Assembly: GCA_016214125.1 (NCBI GenBank)
Contig: JACRPC010000014.1
Coordinates: forward strand, 1-64,000
Source of the DNA: Rhodospirillales bacterium
Lineage (GTDB): Bacteria > Pseudomonadota > Alphaproteobacteria > Rhodospirillales > WMHbin7
Length of the DNA: 64,000 nt
Direction: 5' to 3'
The position numbers were made by a program, and so were the translations under genes. Numbering within the stretch: the first letter of the stretch is position 1; each line of letters begins with the position of its first letter. Below the pieces are notes generated by a model. The model had not been told where the DNA came from and did no database searches. It saw nothing but the letters and a program-made list of their open reading frames with translations. Shown here one piece after another: positions 1 through 64,000 of this stretch.

Positions 1-80
1 CTGACATTCTCCCCCGCCGCCATCCGCTCAAGTGCCGCAAGCTTGAAGGCTCGGCTGTAAAATCCCCGTTGATCCGTCAT
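1..80 (-). CDS. N-terminal fragment of a transposase (runs off window)
   Basis: An ATG at 80-78 on the minus strand opens a frame reading MTDQRGFYSRAFKLAALERM and continuing past the window edge; about 26 residues are visible. The Y/F-S-R-x-FK-L-A-A-L-E-R-M-A-A-G-E pattern resembles the first helix of helix-turn-helix transposase OrfA proteins (IS3-like or related). A purine-rich ribosome site (gaggaga) precedes the start and sits inside an 8-bp inverted repeat at 81-88/96-103. The family is inferred from a short stretch only. Confidence 0.5.
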   Translation of the reverse strand, partial: MTDQRGFYSRAFKLAALERMAAGENV

Positions 81-147
81 CAGTTCTCTCCTCTTGAGAA
101 CTGTCCCCTTTTTTATTGTCTCATTCTAGGGGGGCACTCCATTTATT

Positions 148-196
148 GTGTCACCGAATTCCGTGTCCCCGAATTCCGGAGGTGTCCCCAAATTTA
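148..196. repeat. Short tandem repeats beside the transposase fragment
   Basis: GTGTCACCGAATTCC (148-162) is followed at once by GTGTCCCCGAATTCC (163-177), then after four bases by GTGTCCCCAAATTT (182-195). A further TGTCCCC lies at 102-109. Such repeats are plausible as an insertion-sequence end or as repeats linked to REP-type transposases. They lie just downstream of the phosphofructokinase stop. Confidence 0.55.
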
Positions 197-198
197 GA

Positions 199-1413
199 TC
201 ACGGCTTCAGAATCTTCGCCACCGGGCTCACCCTTAGGCGGTAGGCGTCGGGCATGCCCGAGCCCAGAAGCGGCCGGAGATAAAGCCTAAAGGCGTCGGT
301 GATGTCGGTGCCCGAAGGGGCGATGAAGCTGTCGGGCATGGTGCGGGTTTTGCCCGCCACCGTGGCCAGCGGCAGAAGCTTGTAGTCGACCGAATAAAAG
401 CCGGTGCGCTGGATGGTGACCGAGCCGTCGGAATCGCCCCACATGGCGAACTGCACCGCCTTCTCGCCCACCTCGCGGGCTTCGCGCTGATCGACGTCGG
501 AGACGCAGCCGACGAAGGAGCGCTGCAGATAGCCCAGCGTGTCGCCGCGCACCCGCTTCAATTTGAGCTTGTCCTTGATCTCCTCGCAGAGCATGTCGGC
601 CAAGGCGCCCGAGCCGGAAAGCTGGATGTTGCCATGCTGGTCGTGCTCGATCCTTTTTGCCAACTGGGCGGCGATCGGCTGGCCCGTGGAATCATGGATG
701 CCTTCGGAGATGGCGACCACGCAGCGGCCGTATTTGTCGTGGGTGGCCTTGACGTCGGCCAGGAATTTGTCGACGTCGAACACCCGCTCGGGCACATAGA
801 TGAGGTGCGGGCCATCGTCGGGAAACTTCTTGCCGAGCGCCGAGGCGGCGGTGAGAAAACCGGCATGGCGGCCCATCACCACCGCCAGATAGACGCCGGG
901 CAGCGACCAATTGTCGAGGTTGGCGCCCATGAAGGCTTGGGCGACGAAGCGCGCCGCCGAAGGAAAGCCCGGCGTGTGATCGTTCTCGACCAGATCGTTG
1001 TCGATGGTCTTGGGGATGTGGATGCAGCGCATCGGGTAGTTGGCCTTTTGCGCCTCTTCGCTGACGATGCGCACCGTATCCGAGGAATCGTTGCCGCCGA
1101 CATAGAAGAAATAGGCGATGCCGTGCGCCTTCAAGACCTTGAATATCTCCTGGCAGTATTTGAGATCGGGCTTGTCGCGCGTCGAGCCCAGGGCCGAGGA
1201 GGGCGTGTGGCCCACCATCTCGAGATTGTGGGTGGTCTCCTGGGTGAGATCGACGAAGGTTTCGTTGACGATGCCGCGCACGCCATTGAGCGCCCCATAG
1301 ACCAGATCGACGTTGCGGAACTTGCGCGATTCCAAGACCGCGCCCACCATCGACTGGTTGATCACCGCCGTCGGACCGCCCCCTTGAGCGACCAGAACCT
1401 TACCGTGCAGCAT
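199..1413 (-). CDS. pfp: Pyrophosphate-dependent 6-phosphofructokinase
   Basis: A 404-residue PfkA-fold enzyme that phosphorylates fructose 6-phosphate, reversibly when pyrophosphate is the donor. Residues 9-19 hold the AQGGGPTAVIN donor loop. Residues 106-109 read GGND, and 134-140 read PKTIDND with the catalytic Asp. The Asp where ATP enzymes have the second Gly of GGDG, and the Lys before TIDND where ATP enzymes have Gly, are the known markers of PPi dependence, so the donor is probably PPi rather than ATP. The gene is monocistronic, divergent from infA, and shares a 126-bp intergenic region with it that contains a perfect inverted repeat. A PPi enzyme fits the anaerobic ferredoxin metabolism suggested by korAB. 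Confidence 0.9.
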   Translation of the reverse strand: MLHGKVLVAQGGGPTAVINQSMVGAVLESRKFRNVDLVYGALNGVRGIVNETFVDLTQETTHNLEMVGHTPSSALGSTRDKPDLKYCQEIFKVLKAHGIAYFFYVGGNDSSDTVRIVSEEAQKANYPMRCIHIPKTIDNDLVENDHTPGFPSAARFVAQAFMGANLDNWSLPGVYLAVVMGRHAGFLTAASALGKKFPDDGPHLIYVPERVFDVDKFLADVKATHDKYGRCVVAISEGIHDSTGQPIAAQLAKRIEHDQHGNIQLSGSGALADMLCEEIKDKLKLKRVRGDTLGYLQRSFVGCVSDVDQREAREVGEKAVQFAMWGDSDGSVTIQRTGFYSVDYKLLPLATVAGKTRTMPDSFIAPSGTDITDAFRLYLRPLLGSGMPDAYRLRVSPVAKILKP

Positions 1414-1478
1414 GAAATCCCGTCCTTCCTTGTCGTCGGCGCCCCCGTGGGAACCGGGCCGGCTAATGTGGAAAAAAC

Positions 1479-1493
1479 TTGACCGTCGGTCAA
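1479..1493. promoter_or_regulatory. TTGACC-GTC-GGTCAA inverted repeat
   Basis: A perfect 6-3-6 palindrome lies between the divergent pfp and infA genes. The TTGACC half could double as a -35 element in either direction. The shape is typical of dimeric repressor operators such as TetR-family sites. No convincing -10 hexamer was found at the ideal spacing, so which gene it controls is open. Confidence 0.4.
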
Positions 1494-1539
1494 TCCCCGC
1501 TCACTTTCTTTTGCATCCGAAACGGCCATCGGGAGCGCC

Positions 1540-1758
1540 ATGCCGAAGGAGGACGTGATCGAGTTCGCCGGCACCGTCAGCGAACTGTTGCCCAACGCGA
1601 TGTTTCGCGTCACGCTCGACAACGATCACCAAATCCTGGCGCATACGTCGGGAAAAATGCGCAAGAACCGTATTCGCGTGCTGGCCGGCGACCGGGTCAA
1701 TGTCGAAATGACGCCCTACGACCTGACCAAGGGTCGCATCACCTTCCGATTCAAGTGA
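1540..1758 (+). CDS. infA: Translation initiation factor IF-1
   Basis: A 72-residue S1/OB-fold protein starting [20 protein letters not shown], with the family's central [20 protein letters not shown] stretch and the closing [12 protein letters not shown]. Length and sequence are those of canonical IF-1, which binds the 30S A site with IF2 and IF3 during initiation. Its TGA overlaps the GTG start of maf, so the two are translationally coupled. The order infA-maf-RNase-yacG is a common alphaproteobacterial arrangement. Confidence 0.98.
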
Positions 1759-2345
1759 CGTCCTCCCGCCCGCCCCTGGTGCTCGCCTCGGCCTCGCCCC
1801 GCCGTTTGGCCCTGCTGGCCCAGATCGGCATCGTCCCCGACGCCGTCGCGCCCACCCATCTGGACGAATCGCCCTTGGCGCGCGAAGTGCCGGCCCAGCA
1901 CGCCACGCGGCTGGCCTTGGCCAAGGCCCGCGCCGCTGCCCAGGGCCATCCGGGCGCCTTCGTGCTGGGTGCCGACACCGTGGTGGCGCTGGGACGGCGC
2001 ATCCTGCCCAAGGCGCTCGACGAAGCGACGGCACGGCGCTGTCTGGCGCTGCTGTCGGGCCGGCGCCATCGGGTGCTGGGCGCCATCGCCCTGCTCGCCC
2101 CCGACGGCAAGGCGCGCCACCGGCTGGTGACCAGCCAGGTCGCCTTTCAGCGCCTGACCGAAGCCGAGATCGAAGACTATCTGGCCAGCGGGGAATGGCA
2201 CGACAAGGCCGGCGGCTACGCCATCCAGGGCCGCGCCGCCGCCTTCATCCGCTTTCTGTCCGGGTCCTACGCCAACGTCGTCGGGCTGGCGCTCAACGAG
2301 ACCTATAATCTCTTGCGCGGCGCTGGCGCCCTGCCCCCGCGATGA
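1755..2345 (+). CDS. maf: Maf-family nucleotide pyrophosphatase
   Basis: A 196-residue protein if translation begins at the GTG (1755) overlapping the infA stop. That start places the family's opening [19 protein letters not shown] right at the N terminus, whereas the longer open frame upstream would add unrelated residues. The VLGADTVV motif and the [11 protein letters not shown] segment are hallmark Maf active-site regions. Family members hydrolyse non-canonical or modified NTPs and affect division and septation. The end overlaps the next gene by ATGA. Confidence 0.93.
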
Positions 2346-3457
2346 TCGCCATCGAAACGATCCTGATCAGCCGTAGCCCGGGCGAGACCCGTCTGGCCGG
2401 GCTCGACCGCGAAGGCCGCGTCGTCCTCTTGCGCCATCACCGCCCCGGCCGCAGCCCGGTGGCCGGCGGCATCTATCTCGGGCGGGTGATCGCGGTCTTG
2501 AAGGATCTCGACGCCGCCCTGGTCGAGATCGGCCTGGCCCAGCCCGGATTCCTGGAAGCCGCCAAGGCCCGCGCCGCCAAGGGCCGAAGCAAGGGCGCCA
2601 TCGGCCAATTGCTGAGCGAGGGCGAAGCGGTGCGGGTGCGAGCGCTTTCCGATCCCTTCGCCCACAAAGGCGCCAAGCTGGAATTGCTGGCCGCCGAAGG
2701 CCTCTTAACCCAAACCCCGCCCCTTTGCCTGGAGCCGGCGCCCGATCCGCTCTTTGAACTGCGGGCCGCCTATCCCGACGCCACGGTCGAGATCGAGGAG
2801 GTGGGAAAGGGCCGCGCCCTGCCCTCGCTGTTCGCGCGCCACGAGGTCGAGGCCGCCATGGAACAGGCCCTGGCGCCGGACGTGGCGCTGCCGGGCGGCG
2901 GGCGGCTGATCATCGAGACCACGGCGGCGCTGACCGCCATCGATGTCGATGGCGGGCCGCGCGCCGGCCTGGAGGCCAGCCTGGCCGCCCTGCCCGAGAT
3001 CGCCCGCCAGATCCGCCTGCGCGAGCTGGGCGGGCGCATCCTGGTCGATTTCGCCGGGCTGGGCAAAAAGCAGCGCGCCACGCTGGCCCAGGCGCTGGGC
3101 GAAGCCCTGGCCGGCGACCCCACCCCCACCCGGATCGCCGGGATCACCGCCTTGGGCCTGATCGAGCTGGTGCGCGAGCGCCGCCACACGCCCCTGGCCG
3201 ATCTTTTGCTGGGCGAGCGGCCCCTGCCGGCGCTGTCGCCCGAGACCGTGGCGCTGATGGGTCTGCGCGCCGCCCTCGCCCTGGCCCAATCCCAACCCGG
3301 CTGCCGGCCCCGCCTGGCGCTCGGCCCGGCGGCGGCCGATCGGCTGCAGGGATCGCTGGCCCCGGCGCTCGCCGAAACCGAAGCCCGGCTGGGCCATAAG
3401 CTGATCCTCTTGCGCCAAGCCGAAACGCCCGAACCCGGCTATGAGGTCCTTGCATGA
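2342..3457 (+). CDS. Short RNase E/G-family endoribonuclease
   Basis: A 371-residue relative of RNase E/G. The N-terminal part holds an S1-like region (GGIYLGRVIAVL, DAALVEIG). The catalytic DNase-I-like subdomain shows TALTAIDVDGG and LGGRILVDFAGL, carrying the two Asp residues that bind catalytic Mg2+. The CPxC zinc-link used for tetramer formation in RNase E is not visible, and there is no long scaffold tail, so this is the compact form often found next to maf in alphaproteobacteria. A role in RNA processing follows from the family; substrates are unknown. It is coupled to maf and yacG by ATGA overlaps. Confidence 0.85.
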   Translation: MIAIETILISRSPGETRLAGLDREGRVVLLRHHRPGRSPVAGGIYLGRVIAVLKDLDAALVEIGLAQPGFLEAAKARAAKGRSKGAIGQLLSEGEAVRVRALSDPFAHKGAKLELLAAEGLLTQTPPLCLEPAPDPLFELRAAYPDATVEIEEVGKGRALPSLFARHEVEAAMEQALAPDVALPGGGRLIIETTAALTAIDVDGGPRAGLEASLAALPEIARQIRLRELGGRILVDFAGLGKKQRATLAQALGEALAGDPTPTRIAGITALGLIELVRERRHTPLADLLLGERPLPALSPETVALMGLRAALALAQSQPGCRPRLALGPAAADRLQGSLAPALAETEARLGHKLILLRQAETPEPGYEVLA

Positions 3458-3624
3458 CGTGCCCGGTCTGCCGGAAACCCGCCGATCCCGCCTTCAAGCC
3501 CTTCTGCTCGAAGCGCTGCGCCGATCTCGATCTCAACCGTTGGCTCTCGGAAAATTACCGGATTCCCATCGAGGAGGGGCCCGCCAACGACGCCGAACCC
3601 GGCCCCGAAACCGACCGGGACTGA
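3454..3624 (+). CDS. yacG: YacG-type zinc-binding DNA gyrase inhibitor
   Basis: A 56-residue protein beginning MTCPVCRKPADPAF, with cysteines at 3, 6, 18 and 22 (C-x2-C-x11-C-x3-C), a zinc ribbon, and the family's LxRWLSENYRIP segment. YacG proteins bind GyrB and inhibit gyrase. The start codon overlaps the RNase stop (ATGA). The C-terminal acidic tail is short and normal for the family. Confidence 0.93.
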   Translation: MTCPVCRKPADPAFKPFCSKRCADLDLNRWLSENYRIPIEEGPANDAEPGPETDRD

Positions 3625-3661
3625 TTGACAGCCGGCCGCAAATCCCTATGATCCGGCCCCA

Positions 3662-5587
<1,926 letters not shown>

Positions 5588-5591
5588 GCCG

Positions 5592-5831
5592 ATGCAGACC
5601 ATCTTCGTCATGATCAAGTGCGATCTGGGCAAGACCTATGGCGTCGCCGACGCCCTGGTGGAAACCGAACAGGTGTCGGAAGTCCATTCGATTTCCGGCC
5701 AGTACGACCTGATGGCGAAGTGCTATCTGGAAGACGGCCAGGATATCGGCCATTTCGTTTGCGAAAGGCTGCAACGCCTGCAAGGCATCAAAGACACCTT
5801 CACCCTGATTACCTTCAAGACCTTCACCTAA
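5592..5831 (+). CDS. Stand-alone Lrp/AsnC ligand-binding (RAM) domain protein
   Basis: A 79-residue protein, MQTIFVMIKCDLGKTYGVAD and onward, with the beta-alpha-beta-beta-alpha-beta pattern of the effector domain of Lrp/AsnC regulators (VSEVHSISGQYDLMAKCYLE). There is no helix-turn-helix. Such proteins form oligomers and are thought to sense amino acids or modulate full-length regulators. The ATG at 5592 follows the helicase stop by four bases. Confidence 0.85.
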   Translation: MQTIFVMIKCDLGKTYGVADALVETEQVSEVHSISGQYDLMAKCYLEDGQDIGHFVCERLQRLQGIKDTFTLITFKTFT

Positions 5832-5844
5832 CCCCCCTGCCCCG

Positions 5845-5872
5845 GCTGGCATTCGTTTTTCGAATGGCCGGC
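5845..5872 (+). terminator. Hairpin after the helicase/RAM operon
   Basis: GGC-ATTCG (5848-5855) pairs with CGAAT-(G)-GCC across a TTTTT loop, extended by GCT/GGC on the outside. It lies 14 bases after the stop, with a partly T-rich run behind it (atgatatttct). It could act as an imperfect intrinsic terminator. Confidence 0.4.
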
Positions 5873-6022
5873 ATGATATTTCTGCATAGCTTTTGGCCCG
5901 CCCCGGCGCCGGCCCAAAAAAATCGCATTCGAATACCGAATTAACCGGAATCGGCAGGTCGCCCAGGCGGCCGGACCTTGGAATTTCCCGCCAAAAGGCC
6001 AATATCCCTTCATCGCCCCGGC

Positions 6023-6051
6023 TTGCTTTCAGGCCGCATTCCGATTATGAG
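6023..6051 (+). promoter_or_regulatory. Candidate promoter for korAB
   Basis: TTGCTT (6023-6028), a 17-base spacer and TATGAG (6046-6051), lying 79 bases upstream of the korA ATG. It is the best sigma-70-like match seen in the 298-bp gap 5832-6129; otherwise the gap holds only the hairpin at 5845 and no gene. Confidence 0.3.
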
Positions 6052-6129
6052 GATGCGGGCATTAGCCGCCCATTGGGGTAGGATCAACCCCCCGCGTCCG
6101 GGGGAGCTTGGAGAGGAAGGCGAACGGGC

Positions 6130-7866
6130 ATGTCGCAGCAAGGCAAGATCGTGAAATCGGTTCAGGTGGCGCTGGTCGGAAGCGGCGGCGCCGGCGTGAT
6201 GACGGCAGGACAGATGCTGCTCGATGCAGCCGCCAAGGCCGGCTATTACGGCTTGATGACCCGCTCCTCGGGACCGCAGATCCGCGGCGGCGAGGCGGCG
6301 GCCTTCGTGCGCATCGGCGCCGAGCCGGTGCTGGCGCCCGACGATCGCTTCGACGTGCTGATCGCCTTCGACTGGCAGAATGTGGGCCGCTTTGCGGCCG
6401 AACTGCCGCTCGATGGCTCGAGCGTCATTCTCACCGATCCCAGCCAGGGCGAGATCCCGGCCCCCATCGCCAAGATGGGCGCCAAAGTGATCGAGCTGCC
6501 GATGAAGACGATGATCGAGTCCATTCCCGGCGCCCGCGTCAACATGATCGGGTTGGGCGCCATCGCCGCGCTCTGCGAACTGCCGCTCGACGCCATCGTC
6601 GCCACGGTTGGCGAAAGCCTGAAGCGCAAGGGCCCGGAAGTGATGAAGGCCTCGTCGGCCTCGATCACCGCCGGCGTCGAGGCCGCCAAGAAGATGGGCG
6701 TCTCCTTCCCGATTGCCGCCGTCAAGGGCGGCTACGCCGAGCGCTGGAACCTGTCGGGCAACGAGGCCGCCGGTTTCGGCGTCGTCAAGGGCGGCGTGCG
6801 CTTCTGCGCCGCCTACCCGATCACCCCGGCCACCGAAGTGCTGGAGTGGTTGGCCCCCAATCTGGCCCAGATCGGCGGCACGCTCGTGCAGGCCGAGGAC
6901 GAGCTGGCCTCGGTCAACATGATCGTCGGCGCCTCATTCGGCGGCATCCCTTCGGTCACCGCCACCGCCGGCCCCGGCCTGGCCCTGATGACCGAATCGA
7001 TCGGTCTGGCGGTGGCCGCGGAAACGCCGATCGTGGTGATCGACGTGCAGCGCGGCGGCCCCTCGACCGGCATTCCCACCAAGTCGGAGCAGAGCGATCT
7101 CAACATCGCCCTTTACGGCCTGCATGGCGACGCGCCGCACATCGTCACCGCCGCCAACTCGATCGCCGATTGCCTGTTCACCGCCCAATGGTCGGTGCAT
7201 CTGGCGGAAAGCCTGCAGACGGCGGCGATCATGCTGTCGGACCAGATGCTGGGCCAATCGCGCTCGCTGTGCGACCGCCCGGCCGACATCGATTTCGGCA
7301 CCAAGCGCCTGATCCCCAGCCCCGAAGACCTCGCCAAGGGCGATTACAAGCGCTACGCCAACACGCCGAGCGGCATTTCGCCGATGGCGATTCCCGGCCA
7401 GTCGGGCGGCGAATACACCGCCGACGGCCTCGAGCATGCCGAAACGGGCACGCCGTCGTCGTCGGACGTCGAGCACTCGAAGCAGCTCGACAAGCGCCTG
7501 CGCAAGCTCGAGCAGTTCGATTTCGGCGACCATTGGGCCGACATCGAGGGCGAGGGCGACGTCGCCGTGCTCACTTGGGGCTCGGTGACCGGCCCGGTGC
7601 GCGAAGCCGCCCAGCGGCTCACCGCCCAGGGCAAGAAGGTGAAGGTGATTTCGCTGCGCCTGCTTCTGCCCGCCCAGCCGGAAAAGCTCGCCAAGGCGCT
7701 GAAGGGCGTCAAGAAGGTGCTGGTGGTCGAGCAGACCCACGGCAAGCAGTTCTATCGCTATCTGCGCGCCTTCTACGACCTGCCCGGCAAGGTCGATACC
7801 TTCTACCGTCCCGGCCCGCTGCCGGTGCGTCCGCGCGAAGTCGAACAGCGTCTCGCCGCCATTTGA
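6130..7866 (+). CDS. korA: 2-oxoglutarate:ferredoxin oxidoreductase, fused gamma-alpha subunit
   Basis: A 578-residue protein that, with KorB, oxidises 2-oxoglutarate to succinyl-CoA with reduction of ferredoxin, or runs in reverse for CO2 fixation. The gamma domain comes first (about 10-190; GSGGAGVMTAG and TRSSGPQIRGGEAA). The alpha domain follows (PITPATEVLEWL, then RGGPSTGIPTKSEQSD), a transketolase-like pyrimidine-binding fold. This gamma-alpha fusion is typical of bacterial two-subunit Kor enzymes. The ATG has gaggaaggcg upstream. korB follows after 17 bases. Confidence 0.93.
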   Translation: MSQQGKIVKSVQVALVGSGGAGVMTAGQMLLDAAAKAGYYGLMTRSSGPQIRGGEAAAFVRIGAEPVLAPDDRFDVLIAFDWQNVGRFAAELPLDGSSVILTDPSQGEIPAPIAKMGAKVIELPMKTMIESIPGARVNMIGLGAIAALCELPLDAIVATVGESLKRKGPEVMKASSASITAGVEAAKKMGVSFPIAAVKGGYAERWNLSGNEAAGFGVVKGGVRFCAAYPITPATEVLEWLAPNLAQIGGTLVQAEDELASVNMIVGASFGGIPSVTATAGPGLALMTESIGLAVAAETPIVVIDVQRGGPSTGIPTKSEQSDLNIALYGLHGDAPHIVTAANSIADCLFTAQWSVHLAESLQTAAIMLSDQMLGQSRSLCDRPADIDFGTKRLIPSPEDLAKGDYKRYANTPSGISPMAIPGQSGGEYTADGLEHAETGTPSSSDVEHSKQLDKRLRKLEQFDFGDHWADIEGEGDVAVLTWGSVTGPVREAAQRLTAQGKKVKVISLRLLLPAQPEKLAKALKGVKKVLVVEQTHGKQFYRYLRAFYDLPGKVDTFYRPGPLPVRPREVEQRLAAI

Positions 7867-7883
7867 TCCCCGAGGGAACCGTC

Positions 7884-9227
7884 ATGAACATTCAAGCTCC
7901 CGCCCCGCTCGCCGCCAAGGATTTCAAGTCCGAGATCAAGCCGGTCTGGTGTCCCGGCTGCGGCGACTACTCCGTTCTTTCGGCGATCACCAAGGCGCTG
8001 GCCGAACTGGGCCTGACCAAGGAAAAGACCGCCTTCGTCTCGGGCATCGGCTGCTCGTCGCGCATCCCGGCCTACACCAGCGTCTATGGCTTCCACGGCG
8101 TGCATGGCCGCTCGCTGGCCATCGCCACCGGCTTGAAGATGGCCCGGCCCGATCTGACCGTCATCGTCGCCGGCGGCGACGGCGACGGCTTCTCGATCGG
8201 CGGCAACCACTTCCTGCATGCCTGCCGGCGCAACGTCAACCTCACCTACATCGTCATGGACAACCGGGTCTATGGCATGACCAAGGGCCAGGCCTCGCCG
8301 ACCACCGAATCGGATTGGTGCGAGAGCGACCTGACCCCGGAAGGCCCCGGCGTCACCCCGGTCGAGCCCCTGAAGCTCGCCCTGGCCTGCGGCGCCAACT
8401 ATCTGGCGCGCGGCTTCTCGGGCGATCCGAACGGGCTGTCGCGGCTGATCGTCGAAGGCATCAAGCATCCGGGCTTCTCGCTCATCCAGGTGCTGTCGCC
8501 TTGCGTCACCTACCGGCCCGAGCAGCGCGACTGGAAGCAGGCGGTGCATGCCGGCTTCGACAACCCGACCTCGGACCCGCGCGAAGCCGCCCGCATCCTG
8601 GGCGACGACGACAATTTCACGTTGGGCATTCTTTATGCCGGCTCGCGCCCCTCGTTCCAGGTGGCGAAGCGCGAGGTCGAAGCCACCACGGATCTTACCC
8701 GCGGCTTCCGCATGATGACCGGCATGAACGACAAGGCCGAGTTCCTGGCCCACGCCCTGGCGGTCGAGTACGAAGCCGCCGAGCGCTACGACGAATTGGC
8801 CGACAGCATGATGACCCACAACAACAAGGAAGTCGCCGATCTGTTCAAGCAGTTCGCTGAGTTCTCGCGCAAGCACGCCGCCGAAGTGCAGGCCCGCGCC
8901 GGCAACATCAAGGTGCCGCGCTTGGCGCCCTGGGAATTCAAGTGGCCGGGCTCGGAAGCACCGGAATCGGGCCATGTGGAGACCACCCACTATCTGATGA
9001 CGCCCTTCCACGCGCTCACCATCGCGTTGCGCAACGAAGTGCGCGGCCAGGAATTCTACGCCCAGGTCGCCGAGACTTCGGAAAACGAGGATGTGCGCAA
9101 GCTGGCCAAGGAAATGGCCGACGAGGAGGCCGAGCACGTCACCACCTTGAAGCGCTGGCTGCCCCGCTTCCCCAAGCCGGCGACCGGCTGGGACGAGGAT
9201 CACGACGGCCCCTCGGCTGCCGAATAA
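7884..9227 (+). CDS. korB: 2-oxoglutarate:ferredoxin oxidoreductase beta subunit fused to a ferritin-like domain
   Basis: 447 residues, against roughly 280-350 for usual KorB. Residues 1-270 are a normal beta subunit: C23 and C26 (WCPGCG), C57 (GIGCSS) and C207 (SPCVTY) for the [4Fe-4S] cluster, and the thiamine-diphosphate motif GGDGDGFSIGGN at 98-109. Residues about 284-425 form an extra four-helix, rubrerythrin/ferritin-like domain: EYEAAERY at 295-302, a second helix ending in H331, NEVRGQEFYAQVAE at 384-397 and E415-x2-H418. The last ExxH is a diiron-type ligand motif. The second-helix ExxH is imperfect (S328 in place of Glu), so metal loading is uncertain. The frame is continuous with no stop between domains. 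A strong terminator follows. Confidence 0.9.
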   Translation: MNIQAPAPLAAKDFKSEIKPVWCPGCGDYSVLSAITKALAELGLTKEKTAFVSGIGCSSRIPAYTSVYGFHGVHGRSLAIATGLKMARPDLTVIVAGGDGDGFSIGGNHFLHACRRNVNLTYIVMDNRVYGMTKGQASPTTESDWCESDLTPEGPGVTPVEPLKLALACGANYLARGFSGDPNGLSRLIVEGIKHPGFSLIQVLSPCVTYRPEQRDWKQAVHAGFDNPTSDPREAARILGDDDNFTLGILYAGSRPSFQVAKREVEATTDLTRGFRMMTGMNDKAEFLAHALAVEYEAAERYDELADSMMTHNNKEVADLFKQFAEFSRKHAAEVQARAGNIKVPRLAPWEFKWPGSEAPESGHVETTHYLMTPFHALTIALRNEVRGQEFYAQVAETSENEDVRKLAKEMADEEAEHVTTLKRWLPRFPKPATGWDEDHDGPSAAE

Positions 9228-9250
9228 TCCTTGGGGGCTGCGTTCGACCA

Positions 9251-9284
9251 AACCCCGCCGGCCAAGCCGGCGGGGTTTTCTTTT
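9251..9284 (+). terminator. Intrinsic terminator of korAB
   Basis: AACCCCGCCGGC (9251-9262), loop CAA, and GCCGGCGGGGTT (9266-9277) form a perfect 12-bp stem followed by TTCTTTT. It lies 23 bases after the korB stop. Confidence 0.92.
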
Positions 9285-9332
9285 GCCCGCCCGCGATCGC
9301 CGCTATAGTGCGGGCGGACGGGGCCGGAAGGG

Positions 9333-10340
9333 ATGGCGATGAACGGCGGGCGCTTGGTGCATGGCGGCGATCTCGAATTGGCGGAAAGCCGCTTCGGCCG
9401 GCCCGATCGGGGCTGGCTCGATCTTTCGACCGGCATCAATCCCATCGCCTATCCGCTGCCGGCGCTGGCGCCGGAACGCTGGACCCGTCTGCCCGGATCG
9501 GATGCCGGGCTGCGCGCCGCCGCCGCCCAGGCCTATGGGGTGGGTGATGCCCGTCTGGTGGTGCCGGCGCCCGGCGCCCAGGCGCTGATCCAGCTTCTGC
9601 CGGCGCTGCGCCGCGACGCCGCGGTTGCCATCCTCGTTCCCACCTACGAAGAGCATCAGGCGGCCTGGACCGCGCTGGGCCATCGGGTGCGGGCGGTCGA
9701 AACCATCGATCGGGCGGCCGAGGCCGAGATCGTGGTGCTGGTCAACCCCAACAATCCCGACGGCCGCCTAGTTCCGGTCGACCGCCTGCTCCAGTTGGCC
9801 GACGATCTGGCCAAGCGGGGTGGGCTGTTGGTGGTCGACGAATCCTTCGCCGACACCATGCCGCTGGCCAGCCTGGCGCCGCATGCCGGACGGCCGGGAT
9901 TGCTCGTCTTGCGGTCCTTCGGCAAGTTTTTCGGCCTGGCCGGGCTAAGGCTTGGCTTCGCCCTGGCCGAGGCCGGTCTGGCCGCCGATCTGCGCCGCCG
10001 CCTGGGGCCCTGGGCGGTTAACGGCCCGGCGATGGCGATCGCCGAGGCGGCGCTGCTTGACGATCACTGGATCGCCGCCACCCGGATGCGCCTCAATGCC
10101 GACGCCAAGCGGCTGGACACCTTGCTGACCGCGGCGGGTGCGACGGTTCTCGGCGGCACGCCGCTGTTCCGCCTTTGCGAGACCGCCAAGGCCGAGGCGC
10201 TGTTCGATCATCTGGGCCGCCAGGGAATCCTGGTGCGCACCTTCCCGGCCTTTCCCCGGCGTCTGCGCTTCGGCCTGCCGGGCGCCGAGCCACAATGGCG
10301 GCGCCTGCTCGACGCTTTCGAGAGTTGGAATAAGTCATGA
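9333..10340 (+). CDS. cobD: Threonine-phosphate decarboxylase-type aminotransferase (cobalamin pathway)
   Basis: A 335-residue PLP enzyme of aminotransferase fold I. The opening HGGDLELAESRFG and LDLSTGINPIAYP match CobD (called CobC in the aerobic pathway), which makes the aminopropanol arm of cobalamin. NPNNPDGRLV and SFGKFFGLAGLRLGF carry the PLP-binding Asn and Lys. No other cobalamin gene is adjacent and no B12 riboswitch is visible in the 48 bases between the kor terminator and this start. A histidinol-phosphate aminotransferase role is the main alternative but fits the N terminus less well. Confidence 0.8.
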   Translation: MAMNGGRLVHGGDLELAESRFGRPDRGWLDLSTGINPIAYPLPALAPERWTRLPGSDAGLRAAAAQAYGVGDARLVVPAPGAQALIQLLPALRRDAAVAILVPTYEEHQAAWTALGHRVRAVETIDRAAEAEIVVLVNPNNPDGRLVPVDRLLQLADDLAKRGGLLVVDESFADTMPLASLAPHAGRPGLLVLRSFGKFFGLAGLRLGFALAEAGLAADLRRRLGPWAVNGPAMAIAEAALLDDHWIAATRMRLNADAKRLDTLLTAAGATVLGGTPLFRLCETAKAEALFDHLGRQGILVRTFPAFPRRLRFGLPGAEPQWRRLLDAFESWNKS

Positions 10341-10343
10341 TCC

Positions 10344-10359
10344 TGTGATCGGGATCACA
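10344..10359. promoter_or_regulatory. CRP/FNR-family site TGTGA-N6-TCACA
   Basis: TGTGATCGGGATCACA matches the CRP consensus TGTGA-N6-TCACA exactly, inside a 10-bp inverted repeat at 10341-10362. A possible -10 hexamer CATTAT lies at 10381-10386. With a start site near 10393 the palindrome would be centred at about -41.5, the classic position for activation by overlapping the -35 region. It precedes the small gene at 10418. Confidence 0.55.
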
Positions 10360-10417
10360 GGAGTCTCGTCAGATCGGTGCCATTATGCGATTCTCCCTCG
10401 TCGGGGAGGGTGGGCCC

Positions 10418-10642
10418 ATGATGCGTCAACGTTTCGAAATCGCCATTTACAATTCCGAAGTTCGCCACCTGGTCGCCCAGGGCGAACATCATCGGCAATT
10501 GCCCGATTCCTGGTCGGAGACCCATTACGTCGAGGTCGAGGCCAACAGCGCCGAAGACGCTTGCGCCCGTCTTCAGGTCAAGTATCCGGCCGAGAAGGGT
10601 TACGTCGTCGAGGGCGTGACGCCGGTGCGCGCCGACTCATAG
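10418..10642 (+). CDS. Small conserved-type protein, function unknown
   Basis: A 74-residue protein, MMRQRFEIAIYNSEVRHLVA and onward. The ATG at 10418 has ggggaggg nine bases upstream, so it is preferred over the ATG at 10385. No signal peptide or membrane segment is seen. The composition suggests a compact alpha/beta fold (HYVEVEANSAEDACARLQVKY). I do not recognise a family with a known role. It sits behind a CRP-like palindrome and ends overlapping the convergent prolyl-tRNA editing gene by 6 bp. Confidence 0.75.
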   Translation: MMRQRFEIAIYNSEVRHLVAQGEHHRQLPDSWSETHYVEVEANSAEDACARLQVKYPAEKGYVVEGVTPVRADS

Positions 10643-11125
10643 ATTGGCCAGTCGCGGCGGATGGCCGATCGCCTTGAGAAAGGCGACCAGATCGGCCGGG
10701 GCGATGGTGGTGGTTGCCGTGTTCACCAAAGGATGAAAGGCAAGCAGATCGGCGCTCATCATGGCGCGGTCGAGCACCGCCGTGACCCGATGCGCGGCAT
10801 CGTTGATGAGCGCAAAGGGGGTGACCGAGCCGGGCTCGATTGCCAAAGTTGCGCGCAACCGATCGGCCGAGCCGAAGGACAAGCGGGCCGAACCGATGCG
10901 GTCGGGCAGGCTTTTCAGATCGATCGCCCGCTCGATGGGCGCGCTCACCAACCACATCTGATTCTTGGCGTCCTTCAAGAACAGGTTCTTGCAGTGCGTG
11001 CCGGGAATGCCCGCCCAATGGGTGCGGCCATCCTCGACCGTGAAGATCGGCGGATGATGGTGGGTGGCGACCGCGAGGCCAAGCTGGGCCAGATGGGCCA
11101 AGAGCGATTCGGGCGTGTGCGGCAC
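10637..11125 (-). CDS. Prolyl-tRNA editing (ProX/YbaK-family) deacylase
   Basis: A 162-residue single-domain protein of the YbaK/ProRS insertion family. The visible family motifs are HHHPPIFTVED near the N terminus, GTHCKNLFLKD with the catalytic-type Lys at its centre, SFGSADRL, and the closing GSVTPFALIND and FHPLVNTATTTI. These are typical of free-standing ProXp-type enzymes, which hydrolyse mischarged alanyl- or cysteinyl-tRNA(Pro). Convergent with the preceding gene. Confidence 0.88.
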   Translation of the reverse strand: MPHTPESLLAHLAQLGLAVATHHHPPIFTVEDGRTHWAGIPGTHCKNLFLKDAKNQMWLVSAPIERAIDLKSLPDRIGSARLSFGSADRLRATLAIEPGSVTPFALINDAAHRVTAVLDRAMMSADLLAFHPLVNTATTTIAPADLVAFLKAIGHPPRLANL

Positions 11126-11202
11126 GCGTTCCCGTTTCCTGGTGGCATTCGCGCGATCCTGCGGCTTGCTCTTTGCCCCGTCAAGCGATAGGGAAGGTGG
11201 CG

Positions 11203-12060
11203 ATGAAACCGTTCGACATCCTAACCGCCCTTTTGGTGATGGTGATCTGGGGCTTGAATTTCGTCACCGCCAAATTGGGGGTTTCGGAACTGCCGCCGCT
11301 TCTCTTCTCGGCCCTTCGGTTTGCCTTGATGGCCGCGCTGCTGGTCCCCTTCTATCGGCCGCGCTGGGGCCAGCTTCCTTCGCTGGCCCTTTTGGCCTTC
11401 ACCTTGGGGGTGGTTCATTTCGGGCTCTTCTTCATCGGCATCAAAGGCGTCGACGCCGCCACTTCGGCGATCACCGTCCAGCTTCAAGTGCCCTTTTCGG
11501 CCCTGGTGGCCGCCTGGGTGTTCGGCGACCTGCTGGGCTGGAAACGGGCCGGCGGCATGGCGCTGGCCTTTTTCGGCGTCGCCCTCTTGATGGGCGAACC
11601 GAGCCGGCCCGATCCCTTCTCGGTCGGATTGATCGTGCTGTCGGCCGTCGGCTTCGCGCTTTCCACCCTGGTCATCAAGAAGATGGGCGCCATGCACCCG
11701 CTTCTGGTCACCGGCTGGATCGGTCTGTTGGGCGCGCCGATGCTGCTGGTGCTGTCGCTCATCTTCGAAAGCGATCATCGGGCGGCGATGGAGAGCGCCG
11801 GCTGGCGCGGCTGGGGCGGCGTCGTCTACGCCGCCGTGCTCTCCTCGATCGTCGGCCATAGCCTGTGGTACCGGCTGCTGCGCAGCCACACGATGAACCA
11901 GGTGGTGCCCTATTCGCTGTTGGCGCCGGCGATCGGCGTCTTTTCCGGCGTGCTGCTGCTCGACGAACCCTTCACCTGGCACAAGCTGGTGGGCGGCTTG
12001 TTCACCCTGAGCGGGGTGGCGATCATCCAGCTCGTCACGGCGCGCAAGGCTGTCGCATGA
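11203..12060 (+). CDS. EamA/DMT-family exporter
   Basis: A 285-residue inner-membrane protein with about ten hydrophobic segments arranged as two EamA repeats, each ending in a small-residue-rich helix (IWGLNFVTAKLGV in the first; LLAPAIGVFSGVLLLDEPF in the second). The family exports metabolites such as amino acids or their derivatives; the substrate is unknown. Start chosen at ATG 11203, which has gggaagg upstream, rather than the TTG 30 bases earlier. Overlaps the amidase start by ATGA. Confidence 0.85.
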   Translation: MKPFDILTALLVMVIWGLNFVTAKLGVSELPPLLFSALRFALMAALLVPFYRPRWGQLPSLALLAFTLGVVHFGLFFIGIKGVDAATSAITVQLQVPFSALVAAWVFGDLLGWKRAGGMALAFFGVALLMGEPSRPDPFSVGLIVLSAVGFALSTLVIKKMGAMHPLLVTGWIGLLGAPMLLVLSLIFESDHRAAMESAGWRGWGGVVYAAVLSSIVGHSLWYRLLRSHTMNQVVPYSLLAPAIGVFSGVLLLDEPFTWHKLVGGLFTLSGVAIIQLVTARKAVA

Positions 12061-12722
12061 TCGAGCGCCCCTCGCCCAATCACGAGCCGCGCCCGGCCAG
12101 CACGCCGATCGACATGCTGGTGCTCCATTACACCGGCATGAAAACGGCCACCGAGGCGCTGGCGCGCCTGCGCGATCCCGCCGCCAAGGTGAGCGCCCAT
12201 TACCTGATCGACGAGGACGGCACGCTTTGCCGCCTGGTGGCCGAGGACAAGCGCGCCTGGCATGCCGGCTTGGCCGTTTGGCGCGGCCAGACCGACGTCA
12301 ACAGCCGCTCGATCGGCATCGAACTCGTCAATCCGGGCCACGAATTCGGCTATCGCGCCTTCCCGGCGGCGCAGATGGCGGCGCTGATCGAGCTTGGTCG
12401 CGCCCTTCTGGCCCGCCACCCGATCCCGGCCCGCAACGTGGTCGGCCATTCCGACGTGGCGCCGGCGCGCAAGCAAGACCCCGGCGAATTGTTCGATTGG
12501 CCGGGCCTGGCCGAAGCCGGCATCGGGCTTTGGCCAAAGCCGCGTTCCACTCCCTCGAGCGCCGATCCGCTTGCCAATCTGGCCCGCTACGGTTACGGGA
12601 TCGACGACCCCCCAGCCGCCATCCGGGCCTTCCAGCGCCATTTCCGCCCGGCCCGCATCGACGGCATCATCGATGCGGAATGTCGCGCTTTGCTTGACGG
12701 ATTGCTCGCCCAAGGCGCTTAA
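12057..12722 (+). CDS. N-acetylmuramoyl-L-alanine amidase (AmiD-type)
   Basis: A 221-residue amidase_2 enzyme that cleaves the bond between MurNAc and the stem peptide. LVLHYTGM supplies the first zinc His, AWHAG and GHSDVAPARKQDPGELFDW the remaining zinc ligands and the catalytic Lys. Residues about 175-221 look like a short peptidoglycan-binding domain (AIRAFQRHFRP, GIIDAECRALL). No obvious signal peptide is present, so it may act in cytoplasmic muropeptide recycling like AmpD. It ends seven bases before the RNase P RNA. Confidence 0.88.
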   Translation: MIERPSPNHEPRPASTPIDMLVLHYTGMKTATEALARLRDPAAKVSAHYLIDEDGTLCRLVAEDKRAWHAGLAVWRGQTDVNSRSIGIELVNPGHEFGYRAFPAAQMAALIELGRALLARHPIPARNVVGHSDVAPARKQDPGELFDWPGLAEAGIGLWPKPRSTPSSADPLANLARYGYGIDDPPAAIRAFQRHFRPARIDGIIDAECRALLDGLLAQGA

Positions 12723-12729
12723 TGCCCCC

Positions 12730-13118
<389 letters not shown>

Positions 13119-13197
13119 ACTTTCTTCGACAAATACCCCTTGTATGTTCGCAAATGTAACCATTTGGCGATCAGGGTATTTAGCGAACTCCACTTAA

Positions 13198-13210
13198 TTG
13201 GTCATACCAA
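13198..13210. promoter_or_regulatory. TTGGT-CAT-ACCAA palindrome upstream of mraZ
   Basis: A perfect 5-3-5 inverted repeat with the shape of GntR/FadR-family operators. It matches the TTGGTnnnACCAA core recognised by PdhR in enterobacteria, where PdhR is reported to influence the dcw cluster. It sits in an AT-richer stretch about 230 bp before mraZ. Recognition by a PdhR-like protein here is inference. Confidence 0.4.
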
Positions 13211-13258
13211 CAATCGCGGCCAAAGCAAATTTGATTGGCCCCGATCCGCCTTGGAGAC

Positions 13259-13267
13259 TGTGGATAA
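13259..13267 (-). promoter_or_regulatory. Perfect DnaA-box 9-mer
   Basis: TGTGGATAA is the complement of the consensus DnaA box TTATCCACA. It lies between rnpB and mraZ. One isolated 9-mer is weak evidence. The 311-bp gap 13119-13429 contains no gene; it holds this box, the palindrome at 13198 and the mraZ promoter region. Confidence 0.3.
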
Positions 13268-13325
13268 CGTCGACATTCCCTTGGATTTTATTTATGTTTT
13301 TCCAATCCGGTGCCGGCCTTTCCGG

Positions 13326-13354
13326 TTGACTCCCATGTAATCCCATGATATCCC
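13326..13354 (+). promoter_or_regulatory. Candidate dcw promoter
   Basis: TTGACT (13326-13331), a 17-base spacer and TATCCC (13349-13354). The -35 matches well and the -10 is weak. It is placed exactly on top of the 10-bp repeats that look like the MraZ operator, as expected for an autorepressed promoter, leaving a leader of about 70 nt. Confidence 0.45.
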
Positions 13355-13366
13355 ATAAATGCCCAG
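13331..13366 (-). promoter_or_regulatory. MraZ operator: four CCCA repeats at 10-bp period
   Basis: TCCCAT occurs at 13331, 13341 and 13351 and GCCCAG at 13361, so CCCA recurs every 10 bp. On the other strand this is the TGGGN-N5 direct repeat that MraZ is known to bind in front of its own gene. It overlaps the candidate promoter and lies 64 bp before the mraZ ATG, consistent with autorepression of the cluster. Confidence 0.75.
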
Positions 13367-13429
13367 GATGCGTCCAAGAATGGACGAGCCCGGGCGTGGG
13401 ATGGGCAAACGGAACAGGAGCTCTCGGGA

Positions 13430-13887
13430 ATGGCCTTATTCCTGGGCAGTTTCTTAAACAAGGTCGACAAAAAGGGACGGGTATCCGTCCCCGCCCCCTT
13501 CCGTGCGGCCTTGGCACCGGCCTCGGGCTTCGTTGCCCTGCCCTCGATCTTCGATTCTCCCTGCATCGAAGGCTGGAATCTGGAGCGGGTGGCGGAGCTG
13601 AGCGCCGCCATCGACCGCATGTCGCTCTTCTCGCCCGAACGCCAGGCGCTCGCCAACACCATCTTCGAGGAATCAAGCGAATTGGCTTTCGATCCCGAGG
13701 GTCGCATCGCGCTTCCCGACAAGCTGATGGCCCAGGCCGGGATCACGGAATCGGCGCTGTTCGTCGGCCGCGGCCCCACCTTCGAGATTTGGGAGCCCGC
13801 CCACTTCGAGCCCTTCAAGGCGGCGGCGCGCAAGCAACTGCGCGACAATCCGCCCAACATCATCTTGCGCCGCGACGGAGACAAGCC

Positions 13888-13891
<4 letters not shown>
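13430..13891 (+). CDS. mraZ: Transcriptional regulator MraZ
   Basis: A 153-residue protein with two SpoVT/AbrB-like repeats. The first begins [22 protein letters not shown]; the second contains [21 protein letters not shown]. Each carries the DxKGR/DPEGR loop that touches DNA. MraZ forms ring-shaped oligomers and represses the division cluster from its own promoter; matching repeats are present upstream. First gene of the dcw cluster; its stop overlaps the GTG start of rsmH. Confidence 0.95.
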
Positions 13892-14822
<931 letters not shown>

Positions 14823-14826
<4 letters not shown>

Positions 14827-15296
14827 TGCGCCTGCTCACCGTTCTGGTGCTCGGCTTGGCGATCCTGGGCGGCATCGGGCTTTACCTCTTGAAGCACGAG
14901 GTCAAGGCCAAGGAATCCAAGCTGGCCGAGACCCAACGCCAGATTCTGGCCGACCAGCAGACCATCCATGTGCTGAAGGCGGAATGGAATTACCTGAACG
15001 ATCCGGCCCGGCTCAAGGATCTCGCCGAGCGCCATCTGGGCATGAAGCCGGTTCGCGCCTCGCAAATGGTGGCGGTCGGCGCCCTGCCGGCGCGCGAGGT
15101 CGCCCCGCCGGCCGACGCCGCCTCGCCCGAACCGCTGCCCCAGCCGATGCCCAAGGCCCAACCGGCCAAGCCCAAAGCCCAGCCGATCGCCGCCCCGCCC
15201 GAGGTGCCGGCGATTCCCGAATCTCCCGGCCGACCGCCCACCCAGGCCGGCCACCCGCCCGAACGGGCGGCGACTGAACTCGCTGAAGCGAGGTGA
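14823..15296 (+). CDS. ftsL: Cell division protein FtsL
   Basis: A 157-residue bitopic membrane protein. One membrane helix (about 4-23, [19 protein letters not shown]) is followed by a periplasmic coiled coil ([20 protein letters not shown]), then [24 protein letters not shown], the family's end signature. A proline-rich tail of about 65 residues is specific to this lineage. FtsL joins FtsB and FtsQ and activates FtsWI. Position between rsmH and ftsI confirms the call. Confidence 0.88.
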
Positions 15297-15300
15297 CGCC

Positions 15301-17043
15301 ATGACGAAACGTTTCTTCTCCGCCTCTACCGCCCCCGCCGCCGATCCCCGGATCGGCGGCCGCACCGTTCTCAAGGGGGTGCGCAACGACGCCCTGGAGA
15401 CGGGACGCCTGCGCCTTCTGGTGACGGGCGCCGCCTTCCTGCTGGCCTTCGGCGTCATCGCCTATCGGCTGGTCGAGGTGACGGCGATCGATCCCGAGCA
15501 TCGCAACCGGCCGGTGGCCTCCGCCAAGGACGGCAAGCTGCGCTTCGACCGCGCCGACATCGTCGACCGCAACGGCGTCGTGCTGGCGACCGGCCTGCCC
15601 ACCGTTTCGCTCTACGCCAATCCGCGGGAAATCCGCGACCCCGAGGCCGCCGCCCTGAGCATCGCCCGCGTGCTGCCCGATCTCAACGCCGCCGATCTCA
15701 AGGCCAAGCTGGCGGCGGAAAAGGGCTTCGTCTACCTGAAGCGCAACCTGACGCCCCGCCAGCAATACGAGATCAACCGTCTGGGCGTGCCGGGGCTCAA
15801 TTTCGAGGCCGGCGAGCGGAGGCTTTATCCGCAAGGCCCGCTGGCCGCGCATGTGATCGGCATGGCCGATCTCGACGGCAAGGGCATCGCCGGCATCGAG
15901 AAGACCTTCGACGGCCAATTGCGCCAGGAAACCGGCGAGCCCTTGGCCCTGTCGATCGACGTGCGAGTCCAGCATGTGCTGCGCACCGAACTGGCCGAAG
16001 CGGTGCAACGCTTCCAGGCGATCGGCGCCACCGGCGTGGTCCTTGACGTGCGCACCGGCGAAATCCTGGCCATGGTGTCGCTGCCCGATTTCGATCCCAA
16101 CCAGCCGTCCAGCATGACCCCGGTGGCGCAGTTCAACCGCACCACGCTGGGCGTTTACGAGATGGGCTCGACCTTCAAGCTGTTCACGGCAGCCGCGGCG
16201 CTCGACGCCGGCATCGCCAACACCCAGACGCTCTACGACGCCCGCGAGCCGATCAAGATCGCCAGCTTCCAGATTCGCGACTACCACCCGCTGCACCGCC
16301 ATCTGACGGTCGAGGAGATCATGATCCACTCCTCGAACATCGGCGCGGCGCGCATCGCGCTCGATCTCGGCACCGCCGGCCAAAAGGACTTCATGAAGCG
16401 GATCGGCATGCTGAAGCCGACGGCGCTGGAGCTGCCCGAGCAGGGCTCGCCGCTTTATCCGACCACCTGGCGCGAGATCAACACCATGACCATCGCCTAC
16501 GGCCACGGGCTTTCGGTGACGCCGATGCATCTGGCGGCCGGCGTCGCCACCTTGGTCAATGGCGGCATCCATCGCCCGGTGACGCTGCTCAAGCGCCCGG
16601 CCGGCGAAGCCGCTCCCGGGGCGCGGGCGCTGTCGGCCAAGACCTCGGATCAGATGCGCCGCCTGATGCGCGCCGTGGTCGAGACCGGCACCGGCGGCAA
16701 GGCCGAGGCCGCCGGCTACCGGGTGGGCGGCAAGACCGGCACCGCCGAGAAGCTGGGCGCCGGCGGCGGCTACGCCCGCAAGGCGCTGTTGTCGTCCTTC
16801 GTCGGCGCCTTCCCGATCGACGAGCCGCGCTATGTGGTGCTGGCCATGGTCGACGAGCCCAAGGGCAACAAGGAAACCTTCGGCTACGCCACCGGCGGCT
16901 GGATCGCCGCGCCGGTGGTGGGCCGCATCGTCGCCCAGATCGGCCCGATGCTGGGCCTGGCGCCCGTCGAGGCGCCCGGCGCCTCGGCCAAGGCGCAGCA
17001 GGCCAGTCTGACGACGGGGGAACGCAAGGTTGCGGCTAACTGA
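15301..17043 (+). CDS. ftsI: Septal peptidoglycan transpeptidase FtsI (PBP3)
   Basis: 580 residues. A cytoplasmic lead and one membrane helix (LLVTGAAFLLAFGVIAYRLV) are followed by the pedestal domain starting with the RADIVDRNGVVLATG motif. The transpeptidase domain holds the active-site Ser in GSTFKLF, the SSN triad (second motif) and GKTGTAEK (third motif). It crosslinks septal peptidoglycan made by FtsW. It lies five bases after ftsL; the end overlaps the presumed TTG start of murE. Confidence 0.95.
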   Translation: MTKRFFSASTAPAADPRIGGRTVLKGVRNDALETGRLRLLVTGAAFLLAFGVIAYRLVEVTAIDPEHRNRPVASAKDGKLRFDRADIVDRNGVVLATGLPTVSLYANPREIRDPEAAALSIARVLPDLNAADLKAKLAAEKGFVYLKRNLTPRQQYEINRLGVPGLNFEAGERRLYPQGPLAAHVIGMADLDGKGIAGIEKTFDGQLRQETGEPLALSIDVRVQHVLRTELAEAVQRFQAIGATGVVLDVRTGEILAMVSLPDFDPNQPSSMTPVAQFNRTTLGVYEMGSTFKLFTAAAALDAGIANTQTLYDAREPIKIASFQIRDYHPLHRHLTVEEIMIHSSNIGAARIALDLGTAGQKDFMKRIGMLKPTALELPEQGSPLYPTTWREINTMTIAYGHGLSVTPMHLAAGVATLVNGGIHRPVTLLKRPAGEAAPGARALSAKTSDQMRRLMRAVVETGTGGKAEAAGYRVGGKTGTAEKLGAGGGYARKALLSSFVGAFPIDEPRYVVLAMVDEPKGNKETFGYATGGWIAAPVVGRIVAQIGPMLGLAPVEAPGASAKAQQASLTTGERKVAAN

Positions 17044-18490
17044 TGTGATGGAAGGGGGGGGCATGGAGGGACGCGCGCGCAACGACGAGCGGGAGATCAC
17101 CGGACTCGCTCTTGATTCGCGTCGCGTCGAACCCGGCTTCCTCTTTGCCGCCCTGCCCGGCTCCAAGCAGGATGGCCGCGACTACATTCCCCAAGCGCTG
17201 GCGCGCGGCGCCGCCGCCATCCTCGCCCCCAACGGCACCCGCCTGCCCGACGGCGCCCAAGCCGCGCTCATCACCGACGCCAATCCCCGCCGTCGCTTGG
17301 CGCGCATCGCCGCCCTTTTTCACGGCGCCCAGCCGAAGACCGTGGCGGCGGTGACCGGGACCAACGGCAAGACCTCGACCGTTCATTTCCTGCGCCAGAT
17401 CTGGCTGGGTCTGGGCCACCGGGCGGCCAGCCTGGGCACGCTGGGGCTGATGGCGCCCGACCGCTCCGATCCCGACAGCCTGACCACCCCCGATCCGCTC
17501 ACCTTGCACGCCCTGCTGGCCGAGCTGGCGCAAGCCGGCGTCACCCATCTGGCGATGGAGGCCTCGAGCCACGGCCTCGATCAGTACCGGCTGGATGGCG
17601 TGCGCTTCGCCGCCGCCGCCTTCACCAACCTGTCGCGCGACCATCTCGACTATCACCGCGACATGGAGACCTACCGCCAAGCCAAGCGCCGCCTGTTCAC
17701 CGAAGTGCTGGCGCCGGGCGCGGTGGCGGTGCTGAACGCCGACAGTCCGGAATTCGAGCGGCTGGCGGCCGATTGCCGCTCGCGCCACCATCATGTCATC
17801 GATTACGGCCGCAACGCTTTGGCGCTGCGGCTGGTCGAAGCGGCGCCGGACGGTCAAGACCAGACGCTGACGATCGAGATTCTCGGCCGTCGGCGCCACA
17901 TTCGTTTGCCGCTGGTCGGCGGTTTCCAGGCGATGAACGCCCTGGCGGCGCTGGGTCTGGCGATCGCCACCGGCGCCAAGGACGAGGACGCGCTGGTGGT
18001 TCTGGCCCAGCTTTCCGGGGTGCCGGGCCGCCTGCAAGGGGCCGCCCTGCGCGCCAACGGCGCCGCCATCTATGTCGATTACGCCCACACGCCCGACGCC
18101 TTGGAAACCGTGCTGACCGCCTTGCGCCCGCATGCCCCGGGCCGGCTGGTCGTGCTGTTCGGCTGCGGCGGCGATCGCGATCCCGGCAAGCGGCCGATGA
18201 TGGGCGCCATCGCCAAGCGGCTGGCCGATCGGGTGATCGTCACCGACGACAATCCGCGCAGCGAGGACCCGGCCGCCATTCGTCGCCAGATTCTCGCCGC
18301 TTGCCCGCAGGCGATCGAGATCGGTTCGCGCGCCGACGCCATTTCCCAAGCGGTCGCCGATCTTAAGGCCGGCGATCTCTTGCTGGTGGCCGGCAAGGGC
18401 CATGAGCAGGGCCAGATCGTCGGCGATCGCGTGCTGCCCTTCGACGACGTTCGTGAAGCGCGCCGCGCCGTGGCGGAGGCCGACGCATGA
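17030..18490 (+). CDS. murE: UDP-MurNAc-tripeptide synthetase (meso-DAP adding)
   Basis: 486 residues from a TTG start at 17030. That start gives MRLTDVM, which resembles the usual MurE N terminus, although the ATG at 17063 with a strong gaagggggggg site is a fair alternative. GTNGKTSTVHFL is the ATP-binding loop, and the DNPRSEDP motif near the C terminus is the known marker for meso-diaminopimelate rather than lysine. It adds meso-DAP to UDP-MurNAc-Ala-Glu in the cytoplasm. Overlaps ftsI by 14 bp and murF by ATGA. Confidence 0.94.
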   Translation: MRLTDVMEGGGMEGRARNDEREITGLALDSRRVEPGFLFAALPGSKQDGRDYIPQALARGAAAILAPNGTRLPDGAQAALITDANPRRRLARIAALFHGAQPKTVAAVTGTNGKTSTVHFLRQIWLGLGHRAASLGTLGLMAPDRSDPDSLTTPDPLTLHALLAELAQAGVTHLAMEASSHGLDQYRLDGVRFAAAAFTNLSRDHLDYHRDMETYRQAKRRLFTEVLAPGAVAVLNADSPEFERLAADCRSRHHHVIDYGRNALALRLVEAAPDGQDQTLTIEILGRRRHIRLPLVGGFQAMNALAALGLAIATGAKDEDALVVLAQLSGVPGRLQGAALRANGAAIYVDYAHTPDALETVLTALRPHAPGRLVVLFGCGGDRDPGKRPMMGAIAKRLADRVIVTDDNPRSEDPAAIRRQILAACPQAIEIGSRADAISQAVADLKAGDLLLVAGKGHEQGQIVGDRVLPFDDVREARRAVAEADA

Positions 18491-19911
18491 CCGCGCTGCC
18501 GCTTTGGACCTCGGAGGAAGCCGCCGCCGCCACCCAGGGCTGGGTCAACCGGCCCTGGATCGCCCAGGGCGTTTCCATCGACAGCCGGTCGCTGGCTACG
18601 GGCGATCTGTTCGTCGCCCTCAAGGGCGAGCGCGTCGACGGTCACGATTATCTGAACGCCGCCGCCGCCGCCGGCGCCGCCGCCCTGATGGTGAGCCGCA
18701 CCGACTCCCTGCCCGAGCGGGTTTCCTATCTGGCGGTCGCCGACACGCTGAAGGGGCTGGCCGATCTGGCAAACCAAGCGCGGGCGCGCAGTCCGGCCAA
18801 GGTGATCGCCGTCACCGGGTCGGTCGGCAAGACCGGCACCAAGGAGATGCTGCGCCTGGCCCTGGCCGCCAACGGCCCCACCCACGCCACCTTGGGCAAT
18901 CTTAACAACCAGATCGGCCTGCCGCTCACCCTGGCCCGCCTGCCCGCCGAGGCCGCCTATGCGGTGCTGGAGATGGGCATGAACCATGCCGGCGAGCTGG
19001 CGCCGCTTTCCCGCCTGGCCCGGCCCGACGTGGCGATCGTCACCGCCATCGAGATGGCCCATGTCGAATTCTTCGCCTCGCTCGACGCCATCGCCGACGC
19101 CAAGGCGGAAATCTTCGCCGGTCTTGCGCCAGGCGGCACGGCGATCCTCAACCGCGACAGCCCGCAATTCTCCCGTCTGGCCAAGGCGGCGCGCGCCCAA
19201 GGCGCCGCCCGCATCGTCGGCTTCGGCGCCCATGCCGAGGCGGAAGCCCGCCTGCTCGATTGCGCGCTCGATCCCGAAGCAACGACGGTGCTGGCCCTGA
19301 TCGCCGAACGCCCCGTCACCTACCGCCTGAACGTGCCCGGCCGGCACTGGGCGCTCAACAGTCTGGCGGTGCTGGCGGCCGCGCAGGCGGTGGGCGCCGA
19401 TCTCGAACGCGCCGCCCAGGGTCTGGCGGCGTTGGCGCCGCCCAAGGGCCGCGGCCAGCGCCATCGCCTGGAGCGCGAGGGCGGCACCCTGACCCTCATC
19501 GACGAAAGCTACAACGCCAGTCCGGCCTCGATGCGCGCCGCGCTGGCCGCCTTGGCGCTGGCCAAGCCCGGCCCCGAGGGCCGGCGGATCGCCGTTTTGG
19601 GCGACATGCTGGAATTGGGCGAGCGGGGACCGGCGCTGCATGGCGAGCTGGCCCAATCCATCGCCGAGAATCGCATCGATCTGGTCTTCACCGCCGGCCC
19701 GCTGATGGAGAATTTGCACCGGGGGCTGGCGCGAGCCCAGCAGGGCGGGCATGCCGCCAACGCCGACGCGGCGGCAGGGCTGGTGGCGGCGGCGCTGCGG
19801 CCGGGCGACGTGGTGATGGTCAAGGGCTCGGCCGGCAGCCGCATGGGCCGGGTGGTCGAGGCCCTGTTGCATCCCGAAGGCGCGCCCGCGCGCGCCGCCA
19901 ACGGACATTAG
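18487..19911 (+). CDS. murF: UDP-MurNAc-tripeptide:D-Ala-D-Ala ligase
   Basis: 474 residues. ATP loop [24 protein letters not shown] and the [15 protein letters not shown] motif are all typical of MurF, which attaches the D-Ala-D-Ala dipeptide to complete the UDP-MurNAc pentapeptide. Three Mur ligase domains are in the normal order. Translationally coupled to murE by ATGA; mraY follows after 13 bases. Confidence 0.95.
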
Positions 19912-19924
19912 GGGGCGGCCGAAG

Positions 19925-21013
19925 ATGCTTTATCTCCTTCTCTTCCCCCTCTCCGACCATATCAACGTCCTCAACCTGTTCCGCTACCTCACCTTCCGCA
20001 CCGCCGGGGCGGTGATGACCGCGCTTTTCCTGGCGCTCATCTTCGGGCCGGCGATGATCCGTTGGCTGAAGAAGAAGCAGCGCGAGGGCCAGCCGATCCG
20101 CGACGACGGGCCGGAATCGCATCTGCTGACCAAGAAGGGCACGCCCACCATGGGCGGCTTCCTGATCCTGTTCGCCCTGGTGGTCTCGACCCTGCTGTGG
20201 GCCGATCTCAAGAACGGCTTCGTCTGGGCGGTGCTGCTGGTCACCGCCGGCTACGGGCTGATCGGCTTCCTTGACGACTACCTGAAAGTGAGCAAGCGCA
20301 ATGTCAAGGGCCTGCCGGGCAAAATCAAGCTGGTGGCGCAGGTCGCCCTGGCGCTCGCCGCCACCCTGTGGATCATGGCGCTGACCAAGGAGCCGCTGAC
20401 CAGCGCGCTCACCGTGCCCTTCTTCAAGACCGTGCTGATCCAAATGGGCTGGTTCTATCTGCCCTTCGCGGTGTTCGTGGTGGTGGGCGCCTCGAACGCC
20501 GTCAACCTCACCGACGGGCTCGACGGTCTGGCGATCGTGCCGGTGATCATCGCCACCGCCGTCTTCGCCCTCATCGCCTACGTCGTCGGCCACACGGTGT
20601 TCTCGAACTATCTGCAGCTCCACTACGTGCCCGGCGCCGGCGAACTGGCCGTGTTCTGCGGCGCCCTGGTCGGCGCCGGCATCGGCTTTCTCTGGTACAA
20701 CGCGCCGCCCGCCATGGTGTTCATGGGCGACACCGGCTCGCTGGCGATCGGCGGCGCCTTGGGCACCATCAGCGTCGTCACCCGCCACGAGATCGTGCTC
20801 GCCATCGTCGGCGGGCTGTTCGTGCTGGAGACGGTGTCGGTGATCGTGCAGGTCATCTCCTTCAAGCTCACCGGCAAGCGCGTCTTCCGCATGGCGCCGC
20901 TTCATCACCATTTCGAGAAGAAAGGCTGGGCGGAACCGACCGTCGTCATCCGCTTCTGGATCATCGCCGGCATCCTGGCCCTGGCCGGCCTCACCACCCT
21001 GAAGCTGCGGTGA
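19925..21013 (+). CDS. mraY: Phospho-MurNAc-pentapeptide translocase
   Basis: A 362-residue polytopic membrane enzyme with about ten helices. The catalytic and family motifs are [30 protein letters not shown] and the C-terminal loop [13 protein letters not shown]. It transfers phospho-MurNAc-pentapeptide to undecaprenyl phosphate, making lipid I at the inner face of the membrane. Length is normal. Confidence 0.97.
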
Positions 21014-21017
21014 GGCG

Positions 21018-22412
21018 ATGATCGATCTTCCCTTTCTCGACGGTCAGGTGGCGGCGGTGATGGGGCTGGGGCGCTCGGGCCTCTCGGCCGCCCAAGCGCT
21101 GGCCCGCTCGGGCGCCCGGGTCTGGGCCTGGGACGACAACGCCGAGAGCCGCGCCAAGGCCGAAGCCAAAGGCGTGGCCCTGGTCGATCTCGCCGCCTGC
21201 GATTGGAACCGCCCCGCCCTCTTGGTCTGGAGCCCCGGCATTCCCCACACCTGGCCCCAGCCGCATCCGGTGGCCGAAGCGGCCCGCGCCCATGGGCGCC
21301 CGATCGTCTGCGACGTCGATCTTCTGCTCCAGGCCCGGCCCCGCGTGCCCAACGTCGCCATCACCGGCACCAACGGCAAATCGACCACCACCGCCCTGAT
21401 CGGCCACATCCTGGCCCAGGCCGGACGGCGGGTGGCGGTGGGCGGCAATCTCGGCACCCCAGCCCTTGACCTCGAGGCGCTCGACGATGACGGCATTTAT
21501 GTGCTCGAGCTTTCCTCCTACCAACTCGAACTGGTGCCCTCGGCCGGCTTCGGCGTCTCGATCTTGCTCAACATCACCCCCGACCATCTCGGCCGCCATG
21601 GCGGCATGGACGGCTACATCGCCGCCAAGCGCCGCATCTTCGAGACCCAGGCCAAGCCCGGCTTGGCGGTGATCGCCATCGACGACGAACCCTGCCGGCG
21701 CATCCAGGCCGAACTGTTGGGGTTGGGCCGAAGCGTGACGGCGGTTTCGGCGCAAGGCTTCGTCAAGGGCGGCGTCTCGGTGGTCGGCGGCACCTTGATC
21801 GACGATAGCGAGGGCCGGGAGGCCGCCATTCTCGATCTCGGCCGCCTGCCCACGCTTCCCGGCCAGCACAATTGGCAGAACGCCGCCGCCGCCTACGCCG
21901 CCGCCCGGGCCTTCGGACTGCAAGCGCAGACGATCGCCGCCGGCATCGCCAGCTATCCCGGCCTGGCGCACCGCCAGGAGCGGGTGGCGGCGCTCGACGG
22001 CATCTTGTTCGTCAACGACAGCAAGGCCACCAACGCCGATGCGGCGGAAAAGGCGCTGGGCTGCTACGACACGGTCTATTGGATCGCCGGCGGCCTGGCC
22101 AAGGAAGGCGGCATCGATTCGCTGGCGCCGCTGTTCGGCCGCATCCGCCACGCCTTCCTGATCGGCCAGGCGGCCCCGGCCTTCGCCCGGACGCTGGCCG
22201 CCCACCACGTCGCCCACAGTCTGGTCGGCGATCTGGGGGGCGCCACCCGGGCCGCCTACGCCCTGGCCAGGGCCGAGGGCAAGCCGGGCGCCGTGGTGCT
22301 GCTCGCCCCCGCCTGCGCCTCCTGGGATCAGTTCAAGAGCTTCGAGGAGCGCGGCGAGCGCTTCCGCCTGCTGGTCAACGATCTCCTGCTCGCCAAGGAG
22401 GCCCGCGCATGA
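21018..22412 (+). CDS. murD: UDP-MurNAc-L-alanine:D-glutamate ligase
   Basis: 464 residues. The N-terminal Rossmann-like UDP-binding fold starts VAAVMGLGRSGLSAAQALA. GTNGKSTTTALI is the ATP loop; LNITPDHLGRHGG and VNDSKATNADAAEKAL follow in the central and C-terminal domains. It adds D-glutamate in the cytoplasmic peptidoglycan pathway. Stop overlaps the ftsW start by ATGA. Confidence 0.96.
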   Translation: MIDLPFLDGQVAAVMGLGRSGLSAAQALARSGARVWAWDDNAESRAKAEAKGVALVDLAACDWNRPALLVWSPGIPHTWPQPHPVAEAARAHGRPIVCDVDLLLQARPRVPNVAITGTNGKSTTTALIGHILAQAGRRVAVGGNLGTPALDLEALDDDGIYVLELSSYQLELVPSAGFGVSILLNITPDHLGRHGGMDGYIAAKRRIFETQAKPGLAVIAIDDEPCRRIQAELLGLGRSVTAVSAQGFVKGGVSVVGGTLIDDSEGREAAILDLGRLPTLPGQHNWQNAAAAYAAARAFGLQAQTIAAGIASYPGLAHRQERVAALDGILFVNDSKATNADAAEKALGCYDTVYWIAGGLAKEGGIDSLAPLFGRIRHAFLIGQAAPAFARTLAAHHVAHSLVGDLGGATRAAYALARAEGKPGAVVLLAPACASWDQFKSFEERGERFRLLVNDLLLAKEARA

Positions 22413-23533
22413 GCTTCGGCGGCCGCACCGATACGAGCGTCATCGGCCGCTGGTGGTGGACGGTCGACCGCTGGCTGTTGATGTCGCTGGTGGCGCTGAT
22501 CCTCATCGGACTCTTCCTCACCTTGGCCGCCAGCCCCGGCGTGGCGGAAAAGATCGGCGCCGACAGCTTTCATTTCGTGCGCCGCCAATTCCTGTTCGTC
22601 CTGCCGGCGATCGCGGTCATGCTCGCCGTCTCGATGCTGGAGACCCGCGACGTGCGCCGGTTGGCGGTGGTCGGTTTCCTGGGTTCGCTGGCGCTGATGG
22701 GCGCCACCCTTGCCTTCGGCCACGAGGTCAAGGGCGCCACCCGCTGGCTTACCCTGGGCGGGCTGTCGATCCAGCCTTCGGAATTCATGAAGCCCTTCTT
22801 CGCCGTGATGGTGGCCTGGATGTTCGCCGAGGGGCGGATGACGCCCGGCTTCCCCGGCCGGTCGATCGCCTGCCTGCTCTACGCCCTGGTGGCGGCGCTC
22901 CTGCTGCTCCAGCCCGATGTCGGCATGACCCTGGTGGTGAGCGCCGTCTTCTTCGCCGAATTCTTCCTGGCCGGCCTGCCGCTGGTGCTGGTGGCTCTGG
23001 CGGTGGTGGGCGGGGCGGGTGCCGTGGTCGGCGCCTACTTCGTCTTCCCGCATGTGCAAAGCCGGATCGACCGCTTCCTCGATCCGGCGAGCGGCGATTC
23101 CTATCAGGTCACCACCGCCATGCAGGCCTTCGGCCAGGGCGGGCTGTGGGGACGCGGCCCCGGCGAGGGCCGCATCAAGGCGGTGCTGCCTGACGCCCAC
23201 ACCGATTTCATCCTGGCGGTGGCGGGCGAGGAATTCGGCCTGTTCGTCTGCCTGGTGGTGGTGCTGCTCTTCGCCTTCATCGTGCTGCGCGGCTTGGTCC
23301 GCCTGTTCGCCGAGGAGAATCTGTTCATTCTGTTGGCGGTCGCCGGCCTGCTGATCCAGTTCGGCCTGCAAGCCGTAATCAACATGGCCTCGACCCTGCA
23401 CCTGATGCCGACCAAGGGCATGACGCTGCCCTTCATCTCGTATGGCGGCTCGTCGATGATCGCCATCGCGCTCGGCATGGGCATGATGCTGGCCCTGTCG
23501 CGCAAGCGCTTCGGTCTGGGAGGCGGGCGATGA
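22409..23533 (+). CDS. ftsW: Septal peptidoglycan glycosyltransferase FtsW
   Basis: A 374-residue SEDS-family membrane protein with about ten helices. The start ATG at 22409 overlaps the murD stop. Family signatures are GATRWLTLGGLSIQPSEFMK, GRGPGEGRIKAVLPDAHTDF (with the catalytic Asp) and the final MTLPFISYGGSSM. It polymerises lipid II at the septum with FtsI. Coupled to murG by ATGA. Confidence 0.96.
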   Translation: MSFGGRTDTSVIGRWWWTVDRWLLMSLVALILIGLFLTLAASPGVAEKIGADSFHFVRRQFLFVLPAIAVMLAVSMLETRDVRRLAVVGFLGSLALMGATLAFGHEVKGATRWLTLGGLSIQPSEFMKPFFAVMVAWMFAEGRMTPGFPGRSIACLLYALVAALLLLQPDVGMTLVVSAVFFAEFFLAGLPLVLVALAVVGGAGAVVGAYFVFPHVQSRIDRFLDPASGDSYQVTTAMQAFGQGGLWGRGPGEGRIKAVLPDAHTDFILAVAGEEFGLFVCLVVVLLFAFIVLRGLVRLFAEENLFILLAVAGLLIQFGLQAVINMASTLHLMPTKGMTLPFISYGGSSMIAIALGMGMMLALSRKRFGLGGGR

Positions 23534-24648
23534 ACGCCACCCAACCCTTGATCGTTTTGGCGGCCGGCGGCACCGGCGGCCATGTCTTTCCCGCCGAAGC
23601 GCTGGCGGAATCGCTGATGGCGCGCGGTCGGCGCCTGGCTCTGATCACCGACCGGCGCGGCCAGGCTTTCGGCGGCGTTCTGGGGCGGCTCGACACCCAT
23701 CGCATCCGCGCCGGCGGCATCGCCGGGCGCAGCCTGTGGAAGCGCGGCTTGGCGCTGATCGATCTTGGGCTCGGCACGCTTCAGGCGCACGCGCTTCTGG
23801 GCCGGATGAAGCCGGCGGCGGTGGTGGGTTTCGGCGGCTACGCCTCGGTGCCGACCATGCTGGCCGCCATCCTGCGCAAGCGCCCCACCCTGCTGCACGA
23901 ACAGAACGCCGTGCTGGGCCGCGCCAACCGCCTGCTGGCCGGGCGGGTCGATCGCATCGCCACCGCCTTTGCCCAGGTCGAGCATGTGCCGACCGCCGAC
24001 GCCAAGGTGGTGCCGACCGGCATGCCGGTCCGTCCCGCCGTGGCCGCCATGCGCGACACCGCCTATCCGGCGCTGGACGGAACGGGGCCGATCGCCCTTC
24101 TCGTCCTGGGCGGCAGCCAGGGCGCGAAAATCTTCAGTTCGCTTATTCCCGCCGCGCTTGCCCTATTGCCCGAGACCCTACGCCGACGTCTGCGCGTCAG
24201 TCAGCAATGCCGGCCGGAACTGCTCGACGAAACCCGCCACACCTATCAGGCGGCCGGCATCGAGGCCGATCTGGCCAGCTTCTTCCATGACGTGCCCGAG
24301 CGTCTGGCCGGCGCCCATCTGGTGATTGCGCGCGCCGGCGCCTCGACGGTGGCGGAAGTCAGCCTGGTCGGCCGTCCCGCCATCCTGGTCCCCTATCCGC
24401 ACGCCATCGACGACCACCAGACCGCCAACGCGCACGCGCTGGACGAAGCCGGCGGCGGCTGGCTGATGCCGGAAGCGGCGTTGTCGCCCGCCAGCCTGGC
24501 GGCGCGGTTGGAATCGCTGTTCGCCCATCCGGAGACCCTGGCCAAGGCCGCCGCATGCGCGCGGGCGGCGGGGCGCCCCGACGCCGCCCAACGCTTGGCG
24601 GACGCCGTCGATTCCCTGATCGCCCGAACGGCGGGAGGCGCCCCTTGA
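23530..24648 (+). CDS. murG: UDP-GlcNAc:lipid I N-acetylglucosaminyltransferase
   Basis: 372 residues of GT-B fold. The N-terminal glycine loop [16 protein letters not shown] and the second glycine loop VVGFGGYAS, then [13 protein letters not shown] and, in the C-terminal half, GGSQGAKIF and [10 protein letters not shown] with the UDP-GlcNAc site. It makes lipid II from lipid I on the inner membrane surface. The TGA stop overlaps a TTG used as the start of murC. Confidence 0.96.
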
Positions 24649-26066
24649 GAGCGTTGCCCCTGTCGATCGGCATCATCCACTTCGTCGGCATCGGCGGCAT
24701 CGGCATGAGCGGCATCGCCGAGATCCTGCACAATCTGGGCTACGCCGTGCAGGGCAGCGACATCGCCGACAACGCCAACGTCAAGCGCCTGCGCGGGCTG
24801 GGCATCGCCATCGCCGTCGGCCACGAGGCCGCCAATCTGGGCGAAGCCCAGGTGGTGGTGATCTCGTCGGCGGTGAAGCCCGACAATCCCGAGGTGGCGG
24901 CGGCGCGCGCCCGCCTGATCCCGGTGGTGCGCCGGGCCGAAATGCTGGGCGAGCTGATGCGCCTCAAATGGGCGATCGCCGTGGCCGGCACGCACGGCAA
25001 GACCACGACGACCTCGATGGTGGCGGCGATGCTCGACGCCGCCGGGCTCGATCCCACCGTCATCAACGGCGGCATCATCAACGCCTACGGCACCAACGCC
25101 CGTCTGGGCCAAGGCGAGTGGATGGTGGTCGAAGCCGACGAATCGGACGGCACCTTCCTCAAGCTGCCCTCGACCATCGCCGTGGTCACCAACATCGACC
25201 CCGAGCATCTCGACCATTGGGGCAGCTTCGAGCGGCTCAAGGACGGCTTCGAGAGCTTCGTCGAGAACATCCCCTTCTACGGCTTCGCGGTGCTGTGCAT
25301 CGATCATCCCGAGGTACAGGCGATGATCCCGCGCGTCTCCGACCGGCGCATCGTCACCTATGGGCTGAGCCCGCAGGCCGACGTGCGGGCGCTTTCCATC
25401 CGCAGCGGCGCCGGCGGCACCGCGTTCGACGCCGTCATCGCCGACCGCGCCGGCGGCCCGGCCCGCCATCTGGCGGATCTGCGCCTGCCGATGTTCGGCG
25501 ATCACAACGTCCAGAACGCCTTGGCCGCCATCGCCATCGCCCACGAAATGGCCTTCGACGAAGACGCGATCCGCAAAGCCCTGGCCGGCTTCAGCGGCGT
25601 CAAGCGCCGTTTCACCCGCACCGGCGAAGCCCAGGGCATCACGGTGATCGACGATTACGGCCATCATCCGGTGGAGATCGCCGCCGTGCTCAAGGCGGCG
25701 CGCAAGGCCACCGCCGGCTCGGTGATCGCGGTCGTGCAGCCGCACCGCTACACCCGCCTCATCAATCTGTTCGAGGATTTCTGCACCTGCTTCAACGACG
25801 CCGATTGCGTGGTGGTGGCCGAGGTCTATGCCGCCGGCGAATCCCCCATCGAGGGCGCCAGCCGCGATTCCCTGGTCGAGGGTCTGCGCGCCCACGGGCA
25901 TCGCAAGGTGATGGCGCTGGCCAAGCCCGACGAGCTGGCGCCCCTGGTGCGCCGGATCGGCAAGCCCGGCGATCTGGTGGTCTGCCTGGGCGCCGGCAAC
26001 ATCACCGCCTGGGCCAACGCCCTGCCCGGCGAGCTTGAGAAGCTGGGTGCGGAGGGCGGCGCATGA
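24645..26066 (+). CDS. murC: UDP-MurNAc:L-alanine ligase
   Basis: 473 residues from TTG at 24645 (TTGA overlap with murG). This start gives [20 protein letters not shown], the usual alphaproteobacterial MurC opening; the longer frame upstream only reads through mur[16 protein letters not shown] is the ATP loop, [12 protein letters not shown] and [10 protein letters not shown] are family motifs. It starts the peptide stem by adding L-alanine. Coupled to murB by ATGA. Confidence 0.95.
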
Positions 26067-26971
26067 CCGCCTCCACCCTGCCCGACGGCCTGCCCAAGGT
26101 GCGCGGCGAACTGCGGACCGAGGCGCCGCTGGCTCCCGTCACCTGGTTCAACGCCGGCGGCAACGCCGAAATCCTGTTCCGCCCCGCCGACCGCGACGAT
26201 CTGGCCCAGTTCCTCGCCCAGCGCCCCAAGGATCTGCCGGTGACGGTGATTGGGGTGGGCTCGAATCTGCTGGTGCGCGACGGCGGCATCGCCGGCGTGG
26301 TCATCCGGCTGGGCCGACCCTTTGCCGGCGTCGCCACCTTGGGGCTGGAAGTGCATTGCGGCGCCGCCGCGCTTGACATCAACGTCGCCCGCACCGCCCA
26401 GAAGGCCGGCATCGCCGGGCTGGAATTCCTGTCGGGCGTGCCGGGCTCGGTGGGCGGCGCCTTGGTGATGAACGCCGGCGCCTACGGCGCCGAGATCAAG
26501 GACGTCTTCGTGTCCGCCGAAGCGGTCGATTTCGAGGGCCGCGTGCACACCGTCGATCGCGACGCCATGCAGTTCGGCTACCGCCGCTCGGCCACCCCCG
26601 CCGATTGGATCTTCGTCTCCGCCCTCTTGAAGGGCGAGAAGGGCGATCCGCAGGCGATCGCCGCCAAGATGGACACTATTCATCAGGCGCGCACCGACAC
26701 CCAGCCGGTGCGGGCCCGCACGGGCGGCTCGACCTTCAAGAATCCGCCCGGCCAGAAGGCCTGGGAGCTGATCGACCGCGCCGGCTGCCGGGGTCTGAAA
26801 CACGGTCGGGCGATGGTGTCGGAGAAGCACTGCAACTTCCTGATCAACACCGGCGGCGCGACGGCCGCCGACATCGAGGATTTGGGCGAGACGGTGCGCA
26901 CGCGGGTGCGCGAGGCCACCGGCGTCGATCTCGAATGGGAAATCCGTCGTCTCGGACGGAGGGCGTCATGA
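26063..26971 (+). CDS. murB: UDP-N-acetylenolpyruvoylglucosamine reductase
   Basis: 302 residues, FAD-dependent. [15 protein letters not shown] and [15 protein letters not shown] are FAD-binding segments, [18 protein letters not shown] the diphosphate loop, and [12 protein letters not shown] holds the catalytic Ser. The short length and lack of the inserted Tyr loop suggest a type II enzyme. It makes UDP-MurNAc from UDP-GlcNAc-enolpyruvate. Coupled to ddl by ATGA. Confidence 0.95.
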
Positions 26972-27888
26972 CCAAGCAAGTCGCAGTGCTGATGGGCGGC
27001 TGGTCGGCGGAACGCGAGGTGTCGCTCAATTCGGGCGCCGCCGTGGTCAAGGCGCTGCGCGGCCTGGGCCACAGCGTCACCGCCATCGACGTCCAGCGCG
27101 ACATCGCCCAGCTTCTCACCCGCCTGTTCCCCAGGCCCGACGTGGTCTTCAACGCCCTGCATGGCCGCTTCGGCGAGGATGGCTGCATCCAGGGCATCTT
27201 GAACATCCTCGATCTCCCTTACACCCATTCCGGCCTTTTGGCCTCGGCCCTGGCGATGGATAAGCCCTCGGCCAAGAAGATCTTCGCCCAGGTCGGCATT
27301 CCGATTGCTGAATCCGTGGTGGTCGGCCGTGCGGCGCTATTGGCCGGCGATCCCTTGCCGCGGCCTTATGTGGTGAAGCCCGCCAACGAGGGTTCCAGCG
27401 TCGGCGTGCGCATCGTCGGAGCCGGCGACAACGCCCGCCCCTTCGAGGCCGAGAGCTGGCCCTATGGCGAGACGGTGATGGTCGAGCGCTATGTGCCCGG
27501 CCGCGAGATCACCGTGGCGGTGATGGGCGATCGGGCGCTGGGCGCCCTGGAAATCCGCCCCCGCCAGGGCTTCTACGACTACACGAACAAATACACCGAC
27601 GGCAAAGCCGACCATTTGATGCCGGCGCCGCTGCCGCCCGCCCTTTACGCCGAAGCCTGCCGGCTGGCGCTGCTTGCCCATCAGGCCCTGGGCTGCCGAG
27701 GCGTGTCGCGCGCCGATCTGCGCTACGACGACACCCAGGGCGAGCCCGGCCGGCTGGTGATGCTCGAGGTCAACACCCAGCCCGGCATGACGTCGCTGTC
27801 GCTGGTGCCCGAGATTGCCGCCCATTGCGGCATTCCCTTTCCCGAATTGGTCGAGTGGATGATCCGGGAGGCCCGATGCGACGCGTGA
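26968..27888 (+). CDS. ddl: D-alanine:D-alanine ligase
   Basis: A 306-residue ATP-grasp enzyme of the DdlB type found inside dcw clusters. VLMGGWSAEREVSLNSG opens it; VVKPANEGSSVGV, VERYVPGREITV and MLEVNTQPGMT carry substrate- and ATP-binding residues. It makes the D-Ala-D-Ala dipeptide used by MurF. The ATG at 26968 overlaps the murB stop, and the end overlaps ftsQ by 13 bp. Confidence 0.96.
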   Translation: MTKQVAVLMGGWSAEREVSLNSGAAVVKALRGLGHSVTAIDVQRDIAQLLTRLFPRPDVVFNALHGRFGEDGCIQGILNILDLPYTHSGLLASALAMDKPSAKKIFAQVGIPIAESVVVGRAALLAGDPLPRPYVVKPANEGSSVGVRIVGAGDNARPFEAESWPYGETVMVERYVPGREITVAVMGDRALGALEIRPRQGFYDYTNKYTDGKADHLMPAPLPPALYAEACRLALLAHQALGCRGVSRADLRYDDTQGEPGRLVMLEVNTQPGMTSLSLVPEIAAHCGIPFPELVEWMIREARCDA

Positions 27889-28754
27889 AGGCCCAGGCCG
27901 AACCGAAGATCGCGCCTCGGCGCACGCCCAGGCGCTGGCTGATGCGCGTGCTTCGCCTGACCGGCGTCGTGACGTCGCTGGCCCTCTTGGCCGGCTCGGG
28001 CTGGTGGCTCAATCACACCGGCACCCTGGCCGCCCTGTTTGGTTCGGCGCGCGCCAAGACCCTGACCGCCACCGGCGCCGCCGGCCTGGCGGTGACCGAC
28101 ATCACCGTCGAGGGCCGCCATCGCCAGCCACCCGAGCGTCTGTTGGCCGCGCTCGGGTTGGGGCGCGGCGATCCGATCCTGGCGCTCGATCTCGATCTGG
28201 CCCGCGCCCGCCTGGAAGCGCTCTCCTGGGTGCGGACGGCAGCGGTGGAACGCCGCCTGCCCGGCCATGTCCATGTGCGCATCGTCGAGCGCGAGCCGAT
28301 CGCGCTGTGGCAGCGTTCGGCGCGCTTCATGCTGGTCGATCGCGACGGCGTCGAGATCGGCCCCGACACCACCGGCGCCTTCGCCCATCTGCCGGTGATC
28401 GTCGGCGCCGACGCGCCCCAGCACGCCGCCGCCCTCTTCGCCGCCCTGGCCGCCGAGCCCGACCTGGCGGCCCGCGTCAAGGCCGCCGTTCGGGTGGGCA
28501 ACCGGCGCTGGAATCTCCGGCTCGACGACATCGCCCACGGCATCGACGTGCGGCTGCCGGAGACTCAGGCCTCGGCCGCCTGGCGCCGCCTGGCCCGCCT
28601 CGAACGCGAGCACGGCCTGTTGGGCCGGCGTCTCGACATGATCGATCTGCGTCAGCCCGACCGCCTGGTGGTCGGGGCGCCGCCCGCCCCGCCCTCGCCC
28701 GCCCAACCCAGCAAGCCGGCGGCCAAGCGCCGGCTCAACGACAAGGAAGCGTAA
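27876..28754 (+). CDS. ftsQ: Cell division protein FtsQ
   Basis: A 292-residue bitopic membrane protein. A basic cytoplasmic lead (RRTPRRWLMRVLR) and one helix (about 30-47) are followed by the POTRA domain (LAVTDITVEGRHRQPPERLL) and the beta domain. FtsQ recruits FtsL and FtsB to the divisome. Start at ATG 27876, which has gggagg upstream, inside the end of ddl. The C-terminal Pro/Lys-rich tail is variable in the family. Confidence 0.9.
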   Translation: MRRVKAQAEPKIAPRRTPRRWLMRVLRLTGVVTSLALLAGSGWWLNHTGTLAALFGSARAKTLTATGAAGLAVTDITVEGRHRQPPERLLAALGLGRGDPILALDLDLARARLEALSWVRTAAVERRLPGHVHVRIVEREPIALWQRSARFMLVDRDGVEIGPDTTGAFAHLPVIVGADAPQHAAALFAALAAEPDLAARVKAAVRVGNRRWNLRLDDIAHGIDVRLPETQASAAWRRLARLEREHGLLGRRLDMIDLRQPDRLVVGAPPAPPSPAQPSKPAAKRRLNDKEA

Positions 28755-28756
28755 GC

Positions 28757-30010
28757 ATGTCGAAAGCCCGCACCCGCTCCGGATTGATCGCCGCCTTGGA
28801 CGTCGGCACCACCAAGGTCTGCTGCTTCATCGCCCGGGTGCTCGACGACGGTGCGCTCAAGGTGATCGGCATCGGCCACCAGATCGCGCGCGGCCTGCGC
28901 GCCGGCCAGGTGGTGGACATGGACGCCGCCGAGGCTTCGATCCGCGCCGCCGTGGAAGCCGCCGAGGAGATGGCGGGCGAGCGCATCCAGTCGGTCGTCA
29001 CCAGCCTGGCGGCCGGCCAGCCGCAATCCTGCCATGTCGAGGTCGAGGTCGAGGTCGGCGGCCGCGAAGTGACCGATCTCGACATCCGGCGCATGCTGGA
29101 AAGCGCCCGCGCCCAGCCCGAGGGCGCCAACGATCGCGAGTTGGTCCACATCGTGCCGCTGGGCTACCGCCTGGACGACAGCGACGGCATCCGCGATCCG
29201 AGCGGCATGTGCGGCGAGCGCCTGGGCGTCACCGTCCATTTGATCAGCGCCGCCTCGGGCGCCATCCGCAATCTCGGCAATGTGGTGGCGCGCGGCCATC
29301 TCGACATCGAGGCCCGCGTGGTGGCCCCCTACGCCTCGGGCCTGGCCTGCCTGGTCGAAGACGAGAAGAATCTGGGCGTCACCGTGGTCGATCTGGGCGG
29401 CGGCACCACGACCATCGCCGTCTTTCAAAACGGCCATGTCGTCTACATCGACGCCATTCCGGTCGGCGGCAGCCACGTCACCAACGACATCGCCCGCGGC
29501 CTCTCGACCCCCCTGGTTCATGCCGAGCGCCTGAAGACGCTTTACGGAAGCTGCATGCCCTCGCCCAGCGACGACCGCGAGCTGATGCGCTTCCCGCTGG
29601 TCGGCGAGGAAGAGGATTCGGCCGCCGCCCAGGTGCCGCGCTCAATGCTGGTGCAGATCATTCGGCCCCGGATCGAAGAGACCTTCGAGCTGGTGCGCTC
29701 GCATCTCGAGGCCTCGGGGCTCGACAAGACCGCCGGCCGGCGCGTCGTGCTTACCGGCGGCGCCGCCCAACTCCAGGGCGTGCGCGAGCTGGCGGCGATG
29801 ATCTTGGACAAGCAGGTGCGCATGGGCCGTCCGGTCGGTTTCGCCGGCATGGCCGAGGCGACCAACGGCCCCGCCTTCGCCACCGCGGCGGGTCTGTTGC
29901 GCTACGGCGCCTTCTATCTGGCGGAGGGCCCAGGTCGGGCCGGCCGCCGTCGCGACGACACCGGCGGCCGTCTGGGACGGCTGGGCCAGTGGCTGCGCGA
30001 GAACTTCTGA
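28757..30010 (+). CDS. ftsA: Cell division protein FtsA
   Basis: A 417-residue actin-like ATPase. IAALDVGTTKVCCFIARV is the phosphate-1 loop, VVDLGGGTTTIAVF the second phosphate loop, and VLTGGAAQLQGV the adenosine motif. The last residues, RLGQWLRENF, form the amphipathic helix that anchors FtsZ filaments to the membrane. Two bases after ftsQ; ftsZ follows after 60 bases. Confidence 0.96.
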   Translation: MSKARTRSGLIAALDVGTTKVCCFIARVLDDGALKVIGIGHQIARGLRAGQVVDMDAAEASIRAAVEAAEEMAGERIQSVVTSLAAGQPQSCHVEVEVEVGGREVTDLDIRRMLESARAQPEGANDRELVHIVPLGYRLDDSDGIRDPSGMCGERLGVTVHLISAASGAIRNLGNVVARGHLDIEARVVAPYASGLACLVEDEKNLGVTVVDLGGGTTTIAVFQNGHVVYIDAIPVGGSHVTNDIARGLSTPLVHAERLKTLYGSCMPSPSDDRELMRFPLVGEEEDSAAAQVPRSMLVQIIRPRIEETFELVRSHLEASGLDKTAGRRVVLTGGAAQLQGVRELAAMILDKQVRMGRPVGFAGMAEATNGPAFATAAGLLRYGAFYLAEGPGRAGRRRDDTGGRLGRLGQWLRENF

Positions 30011-30070
30011 GTTTGGCGTTTCACCTATCCGGGAAGAGAGACCGGATCGTATCGTGAGAAGGAGAACCGA

Positions 30071-31627
30071 ATGGCTATCACGTTCAATTCCATGCAGAGC
30101 CCGCATCTCGACTTGAAGCCTCGCATCGTGGTTGTCGGCGTCGGCGGCGCCGGCGGCAACGCGGTCAACAACATGATCCAGTCGGGTCTGGAGGGCGTCG
30201 AGTTCCTCGCCGCCAACACCGACGCCCAGGCGCTGTCGCAAGCGCGCACCAACCGGCGCATCCAATTGGGCGCGACCACCACCCAGGGTCTGGGCGCCGG
30301 CTCGCGTCCCGACATTGGCCGGGCCGCCGCCGAAGAGGCGCTCGACGATCTGATCGGCGAGATCACCGGCGCCAACATGGCCTTCATCACCGCTGGCATG
30401 GGCGGCGGCACCGGCACCGGCGCCGCGCCGGTCATCGCCCGCGCCGCCCGCGAACAGGGCATCCTCACGGTGGGCGTGGTCACCAAGCCCTTCACCTTCG
30501 AGGGCCATCACCGCATGCGCCTGGCTGAGGCGGGGATCGAGGAGTTGCAGGAGTATGTCGACACCCTGATCATCATCCCCAACCAGAATCTGTTCCGCAT
30601 CGCCACCCAGAAGACCACCTTCGCCGAAGCCTTCAAGATGGCCGACGACGTGCTCTGCGCGGGCGTGCGCGGGGTCACCGATCTCATGGTGATGCCGGGC
30701 CTGATCAACCTCGACTTCGCCGACATCCGCACCGTCATGGGCGAGATGGGCAAGGCCCATATGGGCACCGGCGAAGCCGCCGGCGAGCGGAGGGCCATCG
30801 ACGCCGCCGAGGCGGCGATCGCCAACCCGCTCCTCGACGACACCTCGATGAAGGGGGCGCGCGGGGTGCTGATCAACATCACCGGCGGCAACGACCTTAC
30901 CCTCTTCGAGGTCGACGAGGCGGCCAACCGCATCCGCGACGAGGCCGATCCCGAGGCCAACATCATCTTCGGCTCGACCTTCGATACCGAACTCGACGGC
31001 AAGATCCGCATCTCGGTGGTGGCGACCGGCATCGACACCGAGGCCGGGCGCAAGCAGCGTCCGACCATCTTCGATCACATCGGCCGCACCCATCCCCGCG
31101 AGCAGGCGATCGAGATCGCCACCCGTCCGGCCCCGGCTCCGGCCGCTCCGGCTCCGGTGATGACCGCCGCGCCGGTGATGGCGGCTGTGGAACCCGTCGC
31201 GGTGCCGGCGGCGCCGGCCGCTCCGGTGGCGCGCGGGCTCGACGCCTTCATCCCGCCGGCGCCGGAAGAGTTCGCCCTTGACGAACCGGCGCCCGCCGCC
31301 CCGGCCCCCAGCCCGATGGCGGTCGCCGACGTCATCAATGGCGGCCAGGCCAATCCGTCGGTTCCCCAGGCGCCCACCGCCCCGGCCGCTCCGGCCCCGG
31401 TGGTCTCGGTGGCGACCTCGGTCACCCAGCCCGCGCCCAAGCCGAAATCCAATCTGTTCGGCGTGGTCACCGGGCTTGGCCGTTCCCGTCCGGCCCCGGC
31501 TCCGGCCCCCCAAGCCCAGGCGCAGCCCCGGCTGGGCGGGCTTGATCCCCAGGACCGGCCTTCGCTGTCGAAGAGCGAAGAGGACACGCTGGAGATCCCG
31601 GCCTTCCTGCGCCGGCAGGCCAACTGA
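30071..31627 (+). CDS. ftsZ: Cell division GTPase FtsZ
   Basis: 518 residues. The tubulin-like GTPase core (about 1-335) holds [14 protein letters not shown], the [13 protein letters not shown] signature and the T7-loop region [17 protein letters not shown] long Ala/Pro/Val-rich linker of roughly 150 residues follows, ending with the conserved [12 protein letters not shown] peptide that binds FtsA and ZipA-type partners. The long linker is usual for alphaproteobacteria. Strong gagaaggaga ribosome site upstream. Confidence 0.98.
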
Positions 31628-31634
31628 GCGGTTC

Positions 31635-31664
31635 GGCCCGCGGCCCCGATCGGGGTCGCGGGCC
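31635..31664 (+). terminator. G+C-rich hairpin after ftsZ
   Basis: GGCCCGCG-G-CCCCG pairs with CGGGG-T-CGCGGGCC around an AT centre, giving about 14 pairs including one G-T. Only a short GTTT follows, so it may be a weak terminator or an RNA-stability element at the end of the dcw transcript. Confidence 0.45.
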
Positions 31665-31845
31665 CGCCCCGTTTCAAGCACCCAACTCTTCATGTACGCT
31701 ATTGAAATAATTGAAAGTTCATCGAGTGAACGGCGTCATAAACGGTAACAATGATTGATTTGAGCCAAACCCCAGCCCTTGATAGACCAATGGGGCGAGG
31801 AACCAACCCCTAGGGGTCAAAGCCTTGCAGAGGACAGAAGGTCCG

Positions 31846-32856
31846 ATGAACCGAAATCGAGAAGGCGCTGCAATGTACGAACCGAAGTCCCTGGTCGAAG
31901 ATACGAGCCAAGCCAGCCGCACCAGCGGCGGCCAGCCTCGCCAGCGGACCTTGAAGAGCGCCATCAATTGCACCGGCATCGGGCTTCATTCCGGCAAGAA
32001 AGTCACCATGACCCTGCGCCCGGCGGCGCCCGACACCGGTATCGTTTTCCGCCGGATCGATCTGGCCGGCGGCGGCGCCGAAATTCCCGCCCATTGGTCG
32101 CGGGTCAACGACACCCGCCTGTGCACCTGCGTCGCCAACAGCGAAGGCGTGGCGGTGCGCACCATCGAGCATCTGATGGCCGCCCTGGCCGGGCAGCGCA
32201 TCGACAATCTGAAGATCGACATCAACGGCCCGGAAGTGCCGATCATGGATGGCAGCGCGGCGCCGTTCGTTTTCCTGATCGACTGCGCCGGCGTGGTCGA
32301 GCAAGACCGCCCGCGCAAGGCCATCAAGATCCTGAAGACCATCACGGTCGAGGATGGCGGCCGGGTTGCCACACTCACGCCCGACAGCGGCTTCGCCATC
32401 GACTTCGCCATCGACTTCGCCAACGAGGCCATTCGCCGCCAGGAACTGTCGGTGCAACTGGCCGGTCCGCGCTTCAAGGCCGAGATCGCCCGGGCCCGCA
32501 CCTTCGGCTTCGAGCATGAAGTGATCGCCCTGCGCGCCGCCGGCCTGGCCAAGGGCGGGTCGCTCGACAACGCCGTGGTGGTCGGCGTCGACAACACCAT
32601 CTTGAACGAAGACGGCCTGCGCTACGACGACGAGTTCGTCCGCCACAAGGTTTTGGACGCGGTGGGCGATCTTTATCTGGCCGGCTATCCGATCCTGGGC
32701 CGCTTCCAGGCCCATTGCTCGGGCCACGCCATGAACAACCGCGTTCTGGCCGCCCTGTTCGCCGATCCCGACGCCTGGTGCCTGGTGCCGGCTTCCGAAT
32801 CGGCGGCCTTGCCGGCGCCGGCCATGACGGCCCCGGCGCGCCGCGCCATCGCCTGA
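31846..32856 (+). CDS. lpxC: UDP-3-O-acyl-GlcNAc deacetylase
   Basis: 336 residues from ATG 31846 (agaagg upstream; ATG 31873 is an equal alternative). [20 protein letters not shown] is the family opening, TIEHLMAAL carries the first zinc His and [14 protein letters not shown] the second His and Asp. This is the committed step of lipid A synthesis, so the organism makes lipopolysaccharide. The 218-bp gap after ftsZ holds a hairpin and AT-rich sequence with two TTGAAA boxes (31702 and 31711) but no certain promoter. Confidence 0.95.
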
Positions 32857-33650
32857 GCGCCAACACCGTCCAAGCCCAGATCGACAAGGCGCACCGGCGC
32901 CTTGCCATCGGCCGTCTCGACGACGCCGCCCATCTTTACGAATCCGTGCTGGCCGCCGAGCCCGATCACGCCCAGGCCCTGTTCGGGCGCGGCCGCGTTG
33001 CCGTGCGCCAGGGCAAGCCCGAGGAAGGCCTGCCCTATCTGGCCCGGGCGCTCGAGCTTTGCCCCGGCCAAGGGCTTTTTCACGAGGGCATGGGCGAGGC
33101 CTGTTTGGCGCAAGGCAAGACCGAAGCGGCCAAGGCCCATTTCGAGGCGGCGGTAGCCGCCGATCCCGGCCTGGCTTCGGGCTGGCTGCGGCTGGGCCGG
33201 ATGCTGTGGGCCGAGGGCGCGACGGCCAAGGCGGAATCCTGCTTCAAGCTGGCGGTCGCCCACGCCCCCTTCGAGCCCAGCCACCATTTCGCCTTGGCCG
33301 AGATCCTGGACGAAACCGGCAACCGGGCCGGCGCCGAGGTTCGGCTGCGCAAGGTGCTGGCGCTCGACCCTATCCATGCCGAGGCCCATGCGCGGCTGGG
33401 CGAAATCCTGCTCGCCAACGATCGGCCGGGGCACGCCATCGACCATTTCGATCAGGCCTTGGCCGGCCAGCCGGACCGCCCCGACTGGCTGTGCGCCCTG
33501 GCGCGCACCTGGCTGGCCTTCGGCGATCCGGACATGGCGGGGCAGGCCCTGGAACGGGCCTTGGAGCTTGATCCTCATTCAAGCGAGGCGCGGGCGTTGC
33601 GGGACGCGATCGGGCCTAGCGGCCCACCCGATCCTGAAGATGGGACTTGA
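32853..33650 (+). CDS. Tetratricopeptide-repeat protein
   Basis: About 265 residues made almost entirely of TPR units: six or seven helix pairs with the AxxxYxxxLxxxPxxxxAxxxxG pattern. No signal peptide or enzyme motif is seen. The start is uncertain: a CTG at 32853 overlaps the lpxC stop in the CTGA manner that fits the tight packing here, while a GTG at 32778 would overlap lpxC by 79 bp. In related genomes the gene after lpxC is usually the lipoprotein BamD, also TPR-based, but this protein has no lipobox and is not BamD. Confidence 0.7.
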
Positions 33651-34038
33651 AGCGCATGTCCTGGTGCAGCAGGTGATCGACCAGGGCGGTCTTGACGTGC
33701 AGGGCCGCCGCCACCCAGCGATCGTATTCGTCGGCGGCCAGGAAATCCTGCACCACGGCTTCCAAGGCCTGAAGCAAGGCTTGGTGGGCCTGGCGGTGCG
33801 CCGCCAATTCGGGATAGCGGGACGCTTCGAGAATCGCTTCCTCGTTCTTGAAGTGCTCGCGCGAATGCTCGATCAGCCGGTGCAAGAGGGCGTTGATGCC
33901 GATCTTCGAGGCATCCTGGGCAACCATGTCGCTGAAGCGGTTGACCAGCTCGATGAAGAAACGGTGTTCGGCGTCGATGGCGGCGTCGCCGACGCTCAGC
34001 GCCTCGACCCAGGGGATCGGCGAAAGGTCGGCCTTCAT
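33616..34038 (-). CDS. Bacteriohemerythrin
   Basis: A 140-residue single-domain O2-binding diiron protein. The iron ligands appear in order: H in IDAEHRFF, H and E in HSREHFKNEE, H-x3-H in AHRQAHQ, and H and D in HLLHQDM. Start at ATG 34038, overlapping the stop of the VWA gene by ATGA, so it is the last gene of a MoxR-VWA-hemerythrin operon. An upstream ATG at 34056 would add six residues. Roles suggested for the family are O2 storage or delivery. Convergent with the TPR gene, overlapping it by 35 bp. Confidence 0.88.
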   Translation of the reverse strand: MKADLSPIPWVEALSVGDAAIDAEHRFFIELVNRFSDMVAQDASKIGINALLHRLIEHSREHFKNEEAILEASRYPELAAHRQAHQALLQALEAVVQDFLAADEYDRWVAAALHVKTALVDHLLHQDMRFKSHLQDRVGR

Positions 34039-35225
34039 CCGCGTCGATTGAGGCATTGCATGGCTCCGTCCAGGCCTTCCAGGGTCAGGGGGAACATCCG
34101 CCCGCCCATCATTTGCTGAAGAATGCCGATCGACTGGGTGTGCTTCCAACTGTGCGGCGCCACCGGATTGATCCAGGCGGCGCGCGGAAAGGTGTCGACC
34201 AGCCGCTGCATCCACTGGCTGCCCGGTTCCTCGTTCCAGTATTCCACCGCCGCGCCGGGATAGAGGATTTCGTAGGGGCTCATCGAGGCGTCGCCCACCA
34301 GCACCAGCTTCCAGTCGGCGCCGTAGGTGCGCAGGATGTCCCAGGTGGGGATTTTCTCGTCGTGGCGGCGCCGGTTGTCCTTCCACATGAAGTCGTAGGG
34401 GCAGTTGTGGAAGTAGTAGTGCTCGAAATGCTTGAACTCGGCCTTGGCGGCCGAGAACAGCTCCTCGGCCAGTTTGACGTAATCGTCCATCGAGCCGCCG
34501 ACATCCAAGAGCAAGAGCACCTTCACCGTGTTGTGGCGCTCGGGCACCATCTTGATGTCGAGCAGACCGCCATGATGGGCGGTGGAGCGAATGGTGTCGG
34601 GCAGATCGAGTTCGACCGCCGCCCCTTCGCGGGCGAATTTGCGCAGGCGCCGAAGCGCGATCTTGATGTTGCGAGTGCCCAGTTCGACCTGATCGTCGAA
34701 ATTCTTGAATTCGCGCTTGTCCCATACCTTGACGGCGCGGCGGTGGCGCGATTTGTCCTGGCCGATCCGCACCCCTTCCGGATTGTAGCCGTAGGCGCCG
34801 AAGGGCGAGGTGCCGGCCGTGCCGATCCATTTCGAGCCGCCCTGGTGGCGCTCCTTCTGCTCCTTCAAGCGCTCCTTCAGGGTTTCCATCAGCTTTTCCC
34901 AGCCGCCCAGGGCCTTGATCTGCTCCATCTCCTCGGGACTGAGATGCTTTTCGGCCAGCTTGCGCAGCCATTCCTCAGGGATATCGGCCTCGATGCCCTC
35001 GGCGCCGCCCGAGCCCTCGAGCCCCTTGAAGACGGTGCCGAAGACGCGATCGAACTTGTCGATGTTGCGCTCGTCCTTCACCAAGGTGGCCCGCGAGAGG
35101 TAGTAGAACTTCTCGACCTCGAACTCGGCCAGATTGGCCTGCATCGCCTCAAGGAGCGTCAGATACTCCTTGAGCGACACCGGCACCTTGGCTTGCTTGA
35201 GCGCCAGGAAGAAGTTGACGAACAT
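34035..35225 (-). CDS. VWA-domain CoxE-like protein
   Basis: 396 residues from ATG 35225 (MFVNFFLALKQAKVPVSLKE). The N-terminal part is the CoxE-like all-alpha region. The C-terminal von Willebrand A domain shows LLLLDVGGSMDDY, a MIDAS-type motif with Gly in place of the usual middle Ser. Proteins of this type work with a MoxR ATPase as metal-cofactor insertion chaperones (as in CO dehydrogenase maturation). Lies 14 bases after the MoxR gene. Confidence 0.88.
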   Translation of the reverse strand: MFVNFFLALKQAKVPVSLKEYLTLLEAMQANLAEFEVEKFYYLSRATLVKDERNIDKFDRVFGTVFKGLEGSGGAEGIEADIPEEWLRKLAEKHLSPEEMEQIKALGGWEKLMETLKERLKEQKERHQGGSKWIGTAGTSPFGAYGYNPEGVRIGQDKSRHRRAVKVWDKREFKNFDDQVELGTRNIKIALRRLRKFAREGAAVELDLPDTIRSTAHHGGLLDIKMVPERHNTVKVLLLLDVGGSMDDYVKLAEELFSAAKAEFKHFEHYYFHNCPYDFMWKDNRRRHDEKIPTWDILRTYGADWKLVLVGDASMSPYEILYPGAAVEYWNEEPGSQWMQRLVDTFPRAAWINPVAPHSWKHTQSIGILQQMMGGRMFPLTLEGLDGAMQCLNRRG

Positions 35226-35239
35226 CGGCCCCGCCCGCC

Positions 35240-36085
35240 CTAGCGCCCTTCGCGGCGCGACAGGAAGGCCAGACGCTCGAACAGATGCACGTCCTGCTCG
35301 TTCTTCAAAAGGGCGCCGTGCAAAGGCGGCAGGAGCTTGCGGGTGTCGCGCTCGCGCAACTGGTCGGCCGAAAGGTCTTCGGCCATCAGAAGCTTGATCC
35401 AATCGAGCAATTCCGAGGTCGAGGGCTTCTTCTTCAGGCCCGGCACCTCGCGGACCTCGTAGAACAGGGTCAGCGCCTCGCGCACCAGGTTCTTCTTGAT
35501 GTCGGGGTAATGGACCTCGACGATGCGGGCCATGGTGTCGGCGTCGGGGAAGCGGATGTAGTGGAAGAAGCAGCGGCGCAGGAAGGCGTCGGGCAGCTCC
35601 TTTTCGTTGTTAGAGGTGATGATCACCGCCGGGCGCGCCTTGGCCTTGATCGTCTGGCCGGTTTCGTAGACGTGGAACTCCATGCGGTCGAGTTCCAAGA
35701 GAAGATCGTTGGGGAATTCGATGTCGGCCTTGTCGATCTCGTCGATCAGGAGCACCGGCGGCTTGGCCGCCTCGAAGGCGTCCCACAGCTTGCCGCGCTT
35801 GATGTAGTTGGCGATGTCGTGAACCTTGGAATCGCCCAACTGGGAATCGCGCAGCCGCGACACCGCGTCGTATTCGTAAAGACCCTGCTGGGCCTTGGTG
35901 GTCGATTTGATGTGCCATTCGATCAGGTTGCGGCCCAAGGCGTCGGCCACTTCGCGCGCCAGCACGGTCTTGCCGGTGCCGGGCTCGCCCTTGACCAGAA
36001 GGGGGCGCTCGAGGGTGACGGAGGCGTTGACCGCCACCATCAGATCTTCGGTGGCGACGTAACTGTCGGTGCCCTTGAATTTCAT
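35240..36085 (-). CDS. MoxR-family AAA+ ATPase
   Basis: 281 residues from ATG 36085 (MKFKGTDSYVATEDLMVAVN). Walker A GEPGTGKTVLA, Walker B LLIDEIDKADIEFP and sensor-1 ITSNNEKELPDAFLRRC are complete. MoxR ATPases pair with VWA proteins to remodel or load client enzymes. The upstream 118 bases to higA hold nothing obvious. First gene of the operon with the VWA protein and hemerythrin. Confidence 0.92.
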   Translation of the reverse strand: MKFKGTDSYVATEDLMVAVNASVTLERPLLVKGEPGTGKTVLAREVADALGRNLIEWHIKSTTKAQQGLYEYDAVSRLRDSQLGDSKVHDIANYIKRGKLWDAFEAAKPPVLLIDEIDKADIEFPNDLLLELDRMEFHVYETGQTIKAKARPAVIITSNNEKELPDAFLRRCFFHYIRFPDADTMARIVEVHYPDIKKNLVREALTLFYEVREVPGLKKKPSTSELLDWIKLLMAEDLSADQLRERDTRKLLPPLHGALLKNEQDVHLFERLAFLSRREGR

Positions 36086-36203
36086 CACGAACCTTTCCAA
36101 GACGGCGTCGTTTGCGGGTGCAAGCACTTTAGCCCGGGGCGGGGGATGGGGCAATGTCCGGAATGGCCTTGGCGAAAGCGGGTTTTTGGCGCGAACGACG
36201 ACC

Positions 36204-36494
36204 CTAGGCCGCCGCCTTGAAGCGGCGCACGCCGATCTTTCCCACCCGCTCGCGGGCGGCCGCCAAATCATACTGCATCTGCTGTTGCAGCCAACTTTCC
36301 GGGCTGCCGCCGAAACCCTGCGCCAGGCGGATCGCCATTTCCGGCGATATGCCCAGGCGGCCGTTAAGCAGCATCGAAAGCGTGTTGCGCGACACGCCAA
36401 GCCCGGCGGCGGCTTCGGTCACGGTTAGACCAAGAGGTTCCAGACACTGGCGCCGGATGACGTGGCCCGGGTGTGGCGGATGGCGCATGAGCAT
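36204..36494 (-). CDS. higA: HigA-type antitoxin
   Basis: A 96-residue HTH_XRE protein of the VapI/HigA family. The helix-turn-helix is visible as [20 protein letters not shown], followed by [22 protein letters not shown], a strong family signature. It neutralises HigB and should repress the pair. Lies 17 bases after the toxin gene in the usual higB-higA order. ATG 36488 is an alternative start. Confidence 0.88.
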
Positions 36495-36511
36495 GGCGTT
36501 GCGATTCCTCT

Positions 36512-36790
36512 TCAATGATAGTCCAAATAGTCGATGTCGACAGCGTGGCCGTCCTCGAACCGAAAGATCACCCGCCAATTCGCCCGCACCGTCACCGCCC
36601 AAAAACCCGCGTAGACGCCCTTGAGGCGATGAAGGCGAAATCCGGGCAAGTTCATGTCGTTGGCCGAGAAGGACGCATTCAGCCGAGCCAGAATGTCGCC
36701 GACAACCGTGCGATGCTCGGCATCGATGCGGCCGGCATCGCCCCGCTCGAAATACCGCTTGAGCGCCCGGCTGCGGACGCTTCGGATCAT
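36512..36790 (-). CDS. higB: HigB-type RelE-superfamily toxin
   Basis: A 92-residue mRNA-interferase toxin. The start at ATG 36790 gives [18 protein letters not shown], the usual HigB opening. [21 protein letters not shown] and [20 protein letters not shown] match the RelE-fold core; the Arg/His surface used for ribosome-dependent mRNA cutting is retained. Upstream an inverted repeat (36797-36817) may be the operator. Confidence 0.88.
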
Positions 36791-36796
36791 CCCCGA

Positions 36797-36817
36797 CTGT
36801 AACAAGTCCTATTACAG
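36797..36817. promoter_or_regulatory. Inverted repeat in front of higB
   Basis: CTGTAA (36797-36802) and TTACAG (36812-36817), nine bases apart, lie 7 bp upstream of the higB start. This is the place for autoregulation by the toxin-antitoxin complex. The repeat arms are short. Confidence 0.35.
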
Positions 36818-36876
36818 CCGGCAACCGGATCGGAATGCGGCCGGTGCCGATGGTGTCGGACTCGACGATATTGAGT

Positions 36877-36894
36877 TTGGTGGGCCCGGTAGGA
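36877..36894. repeat. Distal attachment-site repeat (copy of tRNA 3' end)
   Basis: An 18-bp exact copy of the tRNA 3' terminal segment including CCA. It has no tRNA body attached, so it reads as the far att site of the island. Confidence 0.7.
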
Positions 36895-36929
36895 GTGCAA
36901 AAATTCCGATTTTTCGGAGCGTTGCAAAA

Positions 36930-36990
36930 AGGTGAGGGAAGATAACGGCGCTTTGAAAGCTAATGGTTATTTTCAGCGGCTCCCTCACCT
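36930..36990. other. Large compound hairpin upstream of the HEPN gene
   Basis: AGGTGAGGGA (36930-36939) pairs with TCCCTCACCT (36981-36990), a perfect 10-bp outer stem. Inside, ATAAC (36942-36946) pairs with GTTAT (36966-36970) and GCTTT (36950-36954) with AAAGC (36956-36960). It could be an RNA structure or a cluster of recombination-protein sites. A smaller TCCGA-TTTT-TCGGA hairpin lies at 36905-36918. The 308-bp gap 36791-37098 contains no other gene. Confidence 0.55.
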
Positions 36991-36993
36991 GAA

Positions 36994-37012
36994 AGAACCG
37001 CTGCTCGGTTCT
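36994..37012. other. Second hairpin upstream of the HEPN gene
   Basis: AGAACCG (36994-37000), loop CTGCT, CGGTTCT (37006-37012): a perfect 7-bp stem directly after the large hairpin and about 87 bp before the ATG. No run of T follows, so it is not a classical terminator. Confidence 0.5.
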
Positions 37013-37098
37013 CCTCAAGAAATGTAGAGATTAGCATTTTCAAAAAATTCCTACAGAATACCCAGTAGCGAGGGAACTAACGAACTCAGGGGGCGCTG

Positions 37099-37980
37099 AT
37101 GTCAAGAATAGCGTGGAATGCCACAGAACCGCCAATTTACGGCTGTCTTACAGGTATCGAACTTCCGGAGGAAAGAGTTGATCTTCTGTCCGGTATCACG
37201 CTTAGACGAATTTATGTTGATACATTCGGCACCACTATGATGGCATTTGCGCCTCCGCCGATGCCAAAGTCGCACCATCCAGGTCCCTGGGCAGCGGTAC
37301 GCGGGGGCTTCATGTTTGAAGGACGGGTCGAAGTTGCACTAACTGACAAAAGTGCGTGCGATGGATTGACGCCTTCAGTAGCTGTTTGGCTCATTGCTGC
37401 ACTCCTGCGGCTTCGCGTGCCATCGCCAATTCGACTTGCAGTGATAGGGAATATGCCTTTTGACACAAATGGACTACCGGTTACTCAAATGGATGCGGTA
37501 GCTTTTGAGAGTACGCCGCATCAAATCGGAGCATTTACCGAGGTCAGAACCGTAATTGGTAAGGAGGAGTTTGAGTGGCTAAGAGATCTCCTGCCTATTG
37601 CTACGAGGCTGTATCATGACGAACGTTTTTTTAGAGCTTTCTCAATTTTTGACCAGGCTCGATGGACGCCAACGCAGGAAATGGCCGCAGTCCTTGTATG
37701 GACAGCTATCGAAATTCTGTTCGACCTTTCTAGCGAACGCGAGAAAACAAAGGCAATTTGCAATGCTTTATCCGGTTATGTTGGGGTAGATAAAGCGGAC
37801 CGGGATAGAGCCTATCAAGTAATAAACAATTTGTATTTCAAACGAGGGCAAACTGTGCATGCGGGTCGAAGCATGGGTCCTCAAGACGTAATTCAGTCGT
37901 TTCGCTTTGCCAGCGTGGCGTTTCAGCGGGTCCTAATTGATGGGAGATTGCCCCCGCAACAGAACGTAACGGTACATTAG
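37099..37980 (+). CDS. HEPN-domain protein (ApeA-like), candidate RNase
   Basis: 293 residues, the only gene of the island. Residues 1-160 form an unrecognised alpha/beta region. Residues about 170-285 are helical and fit an ApeA-like HEPN domain: AVLVWTAIEILFDLSSEREK, then a basic helix and YFKRGQTVHAGR. In the latter R249-x4-H254 is the RxxxxH pair that forms the active site of HEPN ribonucleases. HEPN RNases are common in abortive-infection and toxin systems, so an RNA-cutting defence role is likely but inferred. aggggg precedes the ATG. Codon use is AT-rich, unlike neighbours, indicating transfer. No antitoxin-like partner is present. Confidence 0.7.
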   Translation: MSRIAWNATEPPIYGCLTGIELPEERVDLLSGITLRRIYVDTFGTTMMAFAPPPMPKSHHPGPWAAVRGGFMFEGRVEVALTDKSACDGLTPSVAVWLIAALLRLRVPSPIRLAVIGNMPFDTNGLPVTQMDAVAFESTPHQIGAFTEVRTVIGKEEFEWLRDLLPIATRLYHDERFFRAFSIFDQARWTPTQEMAAVLVWTAIEILFDLSSEREKTKAICNALSGYVGVDKADRDRAYQVINNLYFKRGQTVHAGRSMGPQDVIQSFRFASVAFQRVLIDGRLPPQQNVTVH

Positions 37981-38002
37981 GAGGTGACGTTCCAAGACCA
38001 AA

Positions 38003-38014
38003 TTCAGGTGAGGG
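38003..38014 (+). repeat. TTCAGGTGAGGG, inverted partner of 36982-36993
   Basis: This 12-mer after the HEPN gene is the exact reverse complement of CCCTCACCTGAA at 36982-36993 before it. The 9-mer AGGTGAGGG also occurs directly at 36930-36938. The motifs therefore bracket the gene just inside the two att repeats. Confidence 0.6.
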
Positions 38015-38051
38015 CATAAAATTCATTTACATAAAAAAGTATTACGTGAAA

Positions 38052-38069
38052 TTGGTGGGCCCGGTAGGA
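38052..38069. repeat. Proximal attachment-site repeat inside tRNA 3' end
   Basis: Copy of the 18-mer that includes the tRNA CCA end, acceptor 3' strand and the 3' side of the T stem. Complete tRNA structure is preserved across it. Confidence 0.7.
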
Positions 38070-38129
38070 CTCGAACCTACGACCAAGCGGTTATGAGCCG
38101 CCCGCTCTAACCAACTGAGCTACAGGCCC
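38053..38129 (-). tRNA. tRNA with CAT anticodon, probably tRNA-Ile2
   Basis: 77 nt with encoded CCA. The acceptor GGGCCTG pairs with CGGGCCC, the D arm contains AGTTGG, the anticodon loop is CTCATAA, and the T arm is GTAGG-TTCGAGT-CCTAC. The CAT anticodon can be Met or the lysidine-modified Ile2. The GGGCC acceptor stem resembles alphaproteobacterial tRNA-Ile, so Ile2 (read as AUA after TilS action) is preferred. The 3' end is the island's attachment site. Confidence 0.93.
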
Positions 38130-38209
38130 TGGTAACGCGAAATCCCCTATCCCAACAGTGCCCCTTGGCGCCGTCTCAGCCCGCGCGCGCCCCACGCTCC
38201 CCCGTCGCC

Positions 38210-40180
<1,971 letters not shown>

Positions 40181-40187
40181 GAGCTCC

Positions 40188-42068
40188 TCAGGCGTTCCGG
40201 GTTCGATTGCGGCCCTTGCCGGCGGGCGCGGTGGGTTCCCTCGTCCCCTCATCGGGATCGAAGGAGTCGAAGCGCGACGATTTTTCGCGCGAAAGAGCCA
40301 GCAGCTTGCCGACATTGCTGTCGGAGAGGTCGGTGCCCAGGTGGCGTTCGGCCTGGGCCATGTCGGCCGCAAGGTGGCCGACCTCATGCACGTCGAGCGT
40401 ATGCCGGAATCCGGCGATCACTTCGGCCTTCGGCGAGTCGGGCCGAGCGAACGATGCGTGAACCATCAGGAATTCCGCGCCGGTCACGGAGTCGACAATG
40501 CCGCTCAATCCCTGCTCCGCGAGATAATGCCGAAGGGCCGCGGAATCAAGGTGCGATTCGCGGGTCCCGTGCTTTAAGACCTCCTGGCGAAGCTTGTCAA
40601 GGGTCGGTTCGGTAAAATGCACCTGCGCCAGCCTTTCCGCCACCCCATCGAGGATGTCGGGGTGAAGCAAGACGCAGGCCAACAGGACCCTTTCGCGGAT
40701 GGAATCGGCCGATAAGGGGGTTCGGGGGCTTGTTGGGGCGGGTGAATACCCGACTCGTCCGCTAGGTCCGCCGCGCCCGCCGCGCCCAGCCGGCCCCCGG
40801 GCGGGAGCAAAGGCGGCGCGCATCCTTTCGCGCTTCATGTGGAAATATTGGGTTTGGACGGAACGGTCGGCGATGGTGCGGATATGGTCGTCGAGCCGCT
40901 TGTCGAGGCCGGCGCGGCGCTCGGGCGTGTCGAGGCGGCTTCCTTGGGTCTCCAGGCTCCACAGCACCTCGAAGAGCGGCCGGGCCCCATCAAGCACGGC
41001 GCGCAGCGCCGCCACGCCCTTGGCGCGGATCAGACTGTCGGGGTCCTCGCCCTTGGGCAGCACGGCGAAGCGCAGCGAATGGCCGGCCTTGAGCAACGGC
41101 AGCGCCCGTTCCAGGGCCCGGGCGGCAGCGCGCTGGCCGGCGGCATCGCCGTCGAAGCAGAGGATCGGTTCGGGCACCAGCTTCCAAAGCTCCTCAATCT
41201 GAGTCTCGGTGAGCGCGGTGCCCAAAGGCGCCACCGCGAAGCCCAGCCCGGCCTGATGCATGGCGATGACATCCATATAGCCTTCGCTCACCACCAGGGT
41301 CTGTTCGGCCCGCGCCGCTTCCCGCGCCTGGGCCAGGGCGAACAGCACCCGGCCCTTGTGGAACAGCGGCGTGTCGGGGGAATTGAGATATTTCGGCTGG
41401 CCGTCGCCCATCACCCTTCCGCCGAAGGCGATCACCCGGCCGCGCCGATCGGTGATCGGGAACATCACCCGGCCACGGAAACGGTCGTAGGGCTCGCGCT
41501 CGCCCTCGGGCTCGATCAGCAGGCCGGCCTCGATCAACAGCTCCTTGGTGATGCCACCGCCCAAAAGCGCGGTCTTCAGGGCGTGGCGGTCGTCGGGCGC
41601 AAAGCCCAGGCGGAAGCGGGCGATGGTGTCTTCGGAGAGATCGCGGTTTCTTAGGTAATCAAGGGCGACTCGGCCCTCGGGCGCCCGCAGCATCCGTTCA
41701 TAATAAACGCACGCCGCTTCCATCACCTCGTGGAGCGAGGTTTCCCGCTGGGCGCGCTCGCGCTCCTCGGGCGTGGTGACCGGAATCGGCATGCCCGCCT
41801 CGCCGGCCAGCCGCTCGACCGCCTCGGGAAAGGACAATCCCTGGGCGCGCATGACGAAGCCGATGACGTCGCCATGGGCGCCGCAGCCGAAGCAATGGAA
41901 GAAACCCTTGTCCTCGGAAACGGTGAAGGAGGGTGTTTTTTCGTTGTGAAACGGGCAGAGCCCGCCATGCTCGCGGCCCTTGCGGACCAGACGCACCTTG
42001 CGCGCCACCACCTCGACCAGCGACAGCCGGGTGCGCAACTCATCCAGAAAATGCGGCGAAAAGCCCAT
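40188..42068 (-). CDS. dnaG: DNA primase
   Basis: 626 residues. The N-terminal zinc ribbon [11 protein letters not shown] and [11 protein letters not shown] is complete; the catalytic TOPRIM domain includes [15 protein letters not shown] and [11 protein letters not shown]. The C-terminal DnaB-interacting part is shorter and ends in a Ser/Arg-rich tail. It primes lagging-strand synthesis. It lies 25 bases after yqeY and 7 before rpoD. Confidence 0.97.
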
Positions 42069-42093
42069 CGACCCTCGCCCTGTGGGGTTTGCG

Positions 42094-42549
42094 CTAGGCC
42101 AGAATCTTTTTCACGGCACCGCTGGCCTTGCCGAAATCCATGCGCCCCGCGAAGCGTTCGCGCAAGCTGGCCATCACCTTGCCCATATCCTTGATGCCGG
42201 CGGCGCCGATTTCGGCGATCACATCCTTGATCGCCGCCTCGGTCTCGGCCTCGGACATCGCCTTGGGAAGGAAGCGCTCGATGATGGCGATTTCCTCCTG
42301 CTCCTGCTGCGCCAGTTCCAGCCGGCCGCCCTGTTCGTAAAGGGCGATGCTTTCCCGGCGCTGCTTGATCATCGACTGGAGCATCTGAAGGATTTCATCC
42401 TCGCCGATGCCGTCGGCGACGCCGCGGCCGCGCGCCGCAATGTCGCGGTCCTTGAGCGCCGCCAGCACCAGGCGCAGCGTGGAAACCGCCCGCGCTTCCT
42501 TGGCCAGCATGGCTTGTTTCAGGGATTCACTGAGGCGCGTGCGGAGCAT
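42094..42549 (-). CDS. GatB/YqeY-domain protein
   Basis: 151 residues matching the YqeY family (MLRTRLSESLKQAMLAKEAR, TLRLVLAALKDRDIA, FLPKAMSEAETEAAI, MGKVMASLRERFAGRMDFGK). It resembles the tail domain of GatB and is thought to bind tRNA, but its role is not established. It begins the yqeY-dnaG-rpoD operon and is divergent from carA with 196 bases between. Confidence 0.93.
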   Translation of the reverse strand: MLRTRLSESLKQAMLAKEARAVSTLRLVLAALKDRDIAARGRGVADGIGEDEILQMLQSMIKQRRESIALYEQGGRLELAQQEQEEIAIIERFLPKAMSEAETEAAIKDVIAEIGAAGIKDMGKVMASLRERFAGRMDFGKASGAVKKILA

Positions 42550-42665
42550 GGTTTTTCCTCTTGCCTTCCGACGGATCGGAAGCCTGGGACGTTAGCGGCT
42601 TTCCCGGCGTCTCGCAAGCGCGATAATACATTGATTTATAATGAGTTTTCTAAATCAAGGAGTCC

Positions 42666-42694
42666 TTGACGGCGCCCGTGTCCTTGCTTATTAC
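42666..42694 (+). promoter_or_regulatory. Candidate carA promoter
   Basis: TTGACG (42666-42671), 17-base spacer, TATTAC (42689-42694). Transcription would begin near 42701, within the 21-bp tandem repeat and about 45 nt before the carA ATG. A perfect TATAAT also lies at 42637-42642 but has no suitable -35. Confidence 0.5.
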
Positions 42695-42732
42695 TTCCGG
42701 CGACCCGCCTATGACTTCCGGCGACCCGCCTA
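42693..42732 (+). repeat. 21-bp tandem duplication in the carA leader
   Basis: ACTTCCGGCGACCCGCCTA occurs at 42693-42711 and again at 42714-42732, a 21-bp period. It spans the predicted transcription start, so it may matter for expression, or be a simple replication-slippage duplication. Confidence 0.7.
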
Positions 42733-42745
42733 AGGATCGCGCTTC

Positions 42746-43918
42746 ATGACCGATCAAGCCCCCCCGCCCGCTCCGACGGGCCACCTGACCGGCGCCCTGG
42801 TTCTGGCCGACGGGACGGTGTTCTGGGGCAAGGGCATCGGCGCCGCCGGCCAAGCGGTGGGCGAGGTCTGCTTCAACACCGGCATGACCGGCTACCAGGA
42901 GGTGCTCACCGATCCCTCCTATGCCGGGCAGATCATCACCTTCACCTTTCCCCATATCGGCAATGTCGGCACCAACGCTGAAGACATCGAATCGATCAAC
43001 CCGCCAGCGCGCGGCCTGGTGATAAGGGCCGACATCACCGAGCCCGCCAATTGGCGCGCCGCCCAGCATCTCGACGCCTGGCTCAAATCCCGCAATCTGG
43101 TGGGGCTGTGCGGCGTCGACACGCGGCGCCTCACCCGGCGCATCCGCGATGGCGGCGCCCCCAACGGCACCATCCTCCACGCGCCCCAGGGCAACATCGA
43201 TCGCGCCAAGGCGCAAGACCTGGCCAAGGCCTGGCCGGGCCTGGAGGGCATGGACCTCGCCAAGGAGGTCAGTTGCGCCCAAAGCTTCGCCTGGGACGAA
43301 ACCCGCTGGGCACTGGGGCGCGGCTATGGCCGCCAGAACGCGGCCCGCTACCATGTGGTGGCGATCGATTACGGCGCCAAACGCAACATCTTGCGCTGCC
43401 TGGCCTCGGCCGGCTGCAAGGTGACCGTGCTGCCGGCCACCGCCACGGCCGAGGACGTGCTCGGCCACCAACCCGACGGCGTCTTCCTTTCCAACGGACC
43501 GGGCGATCCGGCCGCCACCGGCCGCTACGCGGTGCCGATGATCCGGGGCGTCATCGAGTCGGGCACGCCTTTGTTCGGCATCTGCCTGGGCCATCAGATG
43601 CTGGCCCTGGCGCTGGGCGCCAAGACCCGCAAGATGGCGCGCGGCCATCGCGGCGCCAACCATCCGGTCAAGGATCTGGCGACCGGCAAGGTCGAGATCA
43701 CCAGCCAGAATCACGGTTTCATGGTCGAGGAAGCCTCGCTGCCCGCGGGCGTCGCCGTCACCCACCGCTCGCTGTTCGACGGCACGGTCGAGGGAATCGC
43801 GGTGGCCGGCAAGCCGGTCTTCTCGGTCCAATACCATCCCGAGGCCAGCCCCGGCCCGCAGGACAGCCACTACCTGTTCCAGCGCTTCGTCGACACCATG
43901 AAGATGGCTAGTCGATGA
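42746..43918 (+). CDS. carA: Carbamoyl-phosphate synthase small subunit
   Basis: 390 residues. The N-terminal CarA domain opens TGALVLADGTVFWGKGIG; the C-terminal class I glutaminase has GICLGHQMLALALG with the nucleophile Cys and QYHPEASPGPQD with the His/Glu. It supplies ammonia from glutamine to CarB for arginine and pyrimidine synthesis. carB is not adjacent: the next gene is convergent and overlaps by 11 bp. Confidence 0.97.
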   Translation: MTDQAPPPAPTGHLTGALVLADGTVFWGKGIGAAGQAVGEVCFNTGMTGYQEVLTDPSYAGQIITFTFPHIGNVGTNAEDIESINPPARGLVIRADITEPANWRAAQHLDAWLKSRNLVGLCGVDTRRLTRRIRDGGAPNGTILHAPQGNIDRAKAQDLAKAWPGLEGMDLAKEVSCAQSFAWDETRWALGRGYGRQNAARYHVVAIDYGAKRNILRCLASAGCKVTVLPATATAEDVLGHQPDGVFLSNGPGDPAATGRYAVPMIRGVIESGTPLFGICLGHQMLALALGAKTRKMARGHRGANHPVKDLATGKVEITSQNHGFMVEEASLPAGVAVTHRSLFDGTVEGIAVAGKPVFSVQYHPEASPGPQDSHYLFQRFVDTMKMASR

Positions 43919-44435
43919 ATTCGCCCCGGTAGATGCCCCAGACCTCGTCGCGGCGAAGCCAGCCCTGATAACCCTCGACCTCGATCCGACAGAATTCGCT
44001 GCTGCGCGGGCATTGCAACAGGCGGCCGATCACCCCGGCCTCGAGCACGGCGACGCTGGCGGCATCGTCCTTGTCGGTGCGGCGCAGGCGGCGCTGGGTG
44101 CCGGCGGGTCCGGACACCAGAACCGTACGTCGCCCGGTGAGCATGGTTTGATGGACCCAGCCATCCGAGCCCTGATGGTCGCGGATTTTCCGCCAGGTAT
44201 CGAATTCGGCGATGATCTCGACCGGCAAGTCGCGTTTGGTGATCACCCAATCGATCGGGTAGCGCACGCCGGGACCGGAACGCAGATTGACCTCTTCGGC
44301 GCGCAGCGAGACGAAACGCGGCAAGGGTAGGCCGCTGGGCGATGCGGTCTGGGCCAAGGCCAAGCCGGCGCCCAACCATCCGGCCAAAACAAGGGCCAAA
44401 ACGGCAACACAGCATCGCTGGGCGCACCGCATCAC
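43908..44435 (-). CDS. Exported SH3-like (DUF1058-type) protein
   Basis: 175 residues with a clear signal peptide (hydrophobic VAVLALVLAGWLGAGLALA, cleavage likely after ALA at about 28). The mature part has two SH3-like units: LRAEEVNLRSGPGVRYPIDW and AGVIGRLLQC with GYQGWLRRDEVWG. Such periplasmic SH3 proteins are thought to bind cell-wall material. Convergent with carA. Confidence 0.85.
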   Translation of the reverse strand: MMRCAQRCCVAVLALVLAGWLGAGLALAQTASPSGLPLPRFVSLRAEEVNLRSGPGVRYPIDWVITKRDLPVEIIAEFDTWRKIRDHQGSDGWVHQTMLTGRRTVLVSGPAGTQRRLRRTDKDDAASVAVLEAGVIGRLLQCPRSSEFCRIEVEGYQGWLRRDEVWGIYRGEFID

Positions 44436-44589
44436 GTCGAGCCATCTCCTTGGTCGTGCCTTGGGGCCTCATTAGCGAGCCATCCTTGGGGCAAGTCAAG
44501 CGATTCCAAAGCCTTCCGCTCCCCCCCCTGGACAAGGCAAACTGGGCTTGATATGGCGGGTGGGCAAAGGGATTGGAGCCGGCAAAGCA

Positions 44590-45579
44590 ATGACGAATCG
44601 CAAACCCGTGGTCGTGGTCACCCGCAAGCTGCCCGACGTCATCGAGACGCGGATGATGGAGCTGTTCGACACCAAGCTCAATCTCGACGACCACCCGCTG
44701 GCCAAGACCGAATTGATCGAGGCGGTGAAGACGGCCGACGTGCTGGTGCCCACGCTCACCGACCGCATCGACGCCGCCATCCTCGCCTCGGCCGGACCCA
44801 ATCTCAAGCTGATCGCCAATTTCGGCACTGGCGTCGATCACATCGACCTGGCCAGCGCCCGCCAGCGCGGCATGGTGGTCACCAACACCCCCGACGTGCT
44901 CACCGAAGACACCGCCGACATGACGATGGCCCTGTTGCTTGCCGTGCCGCGCCGGCTGTCGGAAGGCGAGCGGCTGGTCCGCTCGGGCGACTGGGTGGGT
45001 TGGAGCCCCACCTCGATGCTGGGCCACCGCATCTGGGGCAAGCGGCTGGGCATCATCGGCATGGGCCGCATCGGCCAGGCGGTGGCGCGGCGCGCCAAGG
45101 GCTTTGGCCTGGCGGTCCACTACCACAACCGCAAGCGTGTGCATCCCGAGATCGAGACCGAGCTGGAGGCCACCTATTGGGAAAGCCTGGACCAGATGTT
45201 GGCCCGTATGGACATCGTTTCCATCCACTGCCCGCACACCCCGGCCACCTATCACCTGATGTCGGCGAGGCGCCTTAAGCTGTTGCCCGCCCACGCCATC
45301 GTCATCAACACGGCGCGCGGCGAGGTGATCGACGAAAACGCGCTCACCCGCATGCTGGCGAAAAAGGAACTGGCGGGCGCCGGTCTTGACGTCTTCGAGA
45401 ACGAGCCGGCCATCAACCCCAAGCTCTTGGCCCTCGACAACGTCGTGCTTCTACCCCATATGGGTTCAGCCACCATCGAAGGCCGGATCGACATGGGCGA
45501 AAAGGTCATCATCAACATCAAGACCTTCTCCGACGGCCATCATCCGCCGGACCGGGTTCTGATCAGCCAGGGGCAGTAG
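44590..45579 (+). CDS. D-2-hydroxyacid dehydrogenase (glyoxylate/hydroxypyruvate reductase type)
   Basis: 329 residues from ATG 44590; the TTG 42 bases upstream is less likely. NAD(P)-binding GMGRIGQAVARRAKGFG, catalytic Arg in NTARGEVID, Glu in DVFENEP and His in LPHMGSAT are all present. NFGTGVDHID and YHNRKRVH resemble GyaR-type glyoxylate reductases. Substrate is inferred only. Followed by hspQ after three bases. Confidence 0.88.
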   Translation: MTNRKPVVVVTRKLPDVIETRMMELFDTKLNLDDHPLAKTELIEAVKTADVLVPTLTDRIDAAILASAGPNLKLIANFGTGVDHIDLASARQRGMVVTNTPDVLTEDTADMTMALLLAVPRRLSEGERLVRSGDWVGWSPTSMLGHRIWGKRLGIIGMGRIGQAVARRAKGFGLAVHYHNRKRVHPEIETELEATYWESLDQMLARMDIVSIHCPHTPATYHLMSARRLKLLPAHAIVINTARGEVIDENALTRMLAKKELAGAGLDVFENEPAINPKLLALDNVVLLPHMGSATIEGRIDMGEKVIINIKTFSDGHHPPDRVLISQGQ

Positions 45580-45582
45580 GGC

Positions 45583-45966
45583 ATGCCGCCCAAGGCCACC
45601 TTCTCCGACGACGGCACGGCCGGCCCGCGCGCGCCGCGCCCGATTCGCATGGCCCGTTTTCCGATCGGCCAGATCGTGCGCCACCGGCTGTTCCATTTCC
45701 GCGGCGTCATCTACGACGTCGATCCGGAATTCGCCAACACCGAGGAATGGTGGCAATCGATTCCGGCCGACATGCGGCCCCGCAAGGATCAGCCCTTCTA
45801 CCATCTGCTGGCGATCGGCGATCAGGGGCCCTACATCGCCTATGTCTCGGAACAAAACCTGCTCGACGACCGCGAGAACGGGCCGGTCGAGCATCCCGAG
45901 ATTTCACGCTACTTCACCGGCCTCGAGCAGGGCCGCTATCAGCCGCGCGGCCGCATGGCCAATTGA
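45583..45966 (+). CDS. hspQ: Heat shock protein HspQ (YccV-like)
   Basis: 127 residues. The core FPIGQIVRHRLFHFRGVIYD, DVDPEF and DQPFYHLLAIGDQGPYIAYV are diagnostic of the HspQ/YccV hemimethylated-DNA-binding family. In enterobacteria HspQ is a specificity factor for the Lon protease. The basic N-terminal extension of about 20 residues is lineage-specific. Confidence 0.9.
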   Translation: MPPKATFSDDGTAGPRAPRPIRMARFPIGQIVRHRLFHFRGVIYDVDPEFANTEEWWQSIPADMRPRKDQPFYHLLAIGDQGPYIAYVSEQNLLDDRENGPVEHPEISRYFTGLEQGRYQPRGRMAN

Positions 45967-46018
45967 CGGCCGCCGCCAAACCAAAACACCAAAACAACCG
46001 GGATCAAGGACACGCGCC

Positions 46019-46384
46019 ATGAAAGCTTGGGTATTGAAGGATATGATCAACTACGACGCCGAAAAGCGGGTGCGCACGGCGCTGGTCAAATCGGGCGGGC
46101 TGGCGATCGAGATGGTCTGCTACGAGCCCGGCCAGCACACGGTGACCCATCACCATCCCCGCCAGGACGAGGTGTTCTACATCGTCGAGGGCAAGGGCAC
46201 CTTCACGGTCGGCGAGGAGCGGATCGCCGTCGAACCCTCGTCGGTGATCTTCGTCGCCGCCCACGAGCCGCACGGCATCGTCGCCGATGCCGACAGCCGC
46301 CTGGTGGTGCTGTTCGCCAAGGGGCCGGGCGCCCGCTTCTTCGACACCCCCTTAAACGACGCCATCGCGGCGGATGGGGCCTAG
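46019..46384 (+). CDS. Small cupin-domain protein
   Basis: 121 residues. The cupin metal motif 1 is HTVTHHHPRQDEVFYIVEGKG and motif 2 is AAHEPHGIVADAD, giving three His and one Glu ligand. Function cannot be told from sequence; members are enzymes, isomerases or sensors. It is 52 bases after hspQ and overlaps the convergent hupT by four bases. Confidence 0.85.
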   Translation: MKAWVLKDMINYDAEKRVRTALVKSGGLAIEMVCYEPGQHTVTHHHPRQDEVFYIVEGKGTFTVGEERIAVEPSSVIFVAAHEPHGIVADADSRLVVLFAKGPGARFFDTPLNDAIAADGA

Positions 46385-47748
46385 AGCGGCAGGGTGAAGA
46401 CCACCGCCGCGCCACCCTCGGGCCGGTTGCCGACCTCGATCGCGCCGCCGTGATCGCGGATGATGTTGTAGGACACCCATAGCCCCAAGCCGGTGCCCTG
46501 CCCGACCGGCTTGGTGGTGAAGAAGGGATCGAAGACCTTGAGAATGTCGGCCTCGGCGATGCCGGGGCCGTTGTCGCGCACGGTGATGACGGCATGCGCG
46601 CCCTCGCTGCGGCCAGAGACCGCGATGCGGGGCGCCGCCACCTCGGCCACCGCATCCAAGGCGTTTTCGACCAGATTGACCATCACCTGATGCAGCGCGC
46701 CGGCATGGCCGCGCACCCGGCAGCCTTGCGGCAAGTCGAGATCGAGCGCCACCGGAATCTTGCGCGCCCGCACCGCCCAATTGACCGCCGTGCCGACCAC
46801 CTCGGCCAGATCGAAGGGCGCCACCTCGCCCCGATTGGTGAAGGAAAGCCGGCGCAAATTCTTGACGATCTCGGACACCCGGGCCGCGCCCTCGCGCGTG
46901 CCCTCGATCAGCGATTCGAGATCGGCCAAGAGCGCATCGATGCCAAGATCGTCCTTGAGCTTGGTCCGCGCCTTGGCCGGCGCGCCGTCGTGCACGGCCG
47001 CCAGATAGGCGGTGAGCCTTTGCCGGTAATCCTCGAGCACATGGGTGTTGGCGAGCACGAAACTCACCGGGTTGTTCAGTTCATGGGCGACGCCGGCCAC
47101 CAGCCGGCCCAGCGAGGCCAGCTTCTCCGAATGCACCAGTTGCTGCTGGGCGGCCTTGAGATCGGCATGCGCGGTGTTGAGCGCATCATAGGCCCGGCGC
47201 AATTCGCCCACCGGGCGGCCGATGATGACCATGCCGGCGGCATGGCCCTTGGCGTCGCGCCGAAGCGCGCCGTTCAAGGCCACCGGGTCGGTGGGTTCGC
47301 CATTCTTGGCGATCAGCCGCACTTCGCGGTCGCGCAAGGCCGCCGGCCCCGAGCCGCCGGCCAGCCCGGCCAAGAGATCGCGGTCGGCGAAGGGCAGCAA
47401 GGTGGTGAAGGGCTGGCCCAGGAGATCGGCTTCGTCGTGGCCGGTCATCTCGAGCAAGGCCGGGTTGACCTGCTGGATGCGCAGCCGGTTGTCGCAGACG
47501 ATGAGCACGTCGCTCATCGCCGCCAGCACGCTGGCGATGAAGCGCTGCGCGCCTTCCAAAGCGGCGTTCTTGCGTTCGAGATCGACTTCGTAGCGGATGA
47601 GGTCGGAATAGACCTCCTCCATCTTGCGGATCACCTCGATCCAGGCGGTTTCCTGAAGATCGGTGAGCGCCAGCGCGCCCACCCGATCGAGCAGATCGGC
47701 GGTGGCGTGGGCCTTGGGGCGGGGATCAGTTGAGGCGCTCGAGCCCAT
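46381..47748 (-). CDS. hupT: Hydrogenase-regulating sensor histidine kinase
   Basis: 455 residues, soluble. A coiled-coil lead is followed by a PAS domain (about 70-180; [20 protein letters not shown]). The dimerisation helix contains the phospho-acceptor His in [15 protein letters not shown], and the ATPase domain has [16 protein letters not shown] and [10 protein letters not shown]. This layout and its place after hupR fit HupT/HoxJ, which takes the signal from the H2-sensing hydrogenase and phosphorylates HupR. Its start overlaps hupR by 23 bp; last gene of the hydrogenase region. Confidence 0.88.
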
Positions 47749-49174
47749 AGCGCACCATCTTGGCCCGAAGGCCGACCCGCGACAGGCCCAGTTCCTGGGC
47801 GGCGCGGCTGATGTTCCAGCGATGCCGAGCCAACACGTCGGCGATCGTTCGCTCCTCGAGCGTCTCGATCCGCGCCTTTAAGGTCGCCCCATCGGCCTCG
47901 CCGCCACCTTCGTTCCGTCGGCCAAGCCCGGCGCGCCCCAGCCGCACTCCCTCCGACAACAGATCGGGACCCAAGGTCGGGCCATCGGCCAGCGCCACCA
48001 TGCGCTGGATTTCGTTTTGCATCTCGCGCACATTGCCCGGCCAATCGTGGCTGGCGAAGCGGGCCAGCGCCTCGGCGGCGAAACCCTGGATCGGCTTGGC
48101 GAAGGCCCGCGCCGCCTGATCGAGGATCTGCCGCGCCAGGGGGGCGATGTCCATCGGCCGTTCGCGCAGCGGCGGCACGTGCAGGCGCAACCCGGCCAGG
48201 CGGTAATAGAGATCGCGGCGGAAGCGCTTGGCCTCGACCTCTTCTTCCAGATGGCGGTTGGTGGCGGCGATCACCCGAACGTCGATCTTGCGCGGCAGCC
48301 GGGCGCCCACGGGGCGGATTTCACCCTCTTGCAGCACGCGCAGGAGCTTGACCTGGAAGGCGGGCGAGGTGTCGCCGATTTCATCCAAGAAGATGGTGCC
48401 GCCATTGGCCTGTTCGAACAGACCGATGCGGTCTTCCCAGGCGCCGGTGAAGGCACCCTTCTTCGAGCCGAACAGTTCGCTTTCCAAAAGCGTGTCGGGG
48501 AGCGCGCCGCAATTCTCGACCACGAAGGGCTGATCGCCGCGATGCGAATTGTAATGGATGGCGCGGGCCAGCAATTCCTTGCCGGTGCCGGATTCGCCGG
48601 TGATCAGCACCGGAATGTCGTAGCCGGCGATGCGCCGGGCCAGATCGATCGAACCGCGCATCGGGCTGGTTTCGGCGTGGACGATGCGCTCGAAGCCGAA
48701 GCGGGTTTTCAAGGCCCGTTTCTTGCGCGCCACCATCTTTTCGAAGGTGGCGGCGTCGAGCCGCATTTCCAGGCTGGCCTGCTGGTTGTCGGTTTGCAGG
48801 CGGTAGAGCGCGGCGGCGTCGCGCACCGCCGCCTTCAGGGCCTCGGGCTCCCAAGGCTTGGTGATGTATTGGTAAATGCCGGCCTCGTTGATGCCGGCGA
48901 TGATGTCCTCGGAATCGGTGTAGCCCGAGATGATGAGGCGCACGGTCTCCGGCCAGCGGTCGCGCACCCGCTTCAAGAAGGCGACGCCGTTCTCGCCCGG
49001 CATGCGCTGGTCGCAGAGGATGACGTGGACGCGCTCGCTTTCCAACAGCGTCTCGGCCTCGGCGGCGCCGGGCGCGGTCAGCACCTCGAACTCGGGGGAA
49101 AGCACGCGGCGCAACGCCTCGAGCGAGCGTTTCTCGTCGTCGATGATCAACAGAACGGGGCGCTTGCCGGTCAT
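47726..49174 (-). CDS. hupR: NtrC-family response regulator of hydrogenase genes
   Basis: 482 residues from ATG 49174. Receiver domain with phospho-acceptor D55 (CDQRMPG). The AAA+ domain has Walker A GESGTGKE at 193-200 and GAFTGA at 240-245, the loop that contacts sigma-54. The Fis-type HTH at the end is ISRAAQELGLSRVGLRAKM. The HupR of Rhodobacter capsulatus is reported to act with sigma-70, whereas HoxA-type regulators use sigma-54; the intact GAFTGA here and a -24/-12 match at 63188 favour sigma-54 control. Overlaps hypX by ATGA. Confidence 0.9.
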   Translation of the reverse strand: MTGKRPVLLIIDDEKRSLEALRRVLSPEFEVLTAPGAAEAETLLESERVHVILCDQRMPGENGVAFLKRVRDRWPETVRLIISGYTDSEDIIAGINEAGIYQYITKPWEPEALKAAVRDAAALYRLQTDNQQASLEMRLDAATFEKMVARKKRALKTRFGFERIVHAETSPMRGSIDLARRIAGYDIPVLITGESGTGKELLARAIHYNSHRGDQPFVVENCGALPDTLLESELFGSKKGAFTGAWEDRIGLFEQANGGTIFLDEIGDTSPAFQVKLLRVLQEGEIRPVGARLPRKIDVRVIAATNRHLEEEVEAKRFRRDLYYRLAGLRLHVPPLRERPMDIAPLARQILDQAARAFAKPIQGFAAEALARFASHDWPGNVREMQNEIQRMVALADGPTLGPDLLSEGVRLGRAGLGRRNEGGGEADGATLKARIETLEERTIADVLARHRWNISRAAQELGLSRVGLRAKMVRYGLERLN

Positions 49175-50826
49175 GTCGCATCCGCCTTTCGCGCACCCAG
49201 AGTACCATGGCGGTGGCGCGCCAGGTAGAGCGGCGTGCGCGACTTCGGCACTTTGAACATGAAGTTGTAGCGCGCCACATGGTAGCTGGGATCGAAGCCG
49301 TAGAAATTGAGCTTCATCCGCTCCAACTCGTCGGCCCGGTAGGCGGCAAGCGGCTTTTGCGCCTCGTCGGCCAAGCGGGTGGCGCGCTTGGCCGCCAGAC
49401 GGGCGGCGAAATCGGGTGCCTCGGCCAGAGCTTGGGCGGCGCCCAGCGCCGCCTTTTCGAAATCGCCCTCCGGCACCTCGTCGACCAGGCCAAGCGCCTT
49501 GGCCTCGTGGGCGCCCATCGGCAGCCGCGCTTCGAGAATGCGGCTTGCCTGGGTGGAATCGGTGCGCTTGGGCAACCGATAGGTCCAGTATTCCGAGCCA
49601 TAAAGATTGCCCATGCCCTTGTAATGGGGATTGAGCACCACGCCCGGTTTGGCCAGCACCCGATCGGCGGCAAGGGCGAGAAAGACCCCGCCCGCCCCGG
49701 CGTTGCCGGCAATCGCCGCCAGCACGAGCTGATCGGTGGCGGTGAGGATCGATTCCGCCAGATCGTCGATGGCGTTGATGTTGGCCCAGGATTCGTCGGC
49801 CGGGCTGGGCGCGGCCTCGATGGCGGCCAGATGGATGCCGTTCGACCAATAATCCGGCCCGCCCTGAAGCAGGATCACCTTGACCGGCCGGCGGGTCGCG
49901 GCGCGAAAGGCGTCGCCGAGGCGCCGGCATTGATCGGTGCTCATGGCGCCATTGTGAAAGGGGAAGGACAGAAGGCCAACCGCGCCCCGTTCCTGGTAGC
50001 CGATGTCGTGAAAGCCCAGATCGGGCAGCGACGCCGCCTGATCAAGATGGCGAAGCGCGGGAAGCTTGAGGCTTTCCGGACCGGGCGGCTTCAGATGGCC
50101 GATCCAGACCGCGCCGTCACGGGTGGCGCGCGCCACCCGATCGCCGGCCCGCGCCAGGAGCGCGCCGGGCGGACCCGCCAAATCGGCCGGCAGAGCATCG
50201 AAAAGAAAATAGTCGTGCCCCTCGATCCGATCGGCAACGCCCGGCGCGCCATCGGCCGAGCGAATCTTGCGCAGCACGGTTTCGGTGTCGTCGGCCTGCC
50301 AATCGATGGCGCGCTCGGCCTGGCGAAGGGCGGGACGAAGAGGCCCCGGCGGCGCCGGGCGGGGCCTTTCGCCGGCCTCGATGCGGCCGATCGCCTCGAT
50401 CAGCGCCACGATCGCCGCTTCGGTCATCTCGCGCCGATAAAGGCTGCCCTTGCTGGCCGGGCGCAGCGCGAAGGGCTGGCTGGCCCAGATCGGCCCGCCA
50501 TCGAACTCGGCGTTGGCCTGCAAGATGGTGACGCCCCAGTCCGATCGCCCGGCTAGGATGGCGCGGTCGAGCGAGGAAGGGCCGCGATCGCCGGGCGGGC
50601 CGGGATGAATCACCAAACACGGCACCCGGCGCCAGACGCTTTCCGGGATGGCGCGCTTCAAGAACGGCGCCACCACCAGATCGGGGGCGAACAGCGCCAC
50701 CGCCTCTTCGGTCACCGAATCGCGGATGTCGAATTCGACCGAAAGATCGTGCCCCCGGGCCGCCAAGTCGACATAAACGCGCTGGGCAAGGCTGTTGAAG
50801 GAATGGCAAAGCAGCAAGATGCGCAT
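49171..50826 (-). CDS. hypX: Hydrogenase maturation protein HypX (CO-forming)
   Basis: 551 residues. The N-terminal half resembles formyl-tetrahydrofolate transformylases (LVIHPGPPGDRGPSSLDRAI); the C-terminal half is enoyl-CoA-hydratase-like (LLQGGPDYWSNGIHLAAIEA, NAGAGGVFLALAADRVLA). HypX makes the CO ligand of the [NiFe] centre from formyl-THF in aerobically grown hydrogenase producers. Start at ATG 50826, overlapping the hypE stop by one base. Confidence 0.93.
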   Translation of the reverse strand: MRILLLCHSFNSLAQRVYVDLAARGHDLSVEFDIRDSVTEEAVALFAPDLVVAPFLKRAIPESVWRRVPCLVIHPGPPGDRGPSSLDRAILAGRSDWGVTILQANAEFDGGPIWASQPFALRPASKGSLYRREMTEAAIVALIEAIGRIEAGERPRPAPPGPLRPALRQAERAIDWQADDTETVLRKIRSADGAPGVADRIEGHDYFLFDALPADLAGPPGALLARAGDRVARATRDGAVWIGHLKPPGPESLKLPALRHLDQAASLPDLGFHDIGYQERGAVGLLSFPFHNGAMSTDQCRRLGDAFRAATRRPVKVILLQGGPDYWSNGIHLAAIEAAPSPADESWANINAIDDLAESILTATDQLVLAAIAGNAGAGGVFLALAADRVLAKPGVVLNPHYKGMGNLYGSEYWTYRLPKRTDSTQASRILEARLPMGAHEAKALGLVDEVPEGDFEKAALGAAQALAEAPDFAARLAAKRATRLADEAQKPLAAYRADELERMKLNFYGFDPSYHVARYNFMFKVPKSRTPLYLARHRHGTLGARKADAT

Positions 50827-51851
50827 CAGCAGATCCGGGGCAATTGCTCGCCGGCCAGCCAATCGACCATGCGGGTGCCGCCGAAGCCGGTCTTCAGCAC
50901 CACGAAGCGGTCGGCATCCTCGATGACGGTGCCGATGCGGGCGGCGTCCCGGCCCAGGGGGTGGGCTTGCATGGCGGCCAGCACCCGCTCGGCATCCTTG
51001 GGCGCCACGATCGCCACCAGCTTGCCCTCGTTGGCGACGTTCAGCGGATCGAGCCCCAACAGCTCGCAGGCGGCGCGCACCTGGGCCTTGACCGGGATCG
51101 CCGTTTCCACCAGCTCCATGCCGACGCCCGATTGCTGGGCAATTTCATTGAGCGTGGCGGCCAGGCCGCCGCGCGTCGGATCGCGCAGCACATGCAGATC
51201 GGGGGCAACGGCCACCATCGCCGCCACCAACCCATGCAGCGAGGCGCAATCCGACAGAATGGCGGTTTCGAAGCTGAGATTTTCGCGCCGGCTCATCACC
51301 GCCACGCCATGATCGCCCAGCGTACCGCTGAGCAAGATGGCGTCGCCCGGCCTTGCGCGCTCGCCCGAGGGCGCCACGCCATCCGGGATAATGCCGATCC
51401 CGGTGGTGGTGATGAAGACGCCGTCGCCCTTGCCCTTTTCCACCACCTTGGTGTCGCCGGTGACGATCGCCACCCCGGCCGCGCGGGCGGCTTGGCCCAT
51501 CGAGTCGACCAGGCGGGCCAGATCGGCCAAGGGCAGACCTTCCTCCAAGATGAAGCCGGCGGAAAGATGCAGCGGCACCGCACCCGCCATTGCCAGATCG
51601 TTGACGGTGCCATGCACCGAAAGCGCGCCGATGTCGCCGCCGGGAAAGAACAGCGGCTGGATGACGTAGGAATCGGTGGTCATCGCCAGGCGGCCCTTTT
51701 CGACCGCAAAGCAGGCCTGGTCGTTGCGTTGGTTCAACAGGGGATTGGCGAAGGATGTGAGAAAGATCGATTCGATCAGCCGCGCCATGGCCCGGCCGCC
51801 GCCGCCATGCGCCATCTCGACCACGCCCCTTGTCCGATCGAGCGGCTTCAT
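50826..51851 (-). CDS. hypE: Hydrogenase maturation protein HypE
   Basis: 341 residues of the PurM/AIR-synthase fold. TDSYVIQPLFFPGGDIG and HGTVNDLAMAGA are ATP-binding motifs, and the protein ends in PRIC, whose Cys carries the thiocarbamate that HypE dehydrates to cyanide for the active-site iron. Start at ATG 51851 overlaps the hypD stop (ATGA). Confidence 0.96.
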   Translation of the reverse strand: MKPLDRTRGVVEMAHGGGGRAMARLIESIFLTSFANPLLNQRNDQACFAVEKGRLAMTTDSYVIQPLFFPGGDIGALSVHGTVNDLAMAGAVPLHLSAGFILEEGLPLADLARLVDSMGQAARAAGVAIVTGDTKVVEKGKGDGVFITTTGIGIIPDGVAPSGERARPGDAILLSGTLGDHGVAVMSRRENLSFETAILSDCASLHGLVAAMVAVAPDLHVLRDPTRGGLAATLNEIAQQSGVGMELVETAIPVKAQVRAACELLGLDPLNVANEGKLVAIVAPKDAERVLAAMQAHPLGRDAARIGTVIEDADRFVVLKTGFGGTRMVDWLAGEQLPRIC

Positions 51852-52987
51852 GAGGGCTTTCCGCGCGCGCCGCGCGCCCGGCCATAGCTGTACCAGGCGG
51901 CGCAAGCGCCCTCGGCCGAGACCATGCACGAGCCGATCGGCGTTTCCGGCGTGCAGGCGGTGCCGAAAAGGGCGCAATCGGCCGGCGTCTTCAGGCCGCG
52001 CAGGATGGCGCCGCAGGCGCAGGCCTTGTGATCGGGCACCGAGACCGGTTCAAGCGCGAACCGTCGCTCGGCGTCGAACGCGCCATAGGCGGCTTTGATC
52101 GCCAAGGCCGAATAGGGCACCCGGCCCAGGCCGCGCCATTCGAAGCTGCGGCGAAGTTCGAACAGTTCGGCCACCAGCGCCTTCGCCTTGGCGTTGCCGT
52201 CGCGGCTGACGGCGCGGGCGAATTCGTTCTCGACCTCGAAACGGTCCTCGTTGACCTGGCGCACCAGCATCAGGATCGCTTGCATGACGTCCAGGGGCTC
52301 GAAGCCAGCGATCACCACCGGGCGGCGATATTCCTCGGCGAAGAATTCGTAAGGCCGGCTGCCGATGACGGTGGAAACATGGGCGGGCCCGATGAATCCG
52401 TCGAGCGGCACGGTGCCCAGCTCGCGCACCTCGGGGCTTTCCAGGATGTTCTGGATCGCCGAGGGGGTAAGGACGTGGTTGCAAAAGACCGAGAAGTTGG
52501 CAAGGCCCAGCGCGGCGGCCTGCTTGATGGCGAGCGCGGTGGGCGGCGTGGTGGTCTCGAAGCCGATGGCGAAAAACACCACCGGACGGTCGGGATGGGC
52601 CTGGGCCAGCGCCACCGCGTCGGCCGGCGAATAGACCATGCGGATGTCGGCGCCTTGGGCCTTGGCGGTGAGCAAGCTCACCCCTTTGCCGCCCGGTACG
52701 CGCAGCATGTCGCCATAGGTGCAGAGCGTGACGCCGTGCTGCACGGCCAATTGGATCGCCATGTCGATCCGCCCCATCGGCAGCACGCAGACCGGACAGC
52801 CGGGGCCGTGGATCATCCGGACCCCTTCGGGCAACAGATCGGCGAGGCCGTAGCGGAAGATGGCGTGGGTGTGGCCGCCGCAGAATTCCATGAAATGATA
52901 GCGCCGTTGCGGGCGCGCGGCGCGGGCGATGGCTCCGGCCAGCCCTTGGGCCAAAGCGCCATCGCGGAATTCGTCGACGTATTTCAT
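51848..52987 (-). CDS. hypD: Hydrogenase maturation protein HypD
   Basis: 379 residues. MEFCGGHTHAI, HGPGCPVCVLP and AIGFETTTPPT are the three HypD signatures; C-terminal Cys residues around ACACGAILRG and FGTACTPETPIGSCM bind the [4Fe-4S] cluster. It assembles Fe(CN)2CO with HypC. Lies 17 bases after hypC. Confidence 0.96.
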   Translation of the reverse strand: MKYVDEFRDGALAQGLAGAIARAARPQRRYHFMEFCGGHTHAIFRYGLADLLPEGVRMIHGPGCPVCVLPMGRIDMAIQLAVQHGVTLCTYGDMLRVPGGKGVSLLTAKAQGADIRMVYSPADAVALAQAHPDRPVVFFAIGFETTTPPTALAIKQAAALGLANFSVFCNHVLTPSAIQNILESPEVRELGTVPLDGFIGPAHVSTVIGSRPYEFFAEEYRRPVVIAGFEPLDVMQAILMLVRQVNEDRFEVENEFARAVSRDGNAKAKALVAELFELRRSFEWRGLGRVPYSALAIKAAYGAFDAERRFALEPVSVPDHKACACGAILRGLKTPADCALFGTACTPETPIGSCMVSAEGACAAWYSYGRARGARGKPS

Positions 52988-53004
52988 GTCAGGACGGCTT
53001 CATC

Positions 53005-53238
53005 TCAGGACGCGGCGGCGCCCGCCGCCGCCATCTCGGCGAACAGGGCTAGCGTTTTCTCGGCCTCGACGGGATCGAGGCGCGACAGCGCGTAGCCGAC
53101 ATGGACGATAACGTAATCGCCCAGCGCCACCCCCTCGACCAGGGCGACGGAAATCTCCTTGCGCACGCCGCCCAGATCGACGATCGCCTGATCATCGGCT
53201 TTCAGCTCCACCACTTTGGCCGGCATCGCCAGACACAT
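53005..53238 (-). CDS. hypC: Hydrogenase chaperone HypC
   Basis: A 77-residue OB-fold protein starting MCLAMPAKVVEL; after Met removal Cys2 holds the Fe(CN)2CO unit with HypD. DLGGVRKEIS and GDYVIVHVGYAL are family motifs. It is separated from hypF by the relBE module. Confidence 0.95.
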   Translation of the reverse strand: MCLAMPAKVVELKADDQAIVDLGGVRKEISVALVEGVALGDYVIVHVGYALSRLDPVEAEKTLALFAEMAAAGAAAS

Positions 53239-53300
53239 GAAGGCCTTCTCCCGTTCTTTTGGGCACTATGGAGCGGGGGCCCGGCTTGCGCAAGCGGGCC

Positions 53301-53567
53301 TCATCGATAGATTTCGCGCCGACGCCCAACCCGGATCACCAGGACGCGCAGCACCGCATCCTCGATGTCGCAGATGATCCGATAATCATCGACCCGATAG
53401 CGCCAGAAGGCGCCCAGCGGCCCCTGCAGCGCCTTGCCCAAGCTGCGGGGATCGTCCAAGGGCGCAACCTTGTCGTCCATGAAATCGAGAATGCGCCGGG
53501 CGGTGGCGCGGTCCAGCTTGCGAAGCTGGCGGCGGGCGGTGTCGGCGTAGTCAATCCGCCAAGCCAA
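53301..53567 (-). CDS. relE: RelE-family toxin within the hyp operon
   Basis: 88 residues. RIDYADTARRQLRKLDRATA, then LGKALQGPLGAFWRYRVDDYRIICDI and RVLVIRVGRRREIY, the full RelE core with the basic end needed for ribosome-bound mRNA cleavage. It overlaps the antitoxin gene by 17 bp and is 62 bases upstream of hypC. Confidence 0.93.
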   Translation of the reverse strand: MAWRIDYADTARRQLRKLDRATARRILDFMDDKVAPLDDPRSLGKALQGPLGAFWRYRVDDYRIICDIEDAVLRVLVIRVGRRREIYR

Positions 53568-53778
53568 GATCGCGCCTCACCGCCTTGGCGCTTAAGACGC
53601 GCTCGTCGCCTTTGCGCACCCGCTGGCGAACCTCGGCGGCCAGATAGTAATCCTCCATCTCGGCCAGATGCTCGTTGATGAGGGCGCGGATGTAAAAGGC
53701 CTTGGTGCGGCCGGTTTGGCGCGCCAGAACATCCAGGCGCCGTTCGATATCGTCGGGCAAGCGAACCGAAGTGGGCAT
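53551..53778 (-). CDS. relB: RelB-type antitoxin
   Basis: 75 residues. A ribbon-helix-helix DNA-binding start (TSVRLPDDIERRLDVLARQT, GRTKAFYIRALINEHL) is followed by a flexible toxin-binding tail. A perfect 18-bp palindrome lies 13 bp before its ATG. Confidence 0.92.
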   Translation of the reverse strand: MPTSVRLPDDIERRLDVLARQTGRTKAFYIRALINEHLAEMEDYYLAAEVRQRVRKGDERVLSAKAVRRDLGLAD

Positions 53779-53791
53779 GGACGGACCTCGC

Positions 53792-53809
53792 GTGAATACG
53801 TGTATTCAC
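53792..53809. promoter_or_regulatory. Perfect palindrome, operator of relBE
   Basis: GTGAATAC-GT-GTATTCAC, a perfect 8-2-8 inverted repeat in the 54-bp gap between the short hypF and relB. It is the expected site for autorepression by the ribbon-helix-helix antitoxin, and would give relBE, and perhaps hypCDEX downstream, its own promoter. Confidence 0.65.
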
Positions 53810-53832
53810 TGTATCACGATCCGCCGGAGCGA

Positions 53833-54899
53833 TCATGGATTTTCTACCCTCGCCGCCACCCAGACTTGGCCGGCGGCGAGGCCCGCATCGCCGGGCGAAA
53901 GCCGGCGGGCGATCAGGGGCGTAAGGCCCCGTTCCATCAAGCCCACCGTCACCAGCTTGGTCAACACCCGATTGAGGAAGCAGCCGCCGCCCAAGGCGAT
54001 GGTGCCGATGCCCGAGGCCTGGGCGGCCCGCCCGGCCCATTCGACCAGCCCGGCAGCGAGCGTGCCGTGGAAAAGGTTGGCGCCGGCGACGGCATCAAGC
54101 TCGGCCAGCCTGGCCAGCAGCGGGCGAACATCGAGGACTCCCTCGGGCTCGATCCGCCAGCCATCGGTCAGGATCGCGGGCGCGTCCACCCGCGCCTCCA
54201 GCGCCATCGGCGCCTGGCCCTCGAATTCGGCCACCGGATGGAGCCCCACCAGCCCGGCGGCGGCGTCGAACAAACGCCCGGCGCTGGAGGTGGGCGGGCA
54301 ATTGATTCCCTTGGCCAGCATCTCGCCCAACCGCGCCGCGGCCGGCTGATCGGCGAAGCGGGCGGCGATCTCGCTTCCCCGTCCCAGGGCAAACAAAGCG
54401 GCGGCGGCCATTCGCCAAGGCTGGCGGGTGGCCACATCGCCACCCGGCTGCGCCAATTCCTTGAGATGGCCGAGCCGTTCGAAACGCCCGCCCTCGATCC
54501 TCAGGAGTTCGCCGCCCCAGGATTGGTTGCCCGGCCCCAAGCCGAAACCATCGAGCGCTAGGCCCAGGAGCGGCCCGATCTGGCCGTGCTCGGCCGCCAG
54601 GGCGGCGATGTGGGCGTGATGGTGCTGGACCGCCAGCGTCGGCCAACCCGAACCCAAGGCATGGCGGGTGGAGGGGAAATCGGGATGAAGATCGTGGGCG
54701 ATGCGCAAGGGATCGCCGCCCAACCGCTCGCGCATCGCCCGCACGGCGTCGCGGAAACGGCGGATGGATTGGGGGTTGTCGAGATTGCCCTGGGCCTCGT
54801 CCAGCCACAGGCGGCGGCCTTTGGCGCCGGCCACCGCGTTCTTGAGGAACGCCCCCACCGCCAGCACCGGCGGCGATTCGAAGGGCAGATCGAGGGTGA

Positions 54900-54903
<4 letters not shown>
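53833..54903 (-). CDS. hypF: Short HypF: C-terminal Kae1-like domain only
   Basis: 356 residues, half the usual 750. The Kae1/TsaD-like domain is intact: [16 protein letters not shown] (metal His at 94-98), [20 protein letters not shown] and [16 protein letters not shown]. The acylphosphatase, zinc-finger and YrdC domains that make carbamoyl-adenylate are absent, and the start (ATG 54903, overlapping hypB) leaves no room for them. It resembles the short HypF1 of Ralstonia. Carbamoyl transfer to HypE would need another protein or a full HypF elsewhere. Confidence 0.9.
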
Positions 54904-55747
<844 letters not shown>

Positions 55748-55748
<1 letters not shown>

Positions 55749-56089
55749 CACTCCACCTCCAGCTCGGTGATCCGCATCTCCTCGCCGCCCGTGATCTGCA
55801 ACGCGTAGCCGCCGCAATCGGGGCAGGCCTCGCCCAGCCGGGCCAACCGAATATCGCGGCGGCAATCCAGGCACCAGGCCTTGCCGTCGGGCGTTTCGAT
55901 GTCCAATTGCGCCCCTGCCGCCAGGGTGCCCTGGGCGACGGCGCCGAAGCAAAAGCGGAAGGATTCCAGCTCGACCTGCGACAATTGACCGATCGCCATC
56001 CGCACCACCGTCACTTTGGCGAAGCCCTGCTCGTGGGCCTGCTCTTCCAGAATGCGCACCACGCTTTCGCACAACGCCATTTCATGCAT
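55748..56089 (-). CDS. hypA: Hydrogenase nickel chaperone HypA
   Basis: 113 residues. [13 protein letters not shown] supplies the nickel-binding His2; the zinc site is formed by CLDC and CPDC. It works with HypB to deliver nickel. Its start overlaps the hupK end by eight bases. Confidence 0.95.
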
Positions 56090-57251
56090 CGGCGGCCTCG
56101 ATGGTGACCTCGAGCGCCACGCAAGGATCGATGGCGGTGCCGATCAGCCGCGCCCGCGTTTCCAGATCGGGCCCCGCCTCCAGGCCCAGCACCCCTTTGG
56201 CGAAGGCGCCTTGGGGATGGAAGTTCCATTCAGTGGGCGCCAGGATCTGCCAGCGTGTCACCACCCCGTCGGCCAGCTCGACCCGATGGGCCAAGCGGCC
56301 GCGCGCCGCCTCGACCATCGCCAGGCCACTGCCGCTGCCCAAGCGCGCCGGCGCCGGCGTATCGTGCTCAAGGCCAGGTGCCATGGCGATCAGATCGCGC
56401 ATGCGCCGCGTCAGCTCGATCATCCGCGCCACCAGGCGAAGGGCGGCGCCGTTGCCGATCTTGGCGCGCAAGCCCATGATCACCGGATGCACGGCCAAGC
56501 GGGCAATCGGGCCGGTTTCGTACACCTGTCCCTGCCAATCGGGCGCGCGCGCATAGGCGCCGTCGGCATCCTCCTCCAGGCGGCGGGCCAGTTCGTCAGC
56601 GGCGAATTCGCCCATCGGCGCCACCTCGGACTTGCCGAGATCGGACCAGCCGCGCTCGGCCATCACATAGAGAAGGCGGGCCGGCAGCGTGGCTTGCGAA
56701 TTGACCCACTGGCCGAAATCGCCGCCCTCTTCCCATTGCGGCCCATAGACGGCGCGGCGCAGGATCGCCAAGGCTTCGCTGAGGCGGGCCTCAAGCGCAT
56801 CGTGATCGATCGCAAGCGGAACGCCGCCCGGCTGCGCCCAAGGCGCTTCCGGCCCCATTAGGCCGCGCAGGCCGGTGAGAGCCTGGCGCAGCGCCTTGGC
56901 CTCGGCCAGATTGGGATCGAGGCCCACAAGCGGCGGCCAATCGATCAAGAGGCGCTGGGCGTGTTCCAGCACCGTCTCGGCCAGCAGCAGCACCCGCCTG
57001 GCGCCGCGCTGGGCCGGGGCCACCGAGATGCCGCAGGCGCGCTCCACCGCCTCCAGCCCGGCTTGAAGCTGGGCGGTGCCGCACAGGCTGAACAGATGCG
57101 GCAGCGTGCCCAAGGCCTCGCCGGCCGGGCGGCCGACCAGGATGGCGCCAAGCCTGAGCATCTTGCGCGGCTCGATCGCCACCCGCACGACCCGCCGGCC
57201 GCTGACCAACAGCTTGGCGCCAATCGCGCCTTCGGGGGGTACGGAACTCAT
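56082..57251 (-). CDS. hupK: HupK/HoxV-type scaffold, degenerate hydrogenase large-subunit relative
   Basis: 389 residues related to [NiFe] large subunits. The N-terminal site is reduced to LCGTAQ, and the C-terminal motif is IDPCVALEVT rather than DPCxxCxxH, so only part of the nickel site remains. WQILAPTEWNFHPQGAF is the shared C-terminal region. HupK/HoxV proteins hold the Fe(CN)2CO cofactor before transfer to the true large subunit. Overlaps hupF (ATGA) and hypA. Confidence 0.88.
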   Translation of the reverse strand: MSSVPPEGAIGAKLLVSGRRVVRVAIEPRKMLRLGAILVGRPAGEALGTLPHLFSLCGTAQLQAGLEAVERACGISVAPAQRGARRVLLLAETVLEHAQRLLIDWPPLVGLDPNLAEAKALRQALTGLRGLMGPEAPWAQPGGVPLAIDHDALEARLSEALAILRRAVYGPQWEEGGDFGQWVNSQATLPARLLYVMAERGWSDLGKSEVAPMGEFAADELARRLEEDADGAYARAPDWQGQVYETGPIARLAVHPVIMGLRAKIGNGAALRLVARMIELTRRMRDLIAMAPGLEHDTPAPARLGSGSGLAMVEAARGRLAHRVELADGVVTRWQILAPTEWNFHPQGAFAKGVLGLEAGPDLETRARLIGTAIDPCVALEVTIEAADA

Positions 57252-57484
57252 GACGCGGCGGGCTCGAGCGCCAGGGCCTCGGCCATCAGGGCCTGGGTGG
57301 CCAGCGCGGTTTCGCGATCAACCTTCTCAAGGGCGAAGCCGCCGGCCTGGATGAGCAGGAAATCGCCCACCGCCACCGGCTCGGCCATCAGCATCAGGCT
57401 GACCTGGCGGCGCACGCCGAAGCTTTCGACGGTGGCCATGGCGCCGTCGCATTCCAGGACTTCCGAGGGAACCGCCAGGCACAT
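57248..57484 (-). CDS. hupF: HupF, second HypC-family chaperone
   Basis: 78 residues starting MCLAVPSEVLEC with the essential Cys2, and SFGVRRQVSLML and GDFLLIQAGGFAL. It is a HypC paralogue; in rhizobia HupF protects the large subunit during maturation under oxygen. It sits four bases after hupD. Confidence 0.92.
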   Translation of the reverse strand: MCLAVPSEVLECDGAMATVESFGVRRQVSLMLMAEPVAVGDFLLIQAGGFALEKVDRETALATQALMAEALALEPAAS

Positions 57485-57488
57485 CGCC

Positions 57489-57959
57489 CTACTCCACCCG
57501 CACGCCGATCGCCGCCAGTTCGGCTTGCACGCCGGCCACCAGCGGCTCGATCTGGGCCTCGATCGCCGGAGTGAGACCCATGCCGACAGCCAGCGAATCC
57601 GGCTCGCAGCCCAGAAGCACGATATGGCCGGGATATTCGTCCATCAGCTTCAAGCTCGCCAGCACGTCGGACAGGCCCAACTGATGCGGCGAAAGCCGGG
57701 TCTGGAAAAGGGCCGGCACCTCGTCGTCTTCCAGCCGGATGCAGGTGCCCGGCGGATCGCCCGAGCGCACCGCATCGACCACGATCAGATGATCGAGCCC
57801 GGCTAGGCTGTCCAGCATGTCCATGCCCGAGGTGCCGCCATCGATCAGCTCCACCCCCTCGGGCAAACGATGGCGGCGGCCGAATTCCTCGACCACCCGC
57901 ACGCCGATGCCCTCGTCGCTCATCAAGATGTTGCCGATACCCAGAATCATCACCCGCAT
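57489..57959 (-). CDS. hupD: Hydrogenase maturation endopeptidase
   Basis: 156 residues from ATG 57959. ILGIGNILMSDEGIGVRVVE with the nickel-binding Glu, DGGTSGMDMLD with the Asp, and SPHQLGLSDVL with the His form the family's metal site. It removes the C-terminal peptide of HybC after nickel insertion. A stable hairpin precedes it. Confidence 0.95.
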   Translation of the reverse strand: MRVMILGIGNILMSDEGIGVRVVEEFGRRHRLPEGVELIDGGTSGMDMLDSLAGLDHLIVVDAVRSGDPPGTCIRLEDDEVPALFQTRLSPHQLGLSDVLASLKLMDEYPGHIVLLGCEPDSLAVGMGLTPAIEAQIEPLVAGVQAELAAIGVRVE

Positions 57960-57982
57960 GGCCGCCCCTGTACGAAGAAAGA

Positions 57983-58008
57983 CCCCCCGTTGCCGAAGCA
58001 ACGGGGGG
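57983..58008 (-). terminator. Stable hairpin between hybC and hupD
   Basis: On the minus strand CCCCCCGTTGC and GCAACGGGGGG form a perfect 11-bp stem closed by a TTCG loop, one of the most stable tetraloops, followed by TCTTTCTTCG. It probably trims or attenuates the transcript so that structural genes are expressed above maturation genes. Confidence 0.6.
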
Positions 58009-58050
58009 AGGGAGTTTACGACGACAACGCCAATTGCGGTAGGTGCCGCG

Positions 58051-59751
58051 TTAGAGCGCCTTGACCTGAACCACCTTCTTCTTCTCGCGGTCGACCAGAT
58101 GGACCGCGCAGGCCAGGCAGGGATCGAAGGAATGGACGGTGCGCAGCACCTCCAAGGGCTTCTCGGGATCGACGACCGGATTGTCCATCAGCGACGCCTC
58201 GTAGGGGCCGGGCGCGTCGTCCTCGTTCCGGGGCGCGGCGTTCCAGGTGGTCGGCACCACGGCCTGGTAGTTGACCGTCTTGCCGTCCTTGATCACCACC
58301 CAATGCGACAGCGCGCCGCGCGGCGCCTCGTGATAGCCGAAGCCCGAAACCTCGCCCTTGGGGAAGGTCGGCTTGTTGAAGGTCTTGACGTCGCCCTTGC
58401 CGATGTTGGCGACCAGGGCCTGCCAATTGACCGCCAGTTGCTCGTTCAAGACGGCGCAGCGCACGGCGCGCGCCGCCGTGCGGCCGATGGTGGAATGGAG
58501 CGCGGCGATGGGAATCTTGGCGCCGGCGAGCGCGCCGGCGGTGTCGAGAATCTTGTTGGTGTAGGCCTGAGTCGGCTTGTGGCCGGCGGCGTACATGCAC
58601 AGCACGTTGGCCAACGGCCCCACCTGGGCCGGCTTGCCCAGGAAGGTGGGCGACTTCACCCAGGAATACTTTCCGCCGTCCTGGAAGTCGGTGTATTCGG
58701 GGATGGTCTCGCCCTTGTAGGGATGGAGCGCGCCCTTGCCGCCCTTGTACCAGGAGTGCTTGACGCTTTCCGCCACGTTGTCGCGGAAATAGGGGTCCTG
58801 ATAGCTGGTGAAGGGCTTGAACTTGGCGATGTCGCCGCCCTCGATATAGCCGCCGGGCAGGCCGAACTGGGTGCCCTTGGTGTCCATCGGCAGATCGGGC
58901 ACCGAGAGATAATTGGTGACGCCGGCGCCGTACTTGGTCCAGTCGGCATAGACCGCGCCCACCGCGGCGATGTCGATCAGATAGACCTTGTGGATGAAAT
59001 CGGACAGCTCGTCGATCATCGCCTTGATCATCAACAGCCGTTCCATGCCCAGCACCGACTGGCTGTCGGTGCCGATCGGGTTGGCGACGCCGCCCACCGC
59101 CAGGTTCTGGATGTGCGGGGTCTTCGAACCCAGGATGGAGACGATCTTGTTGGCCTTCCTCTGAACGTCGAGCGCCTGCAGGTAATGCGCCACCGCCACC
59201 AGATTGATCTCGGGCGAAAGCTTCATCGCCGGATGGCCCCAATAGCCGTTGGTGAAGGGGCCCAACTGGCCGGTGCCGACGAAGGTCTTCAGCTTCTCCT
59301 GCACCTCTTTCATGACATGGCGGTTGTTGAGCGGCCAATCGGAATATTGCTCGATCCAATTGGCGGCCTTGACCGGATCGGCCTTCAAGGCCGAGACGAC
59401 ATCGACCCAATCCAAGGCCGAGAGGTGATAGAAATGGACGATGTGGTCGTGCACCGCATGCGCCGCCACGATCATGTTGCGGATGTACTGGGCGTTGAGC
59501 GGCACTTCGAGATTGAGCGCGTTCTCGACCGCGCGCACGCTGGTGATGGCGTGCACGGTGGTGCAGACGCCGCAGAAGCGCTGGCTGATCACCCAGGCAT
59601 CGCGCGGATCGCGGCCGAGCAGAATCTGCTCGACGCCGCGCCACATCTGGCCCGAGGCCCAGGCTTTGGTGACCTTGCCGCCATTCACGTCGCAGTCGAT
59701 GCGCAGATGGCCTTCAATGCGGGTGATGGGATCGATGGTGATGCGGGTCAC
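58051..59751 (-). CDS. hybC: [NiFe] uptake hydrogenase large subunit (HybC-type)
   Basis: 566 residues, nearly identical in length to E. coli HybC. It carries the N-terminal nickel motif RFCGVCTTVHAI and the C-terminal DPCLACAVH, with 15 further residues (LVDREKKKVVQVKAL) that HupD should cleave off. It oxidises H2 at the Ni-Fe(CN)2CO centre on the periplasmic side. The structural set hybO-hybA-hybB-hybC matches hydrogenase-2 rather than the HupSLC type. Confidence 0.96.
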   Translation of the reverse strand: MTRITIDPITRIEGHLRIDCDVNGGKVTKAWASGQMWRGVEQILLGRDPRDAWVISQRFCGVCTTVHAITSVRAVENALNLEVPLNAQYIRNMIVAAHAVHDHIVHFYHLSALDWVDVVSALKADPVKAANWIEQYSDWPLNNRHVMKEVQEKLKTFVGTGQLGPFTNGYWGHPAMKLSPEINLVAVAHYLQALDVQRKANKIVSILGSKTPHIQNLAVGGVANPIGTDSQSVLGMERLLMIKAMIDELSDFIHKVYLIDIAAVGAVYADWTKYGAGVTNYLSVPDLPMDTKGTQFGLPGGYIEGGDIAKFKPFTSYQDPYFRDNVAESVKHSWYKGGKGALHPYKGETIPEYTDFQDGGKYSWVKSPTFLGKPAQVGPLANVLCMYAAGHKPTQAYTNKILDTAGALAGAKIPIAALHSTIGRTAARAVRCAVLNEQLAVNWQALVANIGKGDVKTFNKPTFPKGEVSGFGYHEAPRGALSHWVVIKDGKTVNYQAVVPTTWNAAPRNEDDAPGPYEASLMDNPVVDPEKPLEVLRTVHSFDPCLACAVHLVDREKKKVVQVKAL

Positions 59752-59775
59752 GGCGAATACTCCCTGTTCTACGGG

Positions 59776-60909
59776 TCAGTGCGCGCGGGGCAGCACGGGC
59801 AATTTGCGGACGAAGACGATGTAGGCCAGGATTTCCAAGGCGACGATGCCCACCGTCACCAGGACCTCCGACAGGGCCGGGAAATAGTGCCAGCCCGGGC
59901 CGGTCTCGTAGCCGATCAGGAAGGCGTTGATGCGGTAAAGCGCACCGGCCAGCAGCATGGCGGTGGCGGCCAGGAACAAGGCTTGGCGCCGCGCCCGCGC
60001 CTGGGGCTTGAAGAGCAGGACCACCGGCAGGGCGAACAGCACCGTTTCCAGCCAGAACCAGAAGCTGAGCGCCCCCGAGGCGAACATCGCCCCCACCGCG
60101 CCGCGCACCGCCAGATCGAGGAAGCGCAGCACCAGGAAGGCCACCAGCAGCCAAACGAGAATCCCGGCCAGACGCTCGAGGATCGGCACTTCCAGCGGCC
60201 GCTGGAAGCCGACCGAGGACAGGCAGGCCTCGAACACCACCACCGAGAATCCCATGCCGATCGCCGAGATCAGGAAGAGGAGCGGCAGAAGCTGGTTCGA
60301 CTGCCAGAGCGGATGGATCTGGTAGCCGAAGACGACGAGGAGCGACCCCAGCGAGGATTGATGCATGGTGGGCAAGAGAATGCCCAAGGCGATGATGACG
60401 AACAGCGCCTTGTCGAGCTTGGCGCGGGCGTCGGTCATGCCCAGGCGCTCGAAAAGGGTGGGCAGGAATTCGATCCACAGCACGACAACGTAGGCGGCGA
60501 TGCAGAGCGCCACTTCGACCATCACCGAGCCCCACTGGATGTAAGCGGGCGCGAAGATGTGCCAGGCGTTCCACCAGCGGCCAAGATCGAAGATCACCGA
60601 CAGGCCACCCAGCGAGTAGCCGAAGACGCTGGCCAGAAGCGCCGGCCGCACCAGCGGGTGATAGTGGCCCTTGTTGGCGACATAGACGAGAAGCGCCATG
60701 GCGTAGCCGCCGCAGGCCAGCGCGGTGCCGATGACCACGTCCCAGGCGATCCAGAGACCCCAGGGAAAGCCGTCATTGATGTTGGTGACCGCGCCCAGAC
60801 CCAGCAGGAAGCGTTTGCCGAGCAGGTAGAGGGCGATCGCCACCAGAAGGCCAAGCAGAAGGGTGACCGGAGTGACGACCCGTCCGCCGATGGGTTGCGC
60901 TTTCATCAT
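59776..60909 (-). CDS. hybB: Hydrogenase membrane subunit HybB (NrfD family)
   Basis: 377 residues with about ten membrane helices. NDGFPWGLWIAWDVVIGTALACGGY and HPLWQSNQLLPLLFL are typical of the NrfD/PsrC/HybB quinone-reactive family, so it lacks haem, unlike HupC cytochrome b. It passes electrons from HybA to the quinone pool. It is seven bases after hybA. Confidence 0.94.
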   Translation of the reverse strand: MMKAQPIGGRVVTPVTLLLGLLVAIALYLLGKRFLLGLGAVTNINDGFPWGLWIAWDVVIGTALACGGYAMALLVYVANKGHYHPLVRPALLASVFGYSLGGLSVIFDLGRWWNAWHIFAPAYIQWGSVMVEVALCIAAYVVVLWIEFLPTLFERLGMTDARAKLDKALFVIIALGILLPTMHQSSLGSLLVVFGYQIHPLWQSNQLLPLLFLISAIGMGFSVVVFEACLSSVGFQRPLEVPILERLAGILVWLLVAFLVLRFLDLAVRGAVGAMFASGALSFWFWLETVLFALPVVLLFKPQARARRQALFLAATAMLLAGALYRINAFLIGYETGPGWHYFPALSEVLVTVGIVALEILAYIVFVRKLPVLPRAH

Positions 60910-60916
60910 CCCCTCC

Positions 60917-61891
60917 CTATTCCCCGGCTTCGCCGTTCTTGGTGGTGCGGCGCACCGCCCAGATCAGCCCGCCCAGCGCCACCAGTGGCGCCACCATGCC
61001 GCCATAGAGCGTGCTCTGCACCGTTTCCGAGCGGCTGGCGTAGGACTGAGCCGGCAGATCGGGGTAGCCCAGCTTGGCGAAGGCGACGCCCGACAAGAGC
61101 AGCATCTGGGTGCCGCCGATCTCGGTCTCGCCATAGATGCGCTGCAGATACTTGGCGGCAGGACGGACGTGGGGCGCATAGGGCGTGCGGATGTCGCCAC
61201 GCGCGAACACCGCCTCGTCGCCTTCCTTCATGGCCAGGCGGCGCTTGGCCTCGGCCTTCAGGGCCTCGACCGGACCATAGAGTGTGGCGCCGGTCGGGCA
61301 GACCTCGGCGCAGGCCGCGAACTTGCCCTCAGGCATCCGATGCTTGCAGAGCTGGCATTTCTGAATCTGCGGTGTCGCGGTGTCGTATTGGAAGCGCGGC
61401 ACCCCGAACGGGCAGGCGGCGACGCAATAGCGGCAGCCGATGCAGGCGTCCTTGTCGTAGCTGACGATGCCGGTCTCCGGGTCCTTGGTCATCGCCGAAA
61501 CCGGACAGGCGGAGACGCAAGACGGATCGACGCAATGCAGGCACGATTTTTTGACGAAGGCGAAGCCGTTGGTCTCGCGATCCTTCTCGGCGTTGGTGCC
61601 GTGCTGATAGACCTTGATGACGTTCAGGGTCTTGCCCGAGATGTCCAAGGGCGTGTCCCACAGCCGCTCGGGCGTCGAGACCTCTTGCGGCATGCCGTTG
61701 GCCTGCTTGCAGGCCGCAACACAGGCCTTGCAACCGATGCAAAGGGTGGCATCGAACAGCAGCCCCAACGCCTTGGGCGGCATGAGCTTGTTGGTGCGCG
61801 CCTCGGCCGGAGCCGGCGTTGCGAGAGCGACCGTCGCCGCCGCGCCGCCCGCCGAAGCGGCCTTCAGAAAATGCCGTCGGGTGATGGTCAT
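60917..61891 (-). CDS. hybA: Hydrogenase iron-sulfur subunit HybA
   Basis: 324 residues. A Tat signal starts TRRHFLKAASAGG. Four ferredoxin cysteine clusters follow: CIGCKACVAAC, CLHCVDPSCVSAC, CIGCRYCVAAC and CQLC...C with ACAEVCPTGA. A C-terminal membrane helix (about 295-312) anchors it. It wires HybO to HybB. Start ATG 61891, 11 bases after hybO. Confidence 0.94.
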   Translation of the reverse strand: MTITRRHFLKAASAGGAAATVALATPAPAEARTNKLMPPKALGLLFDATLCIGCKACVAACKQANGMPQEVSTPERLWDTPLDISGKTLNVIKVYQHGTNAEKDRETNGFAFVKKSCLHCVDPSCVSACPVSAMTKDPETGIVSYDKDACIGCRYCVAACPFGVPRFQYDTATPQIQKCQLCKHRMPEGKFAACAEVCPTGATLYGPVEALKAEAKRRLAMKEGDEAVFARGDIRTPYAPHVRPAAKYLQRIYGETEIGGTQMLLLSGVAFAKLGYPDLPAQSYASRSETVQSTLYGGMVAPLVALGGLIWAVRRTTKNGEAGE

Positions 61892-61902
61892 GGCGACCTC
61901 GC

Positions 61903-63021
61903 TTAGGCTTTGTCCGATTCGTCGTCCTTGCGGCCGAGATTGCGGGCCAACATCGCCCCCGCCCCCGCCGCCGCCCCGGCAATGCCGGCCACCAAGGCCG
62001 CCGAGCCGAAGCTGAGCCCCTGGCCCTGATCCTCGACGATGCGCGGATAGGAGGCCGGCGGATAGGTGTTCTTGAGATCGGCCAGCGCGTGAATGGGTTT
62101 GGCAAAGCCGATGCCCTGCTCGGTGCAACCGACGCAGGGATGGCCGGTGCCGACCGGCCAGGAGCCCGATCCGACATCGCCGAACAGGATCGACGGGCAG
62201 TTGGCGTAGGTCTCGGGACCCTTGCAGCCCAGCTTGTAGAGGCAATAGCCCTTGCGATGCCCCTCGTCGCCGAACTCGTTGGCAAAGCGCCCGGCGTCGA
62301 AATGGGCGCGCCGTTCGCAATTCTCGTGGATCAGGCGCGAATAGGCGAAGAGTGGGCGGCCTTTCTCGTCGATCGCCGGCAATTTGCCGAAGGTGAGGAA
62401 ATGGGCGACGGTGGCCAGGAAATTGTAGGGGTTGGGCGGGCAGCCGGGAATGGTGACCACCGGCTTGTCCTTGACGATGGCGTTGACGCCGGCGGCGCCG
62501 GTGGGATTGGGCGGCGTCGAGGGCATGCCGCCCCACGACGCGCAGGAGCCGATGGCGATGATGGCGGCGGCGTCGGCCGCGCATTCCTTGGTCAGCTCCA
62601 TCGCCGTGTGGCCGCCGATCTTGCAATAGATGCCGCCATCCTTGGTGGGGATGGCGCCCTCGACCACCAGCACGTATTTGCCCTTGTTGGCTTCCATCGC
62701 CGCCTTGCGCGCCGCCTCGGCCTGATGGCCGGCCGCCGCGAACAGGCTTTCGTGATAGTCGAGCGAGATGATCTCGAGGATCAGCTTTTCCAAGGTCGGA
62801 TGCTCGGCCCGCAGCAGCGATTCCGTGCAGCCGGTGCATTCCTGGAAATGCAGCCAGATCACCGAGGGCCGCTTGGCCGCGCCGGCCAGGGCCTGGGCGA
62901 TCTGGGCGTCGGCCCCTTTGGGCAGGCCCATAGTGGCCGCCAGGGCGGTGCAGAATTGCAAGAAGCTGCGGCGGGAAACGCCGAGCTTGGCCTCAAGGGT
63001 GCTGATCGGATCCTGGTGCAT
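61903..63021 (-). CDS. hybO: [NiFe] uptake hydrogenase small subunit (HybO-type)
   Basis: 372 residues from ATG 63021, the same length as E. coli HybO. Tat motif SRRSFLQFC near 16-24, a C-terminal membrane helix and cysteines for three Fe-S clusters. The proximal cluster reads E-C62-T-G-C65-T, and the later site reads GSCASWGG. Both positions filled by extra Cys in O2-tolerant enzymes are Gly here, so a standard oxygen-sensitive proximal [4Fe-4S] cluster is expected. First gene of the operon; leader of about 155 nt if the sigma-54 site is used. Confidence 0.95.
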   Translation of the reverse strand: MHQDPISTLEAKLGVSRRSFLQFCTALAATMGLPKGADAQIAQALAGAAKRPSVIWLHFQECTGCTESLLRAEHPTLEKLILEIISLDYHESLFAAAGHQAEAARKAAMEANKGKYVLVVEGAIPTKDGGIYCKIGGHTAMELTKECAADAAAIIAIGSCASWGGMPSTPPNPTGAAGVNAIVKDKPVVTIPGCPPNPYNFLATVAHFLTFGKLPAIDEKGRPLFAYSRLIHENCERRAHFDAGRFANEFGDEGHRKGYCLYKLGCKGPETYANCPSILFGDVGSGSWPVGTGHPCVGCTEQGIGFAKPIHALADLKNTYPPASYPRIVEDQGQGLSFGSAALVAGIAGAAAGAGAMLARNLGRKDDESDKA

Positions 63022-63078
63022 GTCCCCAACCTTTCGCTTTCGCGTGTTCGGCCTAACGCCGTTCCGACAAAACCAATA

Positions 63079-63106
63079 CCCGACCGGACCCAAGGGTCCG
63101 GCCGGG
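63079..63106 (-). other. Hairpin in the hybO leader
   Basis: CCCG-A-CCGGACCC (63079-63091), loop AA, GGGTCCGG-C-CGGG (63094-63106), 12 pairs and one mismatch. On the minus strand it is followed by TATTGGTTTTG. It lies in the predicted 5' leader of hybO, 58 bases before the ATG, where an attenuator or stability element would sit. Confidence 0.5.
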
Positions 63107-63187
63107 TTTCACTATGTTGCTGTGCAACGCTCCCCTTCTCCCATCGACCGTGCTTTGTTTTGTTGTCGCGCTCGATACGGATAAGTA

Positions 63188-63203
63188 CGCAAGCGACATG
63201 CCA
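63188..63203 (-). promoter_or_regulatory. Sigma-54 -24/-12 promoter for hybO
   Basis: Minus-strand TGGCATGTCGCTTGCG matches the consensus TGGCACG-N4-TTGCW in 11 of the 12 specified positions, apart from C-to-T and the last W, with exact GG-to-GC spacing. Transcription would start near 63176. Fits the sigma-54-type regulator HupR encoded in the same region. Confidence 0.6.
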
Positions 63204-63279
63204 GATGGAAAAGGGCGCGGAAATCGGCGCGATTGGCGGCTTGGGGAAAGGCCGGCGGCGGGACGACCGAGTCGGGTGG

Positions 63280-63312
63280 AAAGCATTCTTCCATCAAATG
63301 GAAGAATGCTTT
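63280..63312. promoter_or_regulatory. Perfect 15-bp palindrome after hupV
   Basis: AAAGCATTCTTCCAT, loop CAA, ATGGAAGAATGCTTT. It starts one base after the stop codon of the upstream gene. As RNA it would be a terminator-like hairpin with weak T run; as DNA it is centred about 120 bp before the predicted sigma-54 start, a normal enhancer distance. Confidence 0.55.
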
Positions 63313-64000
63313 CTAGTGGACGGTGCAGACCATGCAGGGGTCGAAGGAGCGCACCACATGCTGCACCGCGATGGGGGTGGCTTCGTCATTCCCGACCGGC
63401 ACGCCCACCAAAGCCTGCTCCAAAGGCCCCGGCATACCGGCCCCGTCGCGGGGCGAGAAATTCCAGGTGGTGGGGGCGATGATCTGGTAGCGGGCGATCC
63501 GGCCATCCTCGACGGTCAGCCAATGGCCAAGCCCACCGCGCGCCGCCTCGACCAGGCCCACGCCCTGCGCCGTCTCGATCGGAACCGCCGGATGGCAGAA
63601 GGGACGATCGGGTTCCAGCTCGGCCGCCCAGCGCTCGAGCGCCGGAACAAGGCGGGCGATTTCGAGCAGGCGGGCGACGACGCGGCTTTCAACGTTGGAG
63701 CCCCTGTCCGCCCACAAGGCGCGGATCAGCGGATGGCCGGCGATCAGTTGACGGGCCAGCGCCCCCACTTCGACCGGCTGGCCGTTCAGGCGCGGCGCCT
63801 TGCACCAGCTATAGGCCTGGGGCTTGGCGAGATCGGGCCGGGTCTCGCCCTGCCCAGGATGGAGCGCGGCGCCGGCCATCCAGGCATGCGCCGGGTCTTC
63901 GACCAGCCCGGCCAGATCGAGCGGCCGCACCGCCTTGCCATCCCAAAGGCCGGCGGGAAGGAGCGCGCCCTCGGCCTCGGCATAGGCGCCGTAGCTGAGG
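63313..64000 (-). CDS. hupV: Regulatory [NiFe] hydrogenase large subunit, C-terminal part (runs off window)
   Basis: The last 228 or so residues are visible; the frame is open to the window edge (SYGAYAEAEGALLPAG at the edge). The sequence has the large-subunit C-terminal region ending exactly at DPCMVCTVH with a stop directly after the His. Catalytic large subunits carry a cleavable extension there; H2-sensing subunits (HupV/HoxC) do not. It should pair with HupU and signal to HupT. GAARGGLGHW and TTWNFSPRDGAG are shared family segments. Confidence 0.88.
   Translation of the reverse strand, partial: LSYGAYAEAEGALLPAGLWDGKAVRPLDLAGLVEDPAHAWMAGAALHPGQGETRPDLAKPQAYSWCKAPRLNGQPVEVGALARQLIAGHPLIRALWADRGSNVESRVVARLLEIARLVPALERWAAELEPDRPFCHPAVPIETAQGVGLVEAARGGLGHWLTVEDGRIARYQIIAPTTWNFSPRDGAGMPGPLEQALVGVPVGNDEATPIAVQHVVRSFDPCMVCTVH

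Follow-up and report, generated by a model that had tools for sequence, protein, structure and literature searches.

The question raised by positions 36,877–38,069 of the 64,000-nucleotide stretch of Rhodospirillales DNA analysed here (the window) is how a short piece of DNA, holding a single gene and no integrase, came to lie against a tRNA gene, and by what means it might be moved.

A one-gene island at tRNA-Met

The 18-mer TTGGTGGGCCCGGTAGGA occurs at 36877–36894 and again at 38052–38069, a spacing of 1,175 bp. The inner copy of this direct repeat (the core), located with ARAGORN and a repeat search, comprises the 3′ end of an intact tRNA gene plus one base. The gene itself, tRNA-Met (CAT), lies on the minus strand at 38053–38129 and scores 71.9 bits against the Rfam tRNA model, all other Rfam matches in the window falling below the gathering score. 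The outer copy, identified by sequence match, is a displaced duplicate of the tRNA-Met 3′ end, including CCA. Allowing up to one mismatch, the 18-mer has just these two sites in the 3,986,285-base genome, and the reversed pattern, used as a control, has none. Cores and arms are given here without strand.

The tRNA gene adjoins rpoD (named from its sequence; 38210–40387, minus strand), which forms the chromosomal right flank. The left flank is a higBA-like pair (36204–36805, minus strand), made up of a HigB-like toxin (PF05015) and an HTH protein. Between the two flanks the G+C content drops to 0.478 (36895–38052) against 0.667 for the window, and no value as low occurs in 629 sliding windows of equal length. 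The same trend is seen at third codon positions, where G+C is 0.43 in the island gene, 0.86 in rpoD, 0.77 in higB and 0.63 in the upstream AAA gene. The repeats enclose one plausible gene, of 293 codons on the plus strand (37099–37980), no integrase is present, and no fragment of one was seen among the island's open frames. A sigma-70 scan found no promoter-like site. A previous, sequence-only reading had described a tRNA-bordered interval of low G+C with a repeat of the tRNA 3′ end, one gene for a 293-residue protein with R249-x4-H254, and no integrase, and all of this is borne out.

The tRNA site in related genomes

In each of the four genomes of the same family that were searched, a tRNA-Met gene adjoins rpoD, and no homologue of the island gene is found in any of the four, so the arrangement is not one of the same gene in the same place in all relatives. 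The sequence-only reading had called for a search for an empty site, and unoccupied sites were found. In the relative G002, a single copy of the 18-mer is present with no insert, and a different left neighbour, a hemerythrin-like gene (named by eye), reaches the tRNA. In G003, whose assembly is 87% complete, homologues of the flanking higBA-like pair stand directly beside the tRNA, the DNA of window positions 36205–36816 being 76% identical, and the island gene is absent. G003 also has a degenerate second copy of the core (16/18; L042:8722–8739) on the far side of higBA, 919 bp away, so that higBA may itself have arrived earlier in the same way, as a small island.

Conserved ends adjoin the repeats

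Conserved ends, absent from the earlier account of this locus, adjoin the repeats for ~115 bp on the left and ~48 bp on the right. The left end, core and arm together (36876–36991), is identical at 108 of 115 positions (94%) to L040:11630–11744 of the related genome G001, where it belongs to an insert at the same tRNA, and is 77–78% identical to two further copies, G001:C30 and G002:C9. The right arm (38005–38052) is similar to its counterparts in the G001 tRNA-Met insert and in G001:C30.

Three arm-type sites lie at these ends. The first, AGGTGAGGG, is at 36930–36938 on the plus strand; the second, CCCTCACCTGAA, is at 36982–36993 on the minus strand; and the third, TTCAGGTGAGGG, is at 38003–38014 on the plus strand. 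The first two emerged from a motif count, the second also from a repeat search as an inner inverted repeat, and the third is its perfect 12-bp inverted partner, so that the cargo gene is flanked by the inverted repeat on both sides. The sequence AGGTGAGGG has three sites in the window, two in the left arm and one in the right, where 0.39 would be expected, and one of 100 shuffles reached three. A further motif, CAGGTGAGGG, lies at a distance of 48 bp from the core in our island and of 47 bp in G001:C30; the corresponding sequence is CAGGCGAGGG in G002:C9 and TAGGTGATAA in the G001 tRNA insert.

The similarity of the right arms was assessed by shuffling. None of 1000 shuffles aligned as well as our arm with that of G001:C30, and none as well as the arm of the G001 tRNA insert with that of G001:C30. 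For our arm against the G001 tRNA insert, 16 of 1000 did as well. When arms were set against unoccupied sites, the best of nine pairings was equalled by 32 of 1000 shuffles. The unoccupied sites of G002 and G004, however, reached 16 of 1000 with one another, so the pairing of our arm with that of the G001 tRNA insert is not beyond background and counts as weak evidence.

When 317 genomes of the order were searched at DNA level for the left end, three proved to carry it: our own, G001 (twice) and G002. There were no matches in phages, and in plasmids the one match covered 39 bases within an annotated gene (E 0.03). Two scans of viral contigs with the arm patterns gave none. A loose arm pattern run against a collection of genome contigs picked out 31 stretches, 15 of them in Prochlorococcus records; 28 were rejected as having no CCCTCACC partner, one (L067) was left unjudged because the pattern match fell at the locus edge, and the two with a partner (L083 and L087) both come from the record corresponding to G001.

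A core accompanied by arm sites in an arrangement of this kind is what tyrosine integrases bind, and the ends would thus be of the tyrosine-recombinase type. Both arms, as putative attL and attR sites, resemble those of the other copies, and no integration or transfer gene lies inside. Since the arms are known from three genomes, the case for mobility in trans rests on few examples.

Other copies of the ends

The G001 insert shares its ends and its site with our island, and not its contents. Although the ends agree so closely, the adjoining rpoD DNA shows 79% identity between the genomes, and the sequence beyond the repeat is dissimilar, 172 of 1000 shuffles aligning equally well. The G001 cargo (L040:11927–14334) is unrelated to ours and has two open frames, the longer counting 619 codons if it starts at GTG or 589 if at an ATG, the shorter 183. 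Neither matches Pfam at E ≤ 0.01, no integrase is present, and the two could be another conflict-type gene pair. In G001 the shared flank ends within the hemerythrin-like gene, and this insertion is therefore not a clean one.

The copies G001:C30 and G002:C9 are orthologous to each other and are not accompanied by tRNA-Met. In both, right arm, core and left arm follow one another uninterrupted on one strand, an attP-like order, although two elements in tandem would produce such a junction equally well. Beside the G001:C30 copy, a stretch of 7 kb (L054:2774–9762) is present in G001 and missing in G002, and it contains two copies, 99% identical, of 210 bp from a response-regulator gene. An intact tyrosine integrase in this stretch sits at tRNA-Glu. 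A supposed integrase fragment by the same copy was rejected on inspection by eye, being mostly remains that we take to be transposase-like.

Homologues of the cargo gene and their vehicles

On the genomes searched, the protein belongs to a rare and patchily distributed family. With our own genome included, homologues were found in two of 40 relatives, in seven of 317 genomes searched in the order (two with weak matches), in three of 385 genomes of the class and, in an alignment search, in three of 398 of the phylum (two of them partial). One of the three in the class, a weak protein match beside a tRNA-Gly in G362 (L004), was rejected as spurious because it has two stops in frame. The phage search gave no matches with the window protein and likewise none with its Sphingomonas homologue, and the plasmid search gave one record with the former and a second, partial, with the latter. 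Scans of genome and viral contigs with single proteins recovered no relative.

With the alignment as query, a 57% identical homologue was found on the IMG/VR contig IMGVR_UViG_3300020592_000105, and two further scans gave the same contig. Terminase and tail genes lie nearby: among the nine neighbouring proteins tested, one has a match to terminase small subunit, another to minor tail protein, two match solely families of unknown function and five have no match. A 219-codon gene (L097:5321–5980; phrog_33426) overlaps the start of the phage-borne homologue and is a possible partner. On the Sphingomonas plasmid NZ_CP155750 a single gene separates the homologue from an annotated site-specific integrase close to tRNA-Glu, and two places beyond lies a SIR2-family gene. 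In G445 the distance to a tyrosine integrase gene is 16 bp, and the neighbourhood includes AbiEii-like, resolvase and SMC/AAA genes.

A different situation is met in G352, a member of another order, where a 73% identical gene (L003:1498–2385) occupies a stretch of 1,017 bp between SoxYZ-like and cytochrome-like genes (named by eye). Two congeners are without the gene: G1060 has 19 bp in place of the stretch, and G1061 has ~72 bp against 1,070. No such gene was found in the other 22 genomes of that family, and no arms and no nearby tRNA accompany the insertion. The stretches taken from G421 and G517 contain no tRNA, and no integrase was noticed among their open frames of at least 200 codons, the G421 contig ending ~1 kb past the gene. 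The arms are absent from all seven homologue loci scanned, those of G445 and Sphingomonas included. A distant homologue in G038, near a contig end (L007:1121–6492), lies beside DNA-methylase-like and HD-like genes (by eye), possibly a defence cluster. As its homologues are found on a phage contig, near integrases and in a lone insertion, we conclude that the gene is carried by several kinds of vehicle and can also occur by itself.

Minimal element or remnant

The explanation that we favour, with moderate confidence, is that the island is a minimal cis-mobilizable element at tRNA-Met, carrying a predicted Tha/ApeA-like HEPN RNase. It would have entered at 36877–38052 by site-specific recombination of the tyrosine-recombinase type at the tRNA-Met 3′ end, retaining both ends, which consist of the tRNA-derived core and the two arms, with AGGTGAGGG twice on the left and once on the right. 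Recombination between the cores, in integration and in excision alike, would be the work of an integrase provided in trans and guided by the arms, and the island may be mobile in this manner at present.

A helper of this kind was sought among the matches to the Phage_integrase profile, of which our own genome has six and G001–G004 have 33, 30 of these giving loci. Among the resulting 36 loci, which reach at most ~1.5 kb on each side of the domain, so that an att site farther off would be missed, no integrase with these ends was found. All have fewer than two arm motifs, and a single locus (L149) has a core, with two mismatches.

These results bear on the main rival, which we regard as a real but distinctly lesser possibility: that an integrase-bearing island entered at the tRNA and suffered an internal deletion that left its ends and one gene, immobile unless rescued. 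CIMEs are indeed thought, in the account given of them, to originate by such decay (PMC5704250), and a helper is missing from the loci scanned. Moreover, the homologues of G445 and Sphingomonas, 16 bp and one gene away from an integrase, respectively, indicate that larger parents with this type of gene exist; those two loci, however, are without the present ends. Against decay there is also the pair of inserts at tRNA-Met, in our genome and in G001, which have common ends, no integrase and no cargo in common. No integrase fragment survives among our island's open frames, and by the attP-like copy no intact integrase with these ends was seen, the one there sitting at tRNA-Glu.

The cargo protein

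The minimal-element reading is completed by the nature of the cargo. The protein of 293 residues appears to consist of an N-terminal part of ~150 residues, for which a low-confidence model shows strands, and a HEPN-like helical domain at about residues 172–283 that includes E205, R249 and H254. These three residues, which present the R-x4-6-H motif of HEPN proteins with its upstream acidic residue, are invariant in all eight aligned full-length members (our own included), down to 19% identity, as are W201, F208 and Y246 among others; four partial matches were left out of this alignment.

Profile searches did not yield the HEPN match that the sequence-only reading had led us to look for. Pfam gave a single match to the protein, below cut-off, to At4g08330 (E 0.12), NCBIfam gave none, and PADLOC-DB 2.0.0 gave no family at E ≤ 10; no ApeA-type profile match was seen in the three collections at the limits used. 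In PHROGs the protein matches phrog_28161, to which no function is assigned there, at 9.9e-6, and two of three homologues match it at about 1e-24.

Structure models based on an alignment of two sequences reached low confidence, with a pLDDT of 46.9 for the whole protein and 55.2 for residues 150–293. In both, the C-terminal half is helical and R249 stands at or just past the end of a helix starting at residue 232, which in the whole-protein model extends to 247 and is followed by R-x4-H. Neither model has a Foldseek match in the PDB at E ≤ 0.001. For the C-terminal model, 11 of the first 14 rows returned by VIA-align are titled HEPN, Csm6 or MntA-HpeT, with Z values of 5.6–7.0, and the first unrelated row is the 15th, with a Z of 5.5. 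The other three of the 14 are presumably also HEPN proteins. Across the comparisons of both models, HEPN, Csm6 and HepT chains stand out. The whole-protein model gives a near-tie between AadA (Z 6.8), the HEPN toxin 7ae6 (6.7), 2hsb (6.6) and Csm6 (6.6). As Z values below 8, or below 13 for helical bundles, may reflect merely a common arrangement according to the VIA-align note, the HEPN assignment rests on motif and fold together. The comparison of these low-confidence models weakly favours a HEPN fold for the C-terminal half, and we infer such a fold. Of the more specific claim of an ApeA-type HEPN protein, the HEPN-like C-terminal half is supported, with R249 and H254 found in all eight members, whereas ApeA in particular is not confirmed by profile and the layout is equally close to Tha.

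As a self-contained HEPN RNase, the cargo would combine a variable N-terminal sensor half with the C-terminal HEPN domain; when triggered, this domain would dimerise and cleave RNA, leading to growth arrest and thereby to exclusion of the phage. RNase activity and a role in defence are predicted. We consider it less likely, though quite possible, that the protein instead serves the element itself, as toxin or regulator, or is a HEPN protein without activity. It matches no defence profile, and HEPN families without the full motif are described (PMC3710099). The arginine, the x4 spacing, the histidine and the acidic residue are nevertheless kept throughout the alignment even among its most divergent members, and homologue loci beside SIR2, AbiEii-like and SMC/AAA genes, as well as one on a phage contig, also speak for defence.

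The position at the tRNA

A further alternative is that the gene moves by illegitimate routes, its position at the tRNA being incidental and the ends belonging to an older element that captured it. The lone insertion in G352 is of the sort this would produce, as are the G517 and G421 genes, away from any tRNA or noticed integrase in the stretches taken. In the window, however, the gene fills the space between both arms with the 12-bp inverted repeat on each side, and we consider this origin improbable. A chance repeat beside a tRNA with an AT-rich gene may be dismissed, for although the degenerate copy beyond higBA in G003 indicates that partial copies can occur, the repeat has only two copies in 3.99 Mb, its ends are conserved in other genomes and unoccupied sites exist. 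Integration at this tRNA, as the sequence-only reading had proposed, is thus well supported by the two-copy repeat, the unoccupied sites of relatives, the conserved arms and the foreign composition.

Comparison with known systems

Elements that keep attL and attR and are without integration genes are described as CIMEs (PMC5704250), and 15 integrase-less ssrA islands of Dehalococcoides have been proposed as possible CIMEs (PMC3146451). As far as these accounts go, our island is like them in having att-type ends, the 3′ end of an RNA gene as target and no integrase. It is unlike the Dehalococcoides islands in its size of ~1.2 kb, its one gene and the common arms with different cargo in two inserts, and its arms would be of tyrosine type, as against the Ccr-like integrase reported there (PMC3146451). 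Unlike those cases, an integrase-bearing member with these ends was not found here. The suggestion that the island is of an undescribed kind must therefore be narrowed: the category is known, and what is unusual is the combination of a single gene with conserved arms that elsewhere enclose other cargo. Judged by titles and abstract openings, the publications found in literature searches describe no one-gene integrase-less tRNA island with conserved arms.

Among defence systems, Tha is described as a tail-activated HEPN system of Staphylococcus aureus prophages: in Tha-1, a protein of 301 residues, the N-terminal part shows no recognisable domain, the C-terminal part is HEPN with R265 and H270, and a phage tail protein acts as the trigger (PMC11087260). 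Going by that description, our protein is close to it in layout, with 293 residues and R249-x4-H254 against R265-x4-H270. One homologue sits in a phage contig, like the prophage-borne Tha, whereas our own element is not a prophage. ApeA is described as having a strand-rich N-terminus of ~300 residues followed by HEPN (PMC3710099); our protein is similar in order, on the low-confidence model, but has an N-terminus of ~150 residues and no profile match. The same source places a HEPN gene on a mobile integron element (PMC3710099), a point of likeness with our island. Ends without an enzyme, moved by the recombinase of another element, are reported for MITEs and CALINs (PMC11389934); there the enzymes are transposases and integron integrases, whereas the helper here would be a tRNA-targeting integrase.

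Implications

The island presents a compact case of a mobile element cut down to its recombination ends and one predicted effector, and it brings to light a HEPN-like protein family without a matching model in Pfam, NCBIfam or PADLOC. We suggest tentatively, as a possibility short of a probable one, that it belongs to a family of att-only cassettes in which two complete integrase-recognition ends enclose exchangeable cargo, a HEPN effector here and two other genes in G001, and which would be spread between genera by the integrases of other elements. On that same tentative reading, such cassettes would correspond, at tRNA sites, to MITEs and integron cassettes, and would serve to carry single-gene immunity. 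Common ends with different cargo make it testable whether tRNA-targeting integrases move foreign cassettes in trans, and movement of this kind may be a route by which defence genes spread.
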